64,000 nucleotides of DNA from Candidatus Hydrogenedentota bacterium. Lineage in GTDB: Bacteria; Hydrogenedentota; Hydrogenedentia; Hydrogenedentales; JAEUWI01. Under the pieces are notes generated by a model. It did not search any database, had not been told where the DNA came from, and saw only the letters and a program-made list of their open reading frames with translations. Positions 1-64,000 of this stretch are shown here, piece after piece (positions within the stretch are counted from its first letter, which is position 1; the number at the start of each line of letters is the position of its first letter). The position numbers were made by a program, and so were the translations under genes. Location: assembly GCA_019637335.1 (NCBI GenBank), contig JAHBVV010000009.1, positions 62,001 through 126,000 on the forward strand, read 5' to 3'.

Positions 1-1070
1 GTGATCGCCGTATTCTGGAACTCGCGCCGGCGCGGGTAGGTCTTCCGGAGCATATCGAAATACGCGCCGCGATCGGCTTCCGGTTCGTCCGCAACACGCC
101 GCATCCGGGCGTCGTCCTCGAGAATCGGGTATGCCGTGTCCACCGCCCGTTTCAGGTCGACATCGGACCCGTCCAGCGCCAGGACGGGATAATCCGGCGC
201 GGGGAGGAGGGTGTCCGGCGTCCAGGCCGCGTTGACACCCAGATGGCGGCAGGCCGCTTCGTAAATCTGGCGCGTCCCGTTCACCTTGCCGTCGAAGGAA
301 TAACCCGCAATATGCGGCGTGGCGATATCCACCCGGTCCAGGAGGTCCGCGCGCACCAGGGGTTCGCCTTCCCAGACGTCCAGCACGGCGCCGCGCAACT
401 GGCCGCTGTTCAACGCGTCCAGCACGGCGCTATTGTCGGCCACGGCGCCGCGCGCGGTGTTCAGGTAGAAGCCGCCGGACTTCATCCGCGCCAGGAAGGC
501 CGCCTCCACCAGGTGGTGCGTTGGGTGCGGGCCGCCCTTTGTCAGAGGCACGTGGGTGGTAATGAAATCACACGCCAGAATCTCGTCGAGCGGGCGGTAC
601 TTCGGATCGCCCGTGGCTTCCTCAAGCGGGGGATCGTTCAGCACCACGCGCATGCCCAGGGCCTCGGCTTTCCGGGCCACGTTTGAGCCGACATTGCCGA
701 CGCCCACGACGCCGATGGAACGGCCCGCGAGCGGGGTGTTGTGCTTCTCGGCCAGGTGCAGTAGCGCGGCGACGATATATTCGCCCACGCTGTTGGCGTT
801 GCAGCCGGGCGCACTCGAAAAGCCGATGCCCCGGCTGTCGAGCCAGACGCGGTCGATATGATCCTCGCCGATGGTCGCCGTGGCCACGAAGCGCACGGAG
901 GAGCCTTCCAGGAGCGCCTGGTTTACTTTCGTAATGGACCGGACGAGGAGCATGTCCGCGTCGCGCACGTCTTCCGGCGTAATCGCGCGGCCCGCGCGCG
1001 TCACCACGTCGCCCAGGGAGGAAAAAGCCTCCCGGACGTAGGGGATGTTTTCGTCGGCGATGATTTTCAC
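1..1070 (-). CDS. pdxB: Erythronate-4-phosphate dehydrogenase, 3' end cut by window edge
   Basis: NAD-dependent D-2-hydroxyacid dehydrogenase that oxidises 4-phosphoerythronate in the DXP-dependent pyridoxal phosphate pathway. Reading leftward from a GTG at 1070, 356 residues are visible; the E. coli protein is about 378, so only the C-terminus is missing. The N-terminus starts VKIIADENIPY, matching the PdxB start. The Rossmann motif GVGNVGSNVA, the catalytic-Arg segment NTARGAV, the Glu segment WEGEP and the His segment TPHIAG are all present, as is the PdxB-type TLLPAPDYPVL segment. These separate it from SerA and other family members. The GTG lacks a strong Shine-Dalgarno, so the exact start is less sure than the identity. 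No other pyridoxine gene is visible nearby. Confidence 0.88.
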   Translation of the reverse strand, partial: MKIIADENIPYVREAFSSLGDVVTRAGRAITPEDVRDADMLLVRSITKVNQALLEGSSVRFVATATIGEDHIDRVWLDSRGIGFSSAPGCNANSVGEYIVAALLHLAEKHNTPLAGRSIGVVGVGNVGSNVARKAEALGMRVVLNDPPLEEATGDPKYRPLDEILACDFITTHVPLTKGGPHPTHHLVEAAFLARMKSGGFYLNTARGAVADNSAVLDALNSGQLRGAVLDVWEGEPLVRADLLDRVDIATPHIAGYSFDGKVNGTRQIYEAACRHLGVNAAWTPDTLLPAPDYPVLALDGSDVDLKRAVDTAYPILEDDARMRRVADEPEADRGAYFDMLRKTYPRRREFQNTAI

Positions 1071-1124
1071 GGTAATGGCGCTTTGTTGCTTCAGACTATC
1101 CAGCGGATTAGATGCGTTGTAATA

Positions 1125-1337
1125 CTTTAGCCGTCTGAAGTAAGGCGTTCGCCGATAGGAGATGCCTCATTTACACAGGATGTATTCGTCATTCCCGCGA
1201 AGGCGGGAATCCAGAGGGTTTGCGAGGTCAATGTTGCATGGTCTCTGGATCCCCACTTTCGTGGGGATGACGGTGTTCGAACACCGATAGCCGCTACCGT
1301 TGGGTGCGACGAGGGTGGCTACTTCAGACGGCTAAAG
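1125..1337. mobile_element. MITE-like nested inverted-repeat element, 213 bp
   Basis: An 18-bp perfect terminal inverted repeat (CTTTAGCCGTCTGAAGTA at 1125-1142; its reverse complement at 1320-1337) encloses a second, inner inverted repeat (1188-1216 against 1243-1271, 24 of 29 matching). Each inner arm is itself a hairpin of the GTCATTCCCGCGAA...GCGGGAATCC type, resembling the widespread ATTCCC...GGGAAT repeats such as dRS3 of Neisseria. There is no coding sequence inside. It lies between the starts of pdxB and the end of the HAD gene and fills nearly all of that 281-bp gap. No clear target-site duplication is visible, so the exact borders and the mobility are inferred. Confidence 0.6.
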
Positions 1338-1351
1338 AATTGCGATGTGTT

Positions 1352-2239
1352 TTATTTCCAGGGCGGCGTTTCGGGGAGGTACGTTTCGAACTCGGCGATC
1401 ACCTTCGCCTCGTAGTCGCCGGCATACTCGCCCGCGAAGAACTTATCGAGGGCCTCATCGTGGAAGCGCTTCCAGGACGCGTCTTCGTGGCCGGGATTGA
1501 TCGGGTAGAAAAGCACGCCATTCGCCTCGGCCGCTTTCCGATCACCCGGGGCGTCGCCCACCATGATAATGTGCGACTTCGCGTAGCGGCCCTCGGAGGC
1601 GTAGGCGATGTGTTCGGATTTCTTGCCCTGTTCCTGACCCGCGATGGTGAAGACCAGGTGGGCCATGTTCTGGCCTTCCCACTCTTCGCGCAGCGCCACG
1701 ACCGGCGTGGCCGAGCACACCATCAGATCGGCTTTCGGGCCCGCTTTTTCCAGGGATTCGCGCACGTAGGGGAAGGGGGGCAGCCCGGCGCCGACCACGT
1801 CCTTGACGGTCGCGTTGACGGCTTCGCTCCAGGCCAGCGTGCGGTGCATGTCGAGGTCGTGCAGGCGCGCGCAGTAGGCCTTCAGGGCGGGATTGCCGAG
1901 CATGGATTCGGTCTCGATCCACTTGCGGAGGTTGGGGACGTCCGGCAAGGTCACGCCGCGCGCCTTTACCTCGTCGCGTTCCGCGAGCAGGTCGAAGGTC
2001 TGGGTGAGCGCCGGGAAGCGGTTGATGCCCCGCCATTTGGAGTACAGATTGACGAACTCGGCGGCCTCGCGCGCGAACTTCGAGATCGGCTGGAGGTTCC
2101 AATACTTGATGATGTTCGGAATGAAGCATTCCTTGTGCTTCAGTTCCATCGTGTCGAAGGCGCAGCCGTCGGAATCGATGCAGATAAGGAAGTCGTGCTT
2201 CGGCTGGTGCTCTTTCAGGGGAGCGGCGGGATCGCTCAT
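1352..2239 (-). CDS. HAD-superfamily hydrolase
   Basis: About 295-residue cytoplasmic protein, probably a phosphatase or phosphonatase-like hydrolase of unknown substrate. The HAD motifs appear in order: DSDGCAFDT (motif I, nucleophile Asp and +2 Asp), CSATP (motif II), a Lys in the GKKSEH segment, and VGDAPGDRKAA (motif IV acidic pair). A large helical cap lies between motifs I and II. The start is taken as the ATG at 2239 (MSDP), preceded at a good distance by AAGAAAGG; an ATG ten codons upstream is in frame but would place that Shine-Dalgarno inside the gene. Neighbours give no pathway hint. Confidence 0.85.
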   Translation of the reverse strand: MSDPAAPLKEHQPKHDFLICIDSDGCAFDTMELKHKECFIPNIIKYWNLQPISKFAREAAEFVNLYSKWRGINRFPALTQTFDLLAERDEVKARGVTLPDVPNLRKWIETESMLGNPALKAYCARLHDLDMHRTLAWSEAVNATVKDVVGAGLPPFPYVRESLEKAGPKADLMVCSATPVVALREEWEGQNMAHLVFTIAGQEQGKKSEHIAYASEGRYAKSHIIMVGDAPGDRKAAEANGVLFYPINPGHEDASWKRFHDEALDKFFAGEYAGDYEAKVIAEFETYLPETPPWK

Positions 2240-2320
2240 GTTCGTACCTTTCTTCGTATTGATGCGCACTGTTGTGGGTGCGAAGTTTCCAGTGCTGGCT
2301 CCAACCGCCCGCGTCGTGTT

Positions 2321-2421
2321 ACAGGGACGACAGGGACGGCAGCGACTTCAGGGACCTTCCGAAAAACAGGGTCGCTGGCTGTTCAGGTCCCTGCTGTCGC
2401 TGGTGTCTCTGAAGTCCCTGT
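2321..2421. repeat. Inverted 9-bp-period repeat
   Basis: The left arm (2321-2356) is four units of about 9 bp built on CAGGGAC/CAGCGAC, and the right arm (2386-2421) is the same kind of array in reverse complement. The arms match at 29 of 36 positions with a 29-nt loop between, so the transcript could fold into a long imperfect hairpin. It lies between the HAD gene start and the SDR gene end, both transcribed leftward. There is no T-run typical of an intrinsic terminator. Confidence 0.6.
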
Positions 2422-2473
2422 GGTCTGTGTCATGCGCTCACGGTCTTTGGGGATGAATCTCCTCCGGTCGGTA

Positions 2474-3304
2474 TTACACGCCCGAGAAGGCCGAGAAGCC
2501 GCCATCCACGGGGATTAGTGTGCCGGACACGAACTTCGAGGCGTCGCTGGCGAGCCAGATGGCCACGCCCTTGAGCTCGTCGGGTTCGCCATAGCGCCCC
2601 ATGGGGGTGTGATCGATGATGCTCTGGCCGCGCGCGGTCGGGGCGCCCGTCTTTTCGTCCGTAAGCAGGAAACGGTTCTGCTCGGTGAGAAAGAAGCCGG
2701 GCGCGATGGAGTTTACGCGGAATTTCGGGTTGTATTCCTGCGCCATGTGCACGGCGAGCCACTGGGTGAAGTTGTGGAGCGCAGCCTTGGCGGCGCTGTA
2801 GCCGGGGATGCGGGTCAGGGGGCGCACGGCGTTCATCGAGGTGATGTTGATGATGCTGCCGCCGTCCTCGTTTTCGAGCATGGCCTTGCCGAAGAGTTGC
2901 GTGGGGATAATGACGCCCCGGGAGAGGTTCAGGTCCATCACCTTTGTGATCGCGTCTTCCGGAATGTCGAAAAAAGACTGGTCCGGAGAGGTCGTCGCGG
3001 ATTTCATGTTGCCGCCCACCGCATTGATCAGGATATCGACCCGACCGAAATCCGCGAGCACCGCGTCCTTGCAGGCGACGAGGCTGTCCCGGGAGTAAAT
3101 ATCGAGGGCATATCCCCTGGCGTCGCCTCCCCGGGCCTTAATGCGTTCGACGACGGCGTTGGATTCGTCGAGCGTGAGGCTGGTCACGGCGACGCGTGCG
3201 CCGGCCTCGGCCAGTCCCTCGGCCATGGCGCCGCCGAGAATGCCGCCGCCGCCCGTGATTACGGCATTTTTGCCCGTGAGGTCGAATAGGGGATGAGTCT
3301 GCAT
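2474..3304 (-). CDS. SDR-family oxidoreductase, D-mannonate oxidoreductase-like
   Basis: 276-residue classical short-chain dehydrogenase. Cofactor loop TGGGGILGG near residue 17, NAVGG in place of NNAG, catalytic Ser in ITSMNAV, and YSAAK giving the Tyr/Lys pair. The extended insert (SPDQSFFDIPEDAI, TEQNRFLLTDEKTG) is like the SDR-type mannonate/fructuronate oxidoreductases of Bacillus and Thermotoga, which act in hexuronate breakdown. The substrate is inferred, and no uxuA or other uronate gene is adjacent. The start is the ATG at 3304 (MQTHPLFDL), with GCGAGGT upstream. The reading frame continues open far upstream, but that sequence is antisense to the nitrilase gene and has no family similarity. 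Confidence 0.85.
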   Translation of the reverse strand: MQTHPLFDLTGKNAVITGGGGILGGAMAEGLAEAGARVAVTSLTLDESNAVVERIKARGGDARGYALDIYSRDSLVACKDAVLADFGRVDILINAVGGNMKSATTSPDQSFFDIPEDAITKVMDLNLSRGVIIPTQLFGKAMLENEDGGSIINITSMNAVRPLTRIPGYSAAKAALHNFTQWLAVHMAQEYNPKFRVNSIAPGFFLTEQNRFLLTDEKTGAPTARGQSIIDHTPMGRYGEPDELKGVAIWLASDASKFVSGTLIPVDGGFSAFSGV

Positions 3305-3370
3305 GTATACCTCGCTTGGTTCCGGCGCAACCCGCCCCGTGTGGTATTGGGGGGAACGCAGCTGCTGGTT

Positions 3371-3409
3371 ACGGCTGTCCCGGCTTCCCGGGCCGCGCCG
3401 GACAGCCGT
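3371..3409. repeat. Palindrome in the divergent SDR/nitrilase gap
   Basis: ACGGCTGTCC at 3371-3380 pairs perfectly with GGACAGCCGT at 3400-3409, with more pairing inside. It sits in the 213-bp gap between divergently transcribed genes, so it could be an operator or simply a hairpin. No T-tract follows on either strand. Confidence 0.35.
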
Positions 3410-3517
3410 GTCGGGGCGCAACCAAAGCGGGACTGGTAGATGTGATAACCCGGAAAAGCGTAGCATATGGGCATCGGAAACGACAAGGCCGGTACCGGCC
3501 GAATTTCTGGAGCCGCG

Positions 3518-4279
3518 ATGCCAATCAAGGTGGGAATGGGCCAAATGCTTGTCGAGGGCGGGCGGCCCGAGGCCAATCTGTTGCGCGCCGAGTCCGTCGT
3601 CGGCGAGGCGGTCGCCGCCGACTGTGATGTCGTGGTGCTGCCGGAATGTCTCGATCTGGGGTGGACGCATCCCAGCGCGCGGACGCTTGCGGAGCCGATA
3701 CCCGGCCCGCGCGCCGACGAACTCTGCCGTGTGGCGCGGGACCATCGAATCCATGTCTGCGCGGGGCTGACCGAGCGGGACGGCGAACGCATCTACAATG
3801 CGGCGGTCCTGATCGATGATCGCGGTCGGATCCTGTTGAAGCACCGGAAGATCACGATCCTGAGCATTGCCCGGGACCTGTACGCTGTGGGCGATCGGCT
3901 GGGCGTGGTCGACACCCCGTTTGGCCGCGCGGGCGTTTTGATCTGCGCCGACAACTTTCCCGAGTCCCTGGAGCTCGGCCAGAGCCTCTGCCGGATGGGC
4001 GCAAACTTGATCCTTTCACCTTGCGCGTGGGCGGTCCCGCCCGAGCACGACAATGAGGCGGATCCTTACGGGAGTCTGTGGCGCGATGCGTACGGTAAAC
4101 TGGCGGGCGACCGCGGTGTCGCGGTCGTCGGGGTGAGCAGCGTGGGCATGATCGAGGCCGGTCCGTGGACCGGATATCGGTGTATCGGCTGTTCGCTGGC
4201 GGTTGCGCGGGGCGGCGTTGAAGCGCTTCAAGCCCCCTATGGCGCGGAGGCGGCCGGGCTGTTCACCGTGGCGCTCTGA
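3518..4279 (+). CDS. Carbon-nitrogen hydrolase (nitrilase superfamily)
   Basis: 253-residue cytoplasmic amidase-type enzyme. The nitrilase triad is readable: Glu43 in VLPECLDLGW, Lys111 in KHRKI and Cys143 in LICADNFPES. The length fits the one-domain nitrilase fold without fusion. Members cleave C-N bonds in amides, nitriles or carbamoyl compounds; the residues visible do not fix the substrate. The start is taken as the ATG at 3518 (MPIKVGMGQ), because the fold normally begins at this beta-strand and GGAG lies upstream. An in-frame ATG at 3467 would add 17 residues that look like leader DNA. Confidence 0.85.
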   Translation: MPIKVGMGQMLVEGGRPEANLLRAESVVGEAVAADCDVVVLPECLDLGWTHPSARTLAEPIPGPRADELCRVARDHRIHVCAGLTERDGERIYNAAVLIDDRGRILLKHRKITILSIARDLYAVGDRLGVVDTPFGRAGVLICADNFPESLELGQSLCRMGANLILSPCAWAVPPEHDNEADPYGSLWRDAYGKLAGDRGVAVVGVSSVGMIEAGPWTGYRCIGCSLAVARGGVEALQAPYGAEAAGLFTVAL

Positions 4280-4308
4280 TTGATTTCCTTGCGCCAGTAC
4301 AGTAGGAT
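4280..4308 (+). promoter_or_regulatory. Candidate sigma70-type promoter before GT4 gene
   Basis: TTGATT at 4280-4285 and TAGGAT at 4303-4308 with a 17-bp spacer, 67 bp upstream of the GT4 start. It begins immediately after the nitrilase stop codon. Match by eye only. Confidence 0.35.
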
Positions 4309-4374
4309 CAGGCGCAATTCCGGGGAGCGGGGCGGGCAGATCGGGGGATTCAGCGGGTTTTGGAAGGATTTCGC

Positions 4375-5523
4375 ATGAAAGTTCTGGTGACGACCTTTGG
4401 CGGCGACGGCGGCAAGTCTGGAATCAGCCAGTACATCATCCAGTTTCTGAAGTATTGCCGGGAATTTGGGCCCGACATGACCTTTGATGTCCTGTTGTAT
4501 GAAGACGAAAAGCCGGTCTACACCGATCACGACCCGGGCCTGAACGCGATCTGCCTGGAACCGCGCTGGCGCCGGGCCGCCGCAAACATCCTCTGGCACC
4601 AGACACACTTTCCGGGATTCTGCCGCTGCAACGGGTACGATGTCGTGTTCATTCCCGGGGGCAACCGGCGTCTGCCGTGGCGCTCTCCCTGCCCGACGGT
4701 TGCCGCGTGCCACGACCTCGGCATACTTCACGTGCCCGACAAGTACGATGCGCTGCACAGCATCTACAACCGGCATGTGCTGCGGGCGCTGCTGCGACGC
4801 CAGTCCCACCTCGTGACAATCAGCGAGGCGAGCAAGCGGGATATCGTTTCGTATACGGGCGTGCCGGAGGAGTCCGTTACGGTGATCTATTGCGGCGCCG
4901 ACACCGATTGCTACCAGCCGGGCGATAAAAACGAGGCGCGGGCGCATGTTTGCGAGAAATTCGGGGTGGACGCCCCGTATCTGCTCTACATATCCCGTAT
5001 CGATCACCCGGGCAAGAACCACATTCGCCTGATCGAGGCATTCGGGCTGTTCAAGGCCGCGTCCGGGCTACCCCACAAATTGGTGCTCGCGGGCAGCGAC
5101 TGGAGCCGCGCCGCGGAGGTTCATGCCGCCGCGGAAGCATCCCGGTATGCCGCCGACATTGTATTCACGGGCTTTGCGCCGGCGGCGGACCTCCCCGCGC
5201 TTTACCGGGGCGCGGATGTGTTTGTCTTCCCCTCCTTGTTCGAGGGATTCGGCATCCCCGTCGTGGAGGCGATGCGTTGTGGCGTCCCCGTGGCCTGCGC
5301 CGATATTTCGTGCCTGCCGGAAATTGCTGGCGACGCCGCGCGCCTGTTCGATCCCTATGACGCCGCGTCGATGGCGGGGGCGCTACAGGACCTGCTTGCG
5401 GACGAGGAATTGCGGTCCCGGTACGCCGCGCGCGGCCGGGAGCGGGCATTGCGGTATAATTGGCGAGACAGTACGAAGCAGACGGTTGAGGCAATTCGCC
5501 GGACCTGCCAGGGGCTTGCGTGA
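4375..5523 (+). CDS. Glycosyltransferase family 4 (GT-B)
   Basis: 382-residue cytosolic glycosyltransferase. The N-terminal Rossmann domain is followed by a C-terminal GT4 donor domain: LYISRIDHPGKNHIRLIEAF starts the second domain, and SLFEGFGIPVVEAM carries the E-x7-E signature that binds the sugar nucleotide. Retaining GT4 enzymes build exopolysaccharide, O-antigen or glycolipid chains. The ATG at 4375 follows GGAAGGATT; the frame opens five codons earlier without a better site. A second glycosyltransferase gene follows 81 bp downstream on the same strand, suggesting joint use in surface-polysaccharide assembly. Confidence 0.9.
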   Translation: MKVLVTTFGGDGGKSGISQYIIQFLKYCREFGPDMTFDVLLYEDEKPVYTDHDPGLNAICLEPRWRRAAANILWHQTHFPGFCRCNGYDVVFIPGGNRRLPWRSPCPTVAACHDLGILHVPDKYDALHSIYNRHVLRALLRRQSHLVTISEASKRDIVSYTGVPEESVTVIYCGADTDCYQPGDKNEARAHVCEKFGVDAPYLLYISRIDHPGKNHIRLIEAFGLFKAASGLPHKLVLAGSDWSRAAEVHAAAEASRYAADIVFTGFAPAADLPALYRGADVFVFPSLFEGFGIPVVEAMRCGVPVACADISCLPEIAGDAARLFDPYDAASMAGALQDLLADEELRSRYAARGRERALRYNWRDSTKQTVEAIRRTCQGLA

Positions 5524-5604
5524 GGCCTCGCGGCTTTTCATGGCCTCCTGTTTCCGCAGACGGAGGCGCGCCTCCAGTAATTGAAGGAATCGAGACCCCT
5601 TAGT

Positions 5605-6414
5605 ATGACGGACACATCCCAGAACGCGCCCGCGGCCCCCCGTTGCGCCGAAGACGGCCTGGACACGGTCAAGCTTTTCAACATGACCATCAACAACGTG
5701 GATCTCGACGAGTTTCTTGCGTCCCTTTCCGGGCAGATAGAAGCGGGGACGCCGGGGTATGCGGTTACGCCCAACGTGGATCACGTGGTCGAGTTCGATC
5801 TGAATCCCGAGTTCCGCGAAGCCTATCATGACGCCACGTATGTGCTTGTGGACGGCACCTATATTTTGTGGGCTGGCCGGCTTTTCCGCAAGCCATTCAA
5901 GCAGAAGCTCAGCGGCTCGGACATGATCTACTGGCTGAGCGAGTATGCGGCGAAGAAGGGCTACTCCATCTTCCTGCTCGGCGCGGAAGAGGGGGTCGCG
6001 GACGCGGCGGCGCAGGTGCTGCTTGCGAAGTATCCGGGTTTGACCGTGGCGGGCACGTACTCGCCGCCGTTCGGGTTTGAGAAGGATGAGGCGTCAAACA
6101 ACCAGGTTATCGAGCGGGTTCGCGATTCCCGCGCCGATATTTGCTTTGTCGCGCTCGGTTCGCCGAAACAGGATCTATGGAGTTGGCGCCACCACCGGGC
6201 GTGCGGGGCGAAACTATGCATCGGGGTGGGCGCGTCTATAGATTTTGTCGCGGGTCGCGTCAAACGGGCGCCGGTGTGGATGCAGCGCGCCGGGCTTGAA
6301 TGGGTCTGGCGGATCATTCAGGAACCCGTTCGAATGGGCAAACGCTATCTCGTACGCGACGCGCACTTTCTGGTGCTGCTGTGGCGGGAATTCCGGGGCG
6401 GGACCGGGACCTGA
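5605..6414 (+). CDS. WecG/TagA/CpsF-family glycosyltransferase (GT26)
   Basis: 269-residue membrane-associated glycosyltransferase that usually adds the second sugar to an undecaprenyl-linked glycan. Family landmarks are TPNVDHVVEF (Asp region), ATYVLVDGTYILW, ALGSPKQDLW, GVGASIDFVAGRVKRAP and the C-terminal basic WVWRIIQEPVRMGKRYL segment that contacts the membrane. There is no transmembrane helix. The ATG at 5605 is chosen for the conventional codon, but an in-frame TTG at 5581 could start the protein eight residues earlier. It follows the GT4 gene, and together they look like part of an exopolysaccharide pathway lacking a local initiating transferase or flippase. Confidence 0.9.
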   Translation: MTDTSQNAPAAPRCAEDGLDTVKLFNMTINNVDLDEFLASLSGQIEAGTPGYAVTPNVDHVVEFDLNPEFREAYHDATYVLVDGTYILWAGRLFRKPFKQKLSGSDMIYWLSEYAAKKGYSIFLLGAEEGVADAAAQVLLAKYPGLTVAGTYSPPFGFEKDEASNNQVIERVRDSRADICFVALGSPKQDLWSWRHHRACGAKLCIGVGASIDFVAGRVKRAPVWMQRAGLEWVWRIIQEPVRMGKRYLVRDAHFLVLLWREFRGGTGT

Positions 6415-6520
6415 ATGGGCCAGTTTCGTATGATGGCGATGATGCGGGAGGCGAGCCAGTTGTGGAATCCGGAGCATCTCCGGGGGCGATATACCAGGCA
6501 GCAGGATGGAGAATCGTGAC

Positions 6521-7573
6521 ATGGCTCACTGGGCAACGGCCTATGCGGCGCAGTTGGCGGAACATTCCGAGGACGGCATTATCGTGCTGGACGGATCGCG
6601 CCGGATACAGCAGGCCAACGCGCGGGCGGCGGAGATGGCCGGGGCCCGCGAGACCGGAGATCTGCTGGGGCTTCAGTTCGGGTGGGAAAGCGAAGCGGCG
6701 AGCGTGCGTCTGGACCGCCCCTTCGCCGTTTTGGAGGGCAACGGCAGTGTGCCCTGTACCCTGTCGTCGGAATTTGGCGCGGAGCTTCCGGTCGAGGTGA
6801 AGTCTTTCCCGGTGGAGGCGGGCGGGCTCCTGCTTTTGATTGCCGATCGTTCCCGCCGCATTGAACTGGAGCGCGCCGCGATTCAGGCGGAGAAGATGGC
6901 GGCCATGGACAATATTGTCGCGGGTATCGCGCACGAGTTGAACAACCCGATGACCGCGATTCTGGGTTACGCGGAACTGCTTCTGGCGACGGAGACCGAT
7001 CCGAAGAGGAAGCAGCGCGCTTCGCTCATCGCCGAAGAAGCGGACCGGTGCGGCAAGATCATTACCAGTATGCTGACCTTTACCCGGAGTTACGGGAACA
7101 CCCTGGAGCGCGGCAATGTGAACGCCATCCTCGAAGAAGTCGTCGAGCTCCAGTCCTACCAGCTTCGGGTCGATGGAATCCGGATTCACTCGTTCTACGA
7201 TCAAGAGATTCCCGACTTCCCCCTGGTTCCCGCGGGGCTGCGACGCCTTTTCTTAAACCTGGTTCACAATGCCCACCAGGCGCTTCGAGCGTCCGCATCG
7301 GAAATCCGAAATCTGTGGGTGCTTACCGAGAGCCGGACGGAATCGGTCCTCGTACAGATCGCGGATGACGGCCCCGGCGTCCCGCAGGAGATTCGTGATC
7401 GCATTTTCGATCCCTTCTTCACCACGCGCTCACTCGGCGAGGGCATGGGGCTGGGTCTGAGCGTCGCGTATGGCATCGTGCGCGAGCACGGCGGTCGCTT
7501 GTGGTTTGAGCCGCGCGTTGGCGGCGGGGCGGCGTTTTGTGTGGAGCTGCCCATTCGAGTGGAGAGCCCATGA
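6521..7573 (+). CDS. PAS-domain sensor histidine kinase, soluble
   Basis: 350-residue kinase without membrane segments. An N-terminal PAS-like domain (about residues 5-115) precedes a HisKA segment with the phospho-acceptor His in IAHELNNPMTAI, then the ATPase domain with N box NLVHNAHQAL, DDGPGVP (G1), FDPFFTTR (F box) and GMGLGLS (G2). It would sense a cytosolic signal and phosphorylate a response regulator, but no regulator gene is adjacent. The ATG at 6521 follows GGAGAATCGTGAC; an ATG five codons earlier (6506) is also possible. Its TGA stop overlaps the ATG of the next gene (ATGA), implying translational coupling to the M14 peptidase. Confidence 0.9.
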   Translation: MAHWATAYAAQLAEHSEDGIIVLDGSRRIQQANARAAEMAGARETGDLLGLQFGWESEAASVRLDRPFAVLEGNGSVPCTLSSEFGAELPVEVKSFPVEAGGLLLLIADRSRRIELERAAIQAEKMAAMDNIVAGIAHELNNPMTAILGYAELLLATETDPKRKQRASLIAEEADRCGKIITSMLTFTRSYGNTLERGNVNAILEEVVELQSYQLRVDGIRIHSFYDQEIPDFPLVPAGLRRLFLNLVHNAHQALRASASEIRNLWVLTESRTESVLVQIADDGPGVPQEIRDRIFDPFFTTRSLGEGMGLGLSVAYGIVREHGGRLWFEPRVGGGAAFCVELPIRVESP

Positions 7574-8622
7574 GCCGTCTCGACGACCTGTTGGCCGTGC
7601 GGTCGCGCGACCGGGATGTGGAGTTCCGTGATACCTGGGCGCTGGGACGCCATCTGCGTGACATCCCGGGGATCCGCGTATTCCCGATCGGCGAATCGCG
7701 CGATGGCGAGCCATTATTCGGCTATACGGCGGGGCACGGTCCCGAGACCGTTACCCTGACCGCCGGGTGCCATGCGGACGAGCCGGTGGGCCCGATGACG
7801 GCGCAGGCCCTGCCGTGGCTTCTTCAGGAATACGCCCCGGACTTGCTCGAAAAGTACACCTTCCGGGTTGTCCCGCAAATGAACCCGGATGGCGCGCGGC
7901 GCAACCGAATCTGGTTTGCGGACCCGCCTGATTTTGAAACGTACGTCCGCGATGCCGTCCGCGAGGCGCCGGGAGACGATATCGAGTTTGGATTTGCCGG
8001 GGACGATGGCGCGCGGCCCGAATGCCGCGCCGCGATGCCGTTTTTGTGGGGGGCGGGGCCGGTTGCGGCGCATTTCTCGCTGCACGGCATGGCCTGGGCG
8101 GAGGGGGCCTGGTTTCTTCTCAATCCGCCCTGGGCGGGCCGCGCGGCGGGACTGATGGATGCGCTCGCGGCGTTGTGCGGGATGCGGTCGCTGCCGCTCA
8201 TGGAGATCGATCGCGGCGGAGAGAAGGGCTTCTCCCGGGTTCGAACGGGCTTTTCGACGACACCCAACAGCGTGGCGATGCGGGCGTTTTTCCTGGAACG
8301 AAACGACCCGGAAACCGCGGCGAAATTCCGCCCGAGTTCGATGGAGGCCGCGATGGCGGCGGGCGGCGACCCGCTGTGTATGGTCAGCGAATTGCCCATG
8401 TTTCTGCTCGATGTTCCCGCGTCCCTTTCCGACCCGGTGCTTTACCGGTTCAAAGCGGATCTGGACGCGGCGCGATCCGCTGGCGCACCCGATGCGCTTC
8501 GCAGGGTTGCGGAGAGCTACCGGCTGCGGCCCCTTCCCCTCGGCGAACAGATCGCGATGCAGTTCGCCATGATCGTTCTGGCGCTGGACGCGAGATCCGC
8601 GATCAACAGCGCCGGGGGCTGA
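7570..8622 (+). CDS. M14-family zinc carboxypeptidase-like hydrolase
   Basis: 350-residue metallohydrolase with no obvious signal peptide. GCHADEPVG supplies the HxxE zinc pair, PQMNPDGARRN is the M14 substrate-carboxylate Asn/Arg region, and SLHGMAWAEG supplies the third zinc His. A Glu in VSELPMFLL near residue 288 could be the general base. Family members trim C-terminal residues from peptides or peptidoglycan stems, or act as deacylases; the substrate is not determined. Starts in the ATGA overlap with the histidine kinase gene, so the two are very likely co-translated. The following gene is convergent, ending 34 bp away. Confidence 0.85.
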   Translation: MSRLDDLLAVRSRDRDVEFRDTWALGRHLRDIPGIRVFPIGESRDGEPLFGYTAGHGPETVTLTAGCHADEPVGPMTAQALPWLLQEYAPDLLEKYTFRVVPQMNPDGARRNRIWFADPPDFETYVRDAVREAPGDDIEFGFAGDDGARPECRAAMPFLWGAGPVAAHFSLHGMAWAEGAWFLLNPPWAGRAAGLMDALAALCGMRSLPLMEIDRGGEKGFSRVRTGFSTTPNSVAMRAFFLERNDPETAAKFRPSSMEAAMAAGGDPLCMVSELPMFLLDVPASLSDPVLYRFKADLDAARSAGAPDALRRVAESYRLRPLPLGEQIAMQFAMIVLALDARSAINSAGG

Positions 8623-8656
8623 ATCGGGCGGCTGAACCGGGGCCCCGCCCGCACGA

Positions 8657-10099
8657 TCAGCGTCGCCCCTCCAGAAATCCAAGCAGGGGGCAATGCCGGC
8701 AGCTCGGATTACTCGCGCACCAATCCTCGTGCATCTGCATCAGGCCCTGCTGGAGGTGAAAGTTCATGCGGGGCGGCTGGTCCCCGAGCACACGGGGCAG
8801 CATTCGCTTATACACGTAGTTGTCGGGCTCCATGGGGAGGCGGTGGTAGAACGCGCGTACACGCTCTTCCCACGCTTGATCACCCCGCATTCGGGCTTCG
8901 GCCATGGCCAGGGGGACAAATACGTTCCCGATGATGGATCGCACGCGCCCGCCGCCGATGGGGGCGCAAGGCCTGGCCAGCGCGGGGCCGTCAAAGCGGT
9001 AGTGTTGCGACCAGAACCCGAGGGGGCGCGGAAACAGGGCCTCGAATGCCCCACGAAGCCGGACGGGGTCCGTGTGTTCCATCCAGATCAGCTCCAGGCT
9101 TCTCGCGAGTCCCACCCGCGCGACACGCCCGACGAATCCGGCCAGGCCGGCGATCCGCCGGGCGGGGTAATTGTTGGGGCGCACGCCGGCCACGGGCCAG
9201 CCGACGGGAAGCGCCTGTAGGGACGGGAGGTGATCGCCGCGAAGCGCGGCCAGCCGCTGGCCGTGGGGCGGGAGGGCGTCGAGCGCCGCTTCGCCCGCCG
9301 GAAGCAGGCCCGCCAGGTGGAGCAGGGCGGCCTCCAGGAGGTGGGGCGCCTGTACGGCCAGATGGCGGGCGCGCTCAAACGGGAGTGCGCGGGCGAGGCG
9401 CATAAAGGGCTCCGTGAATGCGCGGTATCCGAGGGCGCGGCAGAGCATTTCGTAGGCGGCCTGGTCCGCGCCCGCCGCGCGGATGCGGGCCTCCATATCG
9501 CGCGCCTTGTTCAACAACCGCCAGTCTCCCGAGAGCCGTATGAAGCCATGCAGCGGGCTCTCGTCGCCCAAGGCCAGAAAACGGTTGCAGCTTCCGTGCT
9601 CCCGGGGCGCGAGCGCCGGCTGTTCCTCCACATCCGGCAACGTGCGCAGGCCGCCCTCCGCCAGCGCGGGCAGGCTGTCGAGGTTGAGGTGGGGGATGGC
9701 GCGCCCCGAGGCCGTTTCGACGCGATAATCCTCGCGGGCGGGCTCCAGCACCACGTGCAGGAGCACGCCGTCGTACCGCGGGTCCCGGTGGTGGCCGTGG
9801 GCGTACCAGCTGGGCTGGTCGAGGTGGACTTCCACATCGCCGTGGCACAGCTTGCCGTTGAAGCGGAGCTGGGCTCCCTGAAAATCCGGCCCCGCACAGT
9901 GGTTCCACCAGCCCGGCGAAACCACTTCCAGCTTGTGGCCCTCCACGGTGGCGAGCGTACCGCTTTCGGCCGCCCGATCGTACCAGAACTGCTGGATAAC
10001 GACCTCCGGGACGGGCTCGCGCGCCCGCGCGGCGACCGGCTCACGCGTCCGCATCGCCAGCGCGGCCGTATAGTCGTCTATGGTGAAATGGCTGCCCAT
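8657..10099 (-). CDS. DUF2851 family protein
   Basis: 480-residue protein recognised as the uncharacterised DUF2851 family from its N-terminal block: QQFWYDRAAE, VVSPGWWNHCAGPDFQGA, CHGDVEVHLDQPSWYAHGHH and the VLLHVVLE strand. The HGDVEVH segment and the nearby acidic and His residues resemble a nuclease-like active site, but this is only an impression. A Cys cluster near the C-terminus (CASNPSCRHCPLLGFL) could bind metal. The start is the ATG at 10099 (MGSHFTIDDY), with GAGGGG upstream. The frame is open 56 codons further upstream, but that part lacks family character. It is divergent from the aldo/keto reductase. Confidence 0.8.
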   Translation of the reverse strand: MGSHFTIDDYTAALAMRTREPVAARAREPVPEVVIQQFWYDRAAESGTLATVEGHKLEVVSPGWWNHCAGPDFQGAQLRFNGKLCHGDVEVHLDQPSWYAHGHHRDPRYDGVLLHVVLEPAREDYRVETASGRAIPHLNLDSLPALAEGGLRTLPDVEEQPALAPREHGSCNRFLALGDESPLHGFIRLSGDWRLLNKARDMEARIRAAGADQAAYEMLCRALGYRAFTEPFMRLARALPFERARHLAVQAPHLLEAALLHLAGLLPAGEAALDALPPHGQRLAALRGDHLPSLQALPVGWPVAGVRPNNYPARRIAGLAGFVGRVARVGLARSLELIWMEHTDPVRLRGAFEALFPRPLGFWSQHYRFDGPALARPCAPIGGGRVRSIIGNVFVPLAMAEARMRGDQAWEERVRAFYHRLPMEPDNYVYKRMLPRVLGDQPPRMNFHLQQGLMQMHEDWCASNPSCRHCPLLGFLEGRR

Positions 10100-10278
10100 C
10101 CGGCGCCCCTCGGCGTTGGCCCGAACCGTGCGCGCGCCCGCACGGCGGCATCGGGTGGCGCCGTTCGCCACCCGCGCCAGCATACCGTATTTGTCGCGCC
10201 CGCGCCACACGGCTGGGCCTATGGGCATTGGCCCGCCCTGTGTGCTAAGGTAGTGCAGGTAAATCAAGGAGGATCCTT

Positions 10279-11259
10279 ATGCAGTACAATCGACTGGGAA
10301 GGACCGGGCTGCTTGTGTCCGAGCTTTGCCTGGGAACCATGACTTTTGGGAACGAAGCGGACGAGCCGACCTCGCAGGCGCTGATGGAACGCGCGCTGGA
10401 GCGCGGCATTAATTTCTTTGACGCCGCGCACAATTACAACCTCGGTAAGACGGAGGAAATCGTCGGGCGCTGGATCGGGCCGCACCGGGACCAGATTATC
10501 CTGACGTCCAAGGTGTATTTCCCCTGCGGCGGCGGCATCAACGACGAAGGGTGCTCCCGGCGCAATATCATCCGATCGGTGGAGAAGTCCCTTCGCCGTT
10601 TCCAGACGGACTATATCGATATCGTTTACCTCCATCATTGGGACGACAACGCGGCCATCGAGCAGTCCATGGGCGCGATGAACACGCTGGTGGAGCAGGG
10701 AAAAGTGCACTACGTGGGCGTATCCAATTTTTCCGCCTGGCAGACCATGCGGGCGCAGGCGGTCGCGGAGCAGCGCGGCTACGCACCGATCTCGGTGGTG
10801 CAGCCGATGTACAGCCTCGTCAAGCGGCAGGTCGAGGTTGAGATCATTCCCATGTGCGACTACGAGGGCTTTGGCCTCGTGCCCTACAACGCGCTCGGCG
10901 CTGGGCTACTTACGGGGAAGTACCTGGAGGGGGGGAGCGGAAGGCTGAACGAGGCGGAGATGTACCGCCAGCGCTATGACAATCCGAACTACGTTGAGAT
11001 CACCCGCAAGTTCGTCGCGCACGCGCGAGAGCAGGGCGTCTCCCCGGCGGCGCTGGCGCTGGCGTGGGTGATGAGCCATCCCAAGGTGGATTCGGCCCTG
11101 TTCGGCGCGCGAAACGTCGAACAATTCGACAATACCCTGACCTGTCTCGATCACCGGCTCAGCCCGGAGGCCCGCCAGGGCATTACCGCGCTCTCTATCG
11201 ATCCGCCACGCGCGACGGACCGAGAGGATATGGCCGCCATGAAGCAGCGAGGCTGGTAA
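10279..11259 (+). CDS. Aldo/keto reductase
   Basis: 326-residue NADPH-dependent TIM-barrel oxidoreductase. The catalytic tetrad is visible as Asp48 and Tyr53 (FFDAAHNYN), Lys78 (LTSKVYF) and His119 or His120 (YLHHWDD). GVSNFSAWQ and the C-terminal cofactor region (FGARNVEQFDNTL) are typical. The length is normal for the Kvbeta/YajO-like branch that reduces aldehydes and ketones. It has an ideal Shine-Dalgarno, AAGGAGG, just before the ATG, the strongest in this part of the window. The last 354 bp of the gene are covered antisense by the convergent STN-protein reading frame. Confidence 0.92.
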   Translation: MQYNRLGRTGLLVSELCLGTMTFGNEADEPTSQALMERALERGINFFDAAHNYNLGKTEEIVGRWIGPHRDQIILTSKVYFPCGGGINDEGCSRRNIIRSVEKSLRRFQTDYIDIVYLHHWDDNAAIEQSMGAMNTLVEQGKVHYVGVSNFSAWQTMRAQAVAEQRGYAPISVVQPMYSLVKRQVEVEIIPMCDYEGFGLVPYNALGAGLLTGKYLEGGSGRLNEAEMYRQRYDNPNYVEITRKFVAHAREQGVSPAALALAWVMSHPKVDSALFGARNVEQFDNTLTCLDHRLSPEARQGITALSIDPPRATDREDMAAMKQRGW

Positions 11260-12309
11260 CGCGCGCATCCAGCACGGCAAACGAAAACAGCGCCGCAATG
11301 CGCCGTTGGGCTGCGTCCGCTGGCGGGGCTGCGCATAGTACGCGTTGCCGATCGATGCTGGCGCTTCGCCCACGAGCCGGTCGTCAATGGTGGAGAACAA
11401 CTCGCTGATGTTGCTGGTGGCCGTCACGTCGGCGCCGCCACCGCCGCCGCCAAATCCGCCCTGGCCGCCGAATCCGCCTCCCCCAAATCCTCCACCGCCA
11501 AACCCGCCACCGCCGAATCCGCCTTGGCCGCCCTGGCCACCAAACCCGCCGCCGAATCCGCCAGCCTGGACCCCGAACCCGCTACCGCCGACGCCGCCGC
11601 CAAACGAACTGCCGCCGAATCCGCCGCCGAACCCGCCGCCCGTCTGGCCGAGGCCGCCGGCGACGCTGAAGCGATTGCGGAGAACAATTTTATGCATGGT
11701 GTCGTGGCCTTTGAACTCGTAGAAGCGGGTTTCCACGGGCTCGAAGGCTTCCCGGTGCAGGATCGCGGGGGAACTGACGTATACGATGCCATTTTCGACA
11801 CGGTAGTCGAGCCCCATCGGGCGCAACATCGCGTCCAGTGCGGAACCCAGCGGCACATCCTTCAGCCGGATGTAGGGCACGAATCCGTCCGAGCGGGGCG
11901 CGCCAAGTTCGGAATGACCCCCGTTGCCGCGCAGCCGCAAGGTGGGATTGGACAGGCCGGGGGCTTCCGAAGATGCCGCGAGCGCCTCAATTTCCTGTTT
12001 TCGCCGCTCCAGGTCCGCTTGTTCCCGGTGCCGGGGGCTGTTGCCCTTCCAGGCCGCCAGTATGGCTTCGCGCTCCGCCGGATCATCGGATATTTTGACG
12101 CTGGCCGGGTCCACCTGGCTCCGCAGCGCGGTAACGACCCGTCCATCGTCCGGCGTTTGCACGAAATACATCGAATCTGTGCTGCGCACATAAACGCCGG
12201 TATACAGGACACCATCCACTGTTATCTCGTCGGCTCCGACCGGCAGGCCCGGGCAAAGCGTCATTGCAAGCACGAGCAGGGCTATTCCAGGTTTTACGAT
12301 GCGAATCAT
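10906..12309 (-). CDS. Secreted Gly-rich protein with STN (secretin N-terminal) domain; 3' end in conflict
   Basis: As read, 467 residues: signal peptide (1-26), a charged helical region (about 75-115), and an STN-like domain (about 143-185, with LKDVPLGSALDAMLRPMGLDYRVENGIVYVSS). A strongly Gly/Phe-rich tract (about 218-293) precedes a short DVTATSNISELFSTIDD segment. STN domains occur in secretins, TonB receptors and related envelope proteins. The ATG at 12309 has GGAGG six bases upstream. Residues after about 350 are antisense to the aldo/keto reductase gene and Arg/Cys-rich, unlike a secreted protein. A +1 shift near residue 325 gives AALFSFAVLDARVTSLAAS and a stop at 11195-11197. The true C-terminus is therefore uncertain: readthrough, frameshift and truncation are all possible. 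Confidence 0.65.
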   Translation of the reverse strand: MIRIVKPGIALLVLAMTLCPGLPVGADEITVDGVLYTGVYVRSTDSMYFVQTPDDGRVVTALRSQVDPASVKISDDPAEREAILAAWKGNSPRHREQADLERRKQEIEALAASSEAPGLSNPTLRLRGNGGHSELGAPRSDGFVPYIRLKDVPLGSALDAMLRPMGLDYRVENGIVYVSSPAILHREAFEPVETRFYEFKGHDTMHKIVLRNRFSVAGGLGQTGGGFGGGFGGSSFGGGVGGSGFGVQAGGFGGGFGGQGGQGGFGGGGFGGGGFGGGGFGGQGGFGGGGGGADVTATSNISELFSTIDDRLVGEAPASIGNAYYAQPRQRTQPNGALRRCFRLPCWMRALPASLLHGGHILSVRRAWRIDRERGNALAGLRAEPVIETGQGIVELFDVSRAEQGRIHLGMAHHPRQRQRRRGDALLSRVRDELAGDLNVVRIVIALAVHLRLVQPSAPPLQVLPRK

Positions 12310-12453
12310 GGGGCGCCTCCAGCGTTTGGGGAATCGGCCATGGACTTTGTCGGCGGCTGCCGTGTATTCAGGATAGCAACGCCGGGGTGGGCTGTCAACC
12401 GCCCGCTCGGTCCCGGAACGTGTTTGCTACGTCGAACCGTGGATACAGTTTTG

Positions 12454-12482
12454 TTGTTTTTCGTGGCTTTCCGCGTTATCAT
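12454..12482 (+). promoter_or_regulatory. Candidate promoter of moxR cluster
   Basis: TTGTTT at 12454-12459 and TATCAT at 12477-12482 with a 17-bp spacer; transcription would begin about 20 bp before the GTG start of moxR. Visual match only. Confidence 0.4.
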
Positions 12483-12511
12483 CGGGGCGGGTCTTCCCGC
12501 AAGGAGTTGCC

Positions 12512-13471
12512 GTGGCCGGCTACCGACAGATTATCAAAGACCTTATCGCCAACGTCGAGCGGGTTGTGCTCGACAAGCCGGATGTGGTCAAAAGCGCCCT
12601 GGCCGCGTATCTGGCGGGGGGGCATGTGCTTCTGGAGGATGTGCCGGGCGTGGCGAAGACGATGCTGGTCCGCGCGTTGGCGGTGTCCAGCGGCTGCACC
12701 TTCAGCCGGGTCCAGTGCACGCCGGACCTGCTTCCCACGGATGTGAGCGGTGTTTCGATCTTTAACCAGAAGACCCAGGCGTTTGAATTCCGGCAGGGCC
12801 CGATCTTCTCGCAGGTGCTGCTGGCGGATGAAGTAAACCGGGCCACGCCGCGCACGCAGTCGGCGCTGCTGGAAGCCATGGCGGAGGGGCAGGTTTCCGT
12901 GGACGGGCGCACCTACAAGCTTACGCCGCCGTTTACGGTGTTCGCCACGCAGAATCCCGTGGAGCACGAGGGGACCTTCCCGCTGCCCGAAGCCCAGCTG
13001 GATCGTTTCATGATGCGGCTCTCGGTGGGCTATCCGAGCCTGCTGGCGGAACTTAAGATACTGGAGCACACGCGGCTGGATCATCCGATAGACCGCGTTG
13101 CGCCCGTTACCGATGCGGAGACGATCGTGCAGATGCAGCAACTGGTGCGGGAGATTTTCGTGCATGAAAAGGTGCGGGATTACATCGTCCGCCTGGTTCA
13201 CCGCACGCGGGATTCGGCCCACCTGACGCTCGGAGGCAGCCCGCGCGCCTCCATCATGCTGTTTCGTGCGGCGCAGGCCCTGGCGGCGGTCCAGGGGCGG
13301 AGTTACGTGATTCCCGACGACGTGAAGGCGCTGGTCGTTCCCGTTTTGGAGCACCGGCTAATACTCAATCCCGAGAGCCGGCTGCGGCGGGTTACGACCA
13401 GTTCCGTGCTCGGTGATATACTGCGGGAAGTGGCGGTTCCGGCGGGGGTGGGCAGCTGGAAGCAGGGTTAG
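12512..13471 (+). CDS. MoxR-family AAA+ ATPase
   Basis: 319-residue cytosolic AAA+ ATPase, a chaperone-like protein that helps mature or insert partner proteins. Walker A is GVAKT (46-50), Walker B is LLADE with Asp106/Glu107, and NRATPRTQSALLEAM and ATQNPVEHEGTFPLPEAQLDRF are the diagnostic MoxR segments. The C-terminal lid includes RASIMLFRAAQALA. It starts at a GTG with AAGGAG eight bases upstream. MoxR genes usually precede DUF58 and von Willebrand A genes; here a Ser/Thr kinase and an L,D-transpeptidase follow instead, so the usual partners are absent from this locus. Confidence 0.93.
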   Translation: MAGYRQIIKDLIANVERVVLDKPDVVKSALAAYLAGGHVLLEDVPGVAKTMLVRALAVSSGCTFSRVQCTPDLLPTDVSGVSIFNQKTQAFEFRQGPIFSQVLLADEVNRATPRTQSALLEAMAEGQVSVDGRTYKLTPPFTVFATQNPVEHEGTFPLPEAQLDRFMMRLSVGYPSLLAELKILEHTRLDHPIDRVAPVTDAETIVQMQQLVREIFVHEKVRDYIVRLVHRTRDSAHLTLGGSPRASIMLFRAAQALAAVQGRSYVIPDDVKALVVPVLEHRLILNPESRLRRVTTSSVLGDILREVAVPAGVGSWKQG

Positions 13472-13574
13472 CCGCCGGGCCCGCGGGCGGTCGCCCGATT
13501 CCCCGCCGCGGGCGGGTTGCAAACGAGCCGCCCACGCCCCTATGATGGGGCGTCGCTGGAAGCTGGAGCAAGGC

Positions 13575-14525
13575 ATGAAGTGGTTCAGTAGATTCAAACG
13601 CACGGCGGTCGCCGACGGTCACGGGTCCTCGGGAGAGGATAAGGAGGGCTACGACCCTACCGACGAGTCCCAGTTCGAATTGACGCACGTGGGCCCCTAC
13701 GAGATCATCGCGCCTATCGGCAGCGGCGGTATGGGCACCGTGTACAAGGCGATCGACCGCGCGCACGACCGTACCATCGCCATCAAGGTGCTGGACCGCC
13801 GCTACGATCTGGACAAGAAGCGGCGGAAGCGGGACTATCTGGGCCGGGAAATTCTGATTGCCGCGGAACTGAACCACCCCACGATCATCAAAATGCACAA
13901 GGAGATCGTGATCCAGGAAGACCGCGCGGGCAACAAGCGGCGCTGCCTGCTCATGGAGTATATCGACGGGTATGACCTGAAGAAGCACATCCATGACCGC
14001 GATTTGAGCATGAACCAGATGGTCGATCTGTGCATCCGGCTTTGCCAGGGCCTCGATTTCCTGCATCAGAACAACATTGTGCACCGCGACATCAAGCCCG
14101 CGAACTTCCTGTTCTCCCGCGACGGCAGGCAGGTGAAGATCGTGGACTTCGGCCTTTCCAAGTCCAATGCGTCGTGGCGCACGCGCTGGATGAAGGAAAG
14201 CGGGGGCACGCGCCTCTACATGTCGCCAGAACAGCTCACCAAGCAGAAGCTGGACGCCCGATCGGACATCTTCTCCTTCGGGATTACGATGTACGAACTG
14301 TTCACCGGGCGGCACCCCTGCGATGGCGCCGATACGCGGACCATCCAGAAGCAGATTTGCGATCGGCGTTACAAGTTTGAATCGCCGTCGACCTTCAACC
14401 CAGAGATTTCGCCCCAGTTGGACCGTATTATCCTCAAGGCGCTCCGCCGCCGTATTGACCGGCGCTACCAGTCGGTCACCGAAATGCTGTTGGATCTGTC
14501 CCGGGCCGCGGAATCCAAGATCTAA
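13575..14525 (+). CDS. Hanks-type serine/threonine protein kinase, soluble
   Basis: 316-residue kinase with a single catalytic domain after a short basic N-terminus. Gly-rich loop IGSGGMGTVYKA (49-59), Lys71 in AIKVLD, HRDIKPANF with catalytic Asp172, DFG at 191-193, and an APE-equivalent MSPEQ. No transmembrane helix, PASTA or FHA domain is seen, so it must act in the cytosol or be recruited. The ATG at 13575 follows GGAGCAAGG; the frame is open further upstream, but that part is not kinase-like. It lies between moxR and an L,D-transpeptidase gene, which hints at control of envelope functions (inference). Confidence 0.92.
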   Translation: MKWFSRFKRTAVADGHGSSGEDKEGYDPTDESQFELTHVGPYEIIAPIGSGGMGTVYKAIDRAHDRTIAIKVLDRRYDLDKKRRKRDYLGREILIAAELNHPTIIKMHKEIVIQEDRAGNKRRCLLMEYIDGYDLKKHIHDRDLSMNQMVDLCIRLCQGLDFLHQNNIVHRDIKPANFLFSRDGRQVKIVDFGLSKSNASWRTRWMKESGGTRLYMSPEQLTKQKLDARSDIFSFGITMYELFTGRHPCDGADTRTIQKQICDRRYKFESPSTFNPEISPQLDRIILKALRRRIDRRYQSVTEMLLDLSRAAESKI

Positions 14526-14539
14526 CCTGGTGGAGAACC

Positions 14540-15796
14540 ATGGTTACGCAGTACTCCGCGCACCGCAATAACGACTCCGGCCTCTCTCGAACCATCCTTC
14601 GGCTCGCCATTCTGTTTGCCGTTGCCTTCGCCGTGTTTCAGGGCTATCCCTACCTCCGCGCGCAGTGGGATCAGTGGCGGGGAAACGCCGCCTCGGAAAC
14701 GCCGATTGAGGCGGCGAGGAACAAGATCCACATGGGCGACGAACCCGCCGCCGCGGCGATTCTGGACCAGGCGATCGCGCGCGAGCAGCGGTCCGAGCCG
14801 CTGTACCGCCTCCTCCTGGAGCGGACCCGGCTTGCGCAGGTCGCGGGCGATTGGCCACTTGCCAGCGAACTGCTCAAGCGCGCGCTGGCGGCCTATCCCG
14901 CAAGCCCGGACTATCCCGCGGTGCTTGCCCAATACGGGGCGGCCCTGGAAAAACAGGAGCGCTTCGAGGAGGCCCGCAAGCAGTACGAAGAGGTGCTCAG
15001 AACCGCGCCGCAGGGTATGCACGCACCCGCGCTGGTCGGGCTGGGGAGGCTGGCGGAGCAGGGCGGGGACCTGGCGATCGCGCGTGACTACCACCGCGCG
15101 GCCTTCGCGGATGCCGAGCCCGAATCCGAAACGTGGGACGAGGCGCTCGAACAGATGGGTCGTCTCAACACGGAGCTGGTGTTCGCGCAGCAGGAAACGC
15201 CAGAAAGCAAGTATTACACGGTTGAGCCGGGCGACACCTTGACCAGTATCGGCATCAAGCTCAACACCACCCAGGGCCTCCTCACCCGCGCCAACGGACT
15301 CACCGACGCAAGCACGCTGCATCCCGGCCAGCGTCTCAAGTACACGCCTAAGGACTTTCGCGTCCTTGTCGAGCGCGATACCCGCCGGTTGTATCTGTTC
15401 GACAACCAGGGGCCGTTCAAATGTTACCCCGCGGGCCTCGGGAAGCCCGGTTATGAAACCACGCTGGGCAAGTACACTATTGGGAGCAAGCAGAAAGACC
15501 CCACCTGGTTCCGCCCGGACGGCCCTCCGGTGCCGCCGAACGATCCCGAAAATGAGCTGGGGACGCGCTGGATGCCGATGGTGCCGGCGGAGGAGGGCCT
15601 GCCCACGGATCTCGGGATACATGGCACCATTGCGCCGGAAACCATCGGGCAATATGCTTCCCGCGGCTGCCCGCGCCTGCTCAATGAATCCGCCGAGGAA
15701 TTGTATGATCTCATTGTGCGCTCGACGCCGGTCGAGGTCGTCGAGAAGATAGATTGGAAGGCGTTGGGCGCGTTTCCGTGGCGGCGTCCGTCTTGA
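14540..15796 (+). CDS. Membrane-anchored TPR-LysM-L,D-transpeptidase
   Basis: 418 residues: an N-terminal transmembrane helix (about 18-36), TPR-like helical repeats (about 55-215), a LysM peptidoglycan-binding domain (225-268, YYTVEPGDTLTSIGIKL) and a YkuD L,D-transpeptidase domain (about 272-390). The active site is read as His361 in IHGTIAPETIG and Cys377 in SRGCPRL, close to the consensus SHGCxR. It would form 3-3 peptidoglycan cross-links or attach proteins to the wall from the periplasmic side. It starts 15 bp after the kinase gene with GGTGGAG upstream, so the two are probably co-transcribed. Having TPR, LysM and YkuD together is less common than LysM-YkuD alone. Confidence 0.9.
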   Translation: MVTQYSAHRNNDSGLSRTILRLAILFAVAFAVFQGYPYLRAQWDQWRGNAASETPIEAARNKIHMGDEPAAAAILDQAIAREQRSEPLYRLLLERTRLAQVAGDWPLASELLKRALAAYPASPDYPAVLAQYGAALEKQERFEEARKQYEEVLRTAPQGMHAPALVGLGRLAEQGGDLAIARDYHRAAFADAEPESETWDEALEQMGRLNTELVFAQQETPESKYYTVEPGDTLTSIGIKLNTTQGLLTRANGLTDASTLHPGQRLKYTPKDFRVLVERDTRRLYLFDNQGPFKCYPAGLGKPGYETTLGKYTIGSKQKDPTWFRPDGPPVPPNDPENELGTRWMPMVPAEEGLPTDLGIHGTIAPETIGQYASRGCPRLLNESAEELYDLIVRSTPVEVVEKIDWKALGAFPWRRPS

Positions 15797-15959
15797 CATG
15801 CCGCTCCGACAAAACCAATAATACTGCGCCTGATTGGGCGTGCTGAACGCTCGGGCCGGCCGGGCGGGTTTCCGATCCGTCTGGCTGGCGCGGGATCGCA
15901 TGGGAAGCCGAACTCGCGTTTTTGGCCCCAGTTAACGAGAAAGCGTCATTTCGAGATCC

Positions 15960-17576
15960 ATGGATTCCTCCCTCTTCGAGCGCGTGAGCAGCGCCACGAC
16001 AACCGGCCTTTCCCCATTCATACCGCTGCACGACTATTCGGTCTTCGAAGCCCTCGTGGATGCGTGTGTCCGGCGGCTTGAGGGCGCGCAGGGGGGGGCG
16101 GCCCGCATCGTTGCGGATCCGGTCAGCGCGCAGCGCGTGGCCGCGACAAAGGCGACACTGCCCGATTCGCTGACCCTGACCATTCTGACGTCGGCCCGTT
16201 ACGGATTGCCGCCGGGCGCGGGCGGAGACGAGGATGGCGCCATTCCCGTGGACCGTGTATTCGTGTGTCTTGCGCCCAACGTCACCCTCGTTCTGCTGGG
16301 GAAGGCGTCCAGCCAATCTGGCGAGCCGAGGTTCAGCGGCGGCTGGTCGTTGCGGCGGGGCAACGCGGGGGCGGTGATCGACGCCCTGGCGGAGAACAGC
16401 GAGATAACGCCCGCCGAACGCGACGCGGCGCAGAATCTTCCCGAGCCGGCGGATAGCGAGCTTTCCGCGCTCGCCATGGATTTCATGGCGGTTCACGCGC
16501 GCGCCCAGGCGGACCAGCAGGAGAACATCGCGAAGGACAAGGCCGATCTTTTTTCGGTGCTGGCGATACTCAAGGCGATCTCCGCGAAGCGCCGCGCGCA
16601 CGATATACTTTTTGTGTTTGTGGAGCATATTTCGCAGGTGGTACAGTCCGACCGCTGCTCCATCGTGCGGATCTGGGGCGGCGATACGCAGGGCCACGTC
16701 ATGGCGTCTCACGAGGACGCCAGCGTTGTGAACAAGACGATCGATCTTCACAAGTATCCCGAATTGACCCAGGCCTTGCGCAACCGGCAGAAGATCGCCA
16801 TCAAGGACGCCCTGGACGAGTCGAATAGCGAGCCGTTCGCCGCGGGCCTCCGCGGGGCCGGCATGAACAGCCTGGTAGTTATTCCCATTGTGCTGTTCGA
16901 CCAGCACGTCGGCTCGCTGCTGTTGCGGGCCGCGCGCATCGAGGGCAACTTCACGCCACGCGAGATCAGCTTTTTCGAGATCGTGGCGGAGGCGGCGTCG
17001 AACGCGCTGGAGCGCGCGCAGCTGTTTGAAAGCATTCAGATTGCGAACGAGCGCCTGGAGCGTCTGGCGATAACCGACGGCCTGACGGGCCTGTACAACC
17101 ACCGCCATTTTCGCGAGCATCTGGAGAAGGAATTCGAACGCGCGAGCCGTTACCGGTTGCCGCTTTCGTGCCTGATCTTCGATGTGGACGATTTCAAGAA
17201 GTTCAATGACACCTTCGGCCACCTGGTGGGCGACGCGGTGTTAAAGGAAATCGCATCGCGCACGCAGCGCTGCGTGCGCAAGAGCGATCTCATCGCGCGC
17301 TACGGGGGCGAGGAATTCGTGGTCATCATGCCGCAGACCGGCGCGGACGGCGCCATGGTCGAAGGTGAGCGTATCCGCGAGATCATTGCCGGATCGCCGT
17401 TTGATGGAGCGCAATCCTCCCAGATTGTCACCATCAGCGGCGGAGTGAGCGTGCTGGATCACGACACAATGTTGAATGCCGAAGACCTGCTCCGCGCGGC
17501 GGATCAGGCCCTGTACGAAGCCAAAAGAAAGGGCAAGAACCGGATCGTGCTTGCCCAACCCGGGGATCAAGAATGA
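15960..17576 (+). CDS. GAF-GGDEF diguanylate cyclase
   Basis: 538-residue soluble signalling enzyme that makes cyclic di-GMP from GTP. The first 190 residues match nothing I recognise. A GAF domain (about 195-365) follows, then a GGDEF domain (about 372-535) with ITDGLTGLYNHRHF, the active-site signature GGEEF at 449-453 and the inhibitory-site RxxD (RKSD, 440-443) spaced correctly five residues before it. Catalysis and product inhibition both look intact. The ATG at 15960 has only weak upstream pairing. The stop overlaps the start of the lipoprotein gene, so the two are translationally coupled. Confidence 0.9.
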   Translation: MDSSLFERVSSATTTGLSPFIPLHDYSVFEALVDACVRRLEGAQGGAARIVADPVSAQRVAATKATLPDSLTLTILTSARYGLPPGAGGDEDGAIPVDRVFVCLAPNVTLVLLGKASSQSGEPRFSGGWSLRRGNAGAVIDALAENSEITPAERDAAQNLPEPADSELSALAMDFMAVHARAQADQQENIAKDKADLFSVLAILKAISAKRRAHDILFVFVEHISQVVQSDRCSIVRIWGGDTQGHVMASHEDASVVNKTIDLHKYPELTQALRNRQKIAIKDALDESNSEPFAAGLRGAGMNSLVVIPIVLFDQHVGSLLLRAARIEGNFTPREISFFEIVAEAASNALERAQLFESIQIANERLERLAITDGLTGLYNHRHFREHLEKEFERASRYRLPLSCLIFDVDDFKKFNDTFGHLVGDAVLKEIASRTQRCVRKSDLIARYGGEEFVVIMPQTGADGAMVEGERIREIIAGSPFDGAQSSQIVTISGGVSVLDHDTMLNAEDLLRAADQALYEAKRKGKNRIVLAQPGDQE

Positions 17577-18112
17577 GAGCATTACCCGCCCTTTTCGCGC
17601 TGCTGGCCCTGCTGGCGGCGGGCTGCGCCACCACCACGAACGCGTTCGTCCATTTGCGGCCGGATTACAGCGACCTGCCGGCCGAGCCGTTGCGCGAGGT
17701 GGCCGCCGGGATCGAGGAGATCGTGGCCGAGGGGCGGCAGGAGTTCGCGCTGGATTTCGGCGGCGACATTGTCATCGATCTGCCGGAGATCCGCCAGGCC
17801 GTCCGGACGCGGGCCATCCGGTCGGAACTTGTATCGGACTTGTTGGATTCGGGCTTCGCCATTGAGAAGAACAACGGCCTGCTCGCGATACAACGATCCT
17901 CGGCATACAAGAAGGCCACGAACAGCCGCGAGCGCGACCGGGACGCGCTGATTGTAATGGGCGAGAACCAGAACCGGTGGACGATATACGAGGGGCTTCT
18001 GAAGGCCAATAATTGGCCGCCGCGCAGCCTGTCCGCCATCCAAGAGACCTTCTTCCTGGCGCGCGTCTCCTTGTTGACGCCGGGGCAGCAACACGAGGCG
18101 GCCGCACCGTAA
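17573..18112 (+). CDS. DUF1318-type lipoprotein
   Basis: 179-residue lipoprotein. The signal peptide ends in LLAAGC, with Cys18 the expected lipidated residue. The mature part contains a region similar to DUF1318 (YdbL-like): IRSELVSDLLDSGFAIEKNNGLLAIQ, followed by an acidic/basic linker and a helix around NRWTIYEGLLKANNW. The function of this family is unknown; YdbL sits near a lipoprotein and a membrane protein in enterobacteria. Here the ATG overlaps the cyclase stop (ATGA), so expression follows the cyclase. It is convergent with bcp, ending 3 bp apart. Confidence 0.8.
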   Translation: MRALPALFALLALLAAGCATTTNAFVHLRPDYSDLPAEPLREVAAGIEEIVAEGRQEFALDFGGDIVIDLPEIRQAVRTRAIRSELVSDLLDSGFAIEKNNGLLAIQRSSAYKKATNSRERDRDALIVMGENQNRWTIYEGLLKANNWPPRSLSAIQETFFLARVSLLTPGQQHEAAAP

Positions 18113-18115
18113 GGT

Positions 18116-18607
18116 CTAGCCGGCGGCGCCCGCGTCGATCAGGGCCTTCAAGACCTGTTCCGCATGGCCCTGGGGCCGCACCTTGTGCCAGACGTGGGCG
18201 AGCTTCCCCTTCGGGTCGACGAGGAAGGTGGCCCGCTGCACGCCCATGAATTTGCGCCCATAGAGGCTCTTCTCCACCCACACCCCGTATTTTTCGGCGA
18301 TGGCGTGGTCTTCATCGGACAGCAGTAGAAAATTCAACCCGAATTTCTCGGAGAATTTGCAGTGCGACTCGGCGGAGTCCGGGCTGACGCCAAGGAGGAC
18401 ACCGCCCGCGGCTTCGATCTCCGGGAGGATATCCCGGAATTCCTTCGCTTCGGTTGTGCAGCCCGGCGTATCGTCCTTCGGGTAGAAATACACGACGGCG
18501 AAGCGGCCCTTGAATTGGCTGAGACGCACCAGCGTCCCGTCGCTGGCCTTTGCGGAAAAGGCCGGCGCGCGATCACCCGGCTGAAGTCCGGCGTTTAATT
18601 CGGGCAT
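18116..18607 (-). CDS. bcp: Thioredoxin-dependent peroxiredoxin, Bcp/PrxQ family
   Basis: 163-residue thiol peroxidase that reduces hydrogen peroxide and organic hydroperoxides using thioredoxin. The peroxidatic Cys50 lies in PKDDTPGCTTEA. The position five residues later, where E. coli Bcp has its resolving Cys, is occupied by KEF, but Cys83 in SAESHCKFSEKFG fits the alternative alpha-3 resolving cysteine known in Xanthomonas PrxQ. A working two-Cys mechanism is therefore likely. The ATG at 18607 opens MPELNAGLQPGDRAPAF. Divergent from the HDOD gene. Confidence 0.93.
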   Translation of the reverse strand: MPELNAGLQPGDRAPAFSAKASDGTLVRLSQFKGRFAVVYFYPKDDTPGCTTEAKEFRDILPEIEAAGGVLLGVSPDSAESHCKFSEKFGLNFLLLSDEDHAIAEKYGVWVEKSLYGRKFMGVQRATFLVDPKGKLAHVWHKVRPQGHAEQVLKALIDAGAAG

Positions 18608-18666
18608 GCAAGAACTCCCAACAAGTTACGGCGCAAGTAGTTAAAGGCGGGCTCCGATCCCGCTGC

Positions 18667-18695
18667 TTGCGTCCGGTAAATTCTTTACGTATTAT
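18667..18695 (+). promoter_or_regulatory. Candidate promoter of HDOD gene
   Basis: TTGCGT at 18667-18672 and TATTAT at 18690-18695, 17-bp spacer, 48 bp upstream of the GTG start. Fits the TTGC-type -35 seen at other genes in the window. Confidence 0.5.
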
Positions 18696-18742
18696 GACTA
18701 TAGCGGAGGGGCCGCGACGAACTCCAGAAGGAACCCCCCAAC

Positions 18743-19603
18743 GTGAAGTCTACCGAAATCGAAGAAGCGCTGCGGGGTATCCGCGACCTGCCGACCCTGC
18801 CCGCGATCCTGGGCAAGATCCTGCACGCAGCGGCGGATCCGGATGCGTCGGCGATCGACCTGGGCCGGTTGATCGCCGCGGACCAGTCGCTTTCGGCGAC
18901 CCTGCTCAAGCTGGTGAATTCATCCTACTACGGGTTCTACCGCCAGATTAAGACCGTTACGCAGGCGATCGTGGTGCTGGGCTTTCTCGAAGTGCGAAAC
19001 CTGGCCCTTACCGCGACCGCGTTTCGCGCGTTTGACGCGTTTCCCTCCCGGTATGACCGGGAGCAGCTCTGGCGGCATTCGCTGGCCGTGGCGCTGGCCT
19101 CGGACCGCATCGCCAAGCTGACGCGCCAGAACGGCGACGGCTGTTTCGAATCCGGGCTTTTGCACGATATCGGCAAGGTCGTCCTGGACTGCCTTTATCC
19201 GGAGCAGTTCCGCCAGGCGGCGGTGCTCGCCGAATCGAAAGCGTGTTCGATTGCGGACGCCGAGCGGGAGACCTTCGGGCTGACCCACGCGGAAGTGGGC
19301 GGGCGTCTCGGGGAGCACTGGAATCTTCCCGAGGCGGTGGTTGAGACGATCCGGCATCACCATTCCGCCCGGGAGGCCGTGATCGATCCCGGGCAGGCGT
19401 ACCTGGTTTCTGCGGCAAATGCGCTGGCCTACGAGGCGGGCCTGGGGGAGGCCAGCAGCGGCGCGGATCCGGGCCTCGATCCCGAGGTAGCGGATTTTCT
19501 AGGCCTCACGGAAGACCACCGGGCGGCGGTAATCGAGGAACTTCGGGAGAATGCCCCGAAGATTGAAGCGATGGTCAGCACGCTGAAGAGTAGCGCCGCG
19601 TAG
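18743..19603 (+). CDS. HDOD-domain signalling protein
   Basis: 286-residue single-domain protein. The HDOD fold covers most of the length: LPTLPAILGKIL at the start, LIAADQSLSATLLKLVNSSYYG, VTQAIVVLGFLEVRNL, then LLHDIGKVVL (retained HD) and a late HHH in IRHHHSAREA. HDOD proteins are linked to c-di-GMP and stress signalling, usually without proven catalysis. Starts at a GTG with AGAAGGA upstream at a rather long spacing of 11. The next gene is convergent, 10 bp away. Confidence 0.88.
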   Translation: MKSTEIEEALRGIRDLPTLPAILGKILHAAADPDASAIDLGRLIAADQSLSATLLKLVNSSYYGFYRQIKTVTQAIVVLGFLEVRNLALTATAFRAFDAFPSRYDREQLWRHSLAVALASDRIAKLTRQNGDGCFESGLLHDIGKVVLDCLYPEQFRQAAVLAESKACSIADAERETFGLTHAEVGGRLGEHWNLPEAVVETIRHHHSAREAVIDPGQAYLVSAANALAYEAGLGEASSGADPGLDPEVADFLGLTEDHRAAVIEELRENAPKIEAMVSTLKSSAA

Positions 19604-19613
19604 GGGCGGGCGG

Positions 19614-20180
19614 CTATTCCGCGCGTAGTCCCAGAACGGTATCCACCGCCTGGCGCAACCGGGCCAGATTCACCGGAGCGCCGCGCCCCGACACGGCGGC
19701 GGCGGCGTCCAGCACCGCATGGATCAGGGGCGCGCGCCAGCGTTCCACCGGGCGACTGAGTTCGTCGCGCACGTATAGAATGTCGGAAAGCAGTTGGCGT
19801 CTGGCGTCGCCATGTATCGGGGCCAGATCGCCCTGGGCCACCAGTTCCTCCAGCAAGAGCGGTATGGCGCCGAGCGCGCCGGCCCCTTCGAGCGGCGCCG
19901 CCGGGAATTGCCGGTTGAACTCGAAGCGATTTTCGACCAGATCGATGCCCGCGGCCGTGATCCGCGCGGCGGAGAACATGGGTGGCCGGTATCCCATCAT
20001 CATTTCGACCAGCTTGCGATCGGCCAGGTAGTGCATGTTCGGCACGATGGAAACCCGGTCGATGAGGGGTGATTCGAAAAAGCGCTCCGGCTCCACCATG
20101 CAGAGCGGGTCCGCGAGGTAGGTGTCGTAAAGGATTTCCAACAGTGCGCGGCGCACGGCTTTGTGGTTGATATCGGGCAT
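19614..20180 (-). CDS. Uncharacterised protein, possible winged-helix fold
   Basis: 188-residue cytosolic protein that I do not recognise. The first 85 residues (VRRALLEILYDTYL, HYLADRKLVEMMMGYRPPMFSAARITAAGIDLVENRFEF) read like a winged helix-turn-helix with a beta-wing ending in an ITxxGIxLVE segment, as in PadR- or MarR-like folds. The C-terminal half is helical and Ala-rich. No enzyme motif was found. Real coding is supported by a clean ATG at 20180, no signal peptide and tight packing between HDOD and leuA. A DNA-binding role is inference. Confidence 0.7.
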   Translation of the reverse strand: MPDINHKAVRRALLEILYDTYLADPLCMVEPERFFESPLIDRVSIVPNMHYLADRKLVEMMMGYRPPMFSAARITAAGIDLVENRFEFNRQFPAAPLEGAGALGAIPLLLEELVAQGDLAPIHGDARRQLLSDILYVRDELSRPVERWRAPLIHAVLDAAAAVSGRGAPVNLARLRQAVDTVLGLRAE

Positions 20181-20227
20181 GCCCCGAGTATAGCAACCCG
20201 GGCGTTGCGCCGGAAAACGCCATCAAA

Positions 20228-20257
20228 TTGCGAAGGAACGGGGGCGGGCTTTATACT
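20228..20257 (+). promoter_or_regulatory. Candidate promoter of leuA
   Basis: TTGCGA at 20228-20233 and TATACT at 20252-20257 with an 18-bp spacer, giving a leader of about 80 nt before leuA. No leucine-rich leader peptide or attenuator was seen in it. Confidence 0.55.
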
Positions 20258-20343
20258 TAGGGGGCGGAAGGTCTGGAAGCGGCGCAGGCGGCCCGCGGTC
20301 CCGGGCGGACCGGGCCATCCCAGCAGCATCAGGAGAGCCTGAA

Positions 20344-21882
20344 ATGGCGGAACGCGTAGAGATTTTTGACACCACCCTCCGGGACGGCGAGCAGTCGCCC
20401 GGCGCGAGCATGGACGAGCACGAGAAGGTCCAGATGGCCCTCCAGCTCGATCGGCTCGGGGTGGATATCATCGAGGCGGGTTTCCCGATCGCCTCCAGCC
20501 AGGAATTCGAGGCGGTCAAGGCCGTTTCCGCGGCGGTGGAGCGCGCGCGCGTGGCCGCCCTGGCCCGCGCGCTCCCCGGCGACATCGAGCGGGCGGCCGC
20601 CGCCATCGAAAATGCGAAGCGCCCCGTCCTGCACACGTTTATCGCCACGTCGGACATTCACCTGGAGCATAAACTGCGCATGAGCCGCCAGGAAGTGCTT
20701 GACGCGGCCGGGAAAGCGGTCGCGCTGGCCAAGAGCCTTATTCCCCGCGTGGAATTCTCCGCCGAGGACGCGACCCGCTCCGACTGGGATTTCCTCGTTG
20801 AAGTGGCGAAGGTCGCGGTTCAAGCGGGCGCGGATGTGATCAACCTCCCGGATACGGTGGGCTATACGACGCCCGGCGAAATACGCGGCATGTTCGAGCA
20901 CGTCATCAAGCACGTGCCCGGTTCCGAGAAAATTGTGTTTTCCTCGCACAACCACAACGACCTCGGGCTCGCGGTGGCCAATGCCCTCGCGGCCGTCCTG
21001 GGCGGCGCGCGGCAGGTGGAATGCACGGTGAGCGGTATCGGCGAGCGCGCGGGCAACACCTCGCTCGAGGAGGTGGTGATGGCGATGCGCACCCGCAGCG
21101 AAATCTATCCCTTCGAGTGCGGCGTGGATTCGAAGGAACTGGTGCCCTCCAGCAGCCTGCTCAGCAAGATCACCGGGCTGGCCATCCCCTACAACAAGCC
21201 GATCGTGGGGCGGAACGCCTTTGCGCATGAATCCGGCATCCACCAGCACGGCATGATCGCCAACCGCCTGACCTATGAAATCATGACGCCCGAGTCGGTC
21301 GGGCGCAACCGGAGCGAGCTCGTCCTCGGGAAGCACTCCGGGCGCGCGGGGCTCGCCAGCCGCAGCGCCGAACTGGGCTACAAGCTCGACGAAGCGGCGC
21401 TGAAGCAGCTTTACGAGAAGTTCATCGATCTGGCGGACAAGAAGAAGGAGGTCTACGACGACGACCTGCGCATGCTCATTGTCTCGCTCCACAACGAGAG
21501 CTTTGAGGTGTACCACCTCAAGCAATTGCGCACGTCCGGGAACGACCCGGCCATGGCCCTCGTCACGCTTGGCAAGGGCAATGACACGTTTACCGACACG
21601 GCTACCGGCGACGGTCCCGTACACGCGGCCTGCATGGCCATCGAGCGCATAATCGACGTATCGGGGCGTCTCGAGCAGTTCGATATCCGGGCCACGACGC
21701 CGGGGAAGGACGCGCTCGGCGAGGCCTATGTCACCGTCTCTTTTGGCGACAAGACCTACAAGGGCAACGGCGCGAGCACAGACATCATCGAGGCCGCCGT
21801 ACTCGCCTATCTCAACGCGGTGAACAAGTACCTGGCCCTTTCCGAGAGTTTCAAGGTGCTTCCCGTGCCGGCGGGGCCGTAA
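20344..21882 (+). CDS. leuA: 2-isopropylmalate synthase
   Basis: 512-residue enzyme condensing 2-ketoisovalerate with acetyl-CoA in the first committed step of leucine synthesis. The catalytic barrel begins [15 protein letters not shown]; the metal-binding [13 protein letters not shown] and the subdomain-I [10 protein letters not shown] are intact. A C-terminal LeuA regulatory domain (about 380-505) with the [21 protein letters not shown] stretch should give leucine feedback inhibition. It starts at an ATG after AGGAGAGCC. The gene stands alone; leuB, leuC and leuD are not next to it, so the pathway is dispersed. Confidence 0.95.
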
Positions 21883-21924
21883 TCCGGGCCTTCGTGTACA
21901 TGGAGCGGTTTTTTCGCGGCGAAT

Positions 21925-21954
21925 TTGCGCGGCGGCCCCGATAAATGGTATATT
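21925..21954 (+). promoter_or_regulatory. Candidate promoter of rpmE2
   Basis: TTGCGC at 21925-21930 and TATATT at 21949-21954 (18-bp spacer), predicting a leader of about 125 nt. Confidence 0.5.
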
Positions 21955-21959
21955 CTCGT

Positions 21960-22086
21960 GTTTTGTCCGGCGTTTCCGCAGGCCTGCGGGGCCCCGAGCG
22001 GGTTGTCCGGACCAAAACCGTAACCAATTGGCGCACAAGTGGCCTGAACCCGATTTCGGATGCGAGGCCCACGTAGGAGAGTTGCC
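21960..22086 (+). promoter_or_regulatory. Structured 5' leader of the L31 gene
   Basis: The predicted untranslated leader has GTTTTG-TCCGG at 21960-21970 that can pair with CCGGACCAAAAC at 22008-22019 (one bulge). These arms enclose the palindrome CCGCAGGCCTGCGG and GGGGCCCC. Ribosomal-protein L31 leaders are known in several phyla as autoregulatory RNAs; whether this one belongs to that class is inference. Confidence 0.3.
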
Positions 22087-22347
22087 GTGAAAGAAGGCAT
22101 TCACCCGAAGAACTACCGTGAAGTCGTTTTCAAGGACGTAGGTGCGGATATCGCGTGGCTGACGCGGTCCACGGTTTCGACGGATCGCACGATCACCTGG
22201 GAAGATGGCAAGGAATACCCGCTGTACACCTTGGAAATCTCCAGCCACTCGCACCCGTTCTACACGGGCAAGCAGAAGTTCGTGGACAGCGAAGGCCGCG
22301 TCGAGCGCTTCCAGAAGAAGTACGCGCGTGTGCTGAAAAAGGACTGA
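22087..22347 (+). CDS. rpmE2: 50S ribosomal protein L31, type B
   Basis: 86-residue L31 starting [18 protein letters not shown]. It has the type B (zinc-independent) character: no CxxC pair, and the [28 protein letters not shown] core. The start is a GTG at 22087 with GGAG nine bases upstream; an open ATG nine codons earlier lacks family sequence. It is followed immediately by an intrinsic terminator, so it is transcribed as a single gene between leuA and prfA. Confidence 0.92.
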
Positions 22348-22352
22348 TTAAT

Positions 22353-22402
22353 CGGGCGCACCTTGACCTGACGGGTCCGGTGCGCCCGGTTTCTGTTTTT
22401 CG
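22353..22402 (+). terminator. Intrinsic terminator after rpmE2
   Basis: A 10-bp perfect stem, CGGGCGCACC (22353-22362) with GGTGCGCCCG (22379-22388), followed by GTTTCTGTTTTT. It lies directly after the L31 stop. Confidence 0.85.
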
Positions 22403-22453
22403 TTCTCCCCTTCCCACCCGCATCGATCACCATGCGCCAGGCACCCTACATCT

Positions 22454-23533
22454 ATGGATAAGACAATGCGGGAAAAGTTGCGGGCGGTCGCGGCGGAGTC
22501 CGACCGGCTCGGCGCCGCCATGGCCACGCAGGAAGTGGCTTCCGATCCGGAGGCCTACCGCAAGCACGCCAAGTCCCATGCGGAACTGGCGGATTTGGTC
22601 GCCTGTTTCCGGCGCTACCAGGAGCAGGAGTCGGGGCTTCGCGAGGCGGAGGCGGTCCTTCGCGAGGAAAACGACGCGGAAATGGTCGCCCTGGCGGAGG
22701 AGGAGCGGGAAAGCCTTCGGCTTTCGCTGTCCGCCCTGGAGCAGGAGCTGAAAATGCTCCTGGTCCCGAAAGATCCGAACGACGACAAGAACACGATCGT
22801 TGAAATTCGGGCGGGGACGGGCGGCGACGAGGCGGCGCTGTTTGTGGCGGACCTGTTCCGGATGTACGGGCGCTACGCGGAGCGCAAGGGCTGGAAGATT
22901 GAGGTCCTGAGCTCGCACGAGACGGAACTGGGGGGCTACAAAGAGATTTCCTTCCAGGTGTCCGGCGACCAGGTGTACAGCCAGCTCAAGTACGAGGGGG
23001 GCGTGCACCGGGTCCAGCGCGTTCCGGATACGGAAGCGCAGGGGCGCGTGCATACCTCGGCTGTCACGGTGGCGGTGATGCCGGAGGCCGAGGAGGTGGA
23101 GCTGGAAATCGATATGAACGATCTCCAGTTCGATGTGTACCGGAGCTCCGGGCCCGGGGGACAGAGCGTCAACACAACCGACTCCGCCGTGCGGGTGACC
23201 CACAAGCCCTCGGGTATGGTGGTGACCTGCCAGGACGAAAAGTCGCAGCACAAGAACAAGGCCAAGGCCCTGAAGGTGTTGCGGGCGCGCCTGCTCGATC
23301 TCAAGTTGCAGGAAGAGGCGGAGACCCGCTCGAAGGAGCGCAAGTCGCAGGTGGGCAGCGGCGATCGCAGCGAGCGCATCCGCACCTACAACTTCCCGCA
23401 GAACCGCCTCACGGACCACCGCATCAAGCTCTCCCTGAGTTCCCTTGATCGCGTCATGGCGGCCGGCGAACTCGACGAGGTCGTGGACTCCCTGATCGCC
23501 GCCGATCGCGCCGCGCGCCTCGCGGAAGAGTAA
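22454..23533 (+). CDS. prfA: Peptide chain release factor 1
   Basis: 359-residue class I release factor that terminates translation at UAA and UAG. The GGQ motif (235-237, in [20 protein letters not shown]) enters the peptidyl-transferase centre. The recognition loop region [23 protein letters not shown] carries a PxT tripeptide (PDT), as expected for RF1 rather than the SPF of RF2. Length and C-terminus ([15 protein letters not shown]) are normal. The stop overlaps the prmC start (TAATG), giving coupling to its modifying enzyme. Confidence 0.96.
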
Positions 23534-24375
23534 TGCCGCCGGTTCGGGAGGCGCTGGCGGACGCGGCGGACCGCCTGCGCGCCGTCACGGATACTCCGGA
23601 ATTCGAAGCCGCCCTGCTGGCCCGCCACGCGTGGGGCTGGAGCCGGGCGCGGCTCGTGCTGGATGCGCGCGAGCCCGCGGACACGGCATCCCTGGAGCCC
23701 CTGATCCGGCGGCGGCTTTCCGCGGAGCCCATTGCCTATATACTGGGCCGCTGGGAATTCTTCTCCATCGATCTGGCCGTGGAGGCGCCCCTGCTGGTCC
23801 CGCGGCCCGAGACCGAACACCTCGTCGAGGCGGCGATCAGGCATCTCGGCCAGCGCCCCGCGCGCGTGCTGGACCTGTGCACGGGCACGGGCTGTGTCGC
23901 CATCGCGATCGCGCGAAACGCCCCCGTGTCCGGAATCGTGGCTACGGACATCCATCCCGTGGCGCTGCGCGTCGCGGCCTCCAACGCGGCGGAATACGGA
24001 ATCCCGCTGGACGTTCGCCCGGGCGATCTATTCGCGGCGCTAGCGGATGGCGCGGCTCCCTTCGATGTAATCGTCTCCAACCCGCCCTATGTCGCCGAGA
24101 CCGCGTGGGACACCCTCGCGCCGGACATTCGAAACTTCGAGGATCGCGGCGCGCTCCTTTCCGGGCCGGACGGCCTGGATTGCATTCGCCGGATTGTGCG
24201 CGATGCCCCGTTGTGGCTCAGTCCGGGCGGCATGCTCGCCCTGGAAATGGGGGAGGAGCAGGGGGCGGTGGCCCGCGCGCTGTTCACCGAGCGGGGATTC
24301 CGGGACGTCTCAATTCGCCAGGATCTGGCGGGCCACGACCGCGTCATCACCGGTGTTTGGGGCGCGGGCGCGTAA
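23533..24375 (+). CDS. prmC: Release factor glutamine methyltransferase
   Basis: 280-residue SAM-dependent N5-glutamine methyltransferase that methylates the GGQ glutamine of release factors. A helical N-terminal domain (1-75) is followed by PRPETEHLVEAAI, SAM-binding LDLCTGTGCVAIAIA and the catalytic NPPY (183-186), which binds the glutamine side chain. Size and order match HemK/PrmC. It starts in a one-base overlap with prfA, the usual prfA-prmC operon order. Confidence 0.95.
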   Translation: MPPVREALADAADRLRAVTDTPEFEAALLARHAWGWSRARLVLDAREPADTASLEPLIRRRLSAEPIAYILGRWEFFSIDLAVEAPLLVPRPETEHLVEAAIRHLGQRPARVLDLCTGTGCVAIAIARNAPVSGIVATDIHPVALRVAASNAAEYGIPLDVRPGDLFAALADGAAPFDVIVSNPPYVAETAWDTLAPDIRNFEDRGALLSGPDGLDCIRRIVRDAPLWLSPGGMLALEMGEEQGAVARALFTERGFRDVSIRQDLAGHDRVITGVWGAGA

Positions 24376-24482
24376 CGGCGGGCCGCGCGTCTTTCGACAT
24401 GGGGTTTGCGCGGGTGCTACACTCAACCCGGCTGGCGCGGGCCGCGGGCCAGGGCGAGGGTAGCAACGAGCGGGGACCGTTT

Positions 24483-25184
24483 ATGAGCGACTTGCCGGAA
24501 TACCGGACGATGGCTGTGCGGGAAATGCCGGCATCCGACCGGCCGCGCGAGCGCCTCGAGCAGGTAGGCCCGGAAGCGTTGACGGACGCCGAGCTTATCG
24601 CGGTGCTTTTCCGCACAGGCACGCGCCAGCACGGCGCCGTGGGGCTGGCCCAGGTGCTGCTTCAGCATTTCGAGGGGTTGCGCCGGCTGAGCCGCGCGAG
24701 CCTGAGCGAGTTGCAGCGGGTGCCGGGCGTCGGGCGCGTCAAGGCGATTGAGCTGAAGGCGGCGATCGAACTGGGATTGCGCGTCGCGCGGCAGCAGTCC
24801 ACGGGGCGCGTGAAGATCACCGGCGCGCGCGATGTGTTTGAGTTGTTGAAATACGATTTCAAGGCATACGAGACGGAGCATTTTAAGACGATACTCCTTA
24901 ACACCAAGAACGAAGTGTTGCGGACCGTGCGCGTCTCCATCGGATCCATTCAGGAAACGCTGGCGGCGCCGGGCGATGTCTATCGCGAGGCCGTGCGGGA
25001 TGGCGCCGCGTCGGTCATCGTCGCGCACAACCACCCGAGCGGCAATCCCGAGCCAAGCCAGGCGGACATCCGCCTGACGGCGCAACTGGCCGAAGCGGGC
25101 GAGATCCTGGGGATTCCCCTGCTCGATCATGTCGTTTTCGGCGATATGAGATTCGTAAGTTTGAAAGAAAGGCAATTGATGTGA
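24483..25184 (+). CDS. radC: RadC-family JAB-domain protein
   Basis: 233-residue protein of the RadC (UPF0758) family. An N-terminal helix-hairpin-helix-like region (LQRVPGVGRVKAIELKAAIELG) is followed by a JAB/MPN metalloprotease-like domain with the zinc signature HNHPSGNPEPSQAD. The conserved Glu upstream of it (SIGSIQETLAAPGDVYREA) is present. The role is uncertain despite the name; a DNA-repair function has been questioned, and links to recombination or competence have been proposed. The ATG at 24483 gives MSDLPEYRTMAVREMP, the normal family N-terminus. Its TGA overlaps the GTG start of psd. Confidence 0.92.
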   Translation: MSDLPEYRTMAVREMPASDRPRERLEQVGPEALTDAELIAVLFRTGTRQHGAVGLAQVLLQHFEGLRRLSRASLSELQRVPGVGRVKAIELKAAIELGLRVARQQSTGRVKITGARDVFELLKYDFKAYETEHFKTILLNTKNEVLRTVRVSIGSIQETLAAPGDVYREAVRDGAASVIVAHNHPSGNPEPSQADIRLTAQLAEAGEILGIPLLDHVVFGDMRFVSLKERQLM

Positions 25185-25822
25185 ATAAGCCGTTCAGCGG
25201 TTGGAAAGAAGGCCTGCCCTTCTACGGTTCCGTGCTCCTTTTTGCGGCCCTGGCCTGGTTTGTGCTGGGAATGGCGTGGCTCGCCACCGTCCTGGGCATC
25301 TTGGGCGTGGCCATGGCGTTGTTTTTCCGCGATTTCCCCCGCGCGATCACCGCGGCCCCGAACGAGGTCGTCTCGCCCGCGGATGGCAAGGTGGTGGCGA
25401 TCGAGGACCTGGAGGAGACGCCGCACTACGAAGGCCCCTGCCGCCGCGTCTCGATATTCCTGTCGGTTTTTGATGTGCACGTGAACCGCGCGCCCTATGC
25501 CGGCGCCGTGACCGCGGTGAAGTATGCGCCCGGCCAGTTCAAGGATGCGCGCCTGCCGGAGACCTCCAAGATCAACGAGTCGAATGCGGTGTGGATGGCG
25601 ACCGACCACGGCCCCATGACGGTCCGCCAGATTTCGGGCGCGGTGGCCCGGCGCATCGTGTGCCCGATTGCGGAGGGCGCGGTGCTGGCAAAAGGGGAGA
25701 AATTTGGTATGATACGGTTTGGATCGCGTACCGAGCTCTATTTGCCCGCCGGAACCGAGGTTACGGTTGAACTGAACCAGATGGTGCGCGCGGGCACAAC
25801 CATCATGGCACGATTTCCGTGA
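25181..25822 (+). CDS. psd: Phosphatidylserine decarboxylase, short bacterial type
   Basis: 213-residue membrane enzyme producing phosphatidylethanolamine. Hydrophobic segments lie at about 13-50. The body has SPADGKVVAIEDLEE, VSIFLSVFDVHVNRAP, GAVARRIV and the self-cleavage site GS at 181-182 (MIRFGSRTELYLP), where Ser182 becomes the pyruvoyl group. This short form is the archaeal/Bacteroides-like class (about 210-230 aa), not the long E. coli type. Starts at a GTG overlapping the radC stop and ends overlapping the pssA start. Confidence 0.94.
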   Translation: MNKPFSGWKEGLPFYGSVLLFAALAWFVLGMAWLATVLGILGVAMALFFRDFPRAITAAPNEVVSPADGKVVAIEDLEETPHYEGPCRRVSIFLSVFDVHVNRAPYAGAVTAVKYAPGQFKDARLPETSKINESNAVWMATDHGPMTVRQISGAVARRIVCPIAEGAVLAKGEKFGMIRFGSRTELYLPAGTEVTVELNQMVRAGTTIMARFP

Positions 25823-26754
25823 ACATCCGCCACTTCCGAACCCATAAGCGCCGCCACCTCGTCCGCCGCAAGCCGATCAACGTGCTGGCGAGCGTCATGA
25901 CGACGATGAACCTGTATTGCGGCATCGCCAGCATTTTCGCGAGCATCGGGTTCGAGTTCCAGAAGGCCGCCATCTTCATTCTGGTGGGGATTATTTTCGA
26001 TACGCTGGACGGCGCGGTGGCCCGCATTACCAAGAGCACCTCGGATTTCGGAAAGGAGCTTGACAGCCTCTGCGACATCGTCACGTTTGGCGTGGCGCCG
26101 GGAGTGCTGGTATTCACGTCGTACCTGCCGAACGCGCCACTTCTGCATATCGCGATGACGGAGAATACCGAATCCATTATCGGCCGGACCGGTTCGTACA
26201 TGGCCATCGTGTACATCATCTGCGCCGCGCTGCGCCTGGCCCGTTTCAATACGTTCCAGGCGGATCGCACCGACTACTTCACCGGGTTGCCCTCGCCGGC
26301 CGCCGGCGGCACGCTCGCGTCGTTCGTACTGTTCCTGAATTACTTCGAAGATCGCCTCGACAACTACCAGATGGGCCCCTTCGCCTATTACCTGCTTGGG
26401 CCGATGGCGGTCATCATGGCCTTTCTCATGGTGAGTACGGTCCGCTACCCGAAGAACAAGTTCAAGTCCTTCGTGCTGGCGCCGCGGCGCGCCTTCATCG
26501 CGCTGGGCATGTACGCGATCCTCATCGTCGTCATCCATTATGCGGTGAGCAAGTCGCCGAATATCGTGCTGTTCCCCTTGGGCGCGGCGTACGTTCTCTA
26601 CGGCATCGGCGACACCGTGTTCTACACCTTCTTCAAGCGCCGCCCCTTGCCCGCCGACGGCGACGTGGAGGAGGCCGAGGGCGGCTTGCGGCCCCTGGAG
26701 GCCTTCCCTTCCTCCGCCGGCGTGCCCTCGGAAAAGAAGGCGGATTCGCGGTAG
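25819..26754 (+). CDS. pssA: CDP-diacylglycerol-serine O-phosphatidyltransferase
   Basis: 311-residue integral membrane CDP-alcohol phosphatidyltransferase making phosphatidylserine, the substrate of the Psd encoded just before it. The catalytic signature is complete: LDGAVARITKSTSDFGKELDSLCD (DG, AR, then G, D and D at the expected spacing). About eight hydrophobic segments follow. It starts at a GTG overlapping the psd stop. The C-terminal tail of about 40 residues is hydrophilic, low in complexity, and overlaps antisense with the end of the AI-2E gene for 133 bp; the tail could be dispensable. Confidence 0.94.
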   Translation: MNIRHFRTHKRRHLVRRKPINVLASVMTTMNLYCGIASIFASIGFEFQKAAIFILVGIIFDTLDGAVARITKSTSDFGKELDSLCDIVTFGVAPGVLVFTSYLPNAPLLHIAMTENTESIIGRTGSYMAIVYIICAALRLARFNTFQADRTDYFTGLPSPAAGGTLASFVLFLNYFEDRLDNYQMGPFAYYLLGPMAVIMAFLMVSTVRYPKNKFKSFVLAPRRAFIALGMYAILIVVIHYAVSKSPNIVLFPLGAAYVLYGIGDTVFYTFFKRRPLPADGDVEEAEGGLRPLEAFPSSAGVPSEKKADSR

Positions 26755-27941
26755 AGGTCCAGCGCCTCGCCGGCGAGCACCTTCAAAACGGCCGCGATCG
26801 GTACGGCCAGGAGCAGGCCCACAAAGCCCAGGGCGCTGCTGAACACCATAATCGCCAGGATGACCCACACGGGGCCCAGCCCGACCTGCGACCCCACAAT
26901 GCGCGGCGTGAGGAAGTTTCCTTCGAGGAACTGAGCGATGGCAAAGGTCGCGAGCACGCCCGCGACGTGCCAGTCGATTGCGCCGTGGTACAGCACCGTC
27001 AGCGCCACCGCCGGCCCGATGGTCAGGATCAGGCCCAGATACGGCACGAAGCTTCCCAGCGCGCCCATCAGGGCCAGCATCAGGGCGAAGGGGGCGCCCG
27101 AAATCATGAATCCGATCGCGTACATTGCGCCCAGACAGCAGCAGACCGTGAACTGGCCCCGGAGGAACGACCGCAACTGCCGGTCGATGTTCCTCATGAT
27201 ATCCCGGGTCTTGGCGCGGTAGCGGTGCGGCACCAACTCGTCGCACGCGGCCACGATGTGGTCGTAGTCCTTGAGCAGATAGATGGCCACAAAGGCGAAC
27301 AGCACAAAGTTGCCTATAAAGAGAAAGAGGCGCAGGAAGGTGTCCCCGATGATGCCGAGCATCCGTATAACCGACGTGCTGGCGTCCCGCCACTGGGGGA
27401 AAAATGACTGGAACAGTGTGCCGGTGTGATCGGCGATCCGCTTTCCGACCTCGTGGCGAATAATCCCTATGGAGTCCGGATTTTCAGGCTCCAGGCCGTT
27501 CTCGTCCACCGGCACCCAGTTGAGGGTGCGCACCACGCTGTCGAGGGCGAGCAGGTCTTCCACTTTGGCGGCCACGCGGCGCCGGAAAGATGCGTCATCG
27601 GAAGGTTCCTCGCCTTCCGCCACGACCGGGGGCGGTGGATTGATCATGTTCTCCGCCTGCTCGATGACGCCGGGCAGCACGATGATGGGCAGCAGGATGG
27701 AGGCGAGGATCAGGCTGCCGACCAGGGTGACGATGGCCGCGACGCGGGAGACGTGGCGGCCGCGAACCTTGAATCGCTCGATCCGGTCGATGACCGGATC
27801 GAAGATGTACGCGACCGCGAACGCGAAGAACAGCGGCACCAACACCGAGCTGAGCAGGTACATGACCACGGAAAGCCCGATAACGGCCCCGAGCAGACCC
27901 ACCGCGCGAACCCACTTGTTTTGAAAAACTTCGGAGACCAT
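26622..27941 (-). CDS. AI-2E family transporter (PerM-like)
   Basis: 439-residue membrane protein of the AI-2E/PerM family. An N-terminal pair of helices (about 10-90), a periplasmic or cytosolic insert rich in Glu/Pro (about 95-185), then the conserved C-terminal bundle with QFTVCCCLGAMYAIGF, ALMGALGSFVPYLGLIL, FLEGNFLTPRIVGSQVGL and LPV-type membrane helices. Family members include quorum-signal exporters and Na+/H+ antiporters, so the name does not prove AI-2 export. The start is taken as ATG 27941 (MVSEVFQNK); an ATG five codons earlier is possible. The hydrophilic C-terminus overlaps pssA in antisense. Confidence 0.88.
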   Translation of the reverse strand: MVSEVFQNKWVRAVGLLGAVIGLSVVMYLLSSVLVPLFFAFAVAYIFDPVIDRIERFKVRGRHVSRVAAIVTLVGSLILASILLPIIVLPGVIEQAENMINPPPPVVAEGEEPSDDASFRRRVAAKVEDLLALDSVVRTLNWVPVDENGLEPENPDSIGIIRHEVGKRIADHTGTLFQSFFPQWRDASTSVIRMLGIIGDTFLRLFLFIGNFVLFAFVAIYLLKDYDHIVAACDELVPHRYRAKTRDIMRNIDRQLRSFLRGQFTVCCCLGAMYAIGFMISGAPFALMLALMGALGSFVPYLGLILTIGPAVALTVLYHGAIDWHVAGVLATFAIAQFLEGNFLTPRIVGSQVGLGPVWVILAIMVFSSALGFVGLLLAVPIAAVLKVLAGEALDLYRESAFFSEGTPAEEGKASRGRKPPSASSTSPSAGKGRRLKKV

Positions 27942-28075
27942 CCATCCAGCCCTCATGGTAGCCCAGACTCGCCCCCCGGAATCCGCGGGGCGAACCAGCA
28001 GCATACCGGCGGTATGAGGGGACATACAAGCGGGCTCGAACGATTATTCGTACCGTCCGGGTTCGAGCGCGGGTA

Positions 28076-30370
28076 TTACGGGGCGTGCAGCCCGAAGATT
28101 GGGGTGTCCGGCATGGATCCGGACACTGGAGCGATTGCCGGCGTTCCCCGCCACGCGGGATCCGCAAGCACGATGGATTCGCCGGCGCGAAGCCCGAGGG
28201 AGTAACGCCCGGCGCCCGTTTCGGCCACGTGCGCTGGGTCCCCCCCAACCACGCGCGGCGGGCCGCTGAACTCCGCCCGGATCCGGCACGGCTCACCCGC
28301 AAGGCTGGAAATCCGAACCCAGGCGAGATTCCCGTCCTGCCGCGCCGCGCTCACGAGAAACGCGCCCTCCGCGCGCCACTGGTGGAAGATGATATCGCGC
28401 CAGGCGTCCGGGGGCGCGGGGAAGATGCGGATGAGCGGCCCGTCCGCCGCATCCCAACTCTGAAGCAGCATGTCGTGAATGGACTGCGCGGCGGACAGGG
28501 GTGTCTCGATGACGGGGCCGGCCTCGCGATACATCGTATTGGGCTCGATGAAGCCCTTGAATGCATTCAGGTAATCGAGCGCGCGATCGCCATCGCCGAT
28601 GGCCGCCGAGATGGAGGCGCCCCCGGTGAAGGAATAGCCGAAGAGCGCGTCGGGGAAGCTGTGCCAGTGATCCAGCGAGCGCCGGATGCGCGTTTCGCCG
28701 TCCGGCTGCTCCACGTTCACCTGGTACAGCGGATAGATCATCAGCAGGTGCGAGTAATGGCGGTGGCTCGAGTCCATGGGGACCCCATCCGCGATAAGAA
28801 AACCGTTCTCGCCCTCCGGGAAGGGGGCGAGCCGGTCGAGGACGCGGCGCCATGCCGGGGCCAGGGGCTCATCGATGTCCAGCCGCTCCACCGCGCTCAG
28901 CAGGGCGTTCGCGCCCCAGCGCAAGAGCGCCAGATCGTAGTTGCAGTCGGGCCCGCTCTTGTACTCGGGCGACCGCGTGGGCGGCAGGTGGAGCACCCCG
29001 TCGGGACCCTCCTGCAGAAAGTGGAGGTAATAGTTCACGGCGCGCCGCAACACGGGGTACAGGGATTCCCGCAGGAGCGCCTCGTCCAGGCTCATGCGGT
29101 AGTGAAGCCAGACATTGTGGCAGGCCCAGAGGAGGTTGCCCATCTCATGATCGCCGGGCGTGCCGGGGGGCTCCACCAGGCTGGGGTAGAAGACGCCCCC
29201 GGAGAGGCGTGCGGTGGACGATCGGTAGATGGCGGCGGAGTCGTGGCGGTACTCGGGACGCACGCTCGCGATGAGATTCGGTAGATAGGTGCGCAGGCTG
29301 TCCGGCAGGGGGCGCGCGAGTTCCAGATGGTTGGCGGTGTACATGGGCCAGTAGGTCAGCTGAACATTCAGGTTCCACCAGATCCCCGGCCAGGGCGTTG
29401 GCTGGTCCCAGGGTCCCTGAATGCCCAGGACGACCCCGTCCGACCGCGTGGCGGCGCGCAGCTTGTAGATCTGGTTCCAGTAGAAGCTCTGCCAGTACGG
29501 ATCCGGTATCGAGAGGTAACTTTGGGCGTAGTAGCTGCGCCACGCGGCCCGGTGGGCATCGAGGAATGTCGGCCACGGTGTTCCGGCCGCGGCCCCCGCC
29601 GCGCGCGCGGCCGCTTCCGCGACCTCGTCCGGGCTTCCGGGCCACGCATACTGCGTGCTGGCGAACAGGGTGTTCCAGCCGTCCTCCCGGGACACCACCC
29701 AGGCTGTGGCGTACGCGCCTTCGCTCAAGGGTTGTACCCACACCGGCGCGCCGTCCACTTCATTCAAATAGCCCGGCGGGTTGGGGGTCCAGGTTTTCTT
29801 TCGCTCGGGGTCCGGTTTAACCGCGAGCCGCGGATGCAGCGCTTCGGCGGGCTCCCATTCGAGCGTGGCGTCCGATTCCCCACCCTCACCCTTCCAGCGC
29901 ACCGCGATGGCCATCTGATCGGCATGGACCAGCGTCTGTATGGAGATGGATCCCTCGGTGGTCCGTATGGCGCCCGCCGCTTCTGCGCGGAGCAGGTCGA
30001 GCCGCAGTGCGCAGCCCTCCAGATCGCCGCGGGTGTGCAGAAGGAAGCGTCCGATGGGCAAGCGACCCATCCCGTAGTTCATCTGGCGATGATCCTCCAC
30101 ATCGCTCCGGCCGACCTGCCATTCCACGGTCCGGTCCCCGGTCTGTCGCACCAGCGTGCCCATCATGCCATTCCCGAGGTAGGGCGCCTCCCACCAGTCA
30201 CGCGGAAGGCGCGTCCATACGGGATCGGCGCCGGCGAGGAAGCCCTCCCATTCGATGCTGGCGTCCAAAGCAGCCACGGGCGAACACGGGGCGAGCAAAG
30301 CGAAAACAAGACAGAGAGCGGGTATCCAGCGACAGGCAGGCGGCGCCAGATGGGGGCGAAGCGAGTTCAT
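28076..30370 (-). CDS. Secreted glycoside hydrolase, GH95-like
   Basis: 764 residues with a signal peptide (cleavage near Ala34-Leu35, after APCSPVAA). It fits family GH95 (alpha-L-fucosidase/galactosidase): the N-terminal LPRDWWEAPYLGNGMMG block, WWNLNVQLTYWP with Asn333 and Asn335 (the NxN pair that activates water), PTRSPEYKS with Glu469 as likely general acid, HRHYSHLLMIYPLYQ at 536-550, and LLQSWD later. It probably removes fucose or galactose from plant or algal polysaccharide outside the cytoplasm. The ATG at 30370 has GGGAG upstream. The AI-2E gene lies 134 bp downstream on the same strand. Confidence 0.85.
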   Translation of the reverse strand: MNSLRPHLAPPACRWIPALCLVFALLAPCSPVAALDASIEWEGFLAGADPVWTRLPRDWWEAPYLGNGMMGTLVRQTGDRTVEWQVGRSDVEDHRQMNYGMGRLPIGRFLLHTRGDLEGCALRLDLLRAEAAGAIRTTEGSISIQTLVHADQMAIAVRWKGEGGESDATLEWEPAEALHPRLAVKPDPERKKTWTPNPPGYLNEVDGAPVWVQPLSEGAYATAWVVSREDGWNTLFASTQYAWPGSPDEVAEAAARAAGAAAGTPWPTFLDAHRAAWRSYYAQSYLSIPDPYWQSFYWNQIYKLRAATRSDGVVLGIQGPWDQPTPWPGIWWNLNVQLTYWPMYTANHLELARPLPDSLRTYLPNLIASVRPEYRHDSAAIYRSSTARLSGGVFYPSLVEPPGTPGDHEMGNLLWACHNVWLHYRMSLDEALLRESLYPVLRRAVNYYLHFLQEGPDGVLHLPPTRSPEYKSGPDCNYDLALLRWGANALLSAVERLDIDEPLAPAWRRVLDRLAPFPEGENGFLIADGVPMDSSHRHYSHLLMIYPLYQVNVEQPDGETRIRRSLDHWHSFPDALFGYSFTGGASISAAIGDGDRALDYLNAFKGFIEPNTMYREAGPVIETPLSAAQSIHDMLLQSWDAADGPLIRIFPAPPDAWRDIIFHQWRAEGAFLVSAARQDGNLAWVRISSLAGEPCRIRAEFSGPPRVVGGDPAHVAETGAGRYSLGLRAGESIVLADPAWRGTPAIAPVSGSMPDTPIFGLHAP

Positions 30371-30436
30371 GGCGAAATTCTCCCTGTCTGATAGACTGGC
30401 AAGTGCTCGGGTTGGTTGCGCCGGCGCTATCCCGGC

Positions 30437-30466
30437 TTGCAATTTCGCGGGATCCGGCGATATGCT
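30437..30466 (+). promoter_or_regulatory. Candidate promoter of SIS-domain gene
   Basis: TTGCAA at 30437-30442 and TATGCT at 30461-30466, 18-bp spacer, about 130 bp before the start. Confidence 0.45.
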
Positions 30467-30598
30467 CTGCGTGGGAGCCGCCCGCCTTTCCTGGAAGGCG
30501 AATCACGGCGCTGTTCGGACGGGCCCGCAGCCATGCGCGCCTGGATTTCCGCCCACAACCACGCAAGACACCGCCCAGCCGGGACAAAGGATATGCTC

Positions 30599-31468
30599 AT
30601 GAAGACCCTCAAGGAAGTCACGCTCGACGCGTTGGATCTGCACGCGTCCTATGAACTGCCCGCGCTGGAGCTGGCGCCCGCGAAAAAGCGGCTCGTCGTG
30701 GCGAGCGGCAACGCGTTCCCCACCGCGAAAATCCTGTTTGCCGATGAGCCGGCCATCTTCAGGGGCGAGGGCGACTACCACGACGTTCTCGCCGGCGATC
30801 CGGATCTCGATTCGGGGGTCGTCATCTCCGCTTCGGGCAAGAAGCACGCCCCGATTCTGGTGGCTGACATGCAAAAGCGGGGGCTCGACACGTACCTCGT
30901 CACCTGCGATGGCGATTCGCCCGCCGCGAAGCTATTGCCGGCCAACCGGGTGCTCGTCACGAAGAGCAATCCGGAACCGATTACGTACAACACGAGCACC
31001 TACGTGGGCATGATGCTGCTGAAGACCCGCGAGGACGCGCGCGCGATCAAGACTCACATCGAGACGCAGGTGGCCCCGAGAATTCCCGACTTCACCCGGT
31101 ACGAGGCGTTCTATATCGTGGTGGATCCCCGTTTCGACCTGGTGAAGGAGATGTTCGTCACGAAATTCGACGAGCTCTTCGGCGGGCGGGTCAACGGGCG
31201 GTGCTACACGAGCGAGCAGACGCTGCACGCGAAGACCGTGGTCCCCTGGGATAAGGAGTTGTTCATCAGCGTGGGTTATGACAACCAGCTCTTTGGATCC
31301 GAACGGCTCGCAATCCCGCTGCCCGAGGGCGCCGGTTTCGCCGCGATGGTGGCGACCACGTACTACGTCATCGGTTGCATCCAGGAGCAATTCCCGCCGT
31401 ATTTCTTCGAGAACGCCGAGTCATTCAAGGCGATTCAAGAGAAGTGGTTTCAGGATCTGATGCACTAA
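30599..31468 (+). CDS. SIS-domain protein (sugar isomerase-like)
   Basis: 289-residue cytosolic protein with a SIS (sugar isomerase) fold. VVISASGKKHAPILVADMQKRGLDTYLVTCDGDSPAAKL holds the Ser-rich phosphosugar loop and next helix, and EPITYNTSTYVGMML continues the domain. SIS proteins isomerise or bind phosphosugars, or act as regulators; no catalytic assignment is possible here. The second ATG (30599) is chosen because AAAGGAT lies seven bases before it; the first (30593) is too close. The stop overlaps by 4 bp with the stop of the small membrane-protein gene on the other strand. Confidence 0.8.
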   Translation: MKTLKEVTLDALDLHASYELPALELAPAKKRLVVASGNAFPTAKILFADEPAIFRGEGDYHDVLAGDPDLDSGVVISASGKKHAPILVADMQKRGLDTYLVTCDGDSPAAKLLPANRVLVTKSNPEPITYNTSTYVGMMLLKTREDARAIKTHIETQVAPRIPDFTRYEAFYIVVDPRFDLVKEMFVTKFDELFGGRVNGRCYTSEQTLHAKTVVPWDKELFISVGYDNQLFGSERLAIPLPEGAGFAAMVATTYYVIGCIQEQFPPYFFENAESFKAIQEKWFQDLMH

Positions 31469-31641
31469 TTGTTCGGGCGGCGGTTGAGCATGACGATGAA
31501 GCCGCCCGCCGCGGCGATCGCGAGCCACCCCCACAGCGGCACGGGCAACGTGCCGAGTGCGACTGGCGCGATGCCGGTGAATATGGATCCGAACGCGACA
31601 ATTCCGGCTAGCATCACCAACCATCCCAGCATCGACCACAT
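31465..31641 (-). CDS. Small two-helix membrane protein, 58 aa
   Basis: Reading leftward from ATG at 31641: MWSMLGWLVMLAGIVAFGSI, then FTGIAPVALGTLPVPLWGWL and a second hydrophobic run, AIAAAGGFIVML, ending NRRPNN. Two membrane helices are expected with a basic cytosolic tail. Support: GGGAG nine bases before the ATG, and a good promoter (31697-31726) with no other gene to serve. I do not recognise the family; small proteins of this shape are often DUF-type or transport/toxin-like. The stop codon overlaps the SIS gene stop. Confidence 0.75.
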   Translation of the reverse strand: MWSMLGWLVMLAGIVAFGSIFTGIAPVALGTLPVPLWGWLAIAAAGGFIVMLNRRPNN

Positions 31642-31696
31642 TGGATGTTATCTCCCGTCGTGTTGTTAAGCGCTTCGGACAAGGCGCGAAAACCAC

Positions 31697-31726
31697 AGTA
31701 TAGGAAGGGCTCCGCCCGAGGCGCAA
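31697..31726 (-). promoter_or_regulatory. Promoter of the 58-aa membrane protein
   Basis: On the minus strand TTGCGC (31726-31721), 18-bp spacer, TATACT (31702-31697). It is one of the best -35/-10 pairs in the window. Confidence 0.6.
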
Positions 31727-31729
31727 CCG

Positions 31730-31758
31730 TTGGAATGGGCCGGCGCTTGGGGTAGAAT
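31730..31758 (+). promoter_or_regulatory. Candidate promoter of DUF2339 gene
   Basis: TTGGAA at 31730-31735 and TAGAAT at 31753-31758, 17-bp spacer, 23 bp before the ATG. Back to back with the minus-strand promoter. Confidence 0.5.
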
Positions 31759-31781
31759 GGGGTCAGCTGGCGGGGGCTGGA

Positions 31782-34346
31782 ATGGCACGCATGGAACCGA
31801 CATCGCGCATTCGCGAACTAGAGGGCCGGGTCGCCCAGTTGACTGCGCTCGTGAAGCGGCTGGGCGCCGCGCAGGCCGCCCAGCGCAGCGCGGCGCGCGA
31901 CCATCGTGCCGGCGGCGGTACGGAGCGTACCGCCGCGGGCCCCCGGGGGCGCAAGGAGCACGAGTTCCACCTCGTGGAAGACGTTCGCCGGACCGTTGAT
32001 CAGGTACTGCTCGCCGAGGAAGACGAGGCCATCGAGACCCACGTGGGCGCGGTGTGGATCAGCCGGCTGGCTGCCGTCGTGCTCATGATGGCGCTCGCGC
32101 TGGCGGCGCGCACGACCTTCGCCAACCAGGAAATCGAGGAAATCGGCAAGGCCCTGATCGGCTACGGGATCGCGGCGTTCTTCATCGGGTACGGGTTGAT
32201 TTTCGAGCGTTCGCGGGATCTATTCGCGCAGGCGATCCTCGGCTGCGGCCTGGCGGTCCTGTACTTTACGACGTACGCGGTCTTCTTCATCGAAGAGATG
32301 CAGCTGTGGAACGCGCCGTTCTGGGGAATCCCCATAACCCTCGGGTGCCTGCTCGTCCTGGTGTTCATGGCGCATGTGCGCTCCAGCGAAACCGTAGCGG
32401 GCGCGGGGCTCTTCCTGGCGTATTATACGGTGTATTTCAGCTGCACCCGGCTGGAGGGGCTCAGCGGGCCGGTGCACGCCGCCGCCACGTGCAGCCTGCT
32501 CGCCGCCGTCGCCCTCGTCTACCAGGCGAGCCACCGCTGGCTGCTCTTCTCGTGGGCCGTTATGGTCGCCACCTACACCGTTCACGGCTATTATTACCTC
32601 GATAAGCCCGCCGCCATACCCCTGGACGGCGCGGCGTACTTCTGGGCGTCGAGCGCCCTGTTGACGGCCTTCTTTCTCATTTTTGCGGCGACATCGATCG
32701 CGGGGCGGCGCCGGCGCGGGTTTTACCGGCCGATGGTCGCGCCCATGGCGGCGCTGAACGTTGTGGCCTACTACCTGTTCATGTCGCATGCGATCGCGCG
32801 GTATTTCCCGGGTCAGTTCTGGTGCTTCCAGGCCGCCCTGGCGCTGTTCCTGTTTCTCTGCGCCTTTCTGTCGGAAACCCGTGGATCCCGGAGCAACCTG
32901 CTCTTCCAGACCTATATCCTGGGCGCGATTGCCGTCACCAGCCTGGCGCTTTACGAATCCTTGCCGCCGGAGTACTTCCCCATTGCGCTCGCCCTGGAAT
33001 GCATCGTACTAACCCTGTTCTACCAGCGGTCGGCGGTCATCGGCTTCAAGTCCATCGAACTCTTTCTCATGCTTGCGACGGCCATCGCGGCGATTGGCGC
33101 GGTGGGTATGACCGGGCCGGTTCAGATCGGGGTGTGGCTGGCGCCCGCGAATCGATTCTGTGCGGGCAGCGTCGCGCTTCTGTTCATGTTGAACGCCTGG
33201 CTGTACGAGAAATTCACGCGCCACCGGACGCCCGCCGCGCGCACCCGGAGCGGACACTGGTTTCTGGCGGATTCGCGTTTGGATTGGACCGGCAACTCGA
33301 TGGCGATGGCGCACGCCGCGTGCGGCGCGCTGGTCCTTATGGCGGCGACCATACTCGAACTGAGCGAGGCGCCGGAACTGCCCTTCATCCTTGGCGCCGA
33401 GGCGCTGGTTGTCTGGCTCTTCGGCATCATCCTGTTGACGCCGCAGGTGTGCGTTGCGGCGGTACTCCTGCTGGTGGCGGCGCACGTCTGTTTCCATGTC
33501 TTTCTCTGGTTGCCGCTGGAGGGCTTCGAGACTCAGCAGTACTACCTGGTATACAGCACGGGCCTCGCGGTGCTCACCTTCCTCGGCGGGCACGCCTGGG
33601 AGCGCTACCTCATTCGCTTCCGCCGCCCGGACATCGACTGGGAACACCACCTCATCGTGGCGGTGCCGTTTCTCGTGGGGACTTACCTGCTGACAGCCCT
33701 GCTCGGCCGGGAACTGAATCCCCTGCACGTGGCCGCCGCCCAGAGCGGGCTTGGGCTGGGCCTGCTTTTCCTCGGCGGTTTTAACCGCTACACCGGCGTG
33801 AAAACCGCCGGCGTCCTGGCGATGATGCTCGCGGTGAGCAGTTTCTACACCGGCCTGAACCACCCCGACGCCCCCCTCGACCGAGAGCCGCTGTTTCTGC
33901 TGTATTTCGGCATATTTCTGGGCGCATGCATGGGGGCCGAGCGCGTGTTTGCTTTTCTCAAGAAGCATGGCTCCGCAACGACCCGCATTGAGGATGTCCT
34001 CCGGACGGTGCTCGTCTGGATGGCGATGGTGCTGGGGCTGCTGGGCCTCTACCGGTGGAGCCCGCCGGAGAACCTGGTGTTTTATCTGCTTGTGTACGCG
34101 GTGATCGCGCTCGTGCTTGGTGTGGTCTTTCGGGAAAGCCGTTACCGCTGGGGCGCCCTCCTGCTGTTCGGCGTGGTGACCTACCGGGCCTTCACGCAGT
34201 TCCAGGACCTTACGCCGCCCTATCAGGTGCTGGTCTTCGGCGTTCCCGGTGTCGTGCTGATCGTCGTTTCCTGGGCCTACTCCCGCCGGACGCTCCGCAA
34301 CAAGAAGCGCGGCCAGGCAGGCCCGCCGGCCCCGACGGATGGGTGA
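31782..34346 (+). CDS. DUF2339 family multi-spanning membrane protein
   Basis: 854 residues: an N-terminal coiled-coil-like stretch (about 8-45), a linker, and then about 20 or more hydrophobic segments from residue 95 to 845. Layout and length fit DUF2339 (predicted inner-membrane protein), which has no established function. A basic tail (RRTLRNKKRGQ) ends the protein. The ATG at 31782 is chosen; a second ATG three codons later is equally possible. The gene overlaps cca by 8 bp, so the two form an operon, though a functional link is not obvious. Confidence 0.82.
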   Translation: MARMEPTSRIRELEGRVAQLTALVKRLGAAQAAQRSAARDHRAGGGTERTAAGPRGRKEHEFHLVEDVRRTVDQVLLAEEDEAIETHVGAVWISRLAAVVLMMALALAARTTFANQEIEEIGKALIGYGIAAFFIGYGLIFERSRDLFAQAILGCGLAVLYFTTYAVFFIEEMQLWNAPFWGIPITLGCLLVLVFMAHVRSSETVAGAGLFLAYYTVYFSCTRLEGLSGPVHAAATCSLLAAVALVYQASHRWLLFSWAVMVATYTVHGYYYLDKPAAIPLDGAAYFWASSALLTAFFLIFAATSIAGRRRRGFYRPMVAPMAALNVVAYYLFMSHAIARYFPGQFWCFQAALALFLFLCAFLSETRGSRSNLLFQTYILGAIAVTSLALYESLPPEYFPIALALECIVLTLFYQRSAVIGFKSIELFLMLATAIAAIGAVGMTGPVQIGVWLAPANRFCAGSVALLFMLNAWLYEKFTRHRTPAARTRSGHWFLADSRLDWTGNSMAMAHAACGALVLMAATILELSEAPELPFILGAEALVVWLFGIILLTPQVCVAAVLLLVAAHVCFHVFLWLPLEGFETQQYYLVYSTGLAVLTFLGGHAWERYLIRFRRPDIDWEHHLIVAVPFLVGTYLLTALLGRELNPLHVAAAQSGLGLGLLFLGGFNRYTGVKTAGVLAMMLAVSSFYTGLNHPDAPLDREPLFLLYFGIFLGACMGAERVFAFLKKHGSATTRIEDVLRTVLVWMAMVLGLLGLYRWSPPENLVFYLLVYAVIALVLGVVFRESRYRWGALLLFGVVTYRAFTQFQDLTPPYQVLVFGVPGVVLIVVSWAYSRRTLRNKKRGQAGPPAPTDG

Positions 34347-35649
34347 CCGCGCGCAGGCCGCGCGCGAGATCTGCGCCGCGCTGAGGAACGCCGGCCATCG
34401 CGCGCTTCTGGCCGGCGGTTGCGTGCGCGACATGCTGCGCGGCGCCCCGCCCGAGGACTACGACATCGCCACGAGCGCGACCGCGGCGGAGGTTCAATCG
34501 CTGTTTTCCCACACGATTCCCGTGGGCGCGTCCTTTGGCGTGGTCATCGTGGTACGGGACGGCGCGCAGTTCGAAGTGGCGACCTTTCGGAAGGACGGCC
34601 CCTACCTCGACGGGCGCCACCCCGCGCACGTCGAGTTCCTGGACGAGATCGAGGACGCGAAACGCCGCGATTTCACGATCAACGCCATGTTTTACGATCC
34701 CGATACCGCGTCTGTTATCGACTATGTCGGTGGTCGGGAAGATCTGGCGAACGGCATTATCCGTTGCGTGGGCGATCCCGCCGCCCGTTTTCGGGAGGAT
34801 CACCTGCGGCTGCTTCGCGCCGCCCGATTCGCCGCGCGCTTCGGGTTCGCGCTGGACCCGGCCACCCGCGACGCCATGGCCAGGCTGGCCCCCGCCATCT
34901 CGCGGACGAGCGCCGAGCGGATCCGCGACGAGTTCGTCAAGATGTTGTGCGAGGGCTATGCGCGCCGCAGCCTCGAACTCCTGGACGAAACGGGATTGCT
35001 GGCGCAGGTGCTGCCGGAAGTTGATGCGATGAAGGGCGTGGCGCAGCCGCCCGAGTTTCATCCCGAGGGCGATGTTTACGTGCACACCCTGCTGCTCATG
35101 GACGGGCTGCCCGCGCCCTGTTTCGCCACGCTGGCTTTCGGCGCGCTGCTCCACGATGTCGGGAAGCCCCGCACGCAGACTTTCGAAGACCGCATTCGCT
35201 TCAACGAGCACGAACGGGTCGGCGCCGAGATGGCCCGCCGCATCTGCCGGCGCCTGCGCTTCTCCAACGAGCAAACCGACCGCATCGTCTGGCTGGTCGC
35301 GCAGCATATGCGGCTCGCGGCGATTCCCGACATGCGGGAGAGCAAACGCAAGCGCTTCGTGCGGGAGGACGGCTTCGACGAACTGCTTGCCCTGTGCCGA
35401 CTCGACTGCCAGGCGAGTCACGGAAACCTCGACACGATCGACTGGATCGAGGACTACCGCGCGAATCTGCCCGAGGAGGCGCTCCGCCCAACGCCCCTCC
35501 TGACGGGCAACGACCTCATCGCCATGGGCTACGCGCCCGGCCCCGATTTCCGCCGCGTTCTGGGTGCGATCGAAGACGGTCAATTGGAGGGGACGGTGCG
35601 CAACACGGAGGAGGCGAAAAGACTCGCGCGATCGCTCTTGGAGCCCTGA
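34339..35649 (+). CDS. CCA tRNA nucleotidyltransferase / poly(A) polymerase family
   Basis: 436-residue class II nucleotidyltransferase. LLAGGCVRDMLRGAPPEDYDIATSA contains the GG...RD loop and the DxD metal pair, and RRDFTINAMFYDP and the ARFxARFGF region follow. An HD domain (LLHDVGKPRTQ, about 265-385) sits C-terminally, as in CCA-adding enzymes of many bacteria. It adds or repairs the tRNA 3'-CCA end; the A-adding or PcnB-type subgroup cannot be excluded from sequence alone. The start overlaps the end of the DUF2339 gene by 8 bp. Confidence 0.9.
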   Translation: MGDRAQAAREICAALRNAGHRALLAGGCVRDMLRGAPPEDYDIATSATAAEVQSLFSHTIPVGASFGVVIVVRDGAQFEVATFRKDGPYLDGRHPAHVEFLDEIEDAKRRDFTINAMFYDPDTASVIDYVGGREDLANGIIRCVGDPAARFREDHLRLLRAARFAARFGFALDPATRDAMARLAPAISRTSAERIRDEFVKMLCEGYARRSLELLDETGLLAQVLPEVDAMKGVAQPPEFHPEGDVYVHTLLLMDGLPAPCFATLAFGALLHDVGKPRTQTFEDRIRFNEHERVGAEMARRICRRLRFSNEQTDRIVWLVAQHMRLAAIPDMRESKRKRFVREDGFDELLALCRLDCQASHGNLDTIDWIEDYRANLPEEALRPTPLLTGNDLIAMGYAPGPDFRRVLGAIEDGQLEGTVRNTEEAKRLARSLLEP

Positions 35650-35686
35650 TACGAACGTGGCCGCTTGTGGCTACTGATGCGATCGT

Positions 35687-35716
35687 TTGCACCATATGCC
35701 TTTCCCGTGCTATCAC
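35687..35716 (+). promoter_or_regulatory. Candidate promoter of the pseudopilin cluster
   Basis: TTGCAC at 35687-35692 and TATCAC at 35711-35716, 18-bp spacer. A TATACA at 35720 is an alternative -10 with a longer spacer. It is 34 bp before the first pseudopilin start. Confidence 0.35.
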
Positions 35717-35749
35717 ATCTATACAGCGCGCATGGCAGGGAGTGTGCAC

Positions 35750-36118
35750 ATGGCCATCACGAGGCGTACAAACCGAGGTTTTACACTGCTGGAGGTCACC
35801 TTTGCCACGGGTATCCTCTTCCTGACACTGGTGTTGATCCTCGGGGCGATCGCGCATGTTGCGCATATGCGCGAACTGGGGGAGCGGCGGCATCTTGCCA
35901 CCGTCTGTCTCAACCACGTGATCGAGCGGGCGCGTGCGAACCCGGGATGGCAAGCGGACCTGGCTGCGCCGGCTTCCCTGCCGGGATCGTATCGCATCAC
36001 GGTGGAATCCGAGGCGCCGGGTGTCGCCCGCGTCATTGTGACGACCGAGACCTCCCGCGGGAGCACCGTTATCGTGTCCGCGGTATGTCCAGCAGGGGAG
36101 GGGTCCGATGCGCCGTAG
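35750..36118 (+). CDS. Type II secretion/type IV pilus pseudopilin (GspI-like)
   Basis: 122-residue pseudopilin. The N-terminus MAITRRTNRG ends in the prepilin-peptidase site; cleavage before FTLLEV leaves Phe+1 and Glu+5, followed by a hydrophobic helix. The short periplasmic domain is beta-rich. The ATG at 35750 follows GGGAG and gives the usual 10-residue leader; an ATG at 35732 would lengthen the leader to 16. It begins a tight five-gene cluster. Assignment to GspI rather than another minor pseudopilin is by size and order only. Confidence 0.82.
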   Translation: MAITRRTNRGFTLLEVTFATGILFLTLVLILGAIAHVAHMRELGERRHLATVCLNHVIERARANPGWQADLAAPASLPGSYRITVESEAPGVARVIVTTETSRGSTVIVSAVCPAGEGSDAP

Positions 36119-36683
36119 CGGGTTCACATTGATCGAGATGCTCGCCGCGATCTCCCTGTTGACCGCCGCGCTCGGGATGATCTGGGGCGCCTGGTTGCAG
36201 GCCAGTGCGACGGCGGATGTCCTGGAGCGAAAGACCGACGCGACGGATCGCGCCGTACACGCCATGGCCCGAATCTCCCGAGAATTGCGTGCGGCTTCCC
36301 GGGCCAGCCTGTCCGCCTTGCCCGCCGCCGAGATCGCCTACCGGATCCCGGAGGACCTTGACGCGAACGGATTGCCGATAGACGCGGACGGTATGCCGGA
36401 ATGGAGCGGGCCTCGCCGGATCGGGCGCGACTACAACGACGCCAATGGCGATGGTTTCACCGCGAGCCAGTTGATATTGGAACACCCCGGCGGAGTCGAC
36501 GTGATTGCAAACGGTCTTCCCGCAGCCGAGCCGCCTGGCGTCTCGCCGAGCGGCAACCCCGGCATCTGGTTCGAAGCGCGGGATGGCGGCATCCTCGTGC
36601 AATTGGAGGTGGTCTGCTTGACGCGCCGGGCGCGGGAGGTTCCCGCGCGCGTGGCGCAGTTTATTGCGCTGAGGAATCCGTGA
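36108..36683 (+). CDS. Pseudopilin, PulJ/GspJ-like
   Basis: 191-residue minor pseudopilin with a five-residue leader, MRRSG, then FTLIEMLAAISLLTAALGM (Glu+5 kept). The larger soluble domain follows and includes RAVHAMARISRELRAASRAS, a typical GspJ/PilW early helix. The start overlaps the previous gene by 11 bp and the stop overlaps the next start (TGATG), so translation is coupled throughout. GspJ normally works with GspI and GspK at the pseudopilus tip; here the order matches I-J-K. Confidence 0.82.
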   Translation: MRRSGFTLIEMLAAISLLTAALGMIWGAWLQASATADVLERKTDATDRAVHAMARISRELRAASRASLSALPAAEIAYRIPEDLDANGLPIDADGMPEWSGPRRIGRDYNDANGDGFTASQLILEHPGGVDVIANGLPAAEPPGVSPSGNPGIWFEARDGGILVQLEVVCLTRRAREVPARVAQFIALRNP

Positions 36684-37204
36684 TGCGCGATGCCGTGATG
36701 GAACGGACGCGCGGGGCCGCGCTGCTGCTGTGTCTCGTATTCATTGCGGCCTCTATTTCGCTCGTGGTGGTGCTAAGCACCCGATCCGCCGCACATCTCC
36801 GGCAGGCGGTGTACGCCAGTTCGGGCGTGTCCGCGTTTTCCGCGGCGGAGACCGGGCTGGCGCTTGCCGTAGCGGACCTGGATGCCGGGGGGACCGGCTG
36901 TCTTGGCGGCGCCGGGCCGCCCCGTTGGGACGCGCGTGGGCGGGCCATTCTTCCAGAGATCTCCGATGCCAGACTTTCACCCCACGCAATTTCCGGGAGT
37001 CCTCCGACCGCATGGTACACCGTGGCGGGCCCGAGGGCGGACCTACCGGATGGCTATGTCGTGGTCTACAGCGTGGCGCGATCAGGCGGAGTCGAGCGGA
37101 GGCTGGAGTGCGTTTTGCGCCGCGAGAAGTCTGGCCACGAAATCGTGGTGTGGCGCGAGCTGACGCCATCGGATGCCGGGGAGCGCGCCGATGCCGCTCT
37201 TTGA
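36683..37204 (+). CDS. GspK/PilX-like minor pilus component
   Basis: 173-residue protein with a single N-terminal helix (GAALLLCLVFIAASISLVVVL) after a short basic leader, MRDAVMERTR. Like GspK and PilX it lacks Glu at +5. The region after the helix (FSAAETGLALAVADLDAG) is the usual GspK/PilX helix and start of the alpha/beta domain. It is shorter than typical GspK (about 300 aa), so the globular insert is missing. The ATG at 36683 overlaps the previous stop; a GTG at 36680 is also possible. The stop overlaps the next start by 14 bp. Confidence 0.7.
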   Translation: MRDAVMERTRGAALLLCLVFIAASISLVVVLSTRSAAHLRQAVYASSGVSAFSAAETGLALAVADLDAGGTGCLGGAGPPRWDARGRAILPEISDARLSPHAISGSPPTAWYTVAGPRADLPDGYVVVYSVARSGGVERRLECVLRREKSGHEIVVWRELTPSDAGERADAAL

Positions 37205-38408
37205 GTACACAGGTGTCGACACGCGAGGCGCCACAGTGCAGGGCTCCGTCGAGGCCGAGTCGGCCTGGGCGCTCATCCCGGAATTGCGGGCCCGTGGGGT
37301 GATGGTCTACGCCGTGGCGCCAGAAGGGGGCGCGCGGGGCCTGGCGAATAGACCTCGGTCGATTGAGCTGGAAGATCTAAACCTGTTTGCGGAGCAGCTG
37401 TGTTCCTTGTCCCGCGCGGGCATGCCGCTGGCCACCGCACTGCGCGAACTCGCGCACGAGGTTCGGGGCAGGCGATTCCGCAACCTGATCGATACCGCCG
37501 CCCGTGAAGTCGCCGGGGGCCGTTCCCTGGGCGAGGTGTTCGAGCGCCATGGGGAGTCCTTTCCGCCACTGTACCTGGCGCTGATACGGGTTGGCGAGCA
37601 CACGGGCAATCTCCCGGGCGTCCTGCAGCGGATGATCGCCATCGGACATCGCCGCCAATGGCTTCGTCAGCGGCTGATGGTGGCGGTTGCATATCCCGCC
37701 TTTCTGCTCGGCGCGCTGGCGGTGTTCTTCGGCCTTTTCGTCACGGAGGTGATAGGCCAGTTTGAGCATATGTATCTGCAGTTTGGGGCCGAGTTGCCGG
37801 CTCTTACGGAAGCGGCTCTTTCCTTCGGGAAACTTATGCGCGGCGCCGGACTCCCCGCGATCGCGCTGTTTGCGGGCCTGACCGCACTTCTATACTGGAT
37901 TCGCGGGTATGTTCTTCCCGGTGACGCCGGCAGGCTTGCGGCGGAAGCGGCCCTGCTTCGCGCGCCCGTTGTGGGCCGTCTCTATCAGGCCATTCTTACG
38001 GCGCGGTTCGCCCGGGCGTTGGGCATGCTGCTGGAGAATGGCGCACCCATTCTGGAGAGCCTTCAGCTTGCTGGCATCGCCACGGCCAGCACGCGCTTCG
38101 CCCGGGGCATGGCCCGCGCGGCCACGCGCGTTGCGCAAGGGGATCCCGTGGCGCAGACCGTTGCGGCGACCGGTCTATTGCGCCCCATCGATGCCTGGAT
38201 ACTGAAGCACGGCGAATCGGCCGGCGATCTTCCCGGAGCGCTCGCGCGGCTGGCGGAGTCCTGTGATCGCGAGTCGGAGCGGGGGCAACAGTCCGCGCTT
38301 GGCGGGCTCGGGGCGGGTCTGGTGATCGTCTGCGGAATTCTAGTGGGATTGGCGGTGATCGCGTGTTTTCTGCCGGTCTTTCAATTTCCCCTGATGCTGC
38401 GAGGTTAG
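37191..38408 (+). CDS. Type II secretion/pilus inner-membrane platform protein (GspF/PilC)
   Basis: 405-residue platform protein. The N-terminus MPLFEYTGVDTRGATVQGSVEAES is the diagnostic GspF start (FxY...G...G.ieA). Two T2SF domains follow (about 60-190 and 260-395), each ending in transmembrane segments, with FAEQLCSLSRAGMPLATALREL and FARALGMLLENGAPILESLQLA as the paired helices. Length fits the family. The ATG at 37191 has GGGAG upstream. GspF couples the cytoplasmic ATPase to pilin assembly; no ATPase gene is in the cluster. Confidence 0.92.
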   Translation: MPLFEYTGVDTRGATVQGSVEAESAWALIPELRARGVMVYAVAPEGGARGLANRPRSIELEDLNLFAEQLCSLSRAGMPLATALRELAHEVRGRRFRNLIDTAAREVAGGRSLGEVFERHGESFPPLYLALIRVGEHTGNLPGVLQRMIAIGHRRQWLRQRLMVAVAYPAFLLGALAVFFGLFVTEVIGQFEHMYLQFGAELPALTEAALSFGKLMRGAGLPAIALFAGLTALLYWIRGYVLPGDAGRLAAEAALLRAPVVGRLYQAILTARFARALGMLLENGAPILESLQLAGIATASTRFARGMARAATRVAQGDPVAQTVAATGLLRPIDAWILKHGESAGDLPGALARLAESCDRESERGQQSALGGLGAGLVIVCGILVGLAVIACFLPVFQFPLMLRG

Positions 38409-38413
38409 GACAC

Positions 38414-39541
38414 ATGGAATTCGGCGCACCAGATGAGACTTGGGATAACGGCGGGCGCCCGCTTCCGGATGGCCGCGCGCCCCGCTACCGCACCTGGCTG
38501 CTCCATTGGCGCGATCTTCTCATCGCGGTCCGCGCCATTCAGGTTCTCGTGGCGGCGCGCCTGCCGCTTGCCGCGGGCCTTCTGTACCTGAGCCACGATA
38601 CGCCGAGCCGCCCGCTACGGTATGTGTTCTACGCGATGCATCGCGACATTCAAGGTGGCCTGGCGCTTCACGAGGCCATGGCGAACCGCCCCGAGTTCTT
38701 TCCGCCTTTCTGCACCAAGCTTGCCCGGGCCGGGGAAGAAAGCGGGCAGTTGGACGCGGCCCTGGACGAACTCCAGTCCGGCGTTTCGGATGCCGTTTCA
38801 ATCCGCTACGTCACGTTCTGGCACGCCTGGATGCTGGGGGGTGTACTGCTATTCCCGATACTGCTTGCGGCTGTCATTCTCGTATTCGTCGCGCCACAAT
38901 TGGAGTCCATCCTGACACATTTTGGAAAGCCGCCGGGGCGTCTGCTCTATTGGGGGCAGTTCGCCAGGGATAGCGGGCTTCTCGCGGGGCTCGCGCTCTT
39001 CGCCGTTGGGGTGTTGCCGGGTTGGATTGCGGTCGAATACTCCTGGCTGAAGGGCGGGCCCCTCTCGCGGATCGCGTCGGCGGTTTTCGAGCGGCTACCG
39101 CTTGTTGGCCGCCATTTCCGTAAGCGCCATCTGGCCACCGCCGCCGCGGTGGCGGGCCATCTGTTGCGCGCGGGCGCGCCGCTGCCGCTGGCGCTACGGG
39201 AGGCCGGAGAAGCGGCGGGGTCGCGGCGCTGCAACACAATCTTCGAGCGTCTGGCGGCGGCGGTGGAGGGGGGAGATGGAATCCGGGACGCGGTGCGCCG
39301 CGATCACGGCAATTTACCAGGTTCTTTCCGCGCGCTGGTGTCGCTCGGCGAACAGGGGGGAGGGTTGCCGGACGCGTTCCAGCAGATCGCGGCACTTTAC
39401 CGCAGACAGACGGATCAATCCGCGCGCCTGGCTATTGAACTTGGTCTGCCGTTGCTCGTCTGTTTGAATGGCCTCATCGTCTTCTGGGTCTACGGGGCCA
39501 TATTCAGCACGCTGAACGCGATCACCCTCTTGGGATTCTAG
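38414..39541 (+). CDS. Second, divergent GspF/PilC-like protein
   Basis: 375-residue paralogue of the preceding protein. It lacks the N-terminal FEYTG segment and instead has about 40 polar residues before the first T2SF domain (IAVRAIQVLVAARLPLAAGLLYL). The second domain starts near KRHLATAAAVAGHLLRAGAPLPLALREAGEA, and both keep the membrane helices. LARAGEESGQLDAAL and VSLGEQGGGLPDAF are the domain-end signatures. It starts 6 bp after gspF1 with TTAGGA upstream and ends the cluster. Two unlike GspF proteins side by side suggest a hetero-oligomeric platform. Confidence 0.88.
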   Translation: MEFGAPDETWDNGGRPLPDGRAPRYRTWLLHWRDLLIAVRAIQVLVAARLPLAAGLLYLSHDTPSRPLRYVFYAMHRDIQGGLALHEAMANRPEFFPPFCTKLARAGEESGQLDAALDELQSGVSDAVSIRYVTFWHAWMLGGVLLFPILLAAVILVFVAPQLESILTHFGKPPGRLLYWGQFARDSGLLAGLALFAVGVLPGWIAVEYSWLKGGPLSRIASAVFERLPLVGRHFRKRHLATAAAVAGHLLRAGAPLPLALREAGEAAGSRRCNTIFERLAAAVEGGDGIRDAVRRDHGNLPGSFRALVSLGEQGGGLPDAFQQIAALYRRQTDQSARLAIELGLPLLVCLNGLIVFWVYGAIFSTLNAITLLGF

Positions 39542-39552
39542 CCCACGCGCGA

Positions 39553-39582
39553 TTGAACTGCCTTGGTGGAGGGGGCTATACT
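39553..39582 (+). promoter_or_regulatory. Candidate promoter of the efflux operon
   Basis: TTGAAC at 39553-39558, 18-bp spacer, TATACT at 39577-39582. It predicts a leader of about 250 nt before the TolC-like start. The rest of this 297-bp gap (39542-39838) shows no other gene or clear repeat. Confidence 0.5.
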
Positions 39583-39838
39583 TTTCCGTAGTCTCTGGCG
39601 CCCGGGCGCTGGCTCACACCGCCTGTTTGTGGCGTCGCCATCCGTGTCCCGCGCGCCGGGCGTATTGTTCCTTCTCTCCTGGCAGCGGGGGACATCGCCG
39701 CGCGAGGCGGCGAGGCAGTTTTTCATTTGCGCGGCCCGTTGGGTGGCGGCCAGGCGCTGTGTAGTATTCGCCACGCAATTCAACGGAACGGCTTGCATCC
39801 GGAATGCTGGTGCACGCTCATTAGAGGTCCGTCCACGT

Positions 39839-41473
39839 ATGCCCGTAGTACCGTCGCGCTGGATGCCCGTCACGCGCCTTTCCGGACCAATCGCCCGGTA
39901 TGGCGTGATTGCCGCCGCCGCCGCGTCTCTCCTGGTTCTGCCCAGCTGCGCGCGCTTCACGCCGCCCGATAGAACCTCCACTGAACTTCCGATCCCGGCT
40001 GCGTTTTCGCTATACGAGACTGCCGGGGAACTCCCGGACGCGTGGTGGAACTCCTTCGATTCCGGCGACTTGAACGCGCTGGTGGATGCGGCGCTCTCGG
40101 GGAACTTCACCATTGCGCAGGCCGCCGCGCGAATACGGCAGGCCGGGGCCGTGGCGCGCCAGGCGGGCGCTCCCCTGCGCCCAACGCTCAGCTACGGCGC
40201 CGACGCCAGCCTCAGCCGCCGCCGGACAGAGCTGGGGGGCGGGGAGTCGGGGCTGGACGCCGCAACCCGGCGTCTCAACGCCCTGAACGCGCTGCTGGAT
40301 GCCGCGTCGGGCGGCGGCGGGGGGACCGGTCCGCTGGGCGGTGCGGTCCGCTCGGCGCAACAGGGCCGGAACGCCGTCGAATCCCTCCTTCAACCTTCTC
40401 CGCCGGATTCGCTGACGGTGAACACGGACCAGTACGGTCTCGGCCTGACCGCCGGGTATGAGGTGGATGTCTGGGGGCGCCTGCGCGCGGACGAAGCGGC
40501 GGCGCTTTCGGCCCTGGATGCGACGCGGGAGGAGGCCCATGCCGTCGTGCACACGATCGCGGGCCAGGTCGCGCTCACGTGGTTCAATCTACTTGAAACC
40601 GCACAGGTGCTGGGCGTGGTGCGTGGACAACTTGAGACCAACCAGACCAATCTTGGTCTGATCGAGCTTCGCTATCGCAATGGTCTCGCCACGACGCTCG
40701 ACGTATACCAGCAACGCCAGGCCGTGGCCGAAACGGAATCGGCCATCCCGCTGCTGGAAGCGCGGTACGAACTGCTTAAACATACGTTGAATATCCTGCT
40801 TGGCCGCGCGCCGCGCGATGATCTGGACCTGACCGAAGCGGCCTTTGCGGCGCCGGGCCCCCTGCCGCCCTACGGGCTGCCGGCCGACCTGCTGGCCCGC
40901 CGCCCCGATGTGCGCGCGGCGGGGCTTCGCCTGCGCGCCGCGGACTGGCGGGTGGCGGCGGCCCGCGCCGATCGCCTGCCGCGCCTCCAGTTGAGCGCGG
41001 GCCTCAGCAGCGACGCCGCCGCAATCGGCTCGCTGTTCGATAGCTGGATCGCGCAACTCGCGGCAAGCGTAACGGGTCCCCTGTTCGACGGGGGGCGGCG
41101 CGAGGCAGAAATCGAACGCGCGCGCGCCGAGGCCGACGAACGGCTCGCCGCCTACCGGCAGATAGTCCTGGAGGCCGTGGCGGAGGTTGAGGATGCGCTG
41201 GTCTTGATCGATCGCCAGCAGGCGCTGATCCAGGCGCTCGATCGCCAGCTTGAGGCCGCGCGGAATTCCCATCGCGAGGCGCTCGGCCGCTACCGCAAGG
41301 GCCTGACCGATTATCTCCCCGTGCTCACCGCGTTGCGCAATCTCCAGAGCCTGGAACGCGATGTGGTGGAAGCCGCGCACGACCTGCTGGTCTATCGCGT
41401 GCAATTGCACCTCGCCCTGGGTGGTGGCTGGATGGCCGGGGCGCTTGATGCCCGAGAAGGAAAGAACGAATGA
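39839..41473 (+). CDS. Outer-membrane efflux lipoprotein (NodT/TolC family)
   Basis: 544-residue outer-membrane channel. The signal peptide ends in LVLPSC, giving a lipidated Cys as in NodT/OprM-like proteins. Two OEP repeats follow, with WNSFDSGDLNALVDAALSGN and AGYEVDVWGRLRADEAAA, and FDGGRREAEIERARAEADERL in the second repeat. LPPYGLPADLLARRPDVRAA is the usual central signature. There is a Gly-rich insert (about 150-170). The ATG at 39839 is preferred (GAGGT upstream); the frame is open 92 codons earlier but is not protein-like. The stop overlaps the adaptor start (ATGA). Confidence 0.9.
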   Translation: MPVVPSRWMPVTRLSGPIARYGVIAAAAASLLVLPSCARFTPPDRTSTELPIPAAFSLYETAGELPDAWWNSFDSGDLNALVDAALSGNFTIAQAAARIRQAGAVARQAGAPLRPTLSYGADASLSRRRTELGGGESGLDAATRRLNALNALLDAASGGGGGTGPLGGAVRSAQQGRNAVESLLQPSPPDSLTVNTDQYGLGLTAGYEVDVWGRLRADEAAALSALDATREEAHAVVHTIAGQVALTWFNLLETAQVLGVVRGQLETNQTNLGLIELRYRNGLATTLDVYQQRQAVAETESAIPLLEARYELLKHTLNILLGRAPRDDLDLTEAAFAAPGPLPPYGLPADLLARRPDVRAAGLRLRAADWRVAAARADRLPRLQLSAGLSSDAAAIGSLFDSWIAQLAASVTGPLFDGGRREAEIERARAEADERLAAYRQIVLEAVAEVEDALVLIDRQQALIQALDRQLEAARNSHREALGRYRKGLTDYLPVLTALRNLQSLERDVVEAAHDLLVYRVQLHLALGGGWMAGALDAREGKNE

Positions 41474-42735
41474 AGGAATCCACCGTGCCCGCTCCAACGT
41501 CTCGGCGCAATCCGCTGGCGAGCGCGCTCATTTTTCTGGTGAAGGCGCTTGTGCCTGTCGCCATTCTGGCCGCCGGAGCCGGCGCGGTTTACGCAATGAT
41601 GAAGACGGCGCCGCAGCCGCAGCGCGCGCCCCAGCAGCGGCAAGCGCGCCTGGTCGACGTGACGATGGCCGACCACACGTCGCAGCGGTTGCGTGTGGAG
41701 GCGGCCGGCAGGGTGCTGGCGGCCCGCGAGATCACGCTGAACCCGCAGGTGGCGGGCGAAATCGTCGAGATAAGCTCCGCGCTTGTGCCGGGCGGCCATT
41801 TCGACGCGGGCGACCTGATCGTGCGAATAGACCCGGCGGATTACGAACTCGCCGCGAAGATGCGCCAGGCGGAATTGACCCAGATGGAGGCCCGCCGCGT
41901 GCTCGAGCGCGCAAACCAGGATGTGGCCCGACGGGAATACGAAGTGCTGGGCGAGTCTCTGAACGATGAGGAGAAGTCCCTGGTGCTGCGCGAGCCGCAG
42001 CTGGCCGCCGCCGCCGCCGACGTGGCCGCCGCGCGCGCGATGCTGGAGGACGCGCATCTCGATCTTCAGCGCACCACGGTTACCGCGCCCTTCGACGCGC
42101 AGGTGGTGGAGAAGTTCGTGGATCGGGGAACTCGCCTGACGACCCAAACCCCAATTGTCCGCCTTGTCGGGACCGATGTGTATTGGGTCGAACTGGCGGT
42201 GCAGCAAGGGGACCTCCCCTGGATCGCCTTGCCCGAAGGGGATGCGCCCGGATCGCCCGTGGTGCTGCGCCAGCCCAGTGTCTGGGGGCCGGACGCGTCG
42301 CGCGAGGGGCGCGTAATCCGTCTGCTGCCGGCGCTCACCGAGCAGGGCAATATGGCGCGCGTGCTGGTCGAAGTGCACGATCCGCTTTGCCTGGAGCCGG
42401 AAAACGAGGACAAGCCCCGGATGTTGGTGGGGCAATTCCTGTCGGCGGAGATCGAAGGCCGGGTGTTGGACCATGTGGTCGTTCTCGACCGCGCCTACCT
42501 CCGTAACGGCGATTTCGTCTGGATTATGGACCAGGAGGATAAGCTGGACATTCGCCCCGTCGATATCGCGTACCGGGGCGTCGAGCGGGTGCTTATCCGG
42601 GGCGGCATCGAGGACGGGGAGCGCATCGTGACCACGGACATCGCGGCGGTCGCCGCCGGAATGAATCTGCGCGTCGCGGGTGAGGGTGAGAAGCCCGGTC
42701 GCGGCGGCCCTGACGGCCCGGGAGGCGCGTCATGA
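41470..42735 (+). CDS. RND efflux periplasmic adaptor (membrane fusion protein)
   Basis: 421-residue HlyD/AcrA-type adaptor. A membrane anchor (about 18-43), beta-barrel and lipoyl halves (AAGRVLAAREITLNPQVAGEIVEI and RTTVTAPFDAQVVEKFVDRGTRL) flank an alpha-hairpin (about 125-200). The C-terminal membrane-proximal domain ends in a Gly/Pro-rich tail (GEGEKPGRGGPDGPGG). It bridges the inner-membrane pump and the TolC-like channel. The start overlaps the channel-gene stop and its stop overlaps the pump-gene start, a fully coupled tripartite operon. Confidence 0.92.
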   Translation: MKESTVPAPTSRRNPLASALIFLVKALVPVAILAAGAGAVYAMMKTAPQPQRAPQQRQARLVDVTMADHTSQRLRVEAAGRVLAAREITLNPQVAGEIVEISSALVPGGHFDAGDLIVRIDPADYELAAKMRQAELTQMEARRVLERANQDVARREYEVLGESLNDEEKSLVLREPQLAAAAADVAAARAMLEDAHLDLQRTTVTAPFDAQVVEKFVDRGTRLTTQTPIVRLVGTDVYWVELAVQQGDLPWIALPEGDAPGSPVVLRQPSVWGPDASREGRVIRLLPALTEQGNMARVLVEVHDPLCLEPENEDKPRMLVGQFLSAEIEGRVLDHVVVLDRAYLRNGDFVWIMDQEDKLDIRPVDIAYRGVERVLIRGGIEDGERIVTTDIAAVAAGMNLRVAGEGEKPGRGGPDGPGGAS

Positions 42736-45700
42736 GCGCGAACATTCGAGGCCCGATCGCCTGGATGGCGCGCCACGGTGTTGCGCCGAACATCCTCATG
42801 GTGTTTCTTGTGATCGGCGGCCTGTTCATGACAACGCAGGTCAAGCAGGAGATCTTTCCAAATTTTGACCCGGATACGGTAACGATCATCGTGCCGTTCC
42901 CCGGAGCGAGCCCCGAGGAAGTGGAGGAGGGGATTGTCCTCGCCATTGAGGAGGAGGTGCGCGGTCTCGATGGCGTGGACGAAGTGCATGCCGTCGCCTC
43001 CGAGGGGCGCGCCTTGATCACGGTGGAAATCCTTCTCGGGAGTGACCCGCAAAAGGTTAATCAGGACATCCAGCAGGCCGTCGACCGGATCCGCGTGTTT
43101 CCGGAGGAAGCGGAAGATCCAATTATCGCGCTCAGCACCCGCCGCCGATCCGTTATCGAGATGCAGGTTTTCGGGCACATGGACGAATGGTCGCTGCGCC
43201 AGGCCGCCGAGCAGGTGCGCGACGGGCTCCTGCAGCACCCGGAAATATCGCAGGTCGATCTCGACGGCGTCAAAGACTTGGAGATTCATATTGAAGTGCC
43301 GCAGCACAGGCTCCGCGAGCACAACCTTTCCCTCGACACCATCGGGCGGATCGTCCGGCAGTCGGCTTTCGATCGCTCGGGGGGCAAGGTGGAGACGCGC
43401 GGCGGCGAGATTTTGCTGCGCGTCCAGGAACGCCGGGATTGGGCCCGGGATTTCGAGAACATCCCCATCATCTCCTCCGAAACCGGCGCCATCGTCCGGC
43501 TTGGCGACATCGCAACGGTCCGCGAGGGTTTCGAGGATAGCAATACCTACGCCACCTTCGAGGGCAAGCGCGCCATCGCGATGACGGTGTATCGCGTGGG
43601 CGCCCAGACGCCCATCGGCGTGGCGGACGCGGTTTGGGAGTCCATGCCCCGCATCCTGGCGTCGCTTCCGCCGGATGTGGACTTTGCAATTGTCGACGAT
43701 GACTCCGAAATCTACCGGCAGCGCCTGGAGCTTCTCCTGAAGAATGGTTTATTCGGGCTGTGTCTCGTCATGGGCATTCTCTCGCTCATTCTGGAGTTCC
43801 GCCTGGCGTTCTGGGTGATGGTGGGCATTCCCACCGCCTTCCTGGGCACGTTGCTGTTCCTCCCCGGTCTTGGCATTTCGATCAACATGATTTCCATGTT
43901 TGCGTTCATCCTTGCGCTCGGTATCGTGGTCGACGATGCGATTGTCGCGGGCGAGAATATCTATGAATACCGCCAGCGCGGCATGAGCCACCTTGACGCC
44001 GCCATACTGGGCGCGCGCGACATGGCGGTCCCGATTTCGTTTTCCATTCTTACGAATATCGTCGCGTTTATGCCGCTGCTGTTCATTCCGGGGACCTTTG
44101 GAAAGATCTGGGGCGTGATTCCGCCCGTGGTGATCACCGCGTTCGCGCTCTCATGGATCGAGTCGCTCTTCATCCTCCCCGCGCACCTGGCCCACGTGAA
44201 GGAAGCCGGGAGCACCGGCATCGGCGGGCGACTCCATGCCTTTCAGCAGGCAATCGCGCGCGGGTTCACCGCCCTTGCGCGCCGCCTCTACGGGCCCTTC
44301 ATCGATATCGCCGTCCGCTGGCGCTACGCCACCATCGCCGTGATGATGGCCATTCTCGCATTCGTGCTCTCCCTTCCAATGAGCGGGCGGATGGGCTTTA
44401 TCCTGATGCCGCAAGTCGAAAGCGAGTACGCCCAGGCAACCGCGACCCTGCCCGTGGGCGCGCCGCGGCAGCGCGTGGATGAGGTTGCCGCGCGGCTTGT
44501 CGACAGCGCCCAGCGTGTCATGGACCGCCACGGGGGTGACAAGCTGGGCAAGGGGGTGTCCGCACTGGTCCGGGAGAACGCCATTGAGGTGCGCGCCTAT
44601 CTGGTCGACGCCACCCAGCGCACACTGTCCACCGCGGAGGTCACCAACATGTGGCGCGAGGAGCTCGGCGGGGAAATGCCGGGGCTGGAGACGCTTCGCT
44701 TTGCGGCCGACGCCGGGGGGCCGGGCCGCGGGCCGAAGGTGTCGGTCGAGCTGTCCCACCGGAACGTCCGCACCCTGGAACAGGCCGCGGAAGCGCTCGC
44801 GGCGCGCCTCGAAGAGTTTGCGGTTGTCAAGGATATTGACGACGGCTACACGCCGGGCAAGGTCCAGTTCGATCTTCGCGCCACCGACGAGGCCCGCACG
44901 CTCGGGCTCGATGCCGAACAGATCGCGCGCGGGGTGCGTTCCAGCTTTTTTGGCGTCGAGGCGATCCGGCAGCAGCGGGGGCGCAACGAAGTCACGGTGC
45001 GCGTGCGCCTGCCCGAGTCCGAGCGCAGGAGCGAATCGGACCTGGAGCAGTTGTTGCTCGTGACGCCGGGCGGGGGAGAGGCCCCGCTGTACCAGGTGGC
45101 GGATGTGTCGCGGGGGCGCGCCTACACCGATATCAACCGGCGCAACGGGCGGCGTGTGGTCACGGTAACCACCAATGTCGAGCCCGTTGGCGAGACCAGC
45201 AAGGTGCTCGCGGCATTGCGCGTGGAGGTCATGCCGGAATTGATGGAGTATTTTCCGGGGCTTTCCTATTCCTTTGAGGGACGCCAGGCGGACATGCGCG
45301 ATTCGCTCACGGCCCTCGGAAACTACTATATCATTGCGCTTCTGATTATTTACGTGCTCCTGGCGGTTCCCTTCCGCAGCTACATGCAGCCCCTCATCGT
45401 CATGAGCGCCATTCCCTTCGCGGGTGTGGGCGCGATTCTGGGCCACCTCATCATGGGCTTCAACCTCTCCGTGATCTCGATCATGGGGATGATCGCGCTC
45501 TCCGGCGTGGTCATCAATGACGCGCTTGTCATGGTGGACTACGCGAACCGGCGCCGGCGCGAGGGCGCGTCCGCCGAGGAGGCCATCGAGAGCGCGGGCA
45601 TCCGGCGATTTCGCCCCATCTGGCTGACCACGCTTACCACGTTTTGCGGGCTTGCCCCGATGATTTTCGAAGCGTCGCGGCAGGCGCGCTTCCTCATTCC

Positions 45701-45893
45701 CATGGCGCTTTCGCTCGGTTATGGTATTCTGTTCGCCACAGCGATTACACTGGTGCTCGTCCCAGCTCTGTATATGGTGGTGGAGGACTTTACAAAAATA
45801 TGGCAGCGTCTCTTTGGCGTCCTTCACCCCGATGCCACGCCGGCCGATCACGAAACGCCCGAGCACGGCGTAACGGATGCGAGCCTCTCTTGA
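42732..45893 (+). CDS. RND-family inner-membrane efflux pump (HAE-1/MMPL type)
   Basis: 1053-residue proton-driven transporter with 12 expected transmembrane helices and two large periplasmic loops. TM4 holds the proton-relay pair Asp401-Asp402 in LGIVVDDAIVAGENIYE. TM1 (MVFLVIGGLFMTTQV) and GASPEEVEEGIVLAIEEEVRGLDGV are typical. The C-terminal half contains ALSGVVINDALVMVDYANRRR, a conserved TM10-11 region. It resembles AcrB/MexF-like pumps that expel drugs, dyes or lipids; the substrate is not predictable. It is the third gene of the operon. Confidence 0.95.
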   Translation: MSANIRGPIAWMARHGVAPNILMVFLVIGGLFMTTQVKQEIFPNFDPDTVTIIVPFPGASPEEVEEGIVLAIEEEVRGLDGVDEVHAVASEGRALITVEILLGSDPQKVNQDIQQAVDRIRVFPEEAEDPIIALSTRRRSVIEMQVFGHMDEWSLRQAAEQVRDGLLQHPEISQVDLDGVKDLEIHIEVPQHRLREHNLSLDTIGRIVRQSAFDRSGGKVETRGGEILLRVQERRDWARDFENIPIISSETGAIVRLGDIATVREGFEDSNTYATFEGKRAIAMTVYRVGAQTPIGVADAVWESMPRILASLPPDVDFAIVDDDSEIYRQRLELLLKNGLFGLCLVMGILSLILEFRLAFWVMVGIPTAFLGTLLFLPGLGISINMISMFAFILALGIVVDDAIVAGENIYEYRQRGMSHLDAAILGARDMAVPISFSILTNIVAFMPLLFIPGTFGKIWGVIPPVVITAFALSWIESLFILPAHLAHVKEAGSTGIGGRLHAFQQAIARGFTALARRLYGPFIDIAVRWRYATIAVMMAILAFVLSLPMSGRMGFILMPQVESEYAQATATLPVGAPRQRVDEVAARLVDSAQRVMDRHGGDKLGKGVSALVRENAIEVRAYLVDATQRTLSTAEVTNMWREELGGEMPGLETLRFAADAGGPGRGPKVSVELSHRNVRTLEQAAEALAARLEEFAVVKDIDDGYTPGKVQFDLRATDEARTLGLDAEQIARGVRSSFFGVEAIRQQRGRNEVTVRVRLPESERRSESDLEQLLLVTPGGGEAPLYQVADVSRGRAYTDINRRNGRRVVTVTTNVEPVGETSKVLAALRVEVMPELMEYFPGLSYSFEGRQADMRDSLTALGNYYIIALLIIYVLLAVPFRSYMQPLIVMSAIPFAGVGAILGHLIMGFNLSVISIMGMIALSGVVINDALVMVDYANRRRREGASAEEAIESAGIRRFRPIWLTTLTTFCGLAPMIFEASRQARFLIPMALSLGYGILFATAITLVLVPALYMVVEDFTKIWQRLFGVLHPDATPADHETPEHGVTDASLS

Positions 45894-45911
45894 ACCGCGC
45901 AGGATCTCGAC

Positions 45912-47474
45912 GTGTCTGACAGCAATCATTCCGCCGATGTATTCGTTTACGGCGCGACGCCCGCGGGCATCGCCGCCGCAGTGGCCGCCGCGCGCGTGGG
46001 ACGCTCCGTCATCCTGGCGGAGTCGCGCGCCCACGCCGGCGGTATGGCCGCCAGCGGCCTCGGCAAGAGCGACGTGGAGAAGCCCGAATACATCGGCGGC
46101 CTGTTCCGCGAGTTCACGTCGCGCGTCCACCGCTACTACGGCGGGCGCTACGGGGCCTACGGCCCCCAGACCCAGCTCAGCAAGCGCGGGTACTACTACG
46201 AGCCCCACGTGGCGGAGCTCGTCTTCGACACGATGCTCGCGGAGTGCCGCAACCTCACCGTCCTCAAGCGCCACCGCCTCGAAAGCGCGCATCGGGACGG
46301 ATCGGCCGTCGCCGCGGTGGCTTTGCGCGATACGGACTCCGGTTTCACGCGCCACATCCAGGCCCGCGTTTTCCTGGACGCCACCTACGAGGGCGATCTC
46401 TACGCCGCCGCCGGCGCGGCCTTTCGCCTGGGCCGCGAAAGCCGCGACGAATTCGGTGAATCGCTCGCGGGGCATATCTATTATGACTACGAGAACGGGA
46501 TCATCCTGCCCGGAAGCACCGGCGCGGGGGATGGGCGGCTGCCCGCCTGGACCTACCGCCTCTACCTCTCCACGGACCCGCAGAATGCCGTTCCGCTTGA
46601 GTCGCCGCCCCCCGGCTACGATCGCGCGGTGTACACCCCGTATTTCGAGGATCTGGAAGCCGGGCGTCTCGGCGGCCCGAAAGTGTTCCACGAGGGGCGG
46701 GGCTACTTTCCCGAGCATTTCAACACCATGGTGCGCGCGCTCTCCGTCACGCGGATGCCCAACGGCACCGCCGACGTGAACATCAACCCGCGCCCGCTGG
46801 CCTTTCCCTTCCCCGGCGAAAATGAGGGCTATGTGGACGGGGATTGGGACGCCCGCGAACGCATCGAGCAGCGCCACCGCGACCTCTGTCTGGGCCTGCT
46901 CTGGTTCCTGCAGAACGACGAGGAAATCCCCGCCGATCACCGGCGCCTGGCTCGCGCCTACCAGCTTCCCCGGAGCGAGTTTGCCGACAACGGCCACTTC
47001 CCCTGGCAGCTGTACATCCGCGAGGCGCGGCGGCTGGACGGGTGCTACACCATCACCCAGCACGATGTCGCCTTGGGGGAGGGCGGCGCCCGCGAATTCC
47101 ACCACGACGACGTCATCGCCATGGGCGAGTTTCCGATCGACAGCTTCCCCGCCCAGAGGCGCCAGCCCGGCGATTCCGTCGTGCTCGAAGGCTATCTCGG
47201 TATGCTGGGCCACCTCACGCGCCCCTACAAGATCCCCTACCGCGCGATGCTCCCCCGGGAAGTCGACGGCCTCATCGTGCCCGGCGCCCTCTCCGCCACC
47301 CACGTGGCCTACTCCTCCATCCGCATGGAGCCCACGTGGATGGCGCTCGGCCACGCCTCCGGCGCCGCCGCCCACCTCGCCATCCAGCACGCCTGTCCGG
47401 CCCGCGATGTGCCCATCGAGGAACTGCGCGGCCTCCTCCGCGCCCAGGGCCAGGTGGTCGACCCGCCGAAGTAA
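45912..47474 (+). CDS. FAD-dependent oxidoreductase (FAD_oxidored/PF12831-like)
   Basis: 520-residue flavoprotein with no signal peptide. The N-terminus DVFVYGATPAGIAAAVAAARVGRSVILAE is a Rossmann dinucleotide site with ATPAG replacing the GxGxxG centre. MAASGLGKSDVEKPEYIGGLFREF and ARVFLDATYEGDLYAAAGAAFRLGRESRDEFGE are the family signatures; a C-terminal half of mixed alpha/beta structure follows. In planctomycete-type genomes these genes sit near sugar-degradation genes, which fits this neighbourhood. Starts at a GTG with AGGA eight bases upstream, 18 bp after the RND gene; co-transcription is possible but may be incidental. Confidence 0.85.
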   Translation: MSDSNHSADVFVYGATPAGIAAAVAAARVGRSVILAESRAHAGGMAASGLGKSDVEKPEYIGGLFREFTSRVHRYYGGRYGAYGPQTQLSKRGYYYEPHVAELVFDTMLAECRNLTVLKRHRLESAHRDGSAVAAVALRDTDSGFTRHIQARVFLDATYEGDLYAAAGAAFRLGRESRDEFGESLAGHIYYDYENGIILPGSTGAGDGRLPAWTYRLYLSTDPQNAVPLESPPPGYDRAVYTPYFEDLEAGRLGGPKVFHEGRGYFPEHFNTMVRALSVTRMPNGTADVNINPRPLAFPFPGENEGYVDGDWDARERIEQRHRDLCLGLLWFLQNDEEIPADHRRLARAYQLPRSEFADNGHFPWQLYIREARRLDGCYTITQHDVALGEGGAREFHHDDVIAMGEFPIDSFPAQRRQPGDSVVLEGYLGMLGHLTRPYKIPYRAMLPREVDGLIVPGALSATHVAYSSIRMEPTWMALGHASGAAAHLAIQHACPARDVPIEELRGLLRAQGQVVDPPK

Positions 47475-47518
47475 CGCCGCTGTGGTATCCTTGAGGTAGG
47501 CCAACAGGAGGCAGATCG

Positions 47519-47689
47519 ATGAAGACACAGTACACGTTGGAATTCTGGATGGACGGGGGCTGGTATGTCGGCCGCCTCAAGGAATTTCCCGGCGTTTTCA
47601 GCCAGGGCGAGACCCTGGCTGATTTGGAGTCGAATATTCAGGATGCCTATCGGATGATGATGGCGGACAGCGCGCCTTCTTTCACGTAG
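47519..47689 (+). CDS. HicB-like (UPF0150) small protein, orphan
   Basis: 56 residues: MKTQYTLEFWMDGGWYVGRL, then KEFPGVFSQGETLADLESNI and QDAYRMMMADSAPSFT. This is the HicB fold's core (beta strands, a GxxxGGETLxEAxxNI-like turn and a helix), found in antitoxins of type II HicAB systems and free-standing UPF0150 proteins. AACAGGAGG precedes the ATG, a strong ribosome site. No HicA toxin gene is adjacent on either side, and a DNA-binding C-terminal domain is lacking, so it is likely an orphan or a regulatory remnant. Short enough to be missed by length-filtered gene finding. Confidence 0.72.
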   Translation: MKTQYTLEFWMDGGWYVGRLKEFPGVFSQGETLADLESNIQDAYRMMMADSAPSFT

Positions 47690-47708
47690 ATTCCCCACCC
47701 GGAGGTTA

Positions 47709-47880
47709 GGCATCCCTGCCTGACACAACGCGCGCCCGAGGTTTAACACGGCCCACACCCCTCCCCAATCCACCTCATTCCACCAGCGAATGAGGGACTC
47801 AGGCATTCCTGCCTGAGAAACATACTCGCGCACGCCCCAATCCTCTCGCACGCGCCGCAGGCGGATTCGGCATCCCTGCC
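47709..47880. repeat. Three short palindromic repeats with GGCATYCCTGCC core
   Basis: Copies lie at 47709-47720, 47802-47813 and 47869-47880; the first two sit inside hairpins (AGGCA...TGCCT), the second as a perfect 8-bp stem CTCAGGCA/TGCCTGAG. They fill much of the 273-bp gap between the HicB-like gene and the sialidase-like gene. They look like a small REP-like family; no other gene is seen in this gap. Confidence 0.5.
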
Positions 47881-47891
47881 CGCCCCGCCGA

Positions 47892-47921
47892 TTGATCTCG
47901 CCGCCGGTTCCCGGCTACAGT
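47892..47921 (+). promoter_or_regulatory. Candidate promoter of sialidase-like gene
   Basis: TTGATC at 47892-47897 and TACAGT at 47916-47921, 18-bp spacer, 41 bp before the ATG. Confidence 0.4.
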
Positions 47922-47962
47922 GGCTTCTCCACCGTGGCTTCATTCTCGAAAGGATTCCCGAA

Positions 47963-49153
47963 ATGCTCCCCAGGCTGTCCGGCTGCCATATCTTCACCGC
48001 CCTTTTTTTCCTCGCCGCCTCTCCGGCCTTCGCCGCGGACGGTTACCCCCACCCGAAGGACAACCCCGAATCCCCGCTGATGCTCCAGGGCCCGTGGGTT
48101 CCCGAGAACACGCACGACATCAACTTCGACACGCTTCCGCGCATTCCCTCGCGGCAGGCCATCGTCAGCGACGCCCGCCCGCACGACGGCGTCAACCAGC
48201 ACAACTACCTCACCTACTACGGCGGCAAATACTGGGCCATGTGGAGCGACGGGCCGGCGGTGGAGGACATGGCGGGCCAGCGCGTCAAATTCTCGACCAG
48301 CCCCGATGCGCTTGAATGGTCCGCGCCCGAATTCATGACGCCGATCCCGCCGAACTCCGCGCCCGATTCCCCCGTCTACAACACGCGATCGGAAGAGGGC
48401 TTCCGCTGGATCTCGCGAGGCTTCTGGCAGCGCGACGGCGAATTGCTCGCGCTCGCCTCGCTCGACGAATCCGCCGGCTTCTTCGGCCCGAGCCTCGAAC
48501 TGCACGCGTTCCGCTACAACAAGGAAACCGGCGCCTGGGACGGCCTCGGCGTGGCCTACAAGAACGCCATCAACAACTTCGCGCCCAAGAAAATCCCCTC
48601 CGGCGAGTGGATGATGAGCCGCCGCACCTTCGACCGCCACGTCCACTTCCTCGTCGGCGGCGTCCAGGCCTTCGACCAGTGGGAGTCCTACCCCGTCGTG
48701 TTCTACGGCGACGAGCGCCTCAAGGCCGAAGAGCCCTACTGGTGGGTCCTCCCCGACGAGAACATCATGGCGCTCTTCCGCGACAACAACCGGAGCGGCT
48801 ACCTCTTCCGCTCCTTCTCCACCGACAACGGCCGCACCTGGAGCCCCCCCGCGAAGACCAATTTCCCCGACGCCACCTCCAAATTCAACGGTCTCCAGAT
48901 GAGCGACGGCCGCTACGTCCTCGTCTCCAACGCCAACCACCAGAAGCGCGACCCCCTCGTCCTCTCCCTCAGCGACGACGGCATGGTCTTCAACAAGATG
49001 GGCTACCTCACCGGCGGCCGCCACGTCGACTACCCCCACGTCATCGAACACGACGGCCACCTCCTCGTCGCCTTCGCTGGCTCCAGAAAACAGACCTGTG
49101 AAGTCCTCAAGATACGGATCGCCGACCTCAGCGTGCTCGATACGCAGGAATAG
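47963..49153 (+). CDS. Secreted sialidase-fold protein
   Basis: 396 residues with a signal peptide (FLAASPAFAA, cleaved near 25). The mature protein reads as a beta-propeller: repeated Trp/Asp-rich strands and at least one Asp-box-like motif, FSTDNGRTWSPP (S-x-D-x-G-x-x-W). The N-terminal part (SRQAIVSDARPHDGVNQHNYLTYYGGKYWAMWSDG) is shared by exo-alpha-sialidase-annotated proteins of planctomycete-type genomes. A true sialidase Arg triad and catalytic residues cannot be confirmed by eye, so it may bind or cleave another sugar. The ATG at 47963 follows AAAGGATT. Confidence 0.8.
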   Translation: MLPRLSGCHIFTALFFLAASPAFAADGYPHPKDNPESPLMLQGPWVPENTHDINFDTLPRIPSRQAIVSDARPHDGVNQHNYLTYYGGKYWAMWSDGPAVEDMAGQRVKFSTSPDALEWSAPEFMTPIPPNSAPDSPVYNTRSEEGFRWISRGFWQRDGELLALASLDESAGFFGPSLELHAFRYNKETGAWDGLGVAYKNAINNFAPKKIPSGEWMMSRRTFDRHVHFLVGGVQAFDQWESYPVVFYGDERLKAEEPYWWVLPDENIMALFRDNNRSGYLFRSFSTDNGRTWSPPAKTNFPDATSKFNGLQMSDGRYVLVSNANHQKRDPLVLSLSDDGMVFNKMGYLTGGRHVDYPHVIEHDGHLLVAFAGSRKQTCEVLKIRIADLSVLDTQE

Positions 49154-49252
49154 GCGGGCGGGGAACGCGGCTGGATTGCAGGCGAGAATTTTGGCACGAT
49201 AGAGCAGGAATCGCATAGAGCGAATCGTAATCCCATTCAGGAGGGCAATACG

Positions 49253-51958
49253 ATGGGCAATCGCGGCAGTGGTTTCGGGCCTTGGGGCCAATGGGTGGTG
49301 TGCTCGATGTCCGCCGGCGTCGTGCTGGTATCCGCCCTCGCGCCGGCGGATGGTGCGACGCCGATCATCCTCGTCGGCGAGCGGGCCGGGGATCAGGTCA
49401 CGTTCTCGTGGTACGACGTGAACGACCCGTTGGCGGCGGCGCCGAATTTCCTCCTGCAACTGGAGCACGAGGAGGGCCGACGTATACTTGGCCTGCACAA
49501 TGGCATGTTCTATTTTGTGTCATCCGATCGCGTACTCCAAGGCATCGATCTCGCGACGGGGTCGCGATACAAGCGTGCCGATCCCCTGCCCGAGAGGTAC
49601 CAGATCCGTGGAGCCGCACTATATCTGTTCTCGGCGCGGGACGTGACTGGGCTTGTGTCGAGTATCGTGGACCTGAACGCCCGAGCGGCCATGGACGTGC
49701 CGATCCCCGAGCCGGAAGGAGGTTGGCGCGTACTTGCGCCCGCTGGCGGCGACCTGTACAGATTGCTGCACGGCGAGCTTGCCCAAGCCGGTGACAGGAT
49801 TACGATACCGCTGCGGATTGAGAGTTTTCGCAGTCCTGGCGCCCTGCCCTTCGACTTTGAACTCGTGCTGCCGGCGCCCGGCTGGCGACTGGGCGGTGGA
49901 CGCCCGGATGCGCTGGCGGACGATTCACCCATCGCGTTGCACCCCAATAGCCCGCTTCATTCCCTTTCTTTTCAGTGGCTGGGCGGCGGGCGATTTGCGC
50001 TTGTCGGTTTGGAGGTGGTGCTCCAGGACTTTCGCGTTCCCGATCCCGCCGGGGAGAGCGTCTGGAACGTCTTTGTCGGCGACGCGGACAAGCGATCCAT
50101 TCGAAGTTTTCCACTTGCCGGCAACCTGAATGTCTCGCCCGACGGCGGAACAAAGGGAGGAGGCAGTGGCCTGCTTCTGGATACCCGGCGAATGGCGCTG
50201 GTTTCGGACAACGCCGATGAGCGATCAGTGTCTGGCGTACACTTCACCGTACCGCGCCGGGGAACGTCCGGCACTATCCTCCACGGATTCGAGTCGCTCC
50301 AGCTTGGCCGTCTGGACCCGGTCATATTCTGGAAGCTCGATCCCGGAGAGGAGCGCATTCTGCTCCGAACCCGGCGGGAGGCCGCCTGCTACGACATCTA
50401 TTTCGGCCGTCACGCCACAGTCCGCGAGCCGGTATACTACGACTTCGCGGACATCGTGGATCTCCAGCATGCGCCTGCTGCTCAGAACTCACCCGGCGCA
50501 ATACCGCTGTGGGATGAACCGGGCCCGGATCGCGCGGTTGTGGCGGGCGCGCATGCAACTGGCGTGACGGCGGAGATTCATGGTTGGCGTTCGGAGGCCT
50601 TCCAGTTCACAGCCATTACCGACCAGAACGCCTATCCAGAAGGGGCTACCGTCACCGTGCGCCTCGAACTGGGCTACACCGGGGAGCTTCCTGTCTGGAC
50701 GGATCCGCCCGTTCCCGCATTTCCGTTCGTGACCGGTACGTTGCGCGGCCCCCGGGGGTCGGTGCAAATCGCGGCGATTCCAGGATCCACACCCCGTACG
50801 ATGCCGGAGCCGGTGCTTCTCCGCGGCGGGGGTCGCCTTTCGCATACCCTGGAGTGGGCCGATCTCGGGGTAGGCGAATATGTACTTGCGGCGGCGTATG
50901 GCGGGGGCGATGGTTCGGACTGGCGAGGGCTCGCGCGCGCGCCGCTGGTAACGTTTCGGGTGGGCGACGCCGGCGAAGGGGAGACACGCTTGCACGTTGT
51001 ACTCCGGAAACTAATGGATTCCAGGTCGCCGCATACCGTGATGCCGGAATACCAAGAGTTTCAGGAATCGCGGGATGAGGCGCTCCCGATCTTAATGGAG
51101 ATGCTGCGAAACGCCAGGGCTTCGGAGTTTGGGTCGGAAGACTATCCCTGGGGAATGCGGTCGATCCTTCAGGAGATCCAGCGAATGAACAATCCGGAAG
51201 TGAAACCATTTTTTGAAGAAATGCTCCGATCCGATGAGGAGCCGAAGCGGGATGCCGGCTATGCCGCGTACAAGCATTTCTACCAAAAGGCCCAGAATGA
51301 CGAGGAGCGCGCGGAACTGCGCGCCGTGGTGCGGGACGCCTTTGAATCGCAGCCGCCCCGCGAGCGCGCGCGTGCGATGGACGACTTCGAAGAGACTTTT
51401 TGGCCCGAGATTTATGAAGACGCGAAAGTCGCCGCGGTTGGTCCGCCAACCCTCGCTCAATCGGTGGCGGTAGACGTGCTAACGGCTTACTACGCCAAAA
51501 CCTTTGATCGCTTCGAGGGAGAAATAGTAGCGATGGTTGAATTGCTGGCGGAGGAAGCCCCGGCGCGTAGCCGGTTGCGGGCGGGGCTGGTGGTTGAGGG
51601 TTTTTACCGGCGCAATCTTGATCGCCCCAGGGTGACGCGCGCGATCGACGACTACCGCGTCCGCTACCCCGACCTATTCGGCGAAGACCGGTTCTCCGAC
51701 CACAACGAACTCTGGGATGTGGAATGGCTCGGTCGCGCCGCCGGGGAGCCCACGGAATCGCGCCTCGACCTGTTGCAGCGATCGCGCGCGGCGCTCGAAG
51801 CGCACTGCGGTCCGGCAAAGGAGGGATTTCCCGCGACCTGGGAAGAATTCAACGAACGCGAAGCCGCGCGGGAGGCCTACCGGGAGTCGGTGCGGGCGTG
51901 GGAAGAATGCATGAGGGCGCGACCGGCGCCATTCCGCGTCCCGGTGATTTCGCCTTAG
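49253..51958 (+). CDS. Large secreted protein of unknown function
   Basis: 901-residue protein with an N-terminal signal sequence (about 1-35, ALAPADGATP region as the cleavage site). No family was recognised. Residues about 40-450 are beta-rich with recurring Trp and Gly-Arg segments; about 450-580 resemble an Ig-like or carbohydrate-binding beta-sandwich (VTVRLELGYTGELPVWTD). The last 300 are helical, charged and HEAT-like (LPILMEMLRNARASEFG, NNPEVKPFFEEMLRSDEEPKRD). GGAGGG stands eight bases before the ATG. It is convergent with the LRR-protein gene, whose stop is 14 bp beyond its own. The domain mix suggests a surface or periplasmic scaffold rather than an enzyme. Confidence 0.75.
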   Translation: MGNRGSGFGPWGQWVVCSMSAGVVLVSALAPADGATPIILVGERAGDQVTFSWYDVNDPLAAAPNFLLQLEHEEGRRILGLHNGMFYFVSSDRVLQGIDLATGSRYKRADPLPERYQIRGAALYLFSARDVTGLVSSIVDLNARAAMDVPIPEPEGGWRVLAPAGGDLYRLLHGELAQAGDRITIPLRIESFRSPGALPFDFELVLPAPGWRLGGGRPDALADDSPIALHPNSPLHSLSFQWLGGGRFALVGLEVVLQDFRVPDPAGESVWNVFVGDADKRSIRSFPLAGNLNVSPDGGTKGGGSGLLLDTRRMALVSDNADERSVSGVHFTVPRRGTSGTILHGFESLQLGRLDPVIFWKLDPGEERILLRTRREAACYDIYFGRHATVREPVYYDFADIVDLQHAPAAQNSPGAIPLWDEPGPDRAVVAGAHATGVTAEIHGWRSEAFQFTAITDQNAYPEGATVTVRLELGYTGELPVWTDPPVPAFPFVTGTLRGPRGSVQIAAIPGSTPRTMPEPVLLRGGGRLSHTLEWADLGVGEYVLAAAYGGGDGSDWRGLARAPLVTFRVGDAGEGETRLHVVLRKLMDSRSPHTVMPEYQEFQESRDEALPILMEMLRNARASEFGSEDYPWGMRSILQEIQRMNNPEVKPFFEEMLRSDEEPKRDAGYAAYKHFYQKAQNDEERAELRAVVRDAFESQPPRERARAMDDFEETFWPEIYEDAKVAAVGPPTLAQSVAVDVLTAYYAKTFDRFEGEIVAMVELLAEEAPARSRLRAGLVVEGFYRRNLDRPRVTRAIDDYRVRYPDLFGEDRFSDHNELWDVEWLGRAAGEPTESRLDLLQRSRAALEAHCGPAKEGFPATWEEFNEREAAREAYRESVRAWEECMRARPAPFRVPVISP

Positions 51959-51971
51959 CGGGCCGCCGGGC

Positions 51972-54767
51972 TTAATTGGCCGGCTGCGACAGCACGAGAT
52001 CCGCGTAGGCATCGAGCACGACGCGATCGACTTCGCGCCCCGCGGTCACCTGGGCCCACAGCGTGTTGTTGCGTTTTGCGCGCATGTGGATACTTTCCGT
52101 CGGGCGGAGGTAAAACCCGAGCCCGTCGTGGAACAGGTTCCGCTCAATCGTGATTCCCCGCAGTTCCTGAAGCATTATAAGGAATGCGGAGCGCTCCTTG
52201 CTGCCGCCCGCGGTTGCATAGGCGCACATCACGTGCGCCAGAAAAGGTTCCTCGTCCGCCAGATCGCCCAGCGCGCGGCGGGAGACCTCGAGGTTCGCGT
52301 TCCAGATCGTCATGGCCTCGTCGAACGACGTTCCGCGCCGCCCGCCGCGGCCGTAGTCGGGCCGCTCCAGGATGCCCTGCAAGAGGCGAAACTCGGCCGC
52401 GTCGGGCATACCATTGGGCTTCGGGCTGTCGCCGTTTTTCGTGCTGTAGGCGATACTGTTGCGATCAAACTGGAGCGGGTTTTCCTCGGGGTAGTAGGTC
52501 TCCACGAACTTCGTTAGCGCATCCACCAAATCGATTGAGAGCGGCGAGCGAAGCGGTCGAAATTCAAAGTGCAGATTGCAGGATGACTGGAGTTTGAGCG
52601 TGAGTCCGTTTCCGGCTTCCGAACGCGCAACCAGGTCCGCGTCGAAATAGGAATCGTTCAACGGAATCAGTTCCCAGCCGGGCTCCGGTTCCGGTGTCAG
52701 CGTCACGGTGTGATAGTTCCAGGTCCGGTCCTCATTGAATACCAACCGCGCGAACGTTTGCTTGCCGGGGCCCGGATAGACGTTGCCCTGCCCCTTCACA
52801 TTCAGGAAGATGTCCGTGGTCGGAATAACGGAAAGGGGAACTTTCCCGGAGGCGTCCGGACCCGCGTTGGGCGCCAGGGCGAGATACGAGGCCGGTGTTT
52901 CGGCGTCGGCGATGGCGTCGGCGTACCCTTCGCGCCGTTCGGCCTCGTTTGCGGTGAATAACGACACGAAGGTCCACTCTTCCAGATCGGAATACCCGTC
53001 GCCATCGGCGTCCTGGTCGTCGCGCGGCAGAATGGGATCTTCGGGAGGAAGATCACGGGTAACCGCTACGCCGCGGGCTGTAAGCGCCGGAATGTCCTCC
53101 CGCAGGGCCCGCGCGGATAGCGGGTTGCCCTCCAGCGCTATGGTGGCGCCGTCGGGCCAGTTCGGGTGCGCAAGCGCCTCCGAGACGTCCTGGATTTTAT
53201 TTTTCTCCGCCCGCACCCGCTTCAGGTACGGAGAGGCCCCGGCCAGAGACGCGATACTGGTCACTTCGTTTTCTCGGATATCGAGCGACTCGAGCAAGGG
53301 AAGCGCCTCTACAAAGCGGATCGACGTAATGCCCGTATCGCGCATTTCCAGGTGAACGATCCCGGCGAGAAAGGCGAGCGAGTTCGCATTGTAGACTTTG
53401 GAGCCGTTCAACACCAGGCTGTTCAGCGGGGGCGCGAAGCCGGTATGGAGGGCGAGCAGGACTTTGTTCAACAGGACTGGATTTCCTGGCCAGGTGCTCA
53501 CTTTGAGCGCGCTCTCAAACGCGGCGTGGGGGGAGAGGGAGTATAGCGTCCCGATCGGGCGCCAGCCGAGGTTCGCGTGCTCCAGGTAGCGCAAAGCTCG
53601 GAGATCTTCCAGGCGGTCGAATCGGCTCGCGGAAAGATCGATGCTTGTGATGGCGTCGAGATCGCTTGCGGTGATGGCTGTGTCCGGAATACCGGTCGCG
53701 TCGTGCAGCGCCACGCGAAGCAACGGGTCAATCCACAACTTGCCGTCGCCGAGCCGGCTCAAGCGGTAGTGCGCCGTCAGGCGAAGGTCGCGGTCCGGCT
53801 GAATTGTCAGCTGATCGTGCGCGCCGGACACATCGCCGGACCACCCCGCGAAATCATGGCGGGCCAGTGGCGGCGCGGTGATAGTGGCCGCAACCCCCGC
53901 AGGCAGGACGTACACACCCGCAAGAGGGGCCGCCAGGAGCCTGTGCGGCGTTGGGCGATCAGCCTGGGCTTCGCCCGGGGGAAGAAACGAGACTTCGACC
54001 GTGCAGGTGACCGTTCGCGGTGGCGTCTCCACCCCGCCGGCATGGTACTCGTCCCGCGGGGCGCCTTCGGGATCCCAGGTAAGCCGGCGGGCCAGGCGTC
54101 CGCCACCGTCCCACAGCGCGATCCGCTCCAGCACGCCATCGGGATACCAGGCGCAAGCCAGCGCGCGCCACTCGAGATCCGACCAGATCATCAAGACAAA
54201 TTCGCGGAGCTCGTTTCGCTCGTCATACCGCGCGGCGTGAAGCCGCGGGGCGAAGCGGCGAACGACAATGAAATCGCTCCACGTTGCGGGGCGCCCCGGA
54301 ATGGGCGTGAGGCATTGCACGCCGAAGTAGTTCGGCAGGCGCGGCATCCAGACCCGCGAATTCGGATATTGGATCGCGGCGCGATCCTGTAATGCCAAAT
54401 GGGGGTCCTTTGGGGCCACGATGCTGGCGCCCCGCCGCGCGAGTTGCTGCGGCGTCCGCTCCCTGCTCCAGTGTTCCGGGTTGTACGCGTGGTGTGTACG
54501 CAGCGCGTCGCCGTACGTGTTGCCGAGCTGATCGGGTAATTCCGCCAGGGCTTCCAGCAGCGGGTCGAGCGCACCTTTGGGGGCGGGCCACAGCGTTTCG
54601 AGGCGATCCATCGCGGATTCGAGCGGGTACGGCAGCGCGCGCCTGATGTCCTCGTCCAGAACGTCCGCACGCGCGCCGGGCAGTACGAGGGCCGGCCCCA
54701 GCACTACAAGCGAACCCAGCGTCCAAAGCGCGCGCGCCAATGGCGGTACTTTCCGGGTCACTGTCAT
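51972..54767 (-). CDS. Secreted LRR-like protein with a bacterial-repeat domain
   Basis: 931 residues with a signal peptide (about 1-34, VLPGARA). A bacterial-repeat domain (ITAPPLARHDFAGWSGDVSG...LRLTAHY, about 290-330) precedes leucine-rich-like repeats (about 365-560: LDAITSIDLSASRFDRLEDLRAL, LLESLDIRENEVTSIASLAG). A Ca-binding-like segment, DDQDADGDGYSDLEEW, follows near 592-607. The C-terminal 300 residues are unassigned. LRR and bacterial repeats usually serve cell-surface adhesion. The ATG (54767) overlaps the stop of the upstream gene, so the two are translated together; GGAGG lies 14 bp upstream. Confidence 0.78.
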   Translation of the reverse strand: MTVTRKVPPLARALWTLGSLVVLGPALVLPGARADVLDEDIRRALPYPLESAMDRLETLWPAPKGALDPLLEALAELPDQLGNTYGDALRTHHAYNPEHWSRERTPQQLARRGASIVAPKDPHLALQDRAAIQYPNSRVWMPRLPNYFGVQCLTPIPGRPATWSDFIVVRRFAPRLHAARYDERNELREFVLMIWSDLEWRALACAWYPDGVLERIALWDGGGRLARRLTWDPEGAPRDEYHAGGVETPPRTVTCTVEVSFLPPGEAQADRPTPHRLLAAPLAGVYVLPAGVAATITAPPLARHDFAGWSGDVSGAHDQLTIQPDRDLRLTAHYRLSRLGDGKLWIDPLLRVALHDATGIPDTAITASDLDAITSIDLSASRFDRLEDLRALRYLEHANLGWRPIGTLYSLSPHAAFESALKVSTWPGNPVLLNKVLLALHTGFAPPLNSLVLNGSKVYNANSLAFLAGIVHLEMRDTGITSIRFVEALPLLESLDIRENEVTSIASLAGASPYLKRVRAEKNKIQDVSEALAHPNWPDGATIALEGNPLSARALREDIPALTARGVAVTRDLPPEDPILPRDDQDADGDGYSDLEEWTFVSLFTANEAERREGYADAIADAETPASYLALAPNAGPDASGKVPLSVIPTTDIFLNVKGQGNVYPGPGKQTFARLVFNEDRTWNYHTVTLTPEPEPGWELIPLNDSYFDADLVARSEAGNGLTLKLQSSCNLHFEFRPLRSPLSIDLVDALTKFVETYYPEENPLQFDRNSIAYSTKNGDSPKPNGMPDAAEFRLLQGILERPDYGRGGRRGTSFDEAMTIWNANLEVSRRALGDLADEEPFLAHVMCAYATAGGSKERSAFLIMLQELRGITIERNLFHDGLGFYLRPTESIHMRAKRNNTLWAQVTAGREVDRVVLDAYADLVLSQPAN

Positions 54768-56620
54768 TCTTCTTGTTCCTCCAGAGGGGGCGTGATGTCA
54801 ATTTTGGGTTGTGGAAGAAAGGGCCGGGCGTCGGCGTGGGCCATGATCTCGCCCATGTCCCGGGTTTCGCCGGGTTCGATCGGGGGGACGAGGCAGGACT
54901 CACCCCCCTGGATGAGCAGGCTCAACTCCAACCCCGGAGGCGCCACGTCAAAACGAAAACGGCCGCCCTCGCCGGTCCACGTCACGGCGCGTAACTCGTT
55001 TCCCTCGAGGAGGGCAACCTGGCGCGGCACGTTCGGCGTCTGGGAGAGATCCTCGATTCTTCCCACAATGGAACCCGCCTCGGCCAGTTGAATTGTCAAC
55101 CCGCTGGCGGGGGACTCCGCCGATACATCCAGATGTCCGAACTCCGTCTCCGTCCAGGCGTGGGTTGCGTGGAACCGCTGTGACTGGTTCGGTGGGAGGG
55201 CGGGAATGCTCATTGTGAAATCGCCGCTCGCATCGGTCCTGACGTGGAATCCCATCGAGCGAACAGCGGCGCCGGTGGCCGGAGCGCCACCGGCCCGAAT
55301 GACGCGGCCTGAAAACCGTGTGTGGGGAAGCACGGATATCGTAAAGTCTGGATAGTGCGCGCCGTGCGCCAGCAGCCATTGGGCTTTCGGCGCGTCGATT
55401 ACGGTGCAGTTCAAGCCGCGGACGTGCACCGATACCACACCGGGTCTGGCCCGGAGATTGATATCACCCGCCTCGAACCGAACGGCAAGGGGCACGATTT
55501 CCTCTTGTTCATAGACGAGTTCGATCGCGAGCTCCGTTCCCTTCACCAAATCGCCCATTTCCGAGTGTACAGTACTGCCGGCTATCGTGGCGCCCGGCCC
55601 GACAACGATAACCTGGGCCTTCGTGTGTTCGCCCGGAGTTACTTCAACGTTCACCGGCGCCGAATTGTAGGGGCTGGAGTCGACGAAAATGCCCCAGGGG
55701 CCGGCGGCGAGGGGCTCGAGGCGAAACTCGCCCGTGGCGTCCGGTGTGGCGTGCACCGATTCGCCCCAGGGAAATCCCATCCGCATGGCTTTGATCCGGA
55801 CGTCTTCCGGAAGTTCTGTTCCGTCGTAGTAGACGGCGCGCCCGACCACAGCGCCTGGCGCTGGCAGCTGGAGGTTGGGCGCCGCCTCTCCCCTTCGGTG
55901 GAGTAGCGGGGGGAATGCCTGCCCACCGGTGTCCAGCCCGCTTTCCACCGCGCCCGCATCCGGGCTCCAGGCGCGCAGCGCAAACGGCGCCCCGGCGGGC
56001 ATACCTTGAATGGTGAAGCGACCGTCCTGGCCGGTCTGTGCCGATAGTATGGCGGCCAGATCGTATGGCAACGCGACCGGCTTGTCTATCGCGCTTTTCC
56101 CTCCGGGCGCAACGATGGCGAGTATAGGCATAACCCTGGCGCCTGCCGCCGGGGCGCCTTCGTGCGTGGTGACGGTTCCGAGAATTTCGGTGCGTTCAGG
56201 AAGCTTGTGAATGCTGAAGTGAACAGGCTCGGGATTCGGAATCGCAGCCAAGTCCGACTCTCGGCGCGCCCCCACGTACGGCCGCGCCGCGTAAGGCTCC
56301 CAATTGGTCAAGAGTAGCCCGGCGTCCGGATGCTGAATGGACAAAAATCCCGGGCCGTGGATGGGCGGTTGGCGGACGAAGTATCGGTAGCGACCTTCTT
56401 CGTCCGTGATTGCGGGCGGCCCTTCCGTTGGGATCAGCGCCCCGGCCCAGTTAGTCACTGGCATCCACCAGCACCGGACTTCCGCGCCGGCGGCCGGAGC
56501 GCCGTCCCGATCCCGCACCACGCCATGCAGCAGCAGCGACCGGTGCTCGTTCTGGGATTGCCCCGGGGCCGGCAGACAGGAGAGCGCCGCTGCAAGCAAA
56601 AGACCGGTCCACCTCGCCAT
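54764..56620 (-). CDS. Secreted carboxypeptidase-regulatory-like (beta-sandwich) protein
   Basis: 618 residues with a signal peptide (LLLAAALSCLPAPGQS). Several carboxypeptidase-regulatory-like beta-sandwich domains, each opening with the G.V.d..g.P..ga.V pattern, are visible: LHGVVRDRDGAPAAGAEVRCW (about 30-50), ILGTVTTHEGAPAAGARVMP, VGRAVYYDGTELPEDVRI and GRVIRAGGAPATGAAVRS. They total four or five. Such modules act in surface attachment or as linkers of polysaccharide enzymes. The ATG at 56620 follows GGGAGGCAAC and has its own promoter (56663-56691). It is the first gene of a two-gene operon with the LRR-like gene. Confidence 0.82.
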   Translation of the reverse strand: MARWTGLLLAAALSCLPAPGQSQNEHRSLLLHGVVRDRDGAPAAGAEVRCWWMPVTNWAGALIPTEGPPAITDEEGRYRYFVRQPPIHGPGFLSIQHPDAGLLLTNWEPYAARPYVGARRESDLAAIPNPEPVHFSIHKLPERTEILGTVTTHEGAPAAGARVMPILAIVAPGGKSAIDKPVALPYDLAAILSAQTGQDGRFTIQGMPAGAPFALRAWSPDAGAVESGLDTGGQAFPPLLHRRGEAAPNLQLPAPGAVVGRAVYYDGTELPEDVRIKAMRMGFPWGESVHATPDATGEFRLEPLAAGPWGIFVDSSPYNSAPVNVEVTPGEHTKAQVIVVGPGATIAGSTVHSEMGDLVKGTELAIELVYEQEEIVPLAVRFEAGDINLRARPGVVSVHVRGLNCTVIDAPKAQWLLAHGAHYPDFTISVLPHTRFSGRVIRAGGAPATGAAVRSMGFHVRTDASGDFTMSIPALPPNQSQRFHATHAWTETEFGHLDVSAESPASGLTIQLAEAGSIVGRIEDLSQTPNVPRQVALLEGNELRAVTWTGEGGRFRFDVAPPGLELSLLIQGGESCLVPPIEPGETRDMGEIMAHADARPFLPQPKIDITPPLEEQEE

Positions 56621-56662
56621 TGTTGCCTCCCTGGTCAGGATAGTGCCGCATTATTCTTAATC

Positions 56663-56691
56663 AGCCTAGCCGAATACGGGAAAAACGTCAA
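56663..56691 (-). promoter_or_regulatory. Promoter of the beta-sandwich/LRR operon
   Basis: On the minus strand TTGACG (56691-56686), 17-bp spacer, TAGGCT (56668-56663). Start would be about 36 bp before the ATG at 56620. Confidence 0.55.
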
Positions 56692-56718
56692 GCCCCGATT
56701 TGGTTGGTTGCGGAGGCC

Positions 56719-56747
56719 TTGAATTCTCGTGGGCATGCCCGTAGTAT
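56719..56747 (+). promoter_or_regulatory. Candidate promoter of tandem hydrolase gene
   Basis: TTGAAT at 56719-56724, 17-bp spacer, TAGTAT at 56742-56747; 46 bp before the ATG. It is divergent from the minus-strand promoter 27 bp away. Confidence 0.45.
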
Positions 56748-56793
56748 GCAATATGTATCTGTGATTTCTTGTTAATCCAGGGAGTTTGGTCTG

Positions 56794-58842
56794 ATGTTGG
56801 TTCTGTTTCGCCGGGTTTTGCTGGCGCTTGTTGTGGGTTTTTCCGGGGTGGCGGGGGCGGAGGATGCGTCGCGGTGGCGGGCGTATCCGGAGGGTTTGCC
56901 GGACGGGGCGAACCCGCTTGTGTTCAATATCGCGGCGGCGCGGGCGCCGCTGGCGGCGCATGGGGATCCGGCGGACGCGGCGGCGTGGGCGGCGCGGGCG
57001 CCGGGGGTGCGGTCGGCGTTGCGGCGGGGCCTGGGGCTGGCGCCATGGCCGGAGAAGACGCCGCTGAACGCGCGGATCACGGGGCGCGCGGAGCGGGATT
57101 TCTACACGGTGGAAAACCTGGTGTTTGAGAGCCGCCCGAACTTCTTTGTCACGGCGAATGTCTACCTGCCGAAAAACGCGGCCCGCCCGGCGCCGGCGGT
57201 GGTGGTGGTTCCGGGGCACGCGATGGAGGACGGGAAGAATTACGGGCTCTACCAGCTGGGCCAGCTGGGCCTGGTGAAGCAGGGGATTATCGTTCTGGCG
57301 TATGACCCGATCGGGCAGGGGGAGCGCCGGCTTCCGGGCTTCAAGCACGAGCTGGGCTACGGATCGCTGCTTTTGGGGCAGACGAACGAGGGGATGATCG
57401 TGTGGGACACCATCCGCGCGATCGACTACCTGACATCGCGGGAGGACGTGGACGCGGGCCGCATCGGGCTGGCGGGGAACTCCGGCGGCGGCGAGAATGT
57501 GTTTTACACGATGCCGCTGGACGAGCGCATCCAGGCGGGGGCGTCGTTTTCGTTTGTGTGCTCCTATGATCTCTGGATTGCGGAGGGCGGGAACCACTGC
57601 ATCTGCAACCACCTCCCGGGCATAGTCCACGAGATGGAGGAATTCGAGATCATCGGGCTGAACGCGCCGCGCGCCTTCCTGGCGGGGAACGGGGAGGAGG
57701 ACAAGATCTTCCCGGTGGCGGGCTTCCGCGACACGATGGCGCGCGCCGGGCGGATCTACGCGATGCAGGGCGCGGCGGACCGCATCGCCGGGGTGCTGGC
57801 GCCCGCGCCGCACGGCTGGAGCCCGCGCCTGCGCGAGGCGGGGGCCGGGTGGGTGGCGAAGTGGCTGCTGGGCGAGGGCGATGGCGGCCTGATCCCGGAG
57901 GAGGGGATCGAGGCGGAGGATCCGAAGTCCCCCGATTTCCAGGCGCTGAAGGAGGGCATGCCCGAAGGGGCGGAAACCGTGGTCACGCTGAACCGCCGGC
58001 GCGCGGAGGAACTCATCGCGGCCTACGACGCCCCGCCGGCGACCCCGGCGGAATGGGAATCGCGCGCGCCGGAATGGCGCGAGGAACTCTGGGCCGTGCT
58101 CGGAGGGCGCCCGGCGGCATTCACCCCAACCGCGCGGGTTGTGTCCCAGTTCGAGTGGGCGGGGATCCACGTCGAAGTGCTCTCCATCACCACGGAGCCC
58201 GGCATGGAAGTCGCCGCCGTTTTCGCGCGCTCCGGGAGTGAGGACGCCGCGAAACCGGCCACGATCTTCCTGGGCGGACACGAGGACAAGGGCGCGGCCC
58301 TGGAATCGGGCTACGCCCGCGACGCGATCGCGCGCGGCCCCGTGCTGATCCTGGATCCGCGCGGAACGGGCGAGTCCGCGCAGCATGAGAACCATTTGAC
58401 GAGCGACAGCATCCTCCTCGGGCGCCCGCTCTTCGCGCAGCAGCTGTGGGATCTCGTGCAGGCCGCCCGCTACCTGGAGGGCCGTTCGGAGGTCGAGGGC
58501 GTCTCGGCGCACGGCGTGCGCGCGGGCGCGCTTCTCGCGGTCTACGCCGCCGCGCTGGAGGATGTCTTCGTTCGCGTCGAAGCGCGCGATATCCTTGCGA
58601 GTTACCGCTACTTCCTCGAAGACGAGCAGCCCCAGCCGATTTCGCTGTGCGTGCCGGACATTCTGAAGGTCGCCGATGTGCCGCAGATCGCGGCGCTCGC
58701 CGCCCCGACGCCGCTGGCGGTCGGTGGCCTGGTGGGCTATGGCAAAGCCGCGCTCGGCGATGCGGAGGCGGCTGACTCGTGGGCCTATGCCCGGGCTATC
58801 TACGCCGCCACCGGCGCCGCGGATGCGCTTCGGGTGGAGTGA
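56794..58842 (+). CDS. Secreted tandem alpha/beta-hydrolase, second domain degenerate
   Basis: 682 residues with a signal peptide (about 1-22, GFSGVAGA). The first alpha/beta-hydrolase domain (about 100-360) has a full triad: Ser230 in GNSGGG, Asp303 in GEEDKIF and His340 in PAPHGW. It resembles acetyl-xylan-esterase/AXE1-type and CE-like carbohydrate esterases. A second domain (about 450-660) has the same order of strands (TIFLGGHEDKGAA, VLILDPRGTGES, VEGVSAHGVRAGALLA), but at the nucleophile elbow the Ser is replaced: GVRAG at 574-578, with Arg576. The first domain is likely active, the second not. Substrate and esterase specificity are inferred. Confidence 0.82.
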   Translation: MLVLFRRVLLALVVGFSGVAGAEDASRWRAYPEGLPDGANPLVFNIAAARAPLAAHGDPADAAAWAARAPGVRSALRRGLGLAPWPEKTPLNARITGRAERDFYTVENLVFESRPNFFVTANVYLPKNAARPAPAVVVVPGHAMEDGKNYGLYQLGQLGLVKQGIIVLAYDPIGQGERRLPGFKHELGYGSLLLGQTNEGMIVWDTIRAIDYLTSREDVDAGRIGLAGNSGGGENVFYTMPLDERIQAGASFSFVCSYDLWIAEGGNHCICNHLPGIVHEMEEFEIIGLNAPRAFLAGNGEEDKIFPVAGFRDTMARAGRIYAMQGAADRIAGVLAPAPHGWSPRLREAGAGWVAKWLLGEGDGGLIPEEGIEAEDPKSPDFQALKEGMPEGAETVVTLNRRRAEELIAAYDAPPATPAEWESRAPEWREELWAVLGGRPAAFTPTARVVSQFEWAGIHVEVLSITTEPGMEVAAVFARSGSEDAAKPATIFLGGHEDKGAALESGYARDAIARGPVLILDPRGTGESAQHENHLTSDSILLGRPLFAQQLWDLVQAARYLEGRSEVEGVSAHGVRAGALLAVYAAALEDVFVRVEARDILASYRYFLEDEQPQPISLCVPDILKVADVPQIAALAAPTPLAVGGLVGYGKAALGDAEAADSWAYARAIYAATGAADALRVE

Positions 58843-58938
58843 GCCGGGCCGGACGCGGAAACAAAACAAAGTCTGCGGATTGGCGTCTGGGTTCGAGCGC
58901 TGTCCTGCGACGCGATTGTGATCCTGCAAGGAAATCTT

Positions 58939-59100
58939 GCAAGGCTGGGAGCGCAGGCGTCCCCGCCTGCAGTGCACCGAAGGTGCACTCAAGGAGCATC
59001 GCAATTGTTCCCGTACGGCCAGAAAACTAACTCGCGTGAAACCTATCCATGCGCCGGTGGCGCATGGAGCAGGCGGGGACGCCTGCGCTCCCAGCCTTGC
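58939..59100. mobile_element. Inverted-repeat element, 162 bp, with 32-bp perfect ends
   Basis: The first arm (58939-58970, starting GCAAGGCTGGGAGCGC) is a perfect 32-bp inverted copy of the second (59069-59100). Inside each arm's inner edge sits a hairpin: AGTGCACC/GGTGCACT (58971-58989) and TCCATGCGCC/GGCGCATGGA (59046-59068). There is no open reading frame inside. The terminal and internal hairpins resemble a MITE or REP-type mobile element. It fills the 383-bp gap between the hydrolase and helicase genes, which otherwise holds only a bidirectional terminator. Confidence 0.65.
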
Positions 59101-59161
59101 GCGCTCTCGTTGTAGTATCGGGGCTTGCGGGTACGGGGCTGGACACGTTGTATGGCCAGCG

Positions 59162-59204
59162 AAAAAAGACGGGCTCCCGCTTGGTATTGCGGGAGCCCGT
59201 TTTG
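59162..59204. terminator. Bidirectional intrinsic terminator
   Basis: A 12-bp perfect stem (59169-59180 with 59189-59200) is flanked by A6 on the left and TTTT on the right. It can end leftward transcription of the helicase gene and rightward transcription from the hydrolase gene. Confidence 0.85.
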
Positions 59205-59225
59205 TGTCGTGTTGATGGGGCGGGG

Positions 59226-60545
59226 CTACGCCACCTGCGCGCCGCGACGTCCGCGGCGCGAGCGCCGGCGACCGCCGCTCGGGGCCGCGTGACCGTTGCC
59301 GCCGCCGTTTCCGTTGCTGGAGGCCTGCGCCGGGGCGTTGCCGCGTCCGCGGTTGCGCCCGTTGCCGCCGCCGCGGGGTTTGCGGGTGCTTTCGCCCTGC
59401 TCGCGCACGCGGAAGGTCCGCTCCACGTCCACCGCGCCGGACCAGTCGACTTCGTCGAAGCGCTTGCCCATGCCGCGCTCGAGGTTCGCCAGTTCCTTCG
59501 TGTCTTCCGGCGTCACAAAGGTGATCGCGTCGCCCGTGGCCTGGTTGCGCGCCGTGCGGCCGATGCGGTGGACATAATCGTCGTACTGGCCTGGAACATC
59601 GAAATTAAAGACGTGCGTGACGCCCTGGATGTCGATGCCGCGCGCCGCCACGTCCGTGGCCACGAGGATATTGCACTTGCCGGACTTGAATTCGTCCAGC
59701 GCGCGCTGGCGCTGGCCCTGGGTGCGGCCTCCGTGAATCGGCTGGGACTTGAAGCCGTGTTTTCGCAGCATCTTCGCAATGCGGTCCGCGCGGTACTTCG
59801 CGCGGATGAACACGATTGCGGAGTCCACGTTGGATTCGCCAAGCAGGTCGATGAGCAGCTGCGTCTTGTCGTCATTGCGCACGGTGTAGAGGTGCTGGGT
59901 CACGGCGTCCACCGGGCGGAACACGGCGCCGACCTCGATCCGCTTCGGCTCGCGCTGAAACTCGCGCGAAACCCGCGCCATTTCGTCGGCGAAGGTGGCG
60001 GAGAAAAGCAGCGTCTGCCGGTCGCGCGGGAGCACCGAAACAATGCGCCGGATATCGGGCAGGAAGCCCATGTCCAGCATGCGGTCGGCCTCGTCAAATA
60101 CGAGGATGGAGAGCTTGTCAAAGCGGACCGTCCGCTGCTGGATATGGTCCAGCAGGCGCCCGGGCGTCGCGATGATGATGTCCGCGCCGCGGCGCAGGGC
60201 GTTGATCTGGGGCTGCATGCCCACGCCGCCGTAGACGCAGGTGCTGCGCAGCTTCATCGCCTTCGCCAGGGGCTCGATCACCTCGTGCACCTGGATGGCC
60301 AATTCGCGGGTCGGCGTCAGCACCAGCATGCGGCCGGGGCCGGGCTTGTAGCGCGAAAGCTCGCACACGGCGGGCAGGCCGAAGGCCAGCGTCTTGCCGG
60401 TGCCGGTCTGGGCGATGCCCAGGATGTCGTCGCCGCGGCTCGCGGCTTCGAAGGTTTTCGCCTGGATAGGCGTCGGATCCGTGATGCCCTTCTCGTTCAA
60501 AACGCGAAGGCACGGCTCGGGAATGTCAAAATCGTGGAAGGACAC
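59226..60545 (-). CDS. rhlE: DEAD-box RNA helicase, RhlE-type
   Basis: 439-residue helicase with all core motifs: PTPIQ (Q), AQTGTGKT (I), PTREL (Ia), TPGR (Ib), DEAD (II), SAT (III), the VFIRAKYRAD region (IV), ATDVAARGID (V) and HRIGRTAR (VI). A basic Gly/Arg/Asn-rich tail after residue 385 (RKPRGGGNGRNRGRGN, GRRRSRRGRRG) binds RNA. RhlE proteins act in ribosome assembly and mRNA decay, often at low temperature. The GTG at 60545 (SFHDFDIPEP) is preferred because AAAGGGG lies at ideal spacing and this is the family's usual start; an ATG at 60560 is the alternative. A promoter 190 bp upstream gives a long 5' UTR. Confidence 0.92.
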   Translation of the reverse strand: MSFHDFDIPEPCLRVLNEKGITDPTPIQAKTFEAASRGDDILGIAQTGTGKTLAFGLPAVCELSRYKPGPGRMLVLTPTRELAIQVHEVIEPLAKAMKLRSTCVYGGVGMQPQINALRRGADIIIATPGRLLDHIQQRTVRFDKLSILVFDEADRMLDMGFLPDIRRIVSVLPRDRQTLLFSATFADEMARVSREFQREPKRIEVGAVFRPVDAVTQHLYTVRNDDKTQLLIDLLGESNVDSAIVFIRAKYRADRIAKMLRKHGFKSQPIHGGRTQGQRQRALDEFKSGKCNILVATDVAARGIDIQGVTHVFNFDVPGQYDDYVHRIGRTARNQATGDAITFVTPEDTKELANLERGMGKRFDEVDWSGAVDVERTFRVREQGESTRKPRGGGNGRNRGRGNAPAQASSNGNGGGNGHAAPSGGRRRSRRGRRGAQVA

Positions 60546-60735
60546 TGAGGCCCCTTTCATAGTCTGCCGGGATACGATCATTGCGTGTAGCGCGGCGGTT
60601 GCGGGTTTTTGCCCAGCTAAACACGCGGCGAGCAACTCGGAGGGGAGGGGCGTCCGGGGGAGAAGTGAGCAACTGCGGGAAATGGTCCCGCGGGCGGGCG
60701 TCGAGATACGTCTCAAATGGCCCGACTGCAAACGC

Positions 60736-60764
60736 AGTATACACGGGCGGCGGTGGGAAAGCAA
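60736..60764 (-). promoter_or_regulatory. Promoter of the helicase gene with long leader
   Basis: On the minus strand TTGCTT (60764-60759), 17-bp spacer, TATACT (60741-60736). Transcription from about 60729 gives a 5' UTR near 184 nt, as in cold-shock helicase mRNAs. The UTR is GC-rich and contains no other gene. Confidence 0.6.
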
Positions 60765-60774
60765 ATACAATCAT

Positions 60775-61545
60775 TCAGCCGGCGCGTGCGTATTCGCGCG
60801 GCGTATCCACCCAGTCGCGATCGGACACATCCCAGGTGCGCGCCCAGTAAATGAACGGCGTGTCGATGGCGGCGATGATCACCTTGAAGAAATACTTGGC
60901 GAAGGCCAGCTCCAGCGCGGTCTGGAAGTCGAACAGTCCCCACCAGACCACGGTGGAGTAGAGCGCGGTGTCCACGAGCTGCGAGCTCATGGTGGAAGCG
61001 TTGTTGCGCAGCCATAGCATGCGCCCCTGCGTCTTCTCGCGCAGGTAGTGGTAGGTCCACACGTCGAGATGCTGGCTGATGAAATAGGCGAACAGCGACC
61101 CCAGCACGAAGCGTGGGGAGAAGCCGAAGAGCAGCGCGATCGCCTCGTGGACCGACGCGGCGAAGGCCGCCTTGTCGGGATCCCGCGTGGGGAGGAAGAG
61201 CAGGCTGATCGACATGATGGCGAACACGATAATGCTCGTCGCGAAGCCCATCATGACCGCGCGGTGCGCCTCGCGCTTGCCGTATTTCTCGCTCAGGAGG
61301 TCCGTGGCGAAGTAGATGCCCGAATAGATGATCATGCCCAGGCTCGTCTCCATCCCGAAGACGGTGGTGAGCTTCGGCCCCTGGAGGTTCATCAGGATGA
61401 TATTCAGCACGATCACCGCGTAGAGCCCCTGGCGCCCGAAGAAGCGAAACAGCAGCAGGGTCATGCCGAGGTCCGCGCAGACCGTGAAGATCCAGAGCAG
61501 ATTCTGCTGCTGGGCGAAAAAGTTGGCGATGGCTTCGGGTATCAT
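60775..61545 (-). CDS. yhhQ: Queuosine precursor transporter (YhhQ family)
   Basis: 256-residue membrane protein with about six helices. Family landmarks are the early pair (LLWIFTVCADLGMTLLLFRFFGRQG, VLNIILMNLQGPKL), the SEKYGKREAHRAVMMGF loop, FGFSPRFVLGSLFAYFISQHLDVWTYHYLREKTQGRMLWLRNNAST and VDTALYSTVVWW. YhhQ/QueT-like proteins import preQ0/preQ1 for tRNA queuosine. The ATG at 61545 follows GGAGAAACC. The queuosine genes themselves are not in the window. The next gene downstream is the helicase, with its own promoter. Confidence 0.92.
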   Translation of the reverse strand: MIPEAIANFFAQQQNLLWIFTVCADLGMTLLLFRFFGRQGLYAVIVLNIILMNLQGPKLTTVFGMETSLGMIIYSGIYFATDLLSEKYGKREAHRAVMMGFATSIIVFAIMSISLLFLPTRDPDKAAFAASVHEAIALLFGFSPRFVLGSLFAYFISQHLDVWTYHYLREKTQGRMLWLRNNASTMSSQLVDTALYSTVVWWGLFDFQTALELAFAKYFFKVIIAAIDTPFIYWARTWDVSDRDWVDTPREYARAG

Positions 61546-61634
61546 GGTTTCTCCAGGGGCGGCGCCGGCGGGCCCGCGGCGCGCCCCCATTCTCTACCAT
61601 ATTCGCGGCGCGGATGTCGCCCCCGCGCCATCGG

Positions 61635-61664
61635 TTGCGGGTCCCTGCCCCGCTCTGTTATAAG
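61635..61664 (+). promoter_or_regulatory. Candidate promoter of DUF1080 gene
   Basis: TTGCGG at 61635-61640 and TATAAG at 61659-61664, 18-bp spacer, 52 bp before the ATG. Confidence 0.5.
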
Positions 61665-61715
61665 TCGGGAGGCCTTGCCGCCGAAACGAACAGCAGTCAA
61701 AAGGAGCATACGCCC

Positions 61716-62720
61716 ATGAAGTCGATTTTCGCCGCGATCGCCCTGCTCATTGCCGCGCTGCCCGCCGCCGCGCAGGATCCCGGACCGTTTCTGGGCCGCT
61801 GGGCCCTCACCATTCCCTCCGGCCACGCGGGCTGGCTCGAAATCACCCGGGAAGCGGGCTACCTCGACGGGCGCATCCTCTGGGGCGGCGGCAGCGTGCT
61901 CCCCGTGGACAGCGTCTACCTCGATGGCGACACGCTCTACGTCACGCGGCTGAACGAGGTTGAGCGAAAGGATTCCGATGGCAGCCTCGTCCGGACGCAG
62001 CACTACACCGAATCCATCACGGCCCGCCTGAACGGCGCGGATGCGCTTGAACTCACGCACGAGAAGGTCAATACCGACGGCCTGGGCGTCGTCCGGAACG
62101 CCTTTACCGGCAAGCGGATCCCCGAGCTTCCGCCCGCGCCCGATTTGTCGCAGGCGACTTACGGCGCGCCCGTCGTGCTCTTCAACGGACTCAGCCTGGA
62201 CGGGTGGTCCCTCACCGATCCGGATGCGCACAACGGCTGGCGCGCCGAAGACGGCGTCCTCATGAACGATCCCGTCCAGGAGGAGGGCCAGCCGAAGAAG
62301 CACTACGGCAATCTCCGGACCGATGCGGAATTCGAGGACTTCAACCTGACGCTCGAAGTGAACGTGCCCGAGCGGGGCAACAGCGGCGTCTATTTGCGCG
62401 GCGTATACGAGGTGCAAGTCGTTGACAGCCACGGGAAGGCGCCGCACGTGCAGCACATGGGCGCTGTCTACAGCCGCATCGCCCCGAGCGAGGCGGCCGA
62501 GAAGCCCGCGGGCGAATGGCAACATCTGGACATTACGCTCGTCGAGCGCCACATCACCGTGAAGCTGAACGGGACCACGATCATCGATAACCAGCCCCTG
62601 CTCGGCTGCACCGGCGGCGCCCTCTGGTCCGACGAGTTCCGCCCCGGACCGATCTACCTCCAGGGCGACCACACCGGCGTGAAGTACCGGGAGATCGTGC
62701 TGCGCCCCGTGGTGAAATAG
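61716..62720 (+). CDS. Secreted DUF1080 / 3-keto-disaccharide hydrolase-like protein
   Basis: 334 residues with a signal peptide (LLIAALPAAAQ, cleaved near 19). A beta-rich N-terminal part (about 25-150) precedes the DUF1080 concanavalin-like domain (about 160-330): VLFNGLSLDGWSLTDPD, YGNLRTDAEFEDFNLTLEVNVPERGNSGVYLRG, VVDSHG, GEWQHLDITLVERHITVKLNG and PIYLQGDHTGVKYREIVL. Some DUF1080 proteins are 3-keto-disaccharide hydrolases; others only bind sugars. It starts with AAAAGGAGC upstream. Together with GH95-like, FAD oxidoreductase and sialidase-like proteins it supports saccharide breakdown at the cell surface. Confidence 0.9.
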   Translation: MKSIFAAIALLIAALPAAAQDPGPFLGRWALTIPSGHAGWLEITREAGYLDGRILWGGGSVLPVDSVYLDGDTLYVTRLNEVERKDSDGSLVRTQHYTESITARLNGADALELTHEKVNTDGLGVVRNAFTGKRIPELPPAPDLSQATYGAPVVLFNGLSLDGWSLTDPDAHNGWRAEDGVLMNDPVQEEGQPKKHYGNLRTDAEFEDFNLTLEVNVPERGNSGVYLRGVYEVQVVDSHGKAPHVQHMGAVYSRIAPSEAAEKPAGEWQHLDITLVERHITVKLNGTTIIDNQPLLGCTGGALWSDEFRPGPIYLQGDHTGVKYREIVLRPVVK

Positions 62721-62834
62721 TTCCGTTACGGACGAGACTTGAGGCGATTCGTCGGAGCGAATGGCGCGGTTTATGGCGGCCATACGCCCGTGGTTGAGGC
62801 TGAGCTCGGGAATGCGAACGAGGGAGAGAATCCC

Positions 62835-63959
62835 ATGCGTGTGGCGCCCAATATTTCGTTGTACACCTGGAGGCTGGTCGCGCGGGAAGAGAACCTTCTG
62901 CGCTTCCGGCCCACCCTCCACACCGCACTGCGCCGTTCGGCCTTCACGCTACTCTGTTTTCTTATCGCCGGGTTCCTCGAATGGAACCACCTGCGGCGCG
63001 ATCATCGCCTGTTCGAGCCGGTCGACTTCACCCGGAGCTCATTGAGCCCCGAGGAGCGCGAAGCGGCGCAACGGGATGCGGAGGCCGCGTTCGAGGGCAT
63101 CCTGGATGAGGCCGCCATGGCGCGGGTCCGCGAGGAGGCCGCCGCCCGGCAGGCGGCTCACCAGCGAAACCTGGCCGAAGAAACCGAGCGCTACAACACG
63201 GTCCGTCGCGGGCTGTTTTACGCGCACTATGGCGCGGTGGGCTTTCTGGTCCTGGCCGGCGCTGTCGCGCCGCTGAGCTGTCTCTGGAACCGGGTGACCA
63301 TTCGCCGCACGCGCGAGGATGAGCTCGAAATCCGGAGTTTCGTCTTCCGCCCGCGGACCGCGCGCTGGCCGTTACACGAATTCTACGGCATCCGCACCTT
63401 CGTCAAGGAGCGCTACAGCTTCTACCGAAACGGGCGAATTGCCTCGCACCACTGGGAATGGATCGTGCAGATTGCCCTGCGCGGACAGCCGCAGATGCCC
63501 CTGGGCAGCGGGCTCAGCCTGGGGTTCGGCGGCGCCGCGCCGCAGTTCATCGTCTTTCGCGAGAAGCATCAGCCCAGCCTGATCGGGAAAGCCCCCGGGC
63601 CCGTCCGCGATCTGGTGAAGGGCCTGCGCGAACTAACCGGCCTCATGGCCGAGCCGCCCCAGATCGTCGAGGGCCAGGTCGTGGGACGCAGAAAGGTGGC
63701 CTACCGCGCAAGCATCGCGGAGACGGAAGAGACGCCCGTCGCCACCCGGCGTCACACCTTCCGCCCCGGCGACCCCATACCCGAAGACCTCCGCGCGCGG
63801 ATTGCCGCCATGACCGGCGACCGGACCGAGGAACTGCCGGACGGCGGCCAGCGCCATTTCACCCAGGACATCGTCGTGACCGACGAGCAGGGCCGCAGCG
63901 TCCGCTACGCGAGTATCGACGACCTGCCGGAAGAGGTCCGGCGGCGGCTGGGGCTATGA
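62835..63959 (+). CDS. Unrecognised membrane protein with coiled coil
   Basis: 374 residues that I do not recognise. Two hydrophobic segments: about 35-55 (FTLLCFLIAGFLEW) and about 135-160 (GAVGFLVLAGAVAPLSCLW). Between them lies an acidic-basic alternating helix (about 75-125, EEREAAQRDAEAAFEG, AAARQAAHQRNLAEE) likely to form a coiled coil. The C-terminal 200 residues are hydrophilic and contain FYGIRTFVKERYSFYRNGR and a short repeat-like end (PGDPIPEDLRARIA, EVRRRLGL). The ATG at 62835 has GAGGGAGAG upstream. The frame is open 32 codons further upstream with no supporting site. Confidence 0.7.
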   Translation: MRVAPNISLYTWRLVAREENLLRFRPTLHTALRRSAFTLLCFLIAGFLEWNHLRRDHRLFEPVDFTRSSLSPEEREAAQRDAEAAFEGILDEAAMARVREEAAARQAAHQRNLAEETERYNTVRRGLFYAHYGAVGFLVLAGAVAPLSCLWNRVTIRRTREDELEIRSFVFRPRTARWPLHEFYGIRTFVKERYSFYRNGRIASHHWEWIVQIALRGQPQMPLGSGLSLGFGGAAPQFIVFREKHQPSLIGKAPGPVRDLVKGLRELTGLMAEPPQIVEGQVVGRRKVAYRASIAETEETPVATRRHTFRPGDPIPEDLRARIAAMTGDRTEELPDGGQRHFTQDIVVTDEQGRSVRYASIDDLPEEVRRRLGL

Positions 63960-64000
63960 GGGGCGAGTAGCTCAGCAGCCGTGCCTGAATCGAATGGGAT

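Follow-up and report, generated by a model that had tools for sequence, protein, structure and literature searches.

The platform protein PulF has been reported to form a homotrimer that matches a hexameric ATPase, and to have a channel whose lining residues, Tyr168 and Glu370, sit next to invariant prolines; in the current model, the conserved Tyr-Pro and Glu-Pro line a proton or sodium channel (PMC10790770). Systems with two platform proteins have also been described. The Tad proteins TadB and TadC, which derive from the fission of one gene, carry one T2SSF domain each (PMC6668835, PMC10191384), and the archaeal Epd system has two platforms, EpdJ and EpdK, both of which are required for piliation (PMC4371748). 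Com is a known core-only machine (PMC10191384). Among open-licence PMC papers, none that we found describes full-length GspF/PilC proteins in tandem.

We analyzed a window of 64,000 nucleotides, the whole stretch of DNA under study (G000:C9:62001-126000), from a Candidatus Hydrogenedentota genome (referred to as G000), and compared it with 60 genomes of the order, all of them MAGs. The window carries a five-gene cassette that is part of the type IV filament superfamily, in a form with two full-length platform proteins (referred to as F1 and F2). A first-pass annotation of the window had stated that known systems have one platform protein, which does not hold for Tad and archaeal Epd (PMC6668835, PMC4371748). 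The cassette resembles these two systems in combining two adjacent, different platform genes with one ATPase. However, the Tad and Epd platforms are half-size, with one T2SSF domain against two in each of F1 and F2, and the ATPase assigned to the cassette is of the GspE/PilB type rather than the TadA type.

Gene content and conservation of the cassette

The five genes, all on the plus strand, overlap or abut one another and encode I-, J- and K-like pilins followed by the GspF pair (Table 1), as the first-pass annotation had correctly observed in describing three pilin-like and two unlike GspF genes that overlap or nearly touch. The overlaps are 11 bases at I/J, 1 base at J/K (TGATG) and 14 bases at K/F1, a gap of 5 bases separates F1 from F2, and an SD-like stretch lies upstream of each gene start. 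Scans for consensus promoters and terminators inside the cassette gave nothing above chance. Judging from the overlaps, the five genes are probably transcribed as a single transcript.

Table 1. Cassette genes (window 35750-39541) and related features elsewhere in G000; positions without a contig prefix refer to the window.
Feature	Length (aa)	Position	Strand	Characteristics
I-like type IV pilin	122	35750-36118	+	Leader; N_methyl below cut-off; in relatives also conserved as the first gene
J-like type IV pilin	191	36108-36683	+	Leader; N_methyl above cut-off; conserved in relatives
K-like minor pilin	173	36683-37204	+	Leader; predicted pilin fold; conserved in relatives
F1 platform	405	37191-38408	+	GspF N-domain and two T2SSF domains
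F2 platform	375	38414-39541	+	Two T2SSF domains, without N-domain
Short GspE	421	G000:C48:12130-13392		Lone gene; in clade of GspEs beside F1-F2
C2 sister locus (L046)		G000:C2:248908-254235		Without ATPase gene
Lone platform "F0"	~340	G000:C4:339175-340194 (L051:6176-7195)	-	Two T2SSF domains, without N-domain

All three pilin-like proteins carry prepilin leaders, and those that had been noticed before FTLLEV in I (MAITRRTNRG^FTLLEV) and FTLIEM in J (MRRSG^FTLIEM) were confirmed. The Pfam N_methyl model matched J above its cut-off (7.9e-6) and I below it (16.0 against 21.2). I also matched ComGE (21.5/49 bits), ComGF (17.2/80 bits), XpsI and GspI, all weakly and below cut-off. The K leader (MRDAVMERTRG^AALLLC) lacks Glu5, as does that of GspK. 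No Pfam family matched K; its AlphaFold model is a plain pilin fold (pLDDT 89.6) in which the GspK alpha insert is absent, with GspK (3ci0_K) and XcpX among weak matches in the PDB, which bears out the earlier remark that this protein is short for GspK. The three leaders, the J match and the K fold identify these proteins as type IV prepilins. J shares 38-51% identity with its relatives and has two acidic D-x-D/N loops (residues 82-92 and 108-116; LDANGLPID and DYNDANGDG) similar to EF-hand-type Ca sites. D108, D111, N113, D115 and G116 are invariant in nine aligned sequences, and the loops look Ca-binding.

Upstream of the cassette lie genes for a DUF2339 protein and a CCA-adding enzyme, and downstream a TolC/HlyD/RND efflux operon, none of which is part of a pilus system. 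There was no GspE, secretin or prepilin peptidase gene near the cassette and no adjoining PilT-type gene. When the gene calls were inspected, GspL/M-like genes were absent both from the cassette and from the surroundings of the short GspE gene on C48. Profile searches found no T2SSE match anywhere on contig C9, and the only secretin on this contig lies ~70 kb away, within a pilMNOPQ-like gene run. The earlier claim that the cluster contains neither ATPase nor secretin therefore stands, and no co-localized GspE or GspD came to light. The PilMNOPQ and PilT genes of type IVa pili were likewise absent from among the neighbouring genes. The cassette is similar to T2SS in its I-J-K pilin order, GspF-type F1 and GspE-type ATPase, but the locus lacks GspC, D, L and M, has a second platform and a K without the GspK insert, and its ATPase lacks N1E. 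It has no dedicated GspD (none within ~70 kb) and no GspE with both N1E and a GspL partner, and T2SS equivalog models remained below their cut-offs (gspI, 15.4/44.35; gspJ, 15.1/64.85; gspF, TIGR02120 against F1, 249.5/424 bits).

Four f1 genomes share the conserved I-J-K-F1-F2 order, which recurs within the genus in G001, G002 and G003 and outside it in G014 of family f9, and similar cassettes occur in families f11 (G047 and G055) and f5 (G024 and G042). Elsewhere in the order, a short GspE gene and three or four pilin genes come after F1-F2. Because the five-gene order recurs in G001, G002, G003, G014 and G047/G055, the arrangement goes beyond chance. This recurrence, in the genus and three other families, agrees with the earlier suggestion of a small system of its own, since the cassette is a self-contained unit conserved in relatives. 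One further Hydrogenedentota contig (L154) carries a short GspE gene with three tandem platform genes, and a contig labelled Nitrospiraceae (L153; JAACEL010000283.1) carries a Hydrogenedentota-type F1-F2-GspE and is probably mis-binned or the result of a recent transfer.

Two paralogous full-length platform proteins

Both platform proteins contain two stretches matching PF00482 (T2SSF; 4.4e-39 for F1 and 4.7e-34 for F2), and the GspF N-domain is present in F1 only, as the first-pass annotation had read from the sequence for both the T2SF domains and the diagnostic N-terminus. The F2 model is a complete GspF fold (pLDDT 90.1, pTM 0.81), with PilC (3jc8) and the cytoplasmic domains of EpsF/OutF as its closest solved relatives. 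In a quick tree of 30 F1, 30 F2 and sixteen single platform proteins, for which support was calculated as SH-aLRT only, all F1 formed one clade (99) and all F2 another (100), both apart from the single platforms, and the nine window-type F1s grouped together at 99. The canonical T2SS/T4P GspE and GspF of these genomes fall outside the cassette clades. Throughout the order, F1 and F2 are kept paired in the same order, and either one occurs alone only on cut-off or fragmented contigs. These separate, well-supported clades indicate that F2 is a paralogue that arose long ago and has been retained, not a duplicate in decay; it is intact and conserved in the relatives.

We then compared 30 F1 and 30 F2 with 29 single platforms from Hydrogenedentota and other phyla at PulF-aligned positions. 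All 29 single platforms have the Tyr-Pro, and 26 have the channel Glu/Gln, against none of the 60 F1 and F2 proteins (0/30 in each). The TMS1 Tyr-Pro is retained in all F1 (30/30), whereas F2 keeps the Tyr (29/30) without its proline (0/30), and the Pro at the end of TMS3 is found in 29/30 F1 and in no F2. An acidic residue one turn earlier (position 391) is present in 22/30 F2. The two platform paralogues noted earlier are non-redundant, and each also has conserved residues of its own: Trp356 is invariant in F1, and P351 occurs in 30/30 F2 against 2/30 F1. In the window, F1 lacks the TMS3 Glu-Pro and has Gly-Ala where x-Pro is expected, and F2, with Met in place of the Tyr, is also without the Pro of TMS1, the channel Glu and the TMS3-end Pro. 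When domain HMMs were used to ask whether F1 and F2 have decayed in a complementary way at Cyt1 and Cyt2, the outcome was not clean, as F1 favoured Cyt1 (p = 0.0004) and F2 had no preference (p = 0.46), and we therefore make no claim at the domain level.

Because the channel Glu is lost in both proteins and different conserved residues are lost in each, we read F1 and F2 as unable each to form a standard PulF-like homotrimer, and a mixed ring, in keeping with the hetero-oligomer that the first-pass annotation had suggested, would be the simplest arrangement. Alternatively, F1 and F2 may be separate homo-oligomeric platforms between which the same ATPase switches, for extension versus removal or for different pilin sets. 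A similar proposal exists for TadB/TadC (quoted in PMC4371748), a homotrimeric PulF-like platform would match the hexameric ATPase (PMC10790770), and the lack of an adjacent PilT-type gene would suit such a switch. However, the invariable pairing of F1 with F2 and the residue losses, shared at the channel Glu and different elsewhere, make this alternative unlikely.

A candidate motor on another contig

Of the 12 platform proteins encoded by G000 (7.16 Mb, 55 contigs, 96% complete), two are those of the window, four come from consecutive genes on contig C2 and six are single. This gives three F1/F2 pairs, one on C9 and two on C2. A search of the rest of the genome, which had been proposed as a check, found eight full-length GspE-class ATPases in addition to PilT-like ones, none of them on C9, as well as eight secretin matches, of which one is that on C9, and one prepilin peptidase, on C36. 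Platform, ATPase and prepilin peptidase are thus all available, the latter two in trans, as expected of the type IV filament superfamily, and it is almost certain that the motor of the cassette is encoded at another site in the genome.

The GspEs encoded beside F1-F2 in relatives are ~420-440 aa long and lack N1E. The GspE on C48 matches TIGR02533 from position 83, likewise lacks N1E, and has its Walker A, Walker B and two CxxC motifs intact; the TadA-family model scored 37.7/373 bits, below its cut-off, and the ATPase is of the GspE/PilB type. It groups with the F1-F2-adjacent GspEs (100/100, branch 1.4), and no other G000 GspE does so. Across the 60 genomes, members of this clade scored at least 431 bits, except for one contig-end fragment (357), against at most 345.5 bits for other GspEs.

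The co-occurrence of F2 and short GspE was examined in the same 60 genomes, with F2 called by an F2 profile and two fragmented or weaker cases assigned by adjacency. Both were found in 31 genomes, short GspE only in nine, F2 only in one and neither in 19 (Fisher p = 5e-8, for MAGs that are not phylogenetically independent). Short GspE is thus present in 31/32 F2 genomes, and the exception, G006, is 60% complete. One of the nine GspE-only genomes (G009) has a diverged tandem platform pair beside its GspE gene; the other eight have no recognizable F2 or pair, and short GspE may therefore have another job or partner. A lone platform gene on C4 ("F0" in Table 1) adjoins a gene for a membrane-anchored PPIC-type prolyl isomerase, with no ATPase or pilin gene adjacent (loci L246-L254), and was matched strongly in most of the 60 genomes. 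As a partner of short GspE it was rejected as not specific, being found in nearly all genomes, including those without short GspE.

Several genomes have more platform pairs than short GspEs. In G000, G001 and G003, a single short GspE gene stands against three F2 genes, and G047 and G055 have two F1/F2 pairs and one short GspE gene, which adjoins one pair and leaves the IJK-F1-F2 cassette without an ATPase gene. The motor would therefore be shared in G047 and G055, if this clade powers both pairs. Lone-type GspEs share 66-87% identity with the C48 GspE, against 38-48% for F1/F2 within the genus, which is consistent with a motor constrained by several partners. Based on its 100/100 grouping and on its being the only gene of this kind in a genome with three F1/F2 pairs, the C48 GspE is the best candidate for the motor of the cassette and probably common to all three pairs, which makes the earlier proposal of a shared distant motor well supported, though not proven; physical pairing with F1-F2 is presumed from sequence.

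Another G000 ATPase might drive the cassette instead, either one of the long orphans on C20 and C21 or a T2SS/T4P ATPase, as encoded on C31 and C3. In favour of this, several of the eight GspE-class genes have no adjacent platform gene, and in eight genomes short GspE occurs without F2. However, only the C48 GspE falls into the F1-F2-adjacent clade, those on C20 and C21 are long branches elsewhere in the GspE tree, and short GspE is nearly constant in F2 genomes, so that a different motor seems improbable.

Wider distribution and a proposed machine

Outside Hydrogenedentota, six Planctomycetota loci have a short GspE gene together with tandem platform genes. When 99 genomes were searched strictly, 14 had a close match (the query included), and most of 13 further Planctomycetota loci, one of which is the L195 locus, have the same combination. 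These operons share with the cassette system the short GspE, tandem two-domain platforms, pilin-like genes and absence of a secretin, but the GspE gene comes first and the second platform is highly diverged. Two of them, on very long contigs (L273, G111:C1; L280, G132:C1), have short GspE and three platforms in a row. Tandem platforms were also found in TA06 and Nitrospirota records. Doubled full-length-platform machines thus recur in two phyla and, as far as we found, are undescribed. The Planctopirus limnophila locus Plim_0410-0401, in which genes for four "Type II secretion" proteins precede six that are specific to planctomycetes (PMC10632474), may be an operon of this type.

The channel Glu is missing in all members of the Planctomycetota pairs examined. 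The TA06 pair retains it, as do, in the form of Glu-Pro, two of three copies in the Planctomycetota triple loci, and therefore its loss does not extend to every tandem; single platforms beside related GspEs also keep it (L175, L177 and L181). In a wider GspE tree, the tandem-type GspEs of Hydrogenedentota (SH-aLRT 98) and Planctomycetota (SH-aLRT 100) lie on one side with modest joint support (82), at which one origin of the doubling is indistinguishable from several.

Closely related lone GspE-like ATPases without a platform gene nearby were seen in L174 and L176 (labelled Poribacteria and Abyssobacteria), in conserved surroundings of small lipoprotein-like, MazG-like and aldolase-like genes, as judged by eye. 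The short GspE genes of Verrucomicrobia (L194 and L199) were rejected as tandem-platform loci, since a glycosyltransferase gene and not a platform gene adjoins them, and minus-strand "secretin" scores at compared loci were artefacts of a wrong-frame reference.

We consider it likely that the cassette belongs to a secretin-less, Com-like machine with a hetero-oligomeric F1/F2 platform, an IJK tip and the C48 GspE acting in trans. The cassette would be the tip-plus-platform module of such a minimal type IV filament machine, in which full-length F1 and F2 would together make one platform. The short, N1E-less GspE would drive the three F1/F2 pairs, presumably through direct contact, and the single peptidase on C36 would process the pilins. 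I, J and K may start a short pseudopilus anchored in the inner membrane, as GspIJK do, with a main subunit supplied by another locus. A plausible candidate is the DUF1559-type G-like pilin of the C2 sister locus. A first guess at the role would be a periplasmic piston or tether.

The C2 sister locus consists of F1-F2-F1-F2, three minor-pilin-like genes and a G-like pilin gene with DUF1559 similarity. The DUF1559 family (PF07596) has been described as apparently restricted to Planctomycetes (PMC10632474). Pilin-like genes of this family were found in 60/60 Hydrogenedentota genomes, with many copies in most (up to at least 34), and their presence was accordingly uninformative as a tracker of the two-platform system.

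The likeness to Com raises the question of DNA uptake. Like the monoderm ComGA-ComGB-ComGC..GG system, the proposed machine has pilins, a platform, an N1E-less ATPase and a peptidase, and its locus lacks a secretin, MNOP and GspLM. In contrast, Com has a single ComGB, whereas the cassette has two platforms in a diderm, an unlinked motor in G000 and pilins that are not ComG equivalogs. A Com-like DNA-uptake filament with a doubled platform would accord with this minimal composition and with weak ComGE/ComGF matches of I and J, but these matches score far below their cut-offs and stem from the leader helix that such proteins have in common, and we regard this function as rather improbable. That the cassette is a scattered remnant of an ordinary T2SS or type IVa pilus with F2 as a decaying duplicate, as its I-J-K order, GspF similarity and the distant pilMNOPQ-like run with a secretin might suggest, is very improbable given an intact F2 with its conserved P351, frequent acidic residue 391 and fully supported clade, and given that the canonical GspE and GspF of these genomes belong to other parts of the trees.

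More tentatively, and with considerable doubt, Hydrogenedentota and Planctomycetota may have a separate class of type IV filament machine. In this class, the homotrimer would have given way to an obligate hetero-oligomer of two full-length platforms, the channel Glu would have been dispensed with, and one shared motor would drive several interchangeable tip-plus-platform modules, with filaments built from DUF1559-type pilins drawn from a large pool.

The system bears on how a platform protein turns ATPase rotation into pilin extraction. With two full-length, asymmetric platforms, neither of which has the channel Glu, both the stoichiometry and the channel proposed for PulF become directly testable. 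Because motor and platform genes are unlinked, detection based on loci that hold pilins, GspE, GspF and secretin together misses such systems. The cassette adds a secretin-less minimal machine in diderms, one that recurs in two phyla with poorly understood envelopes.
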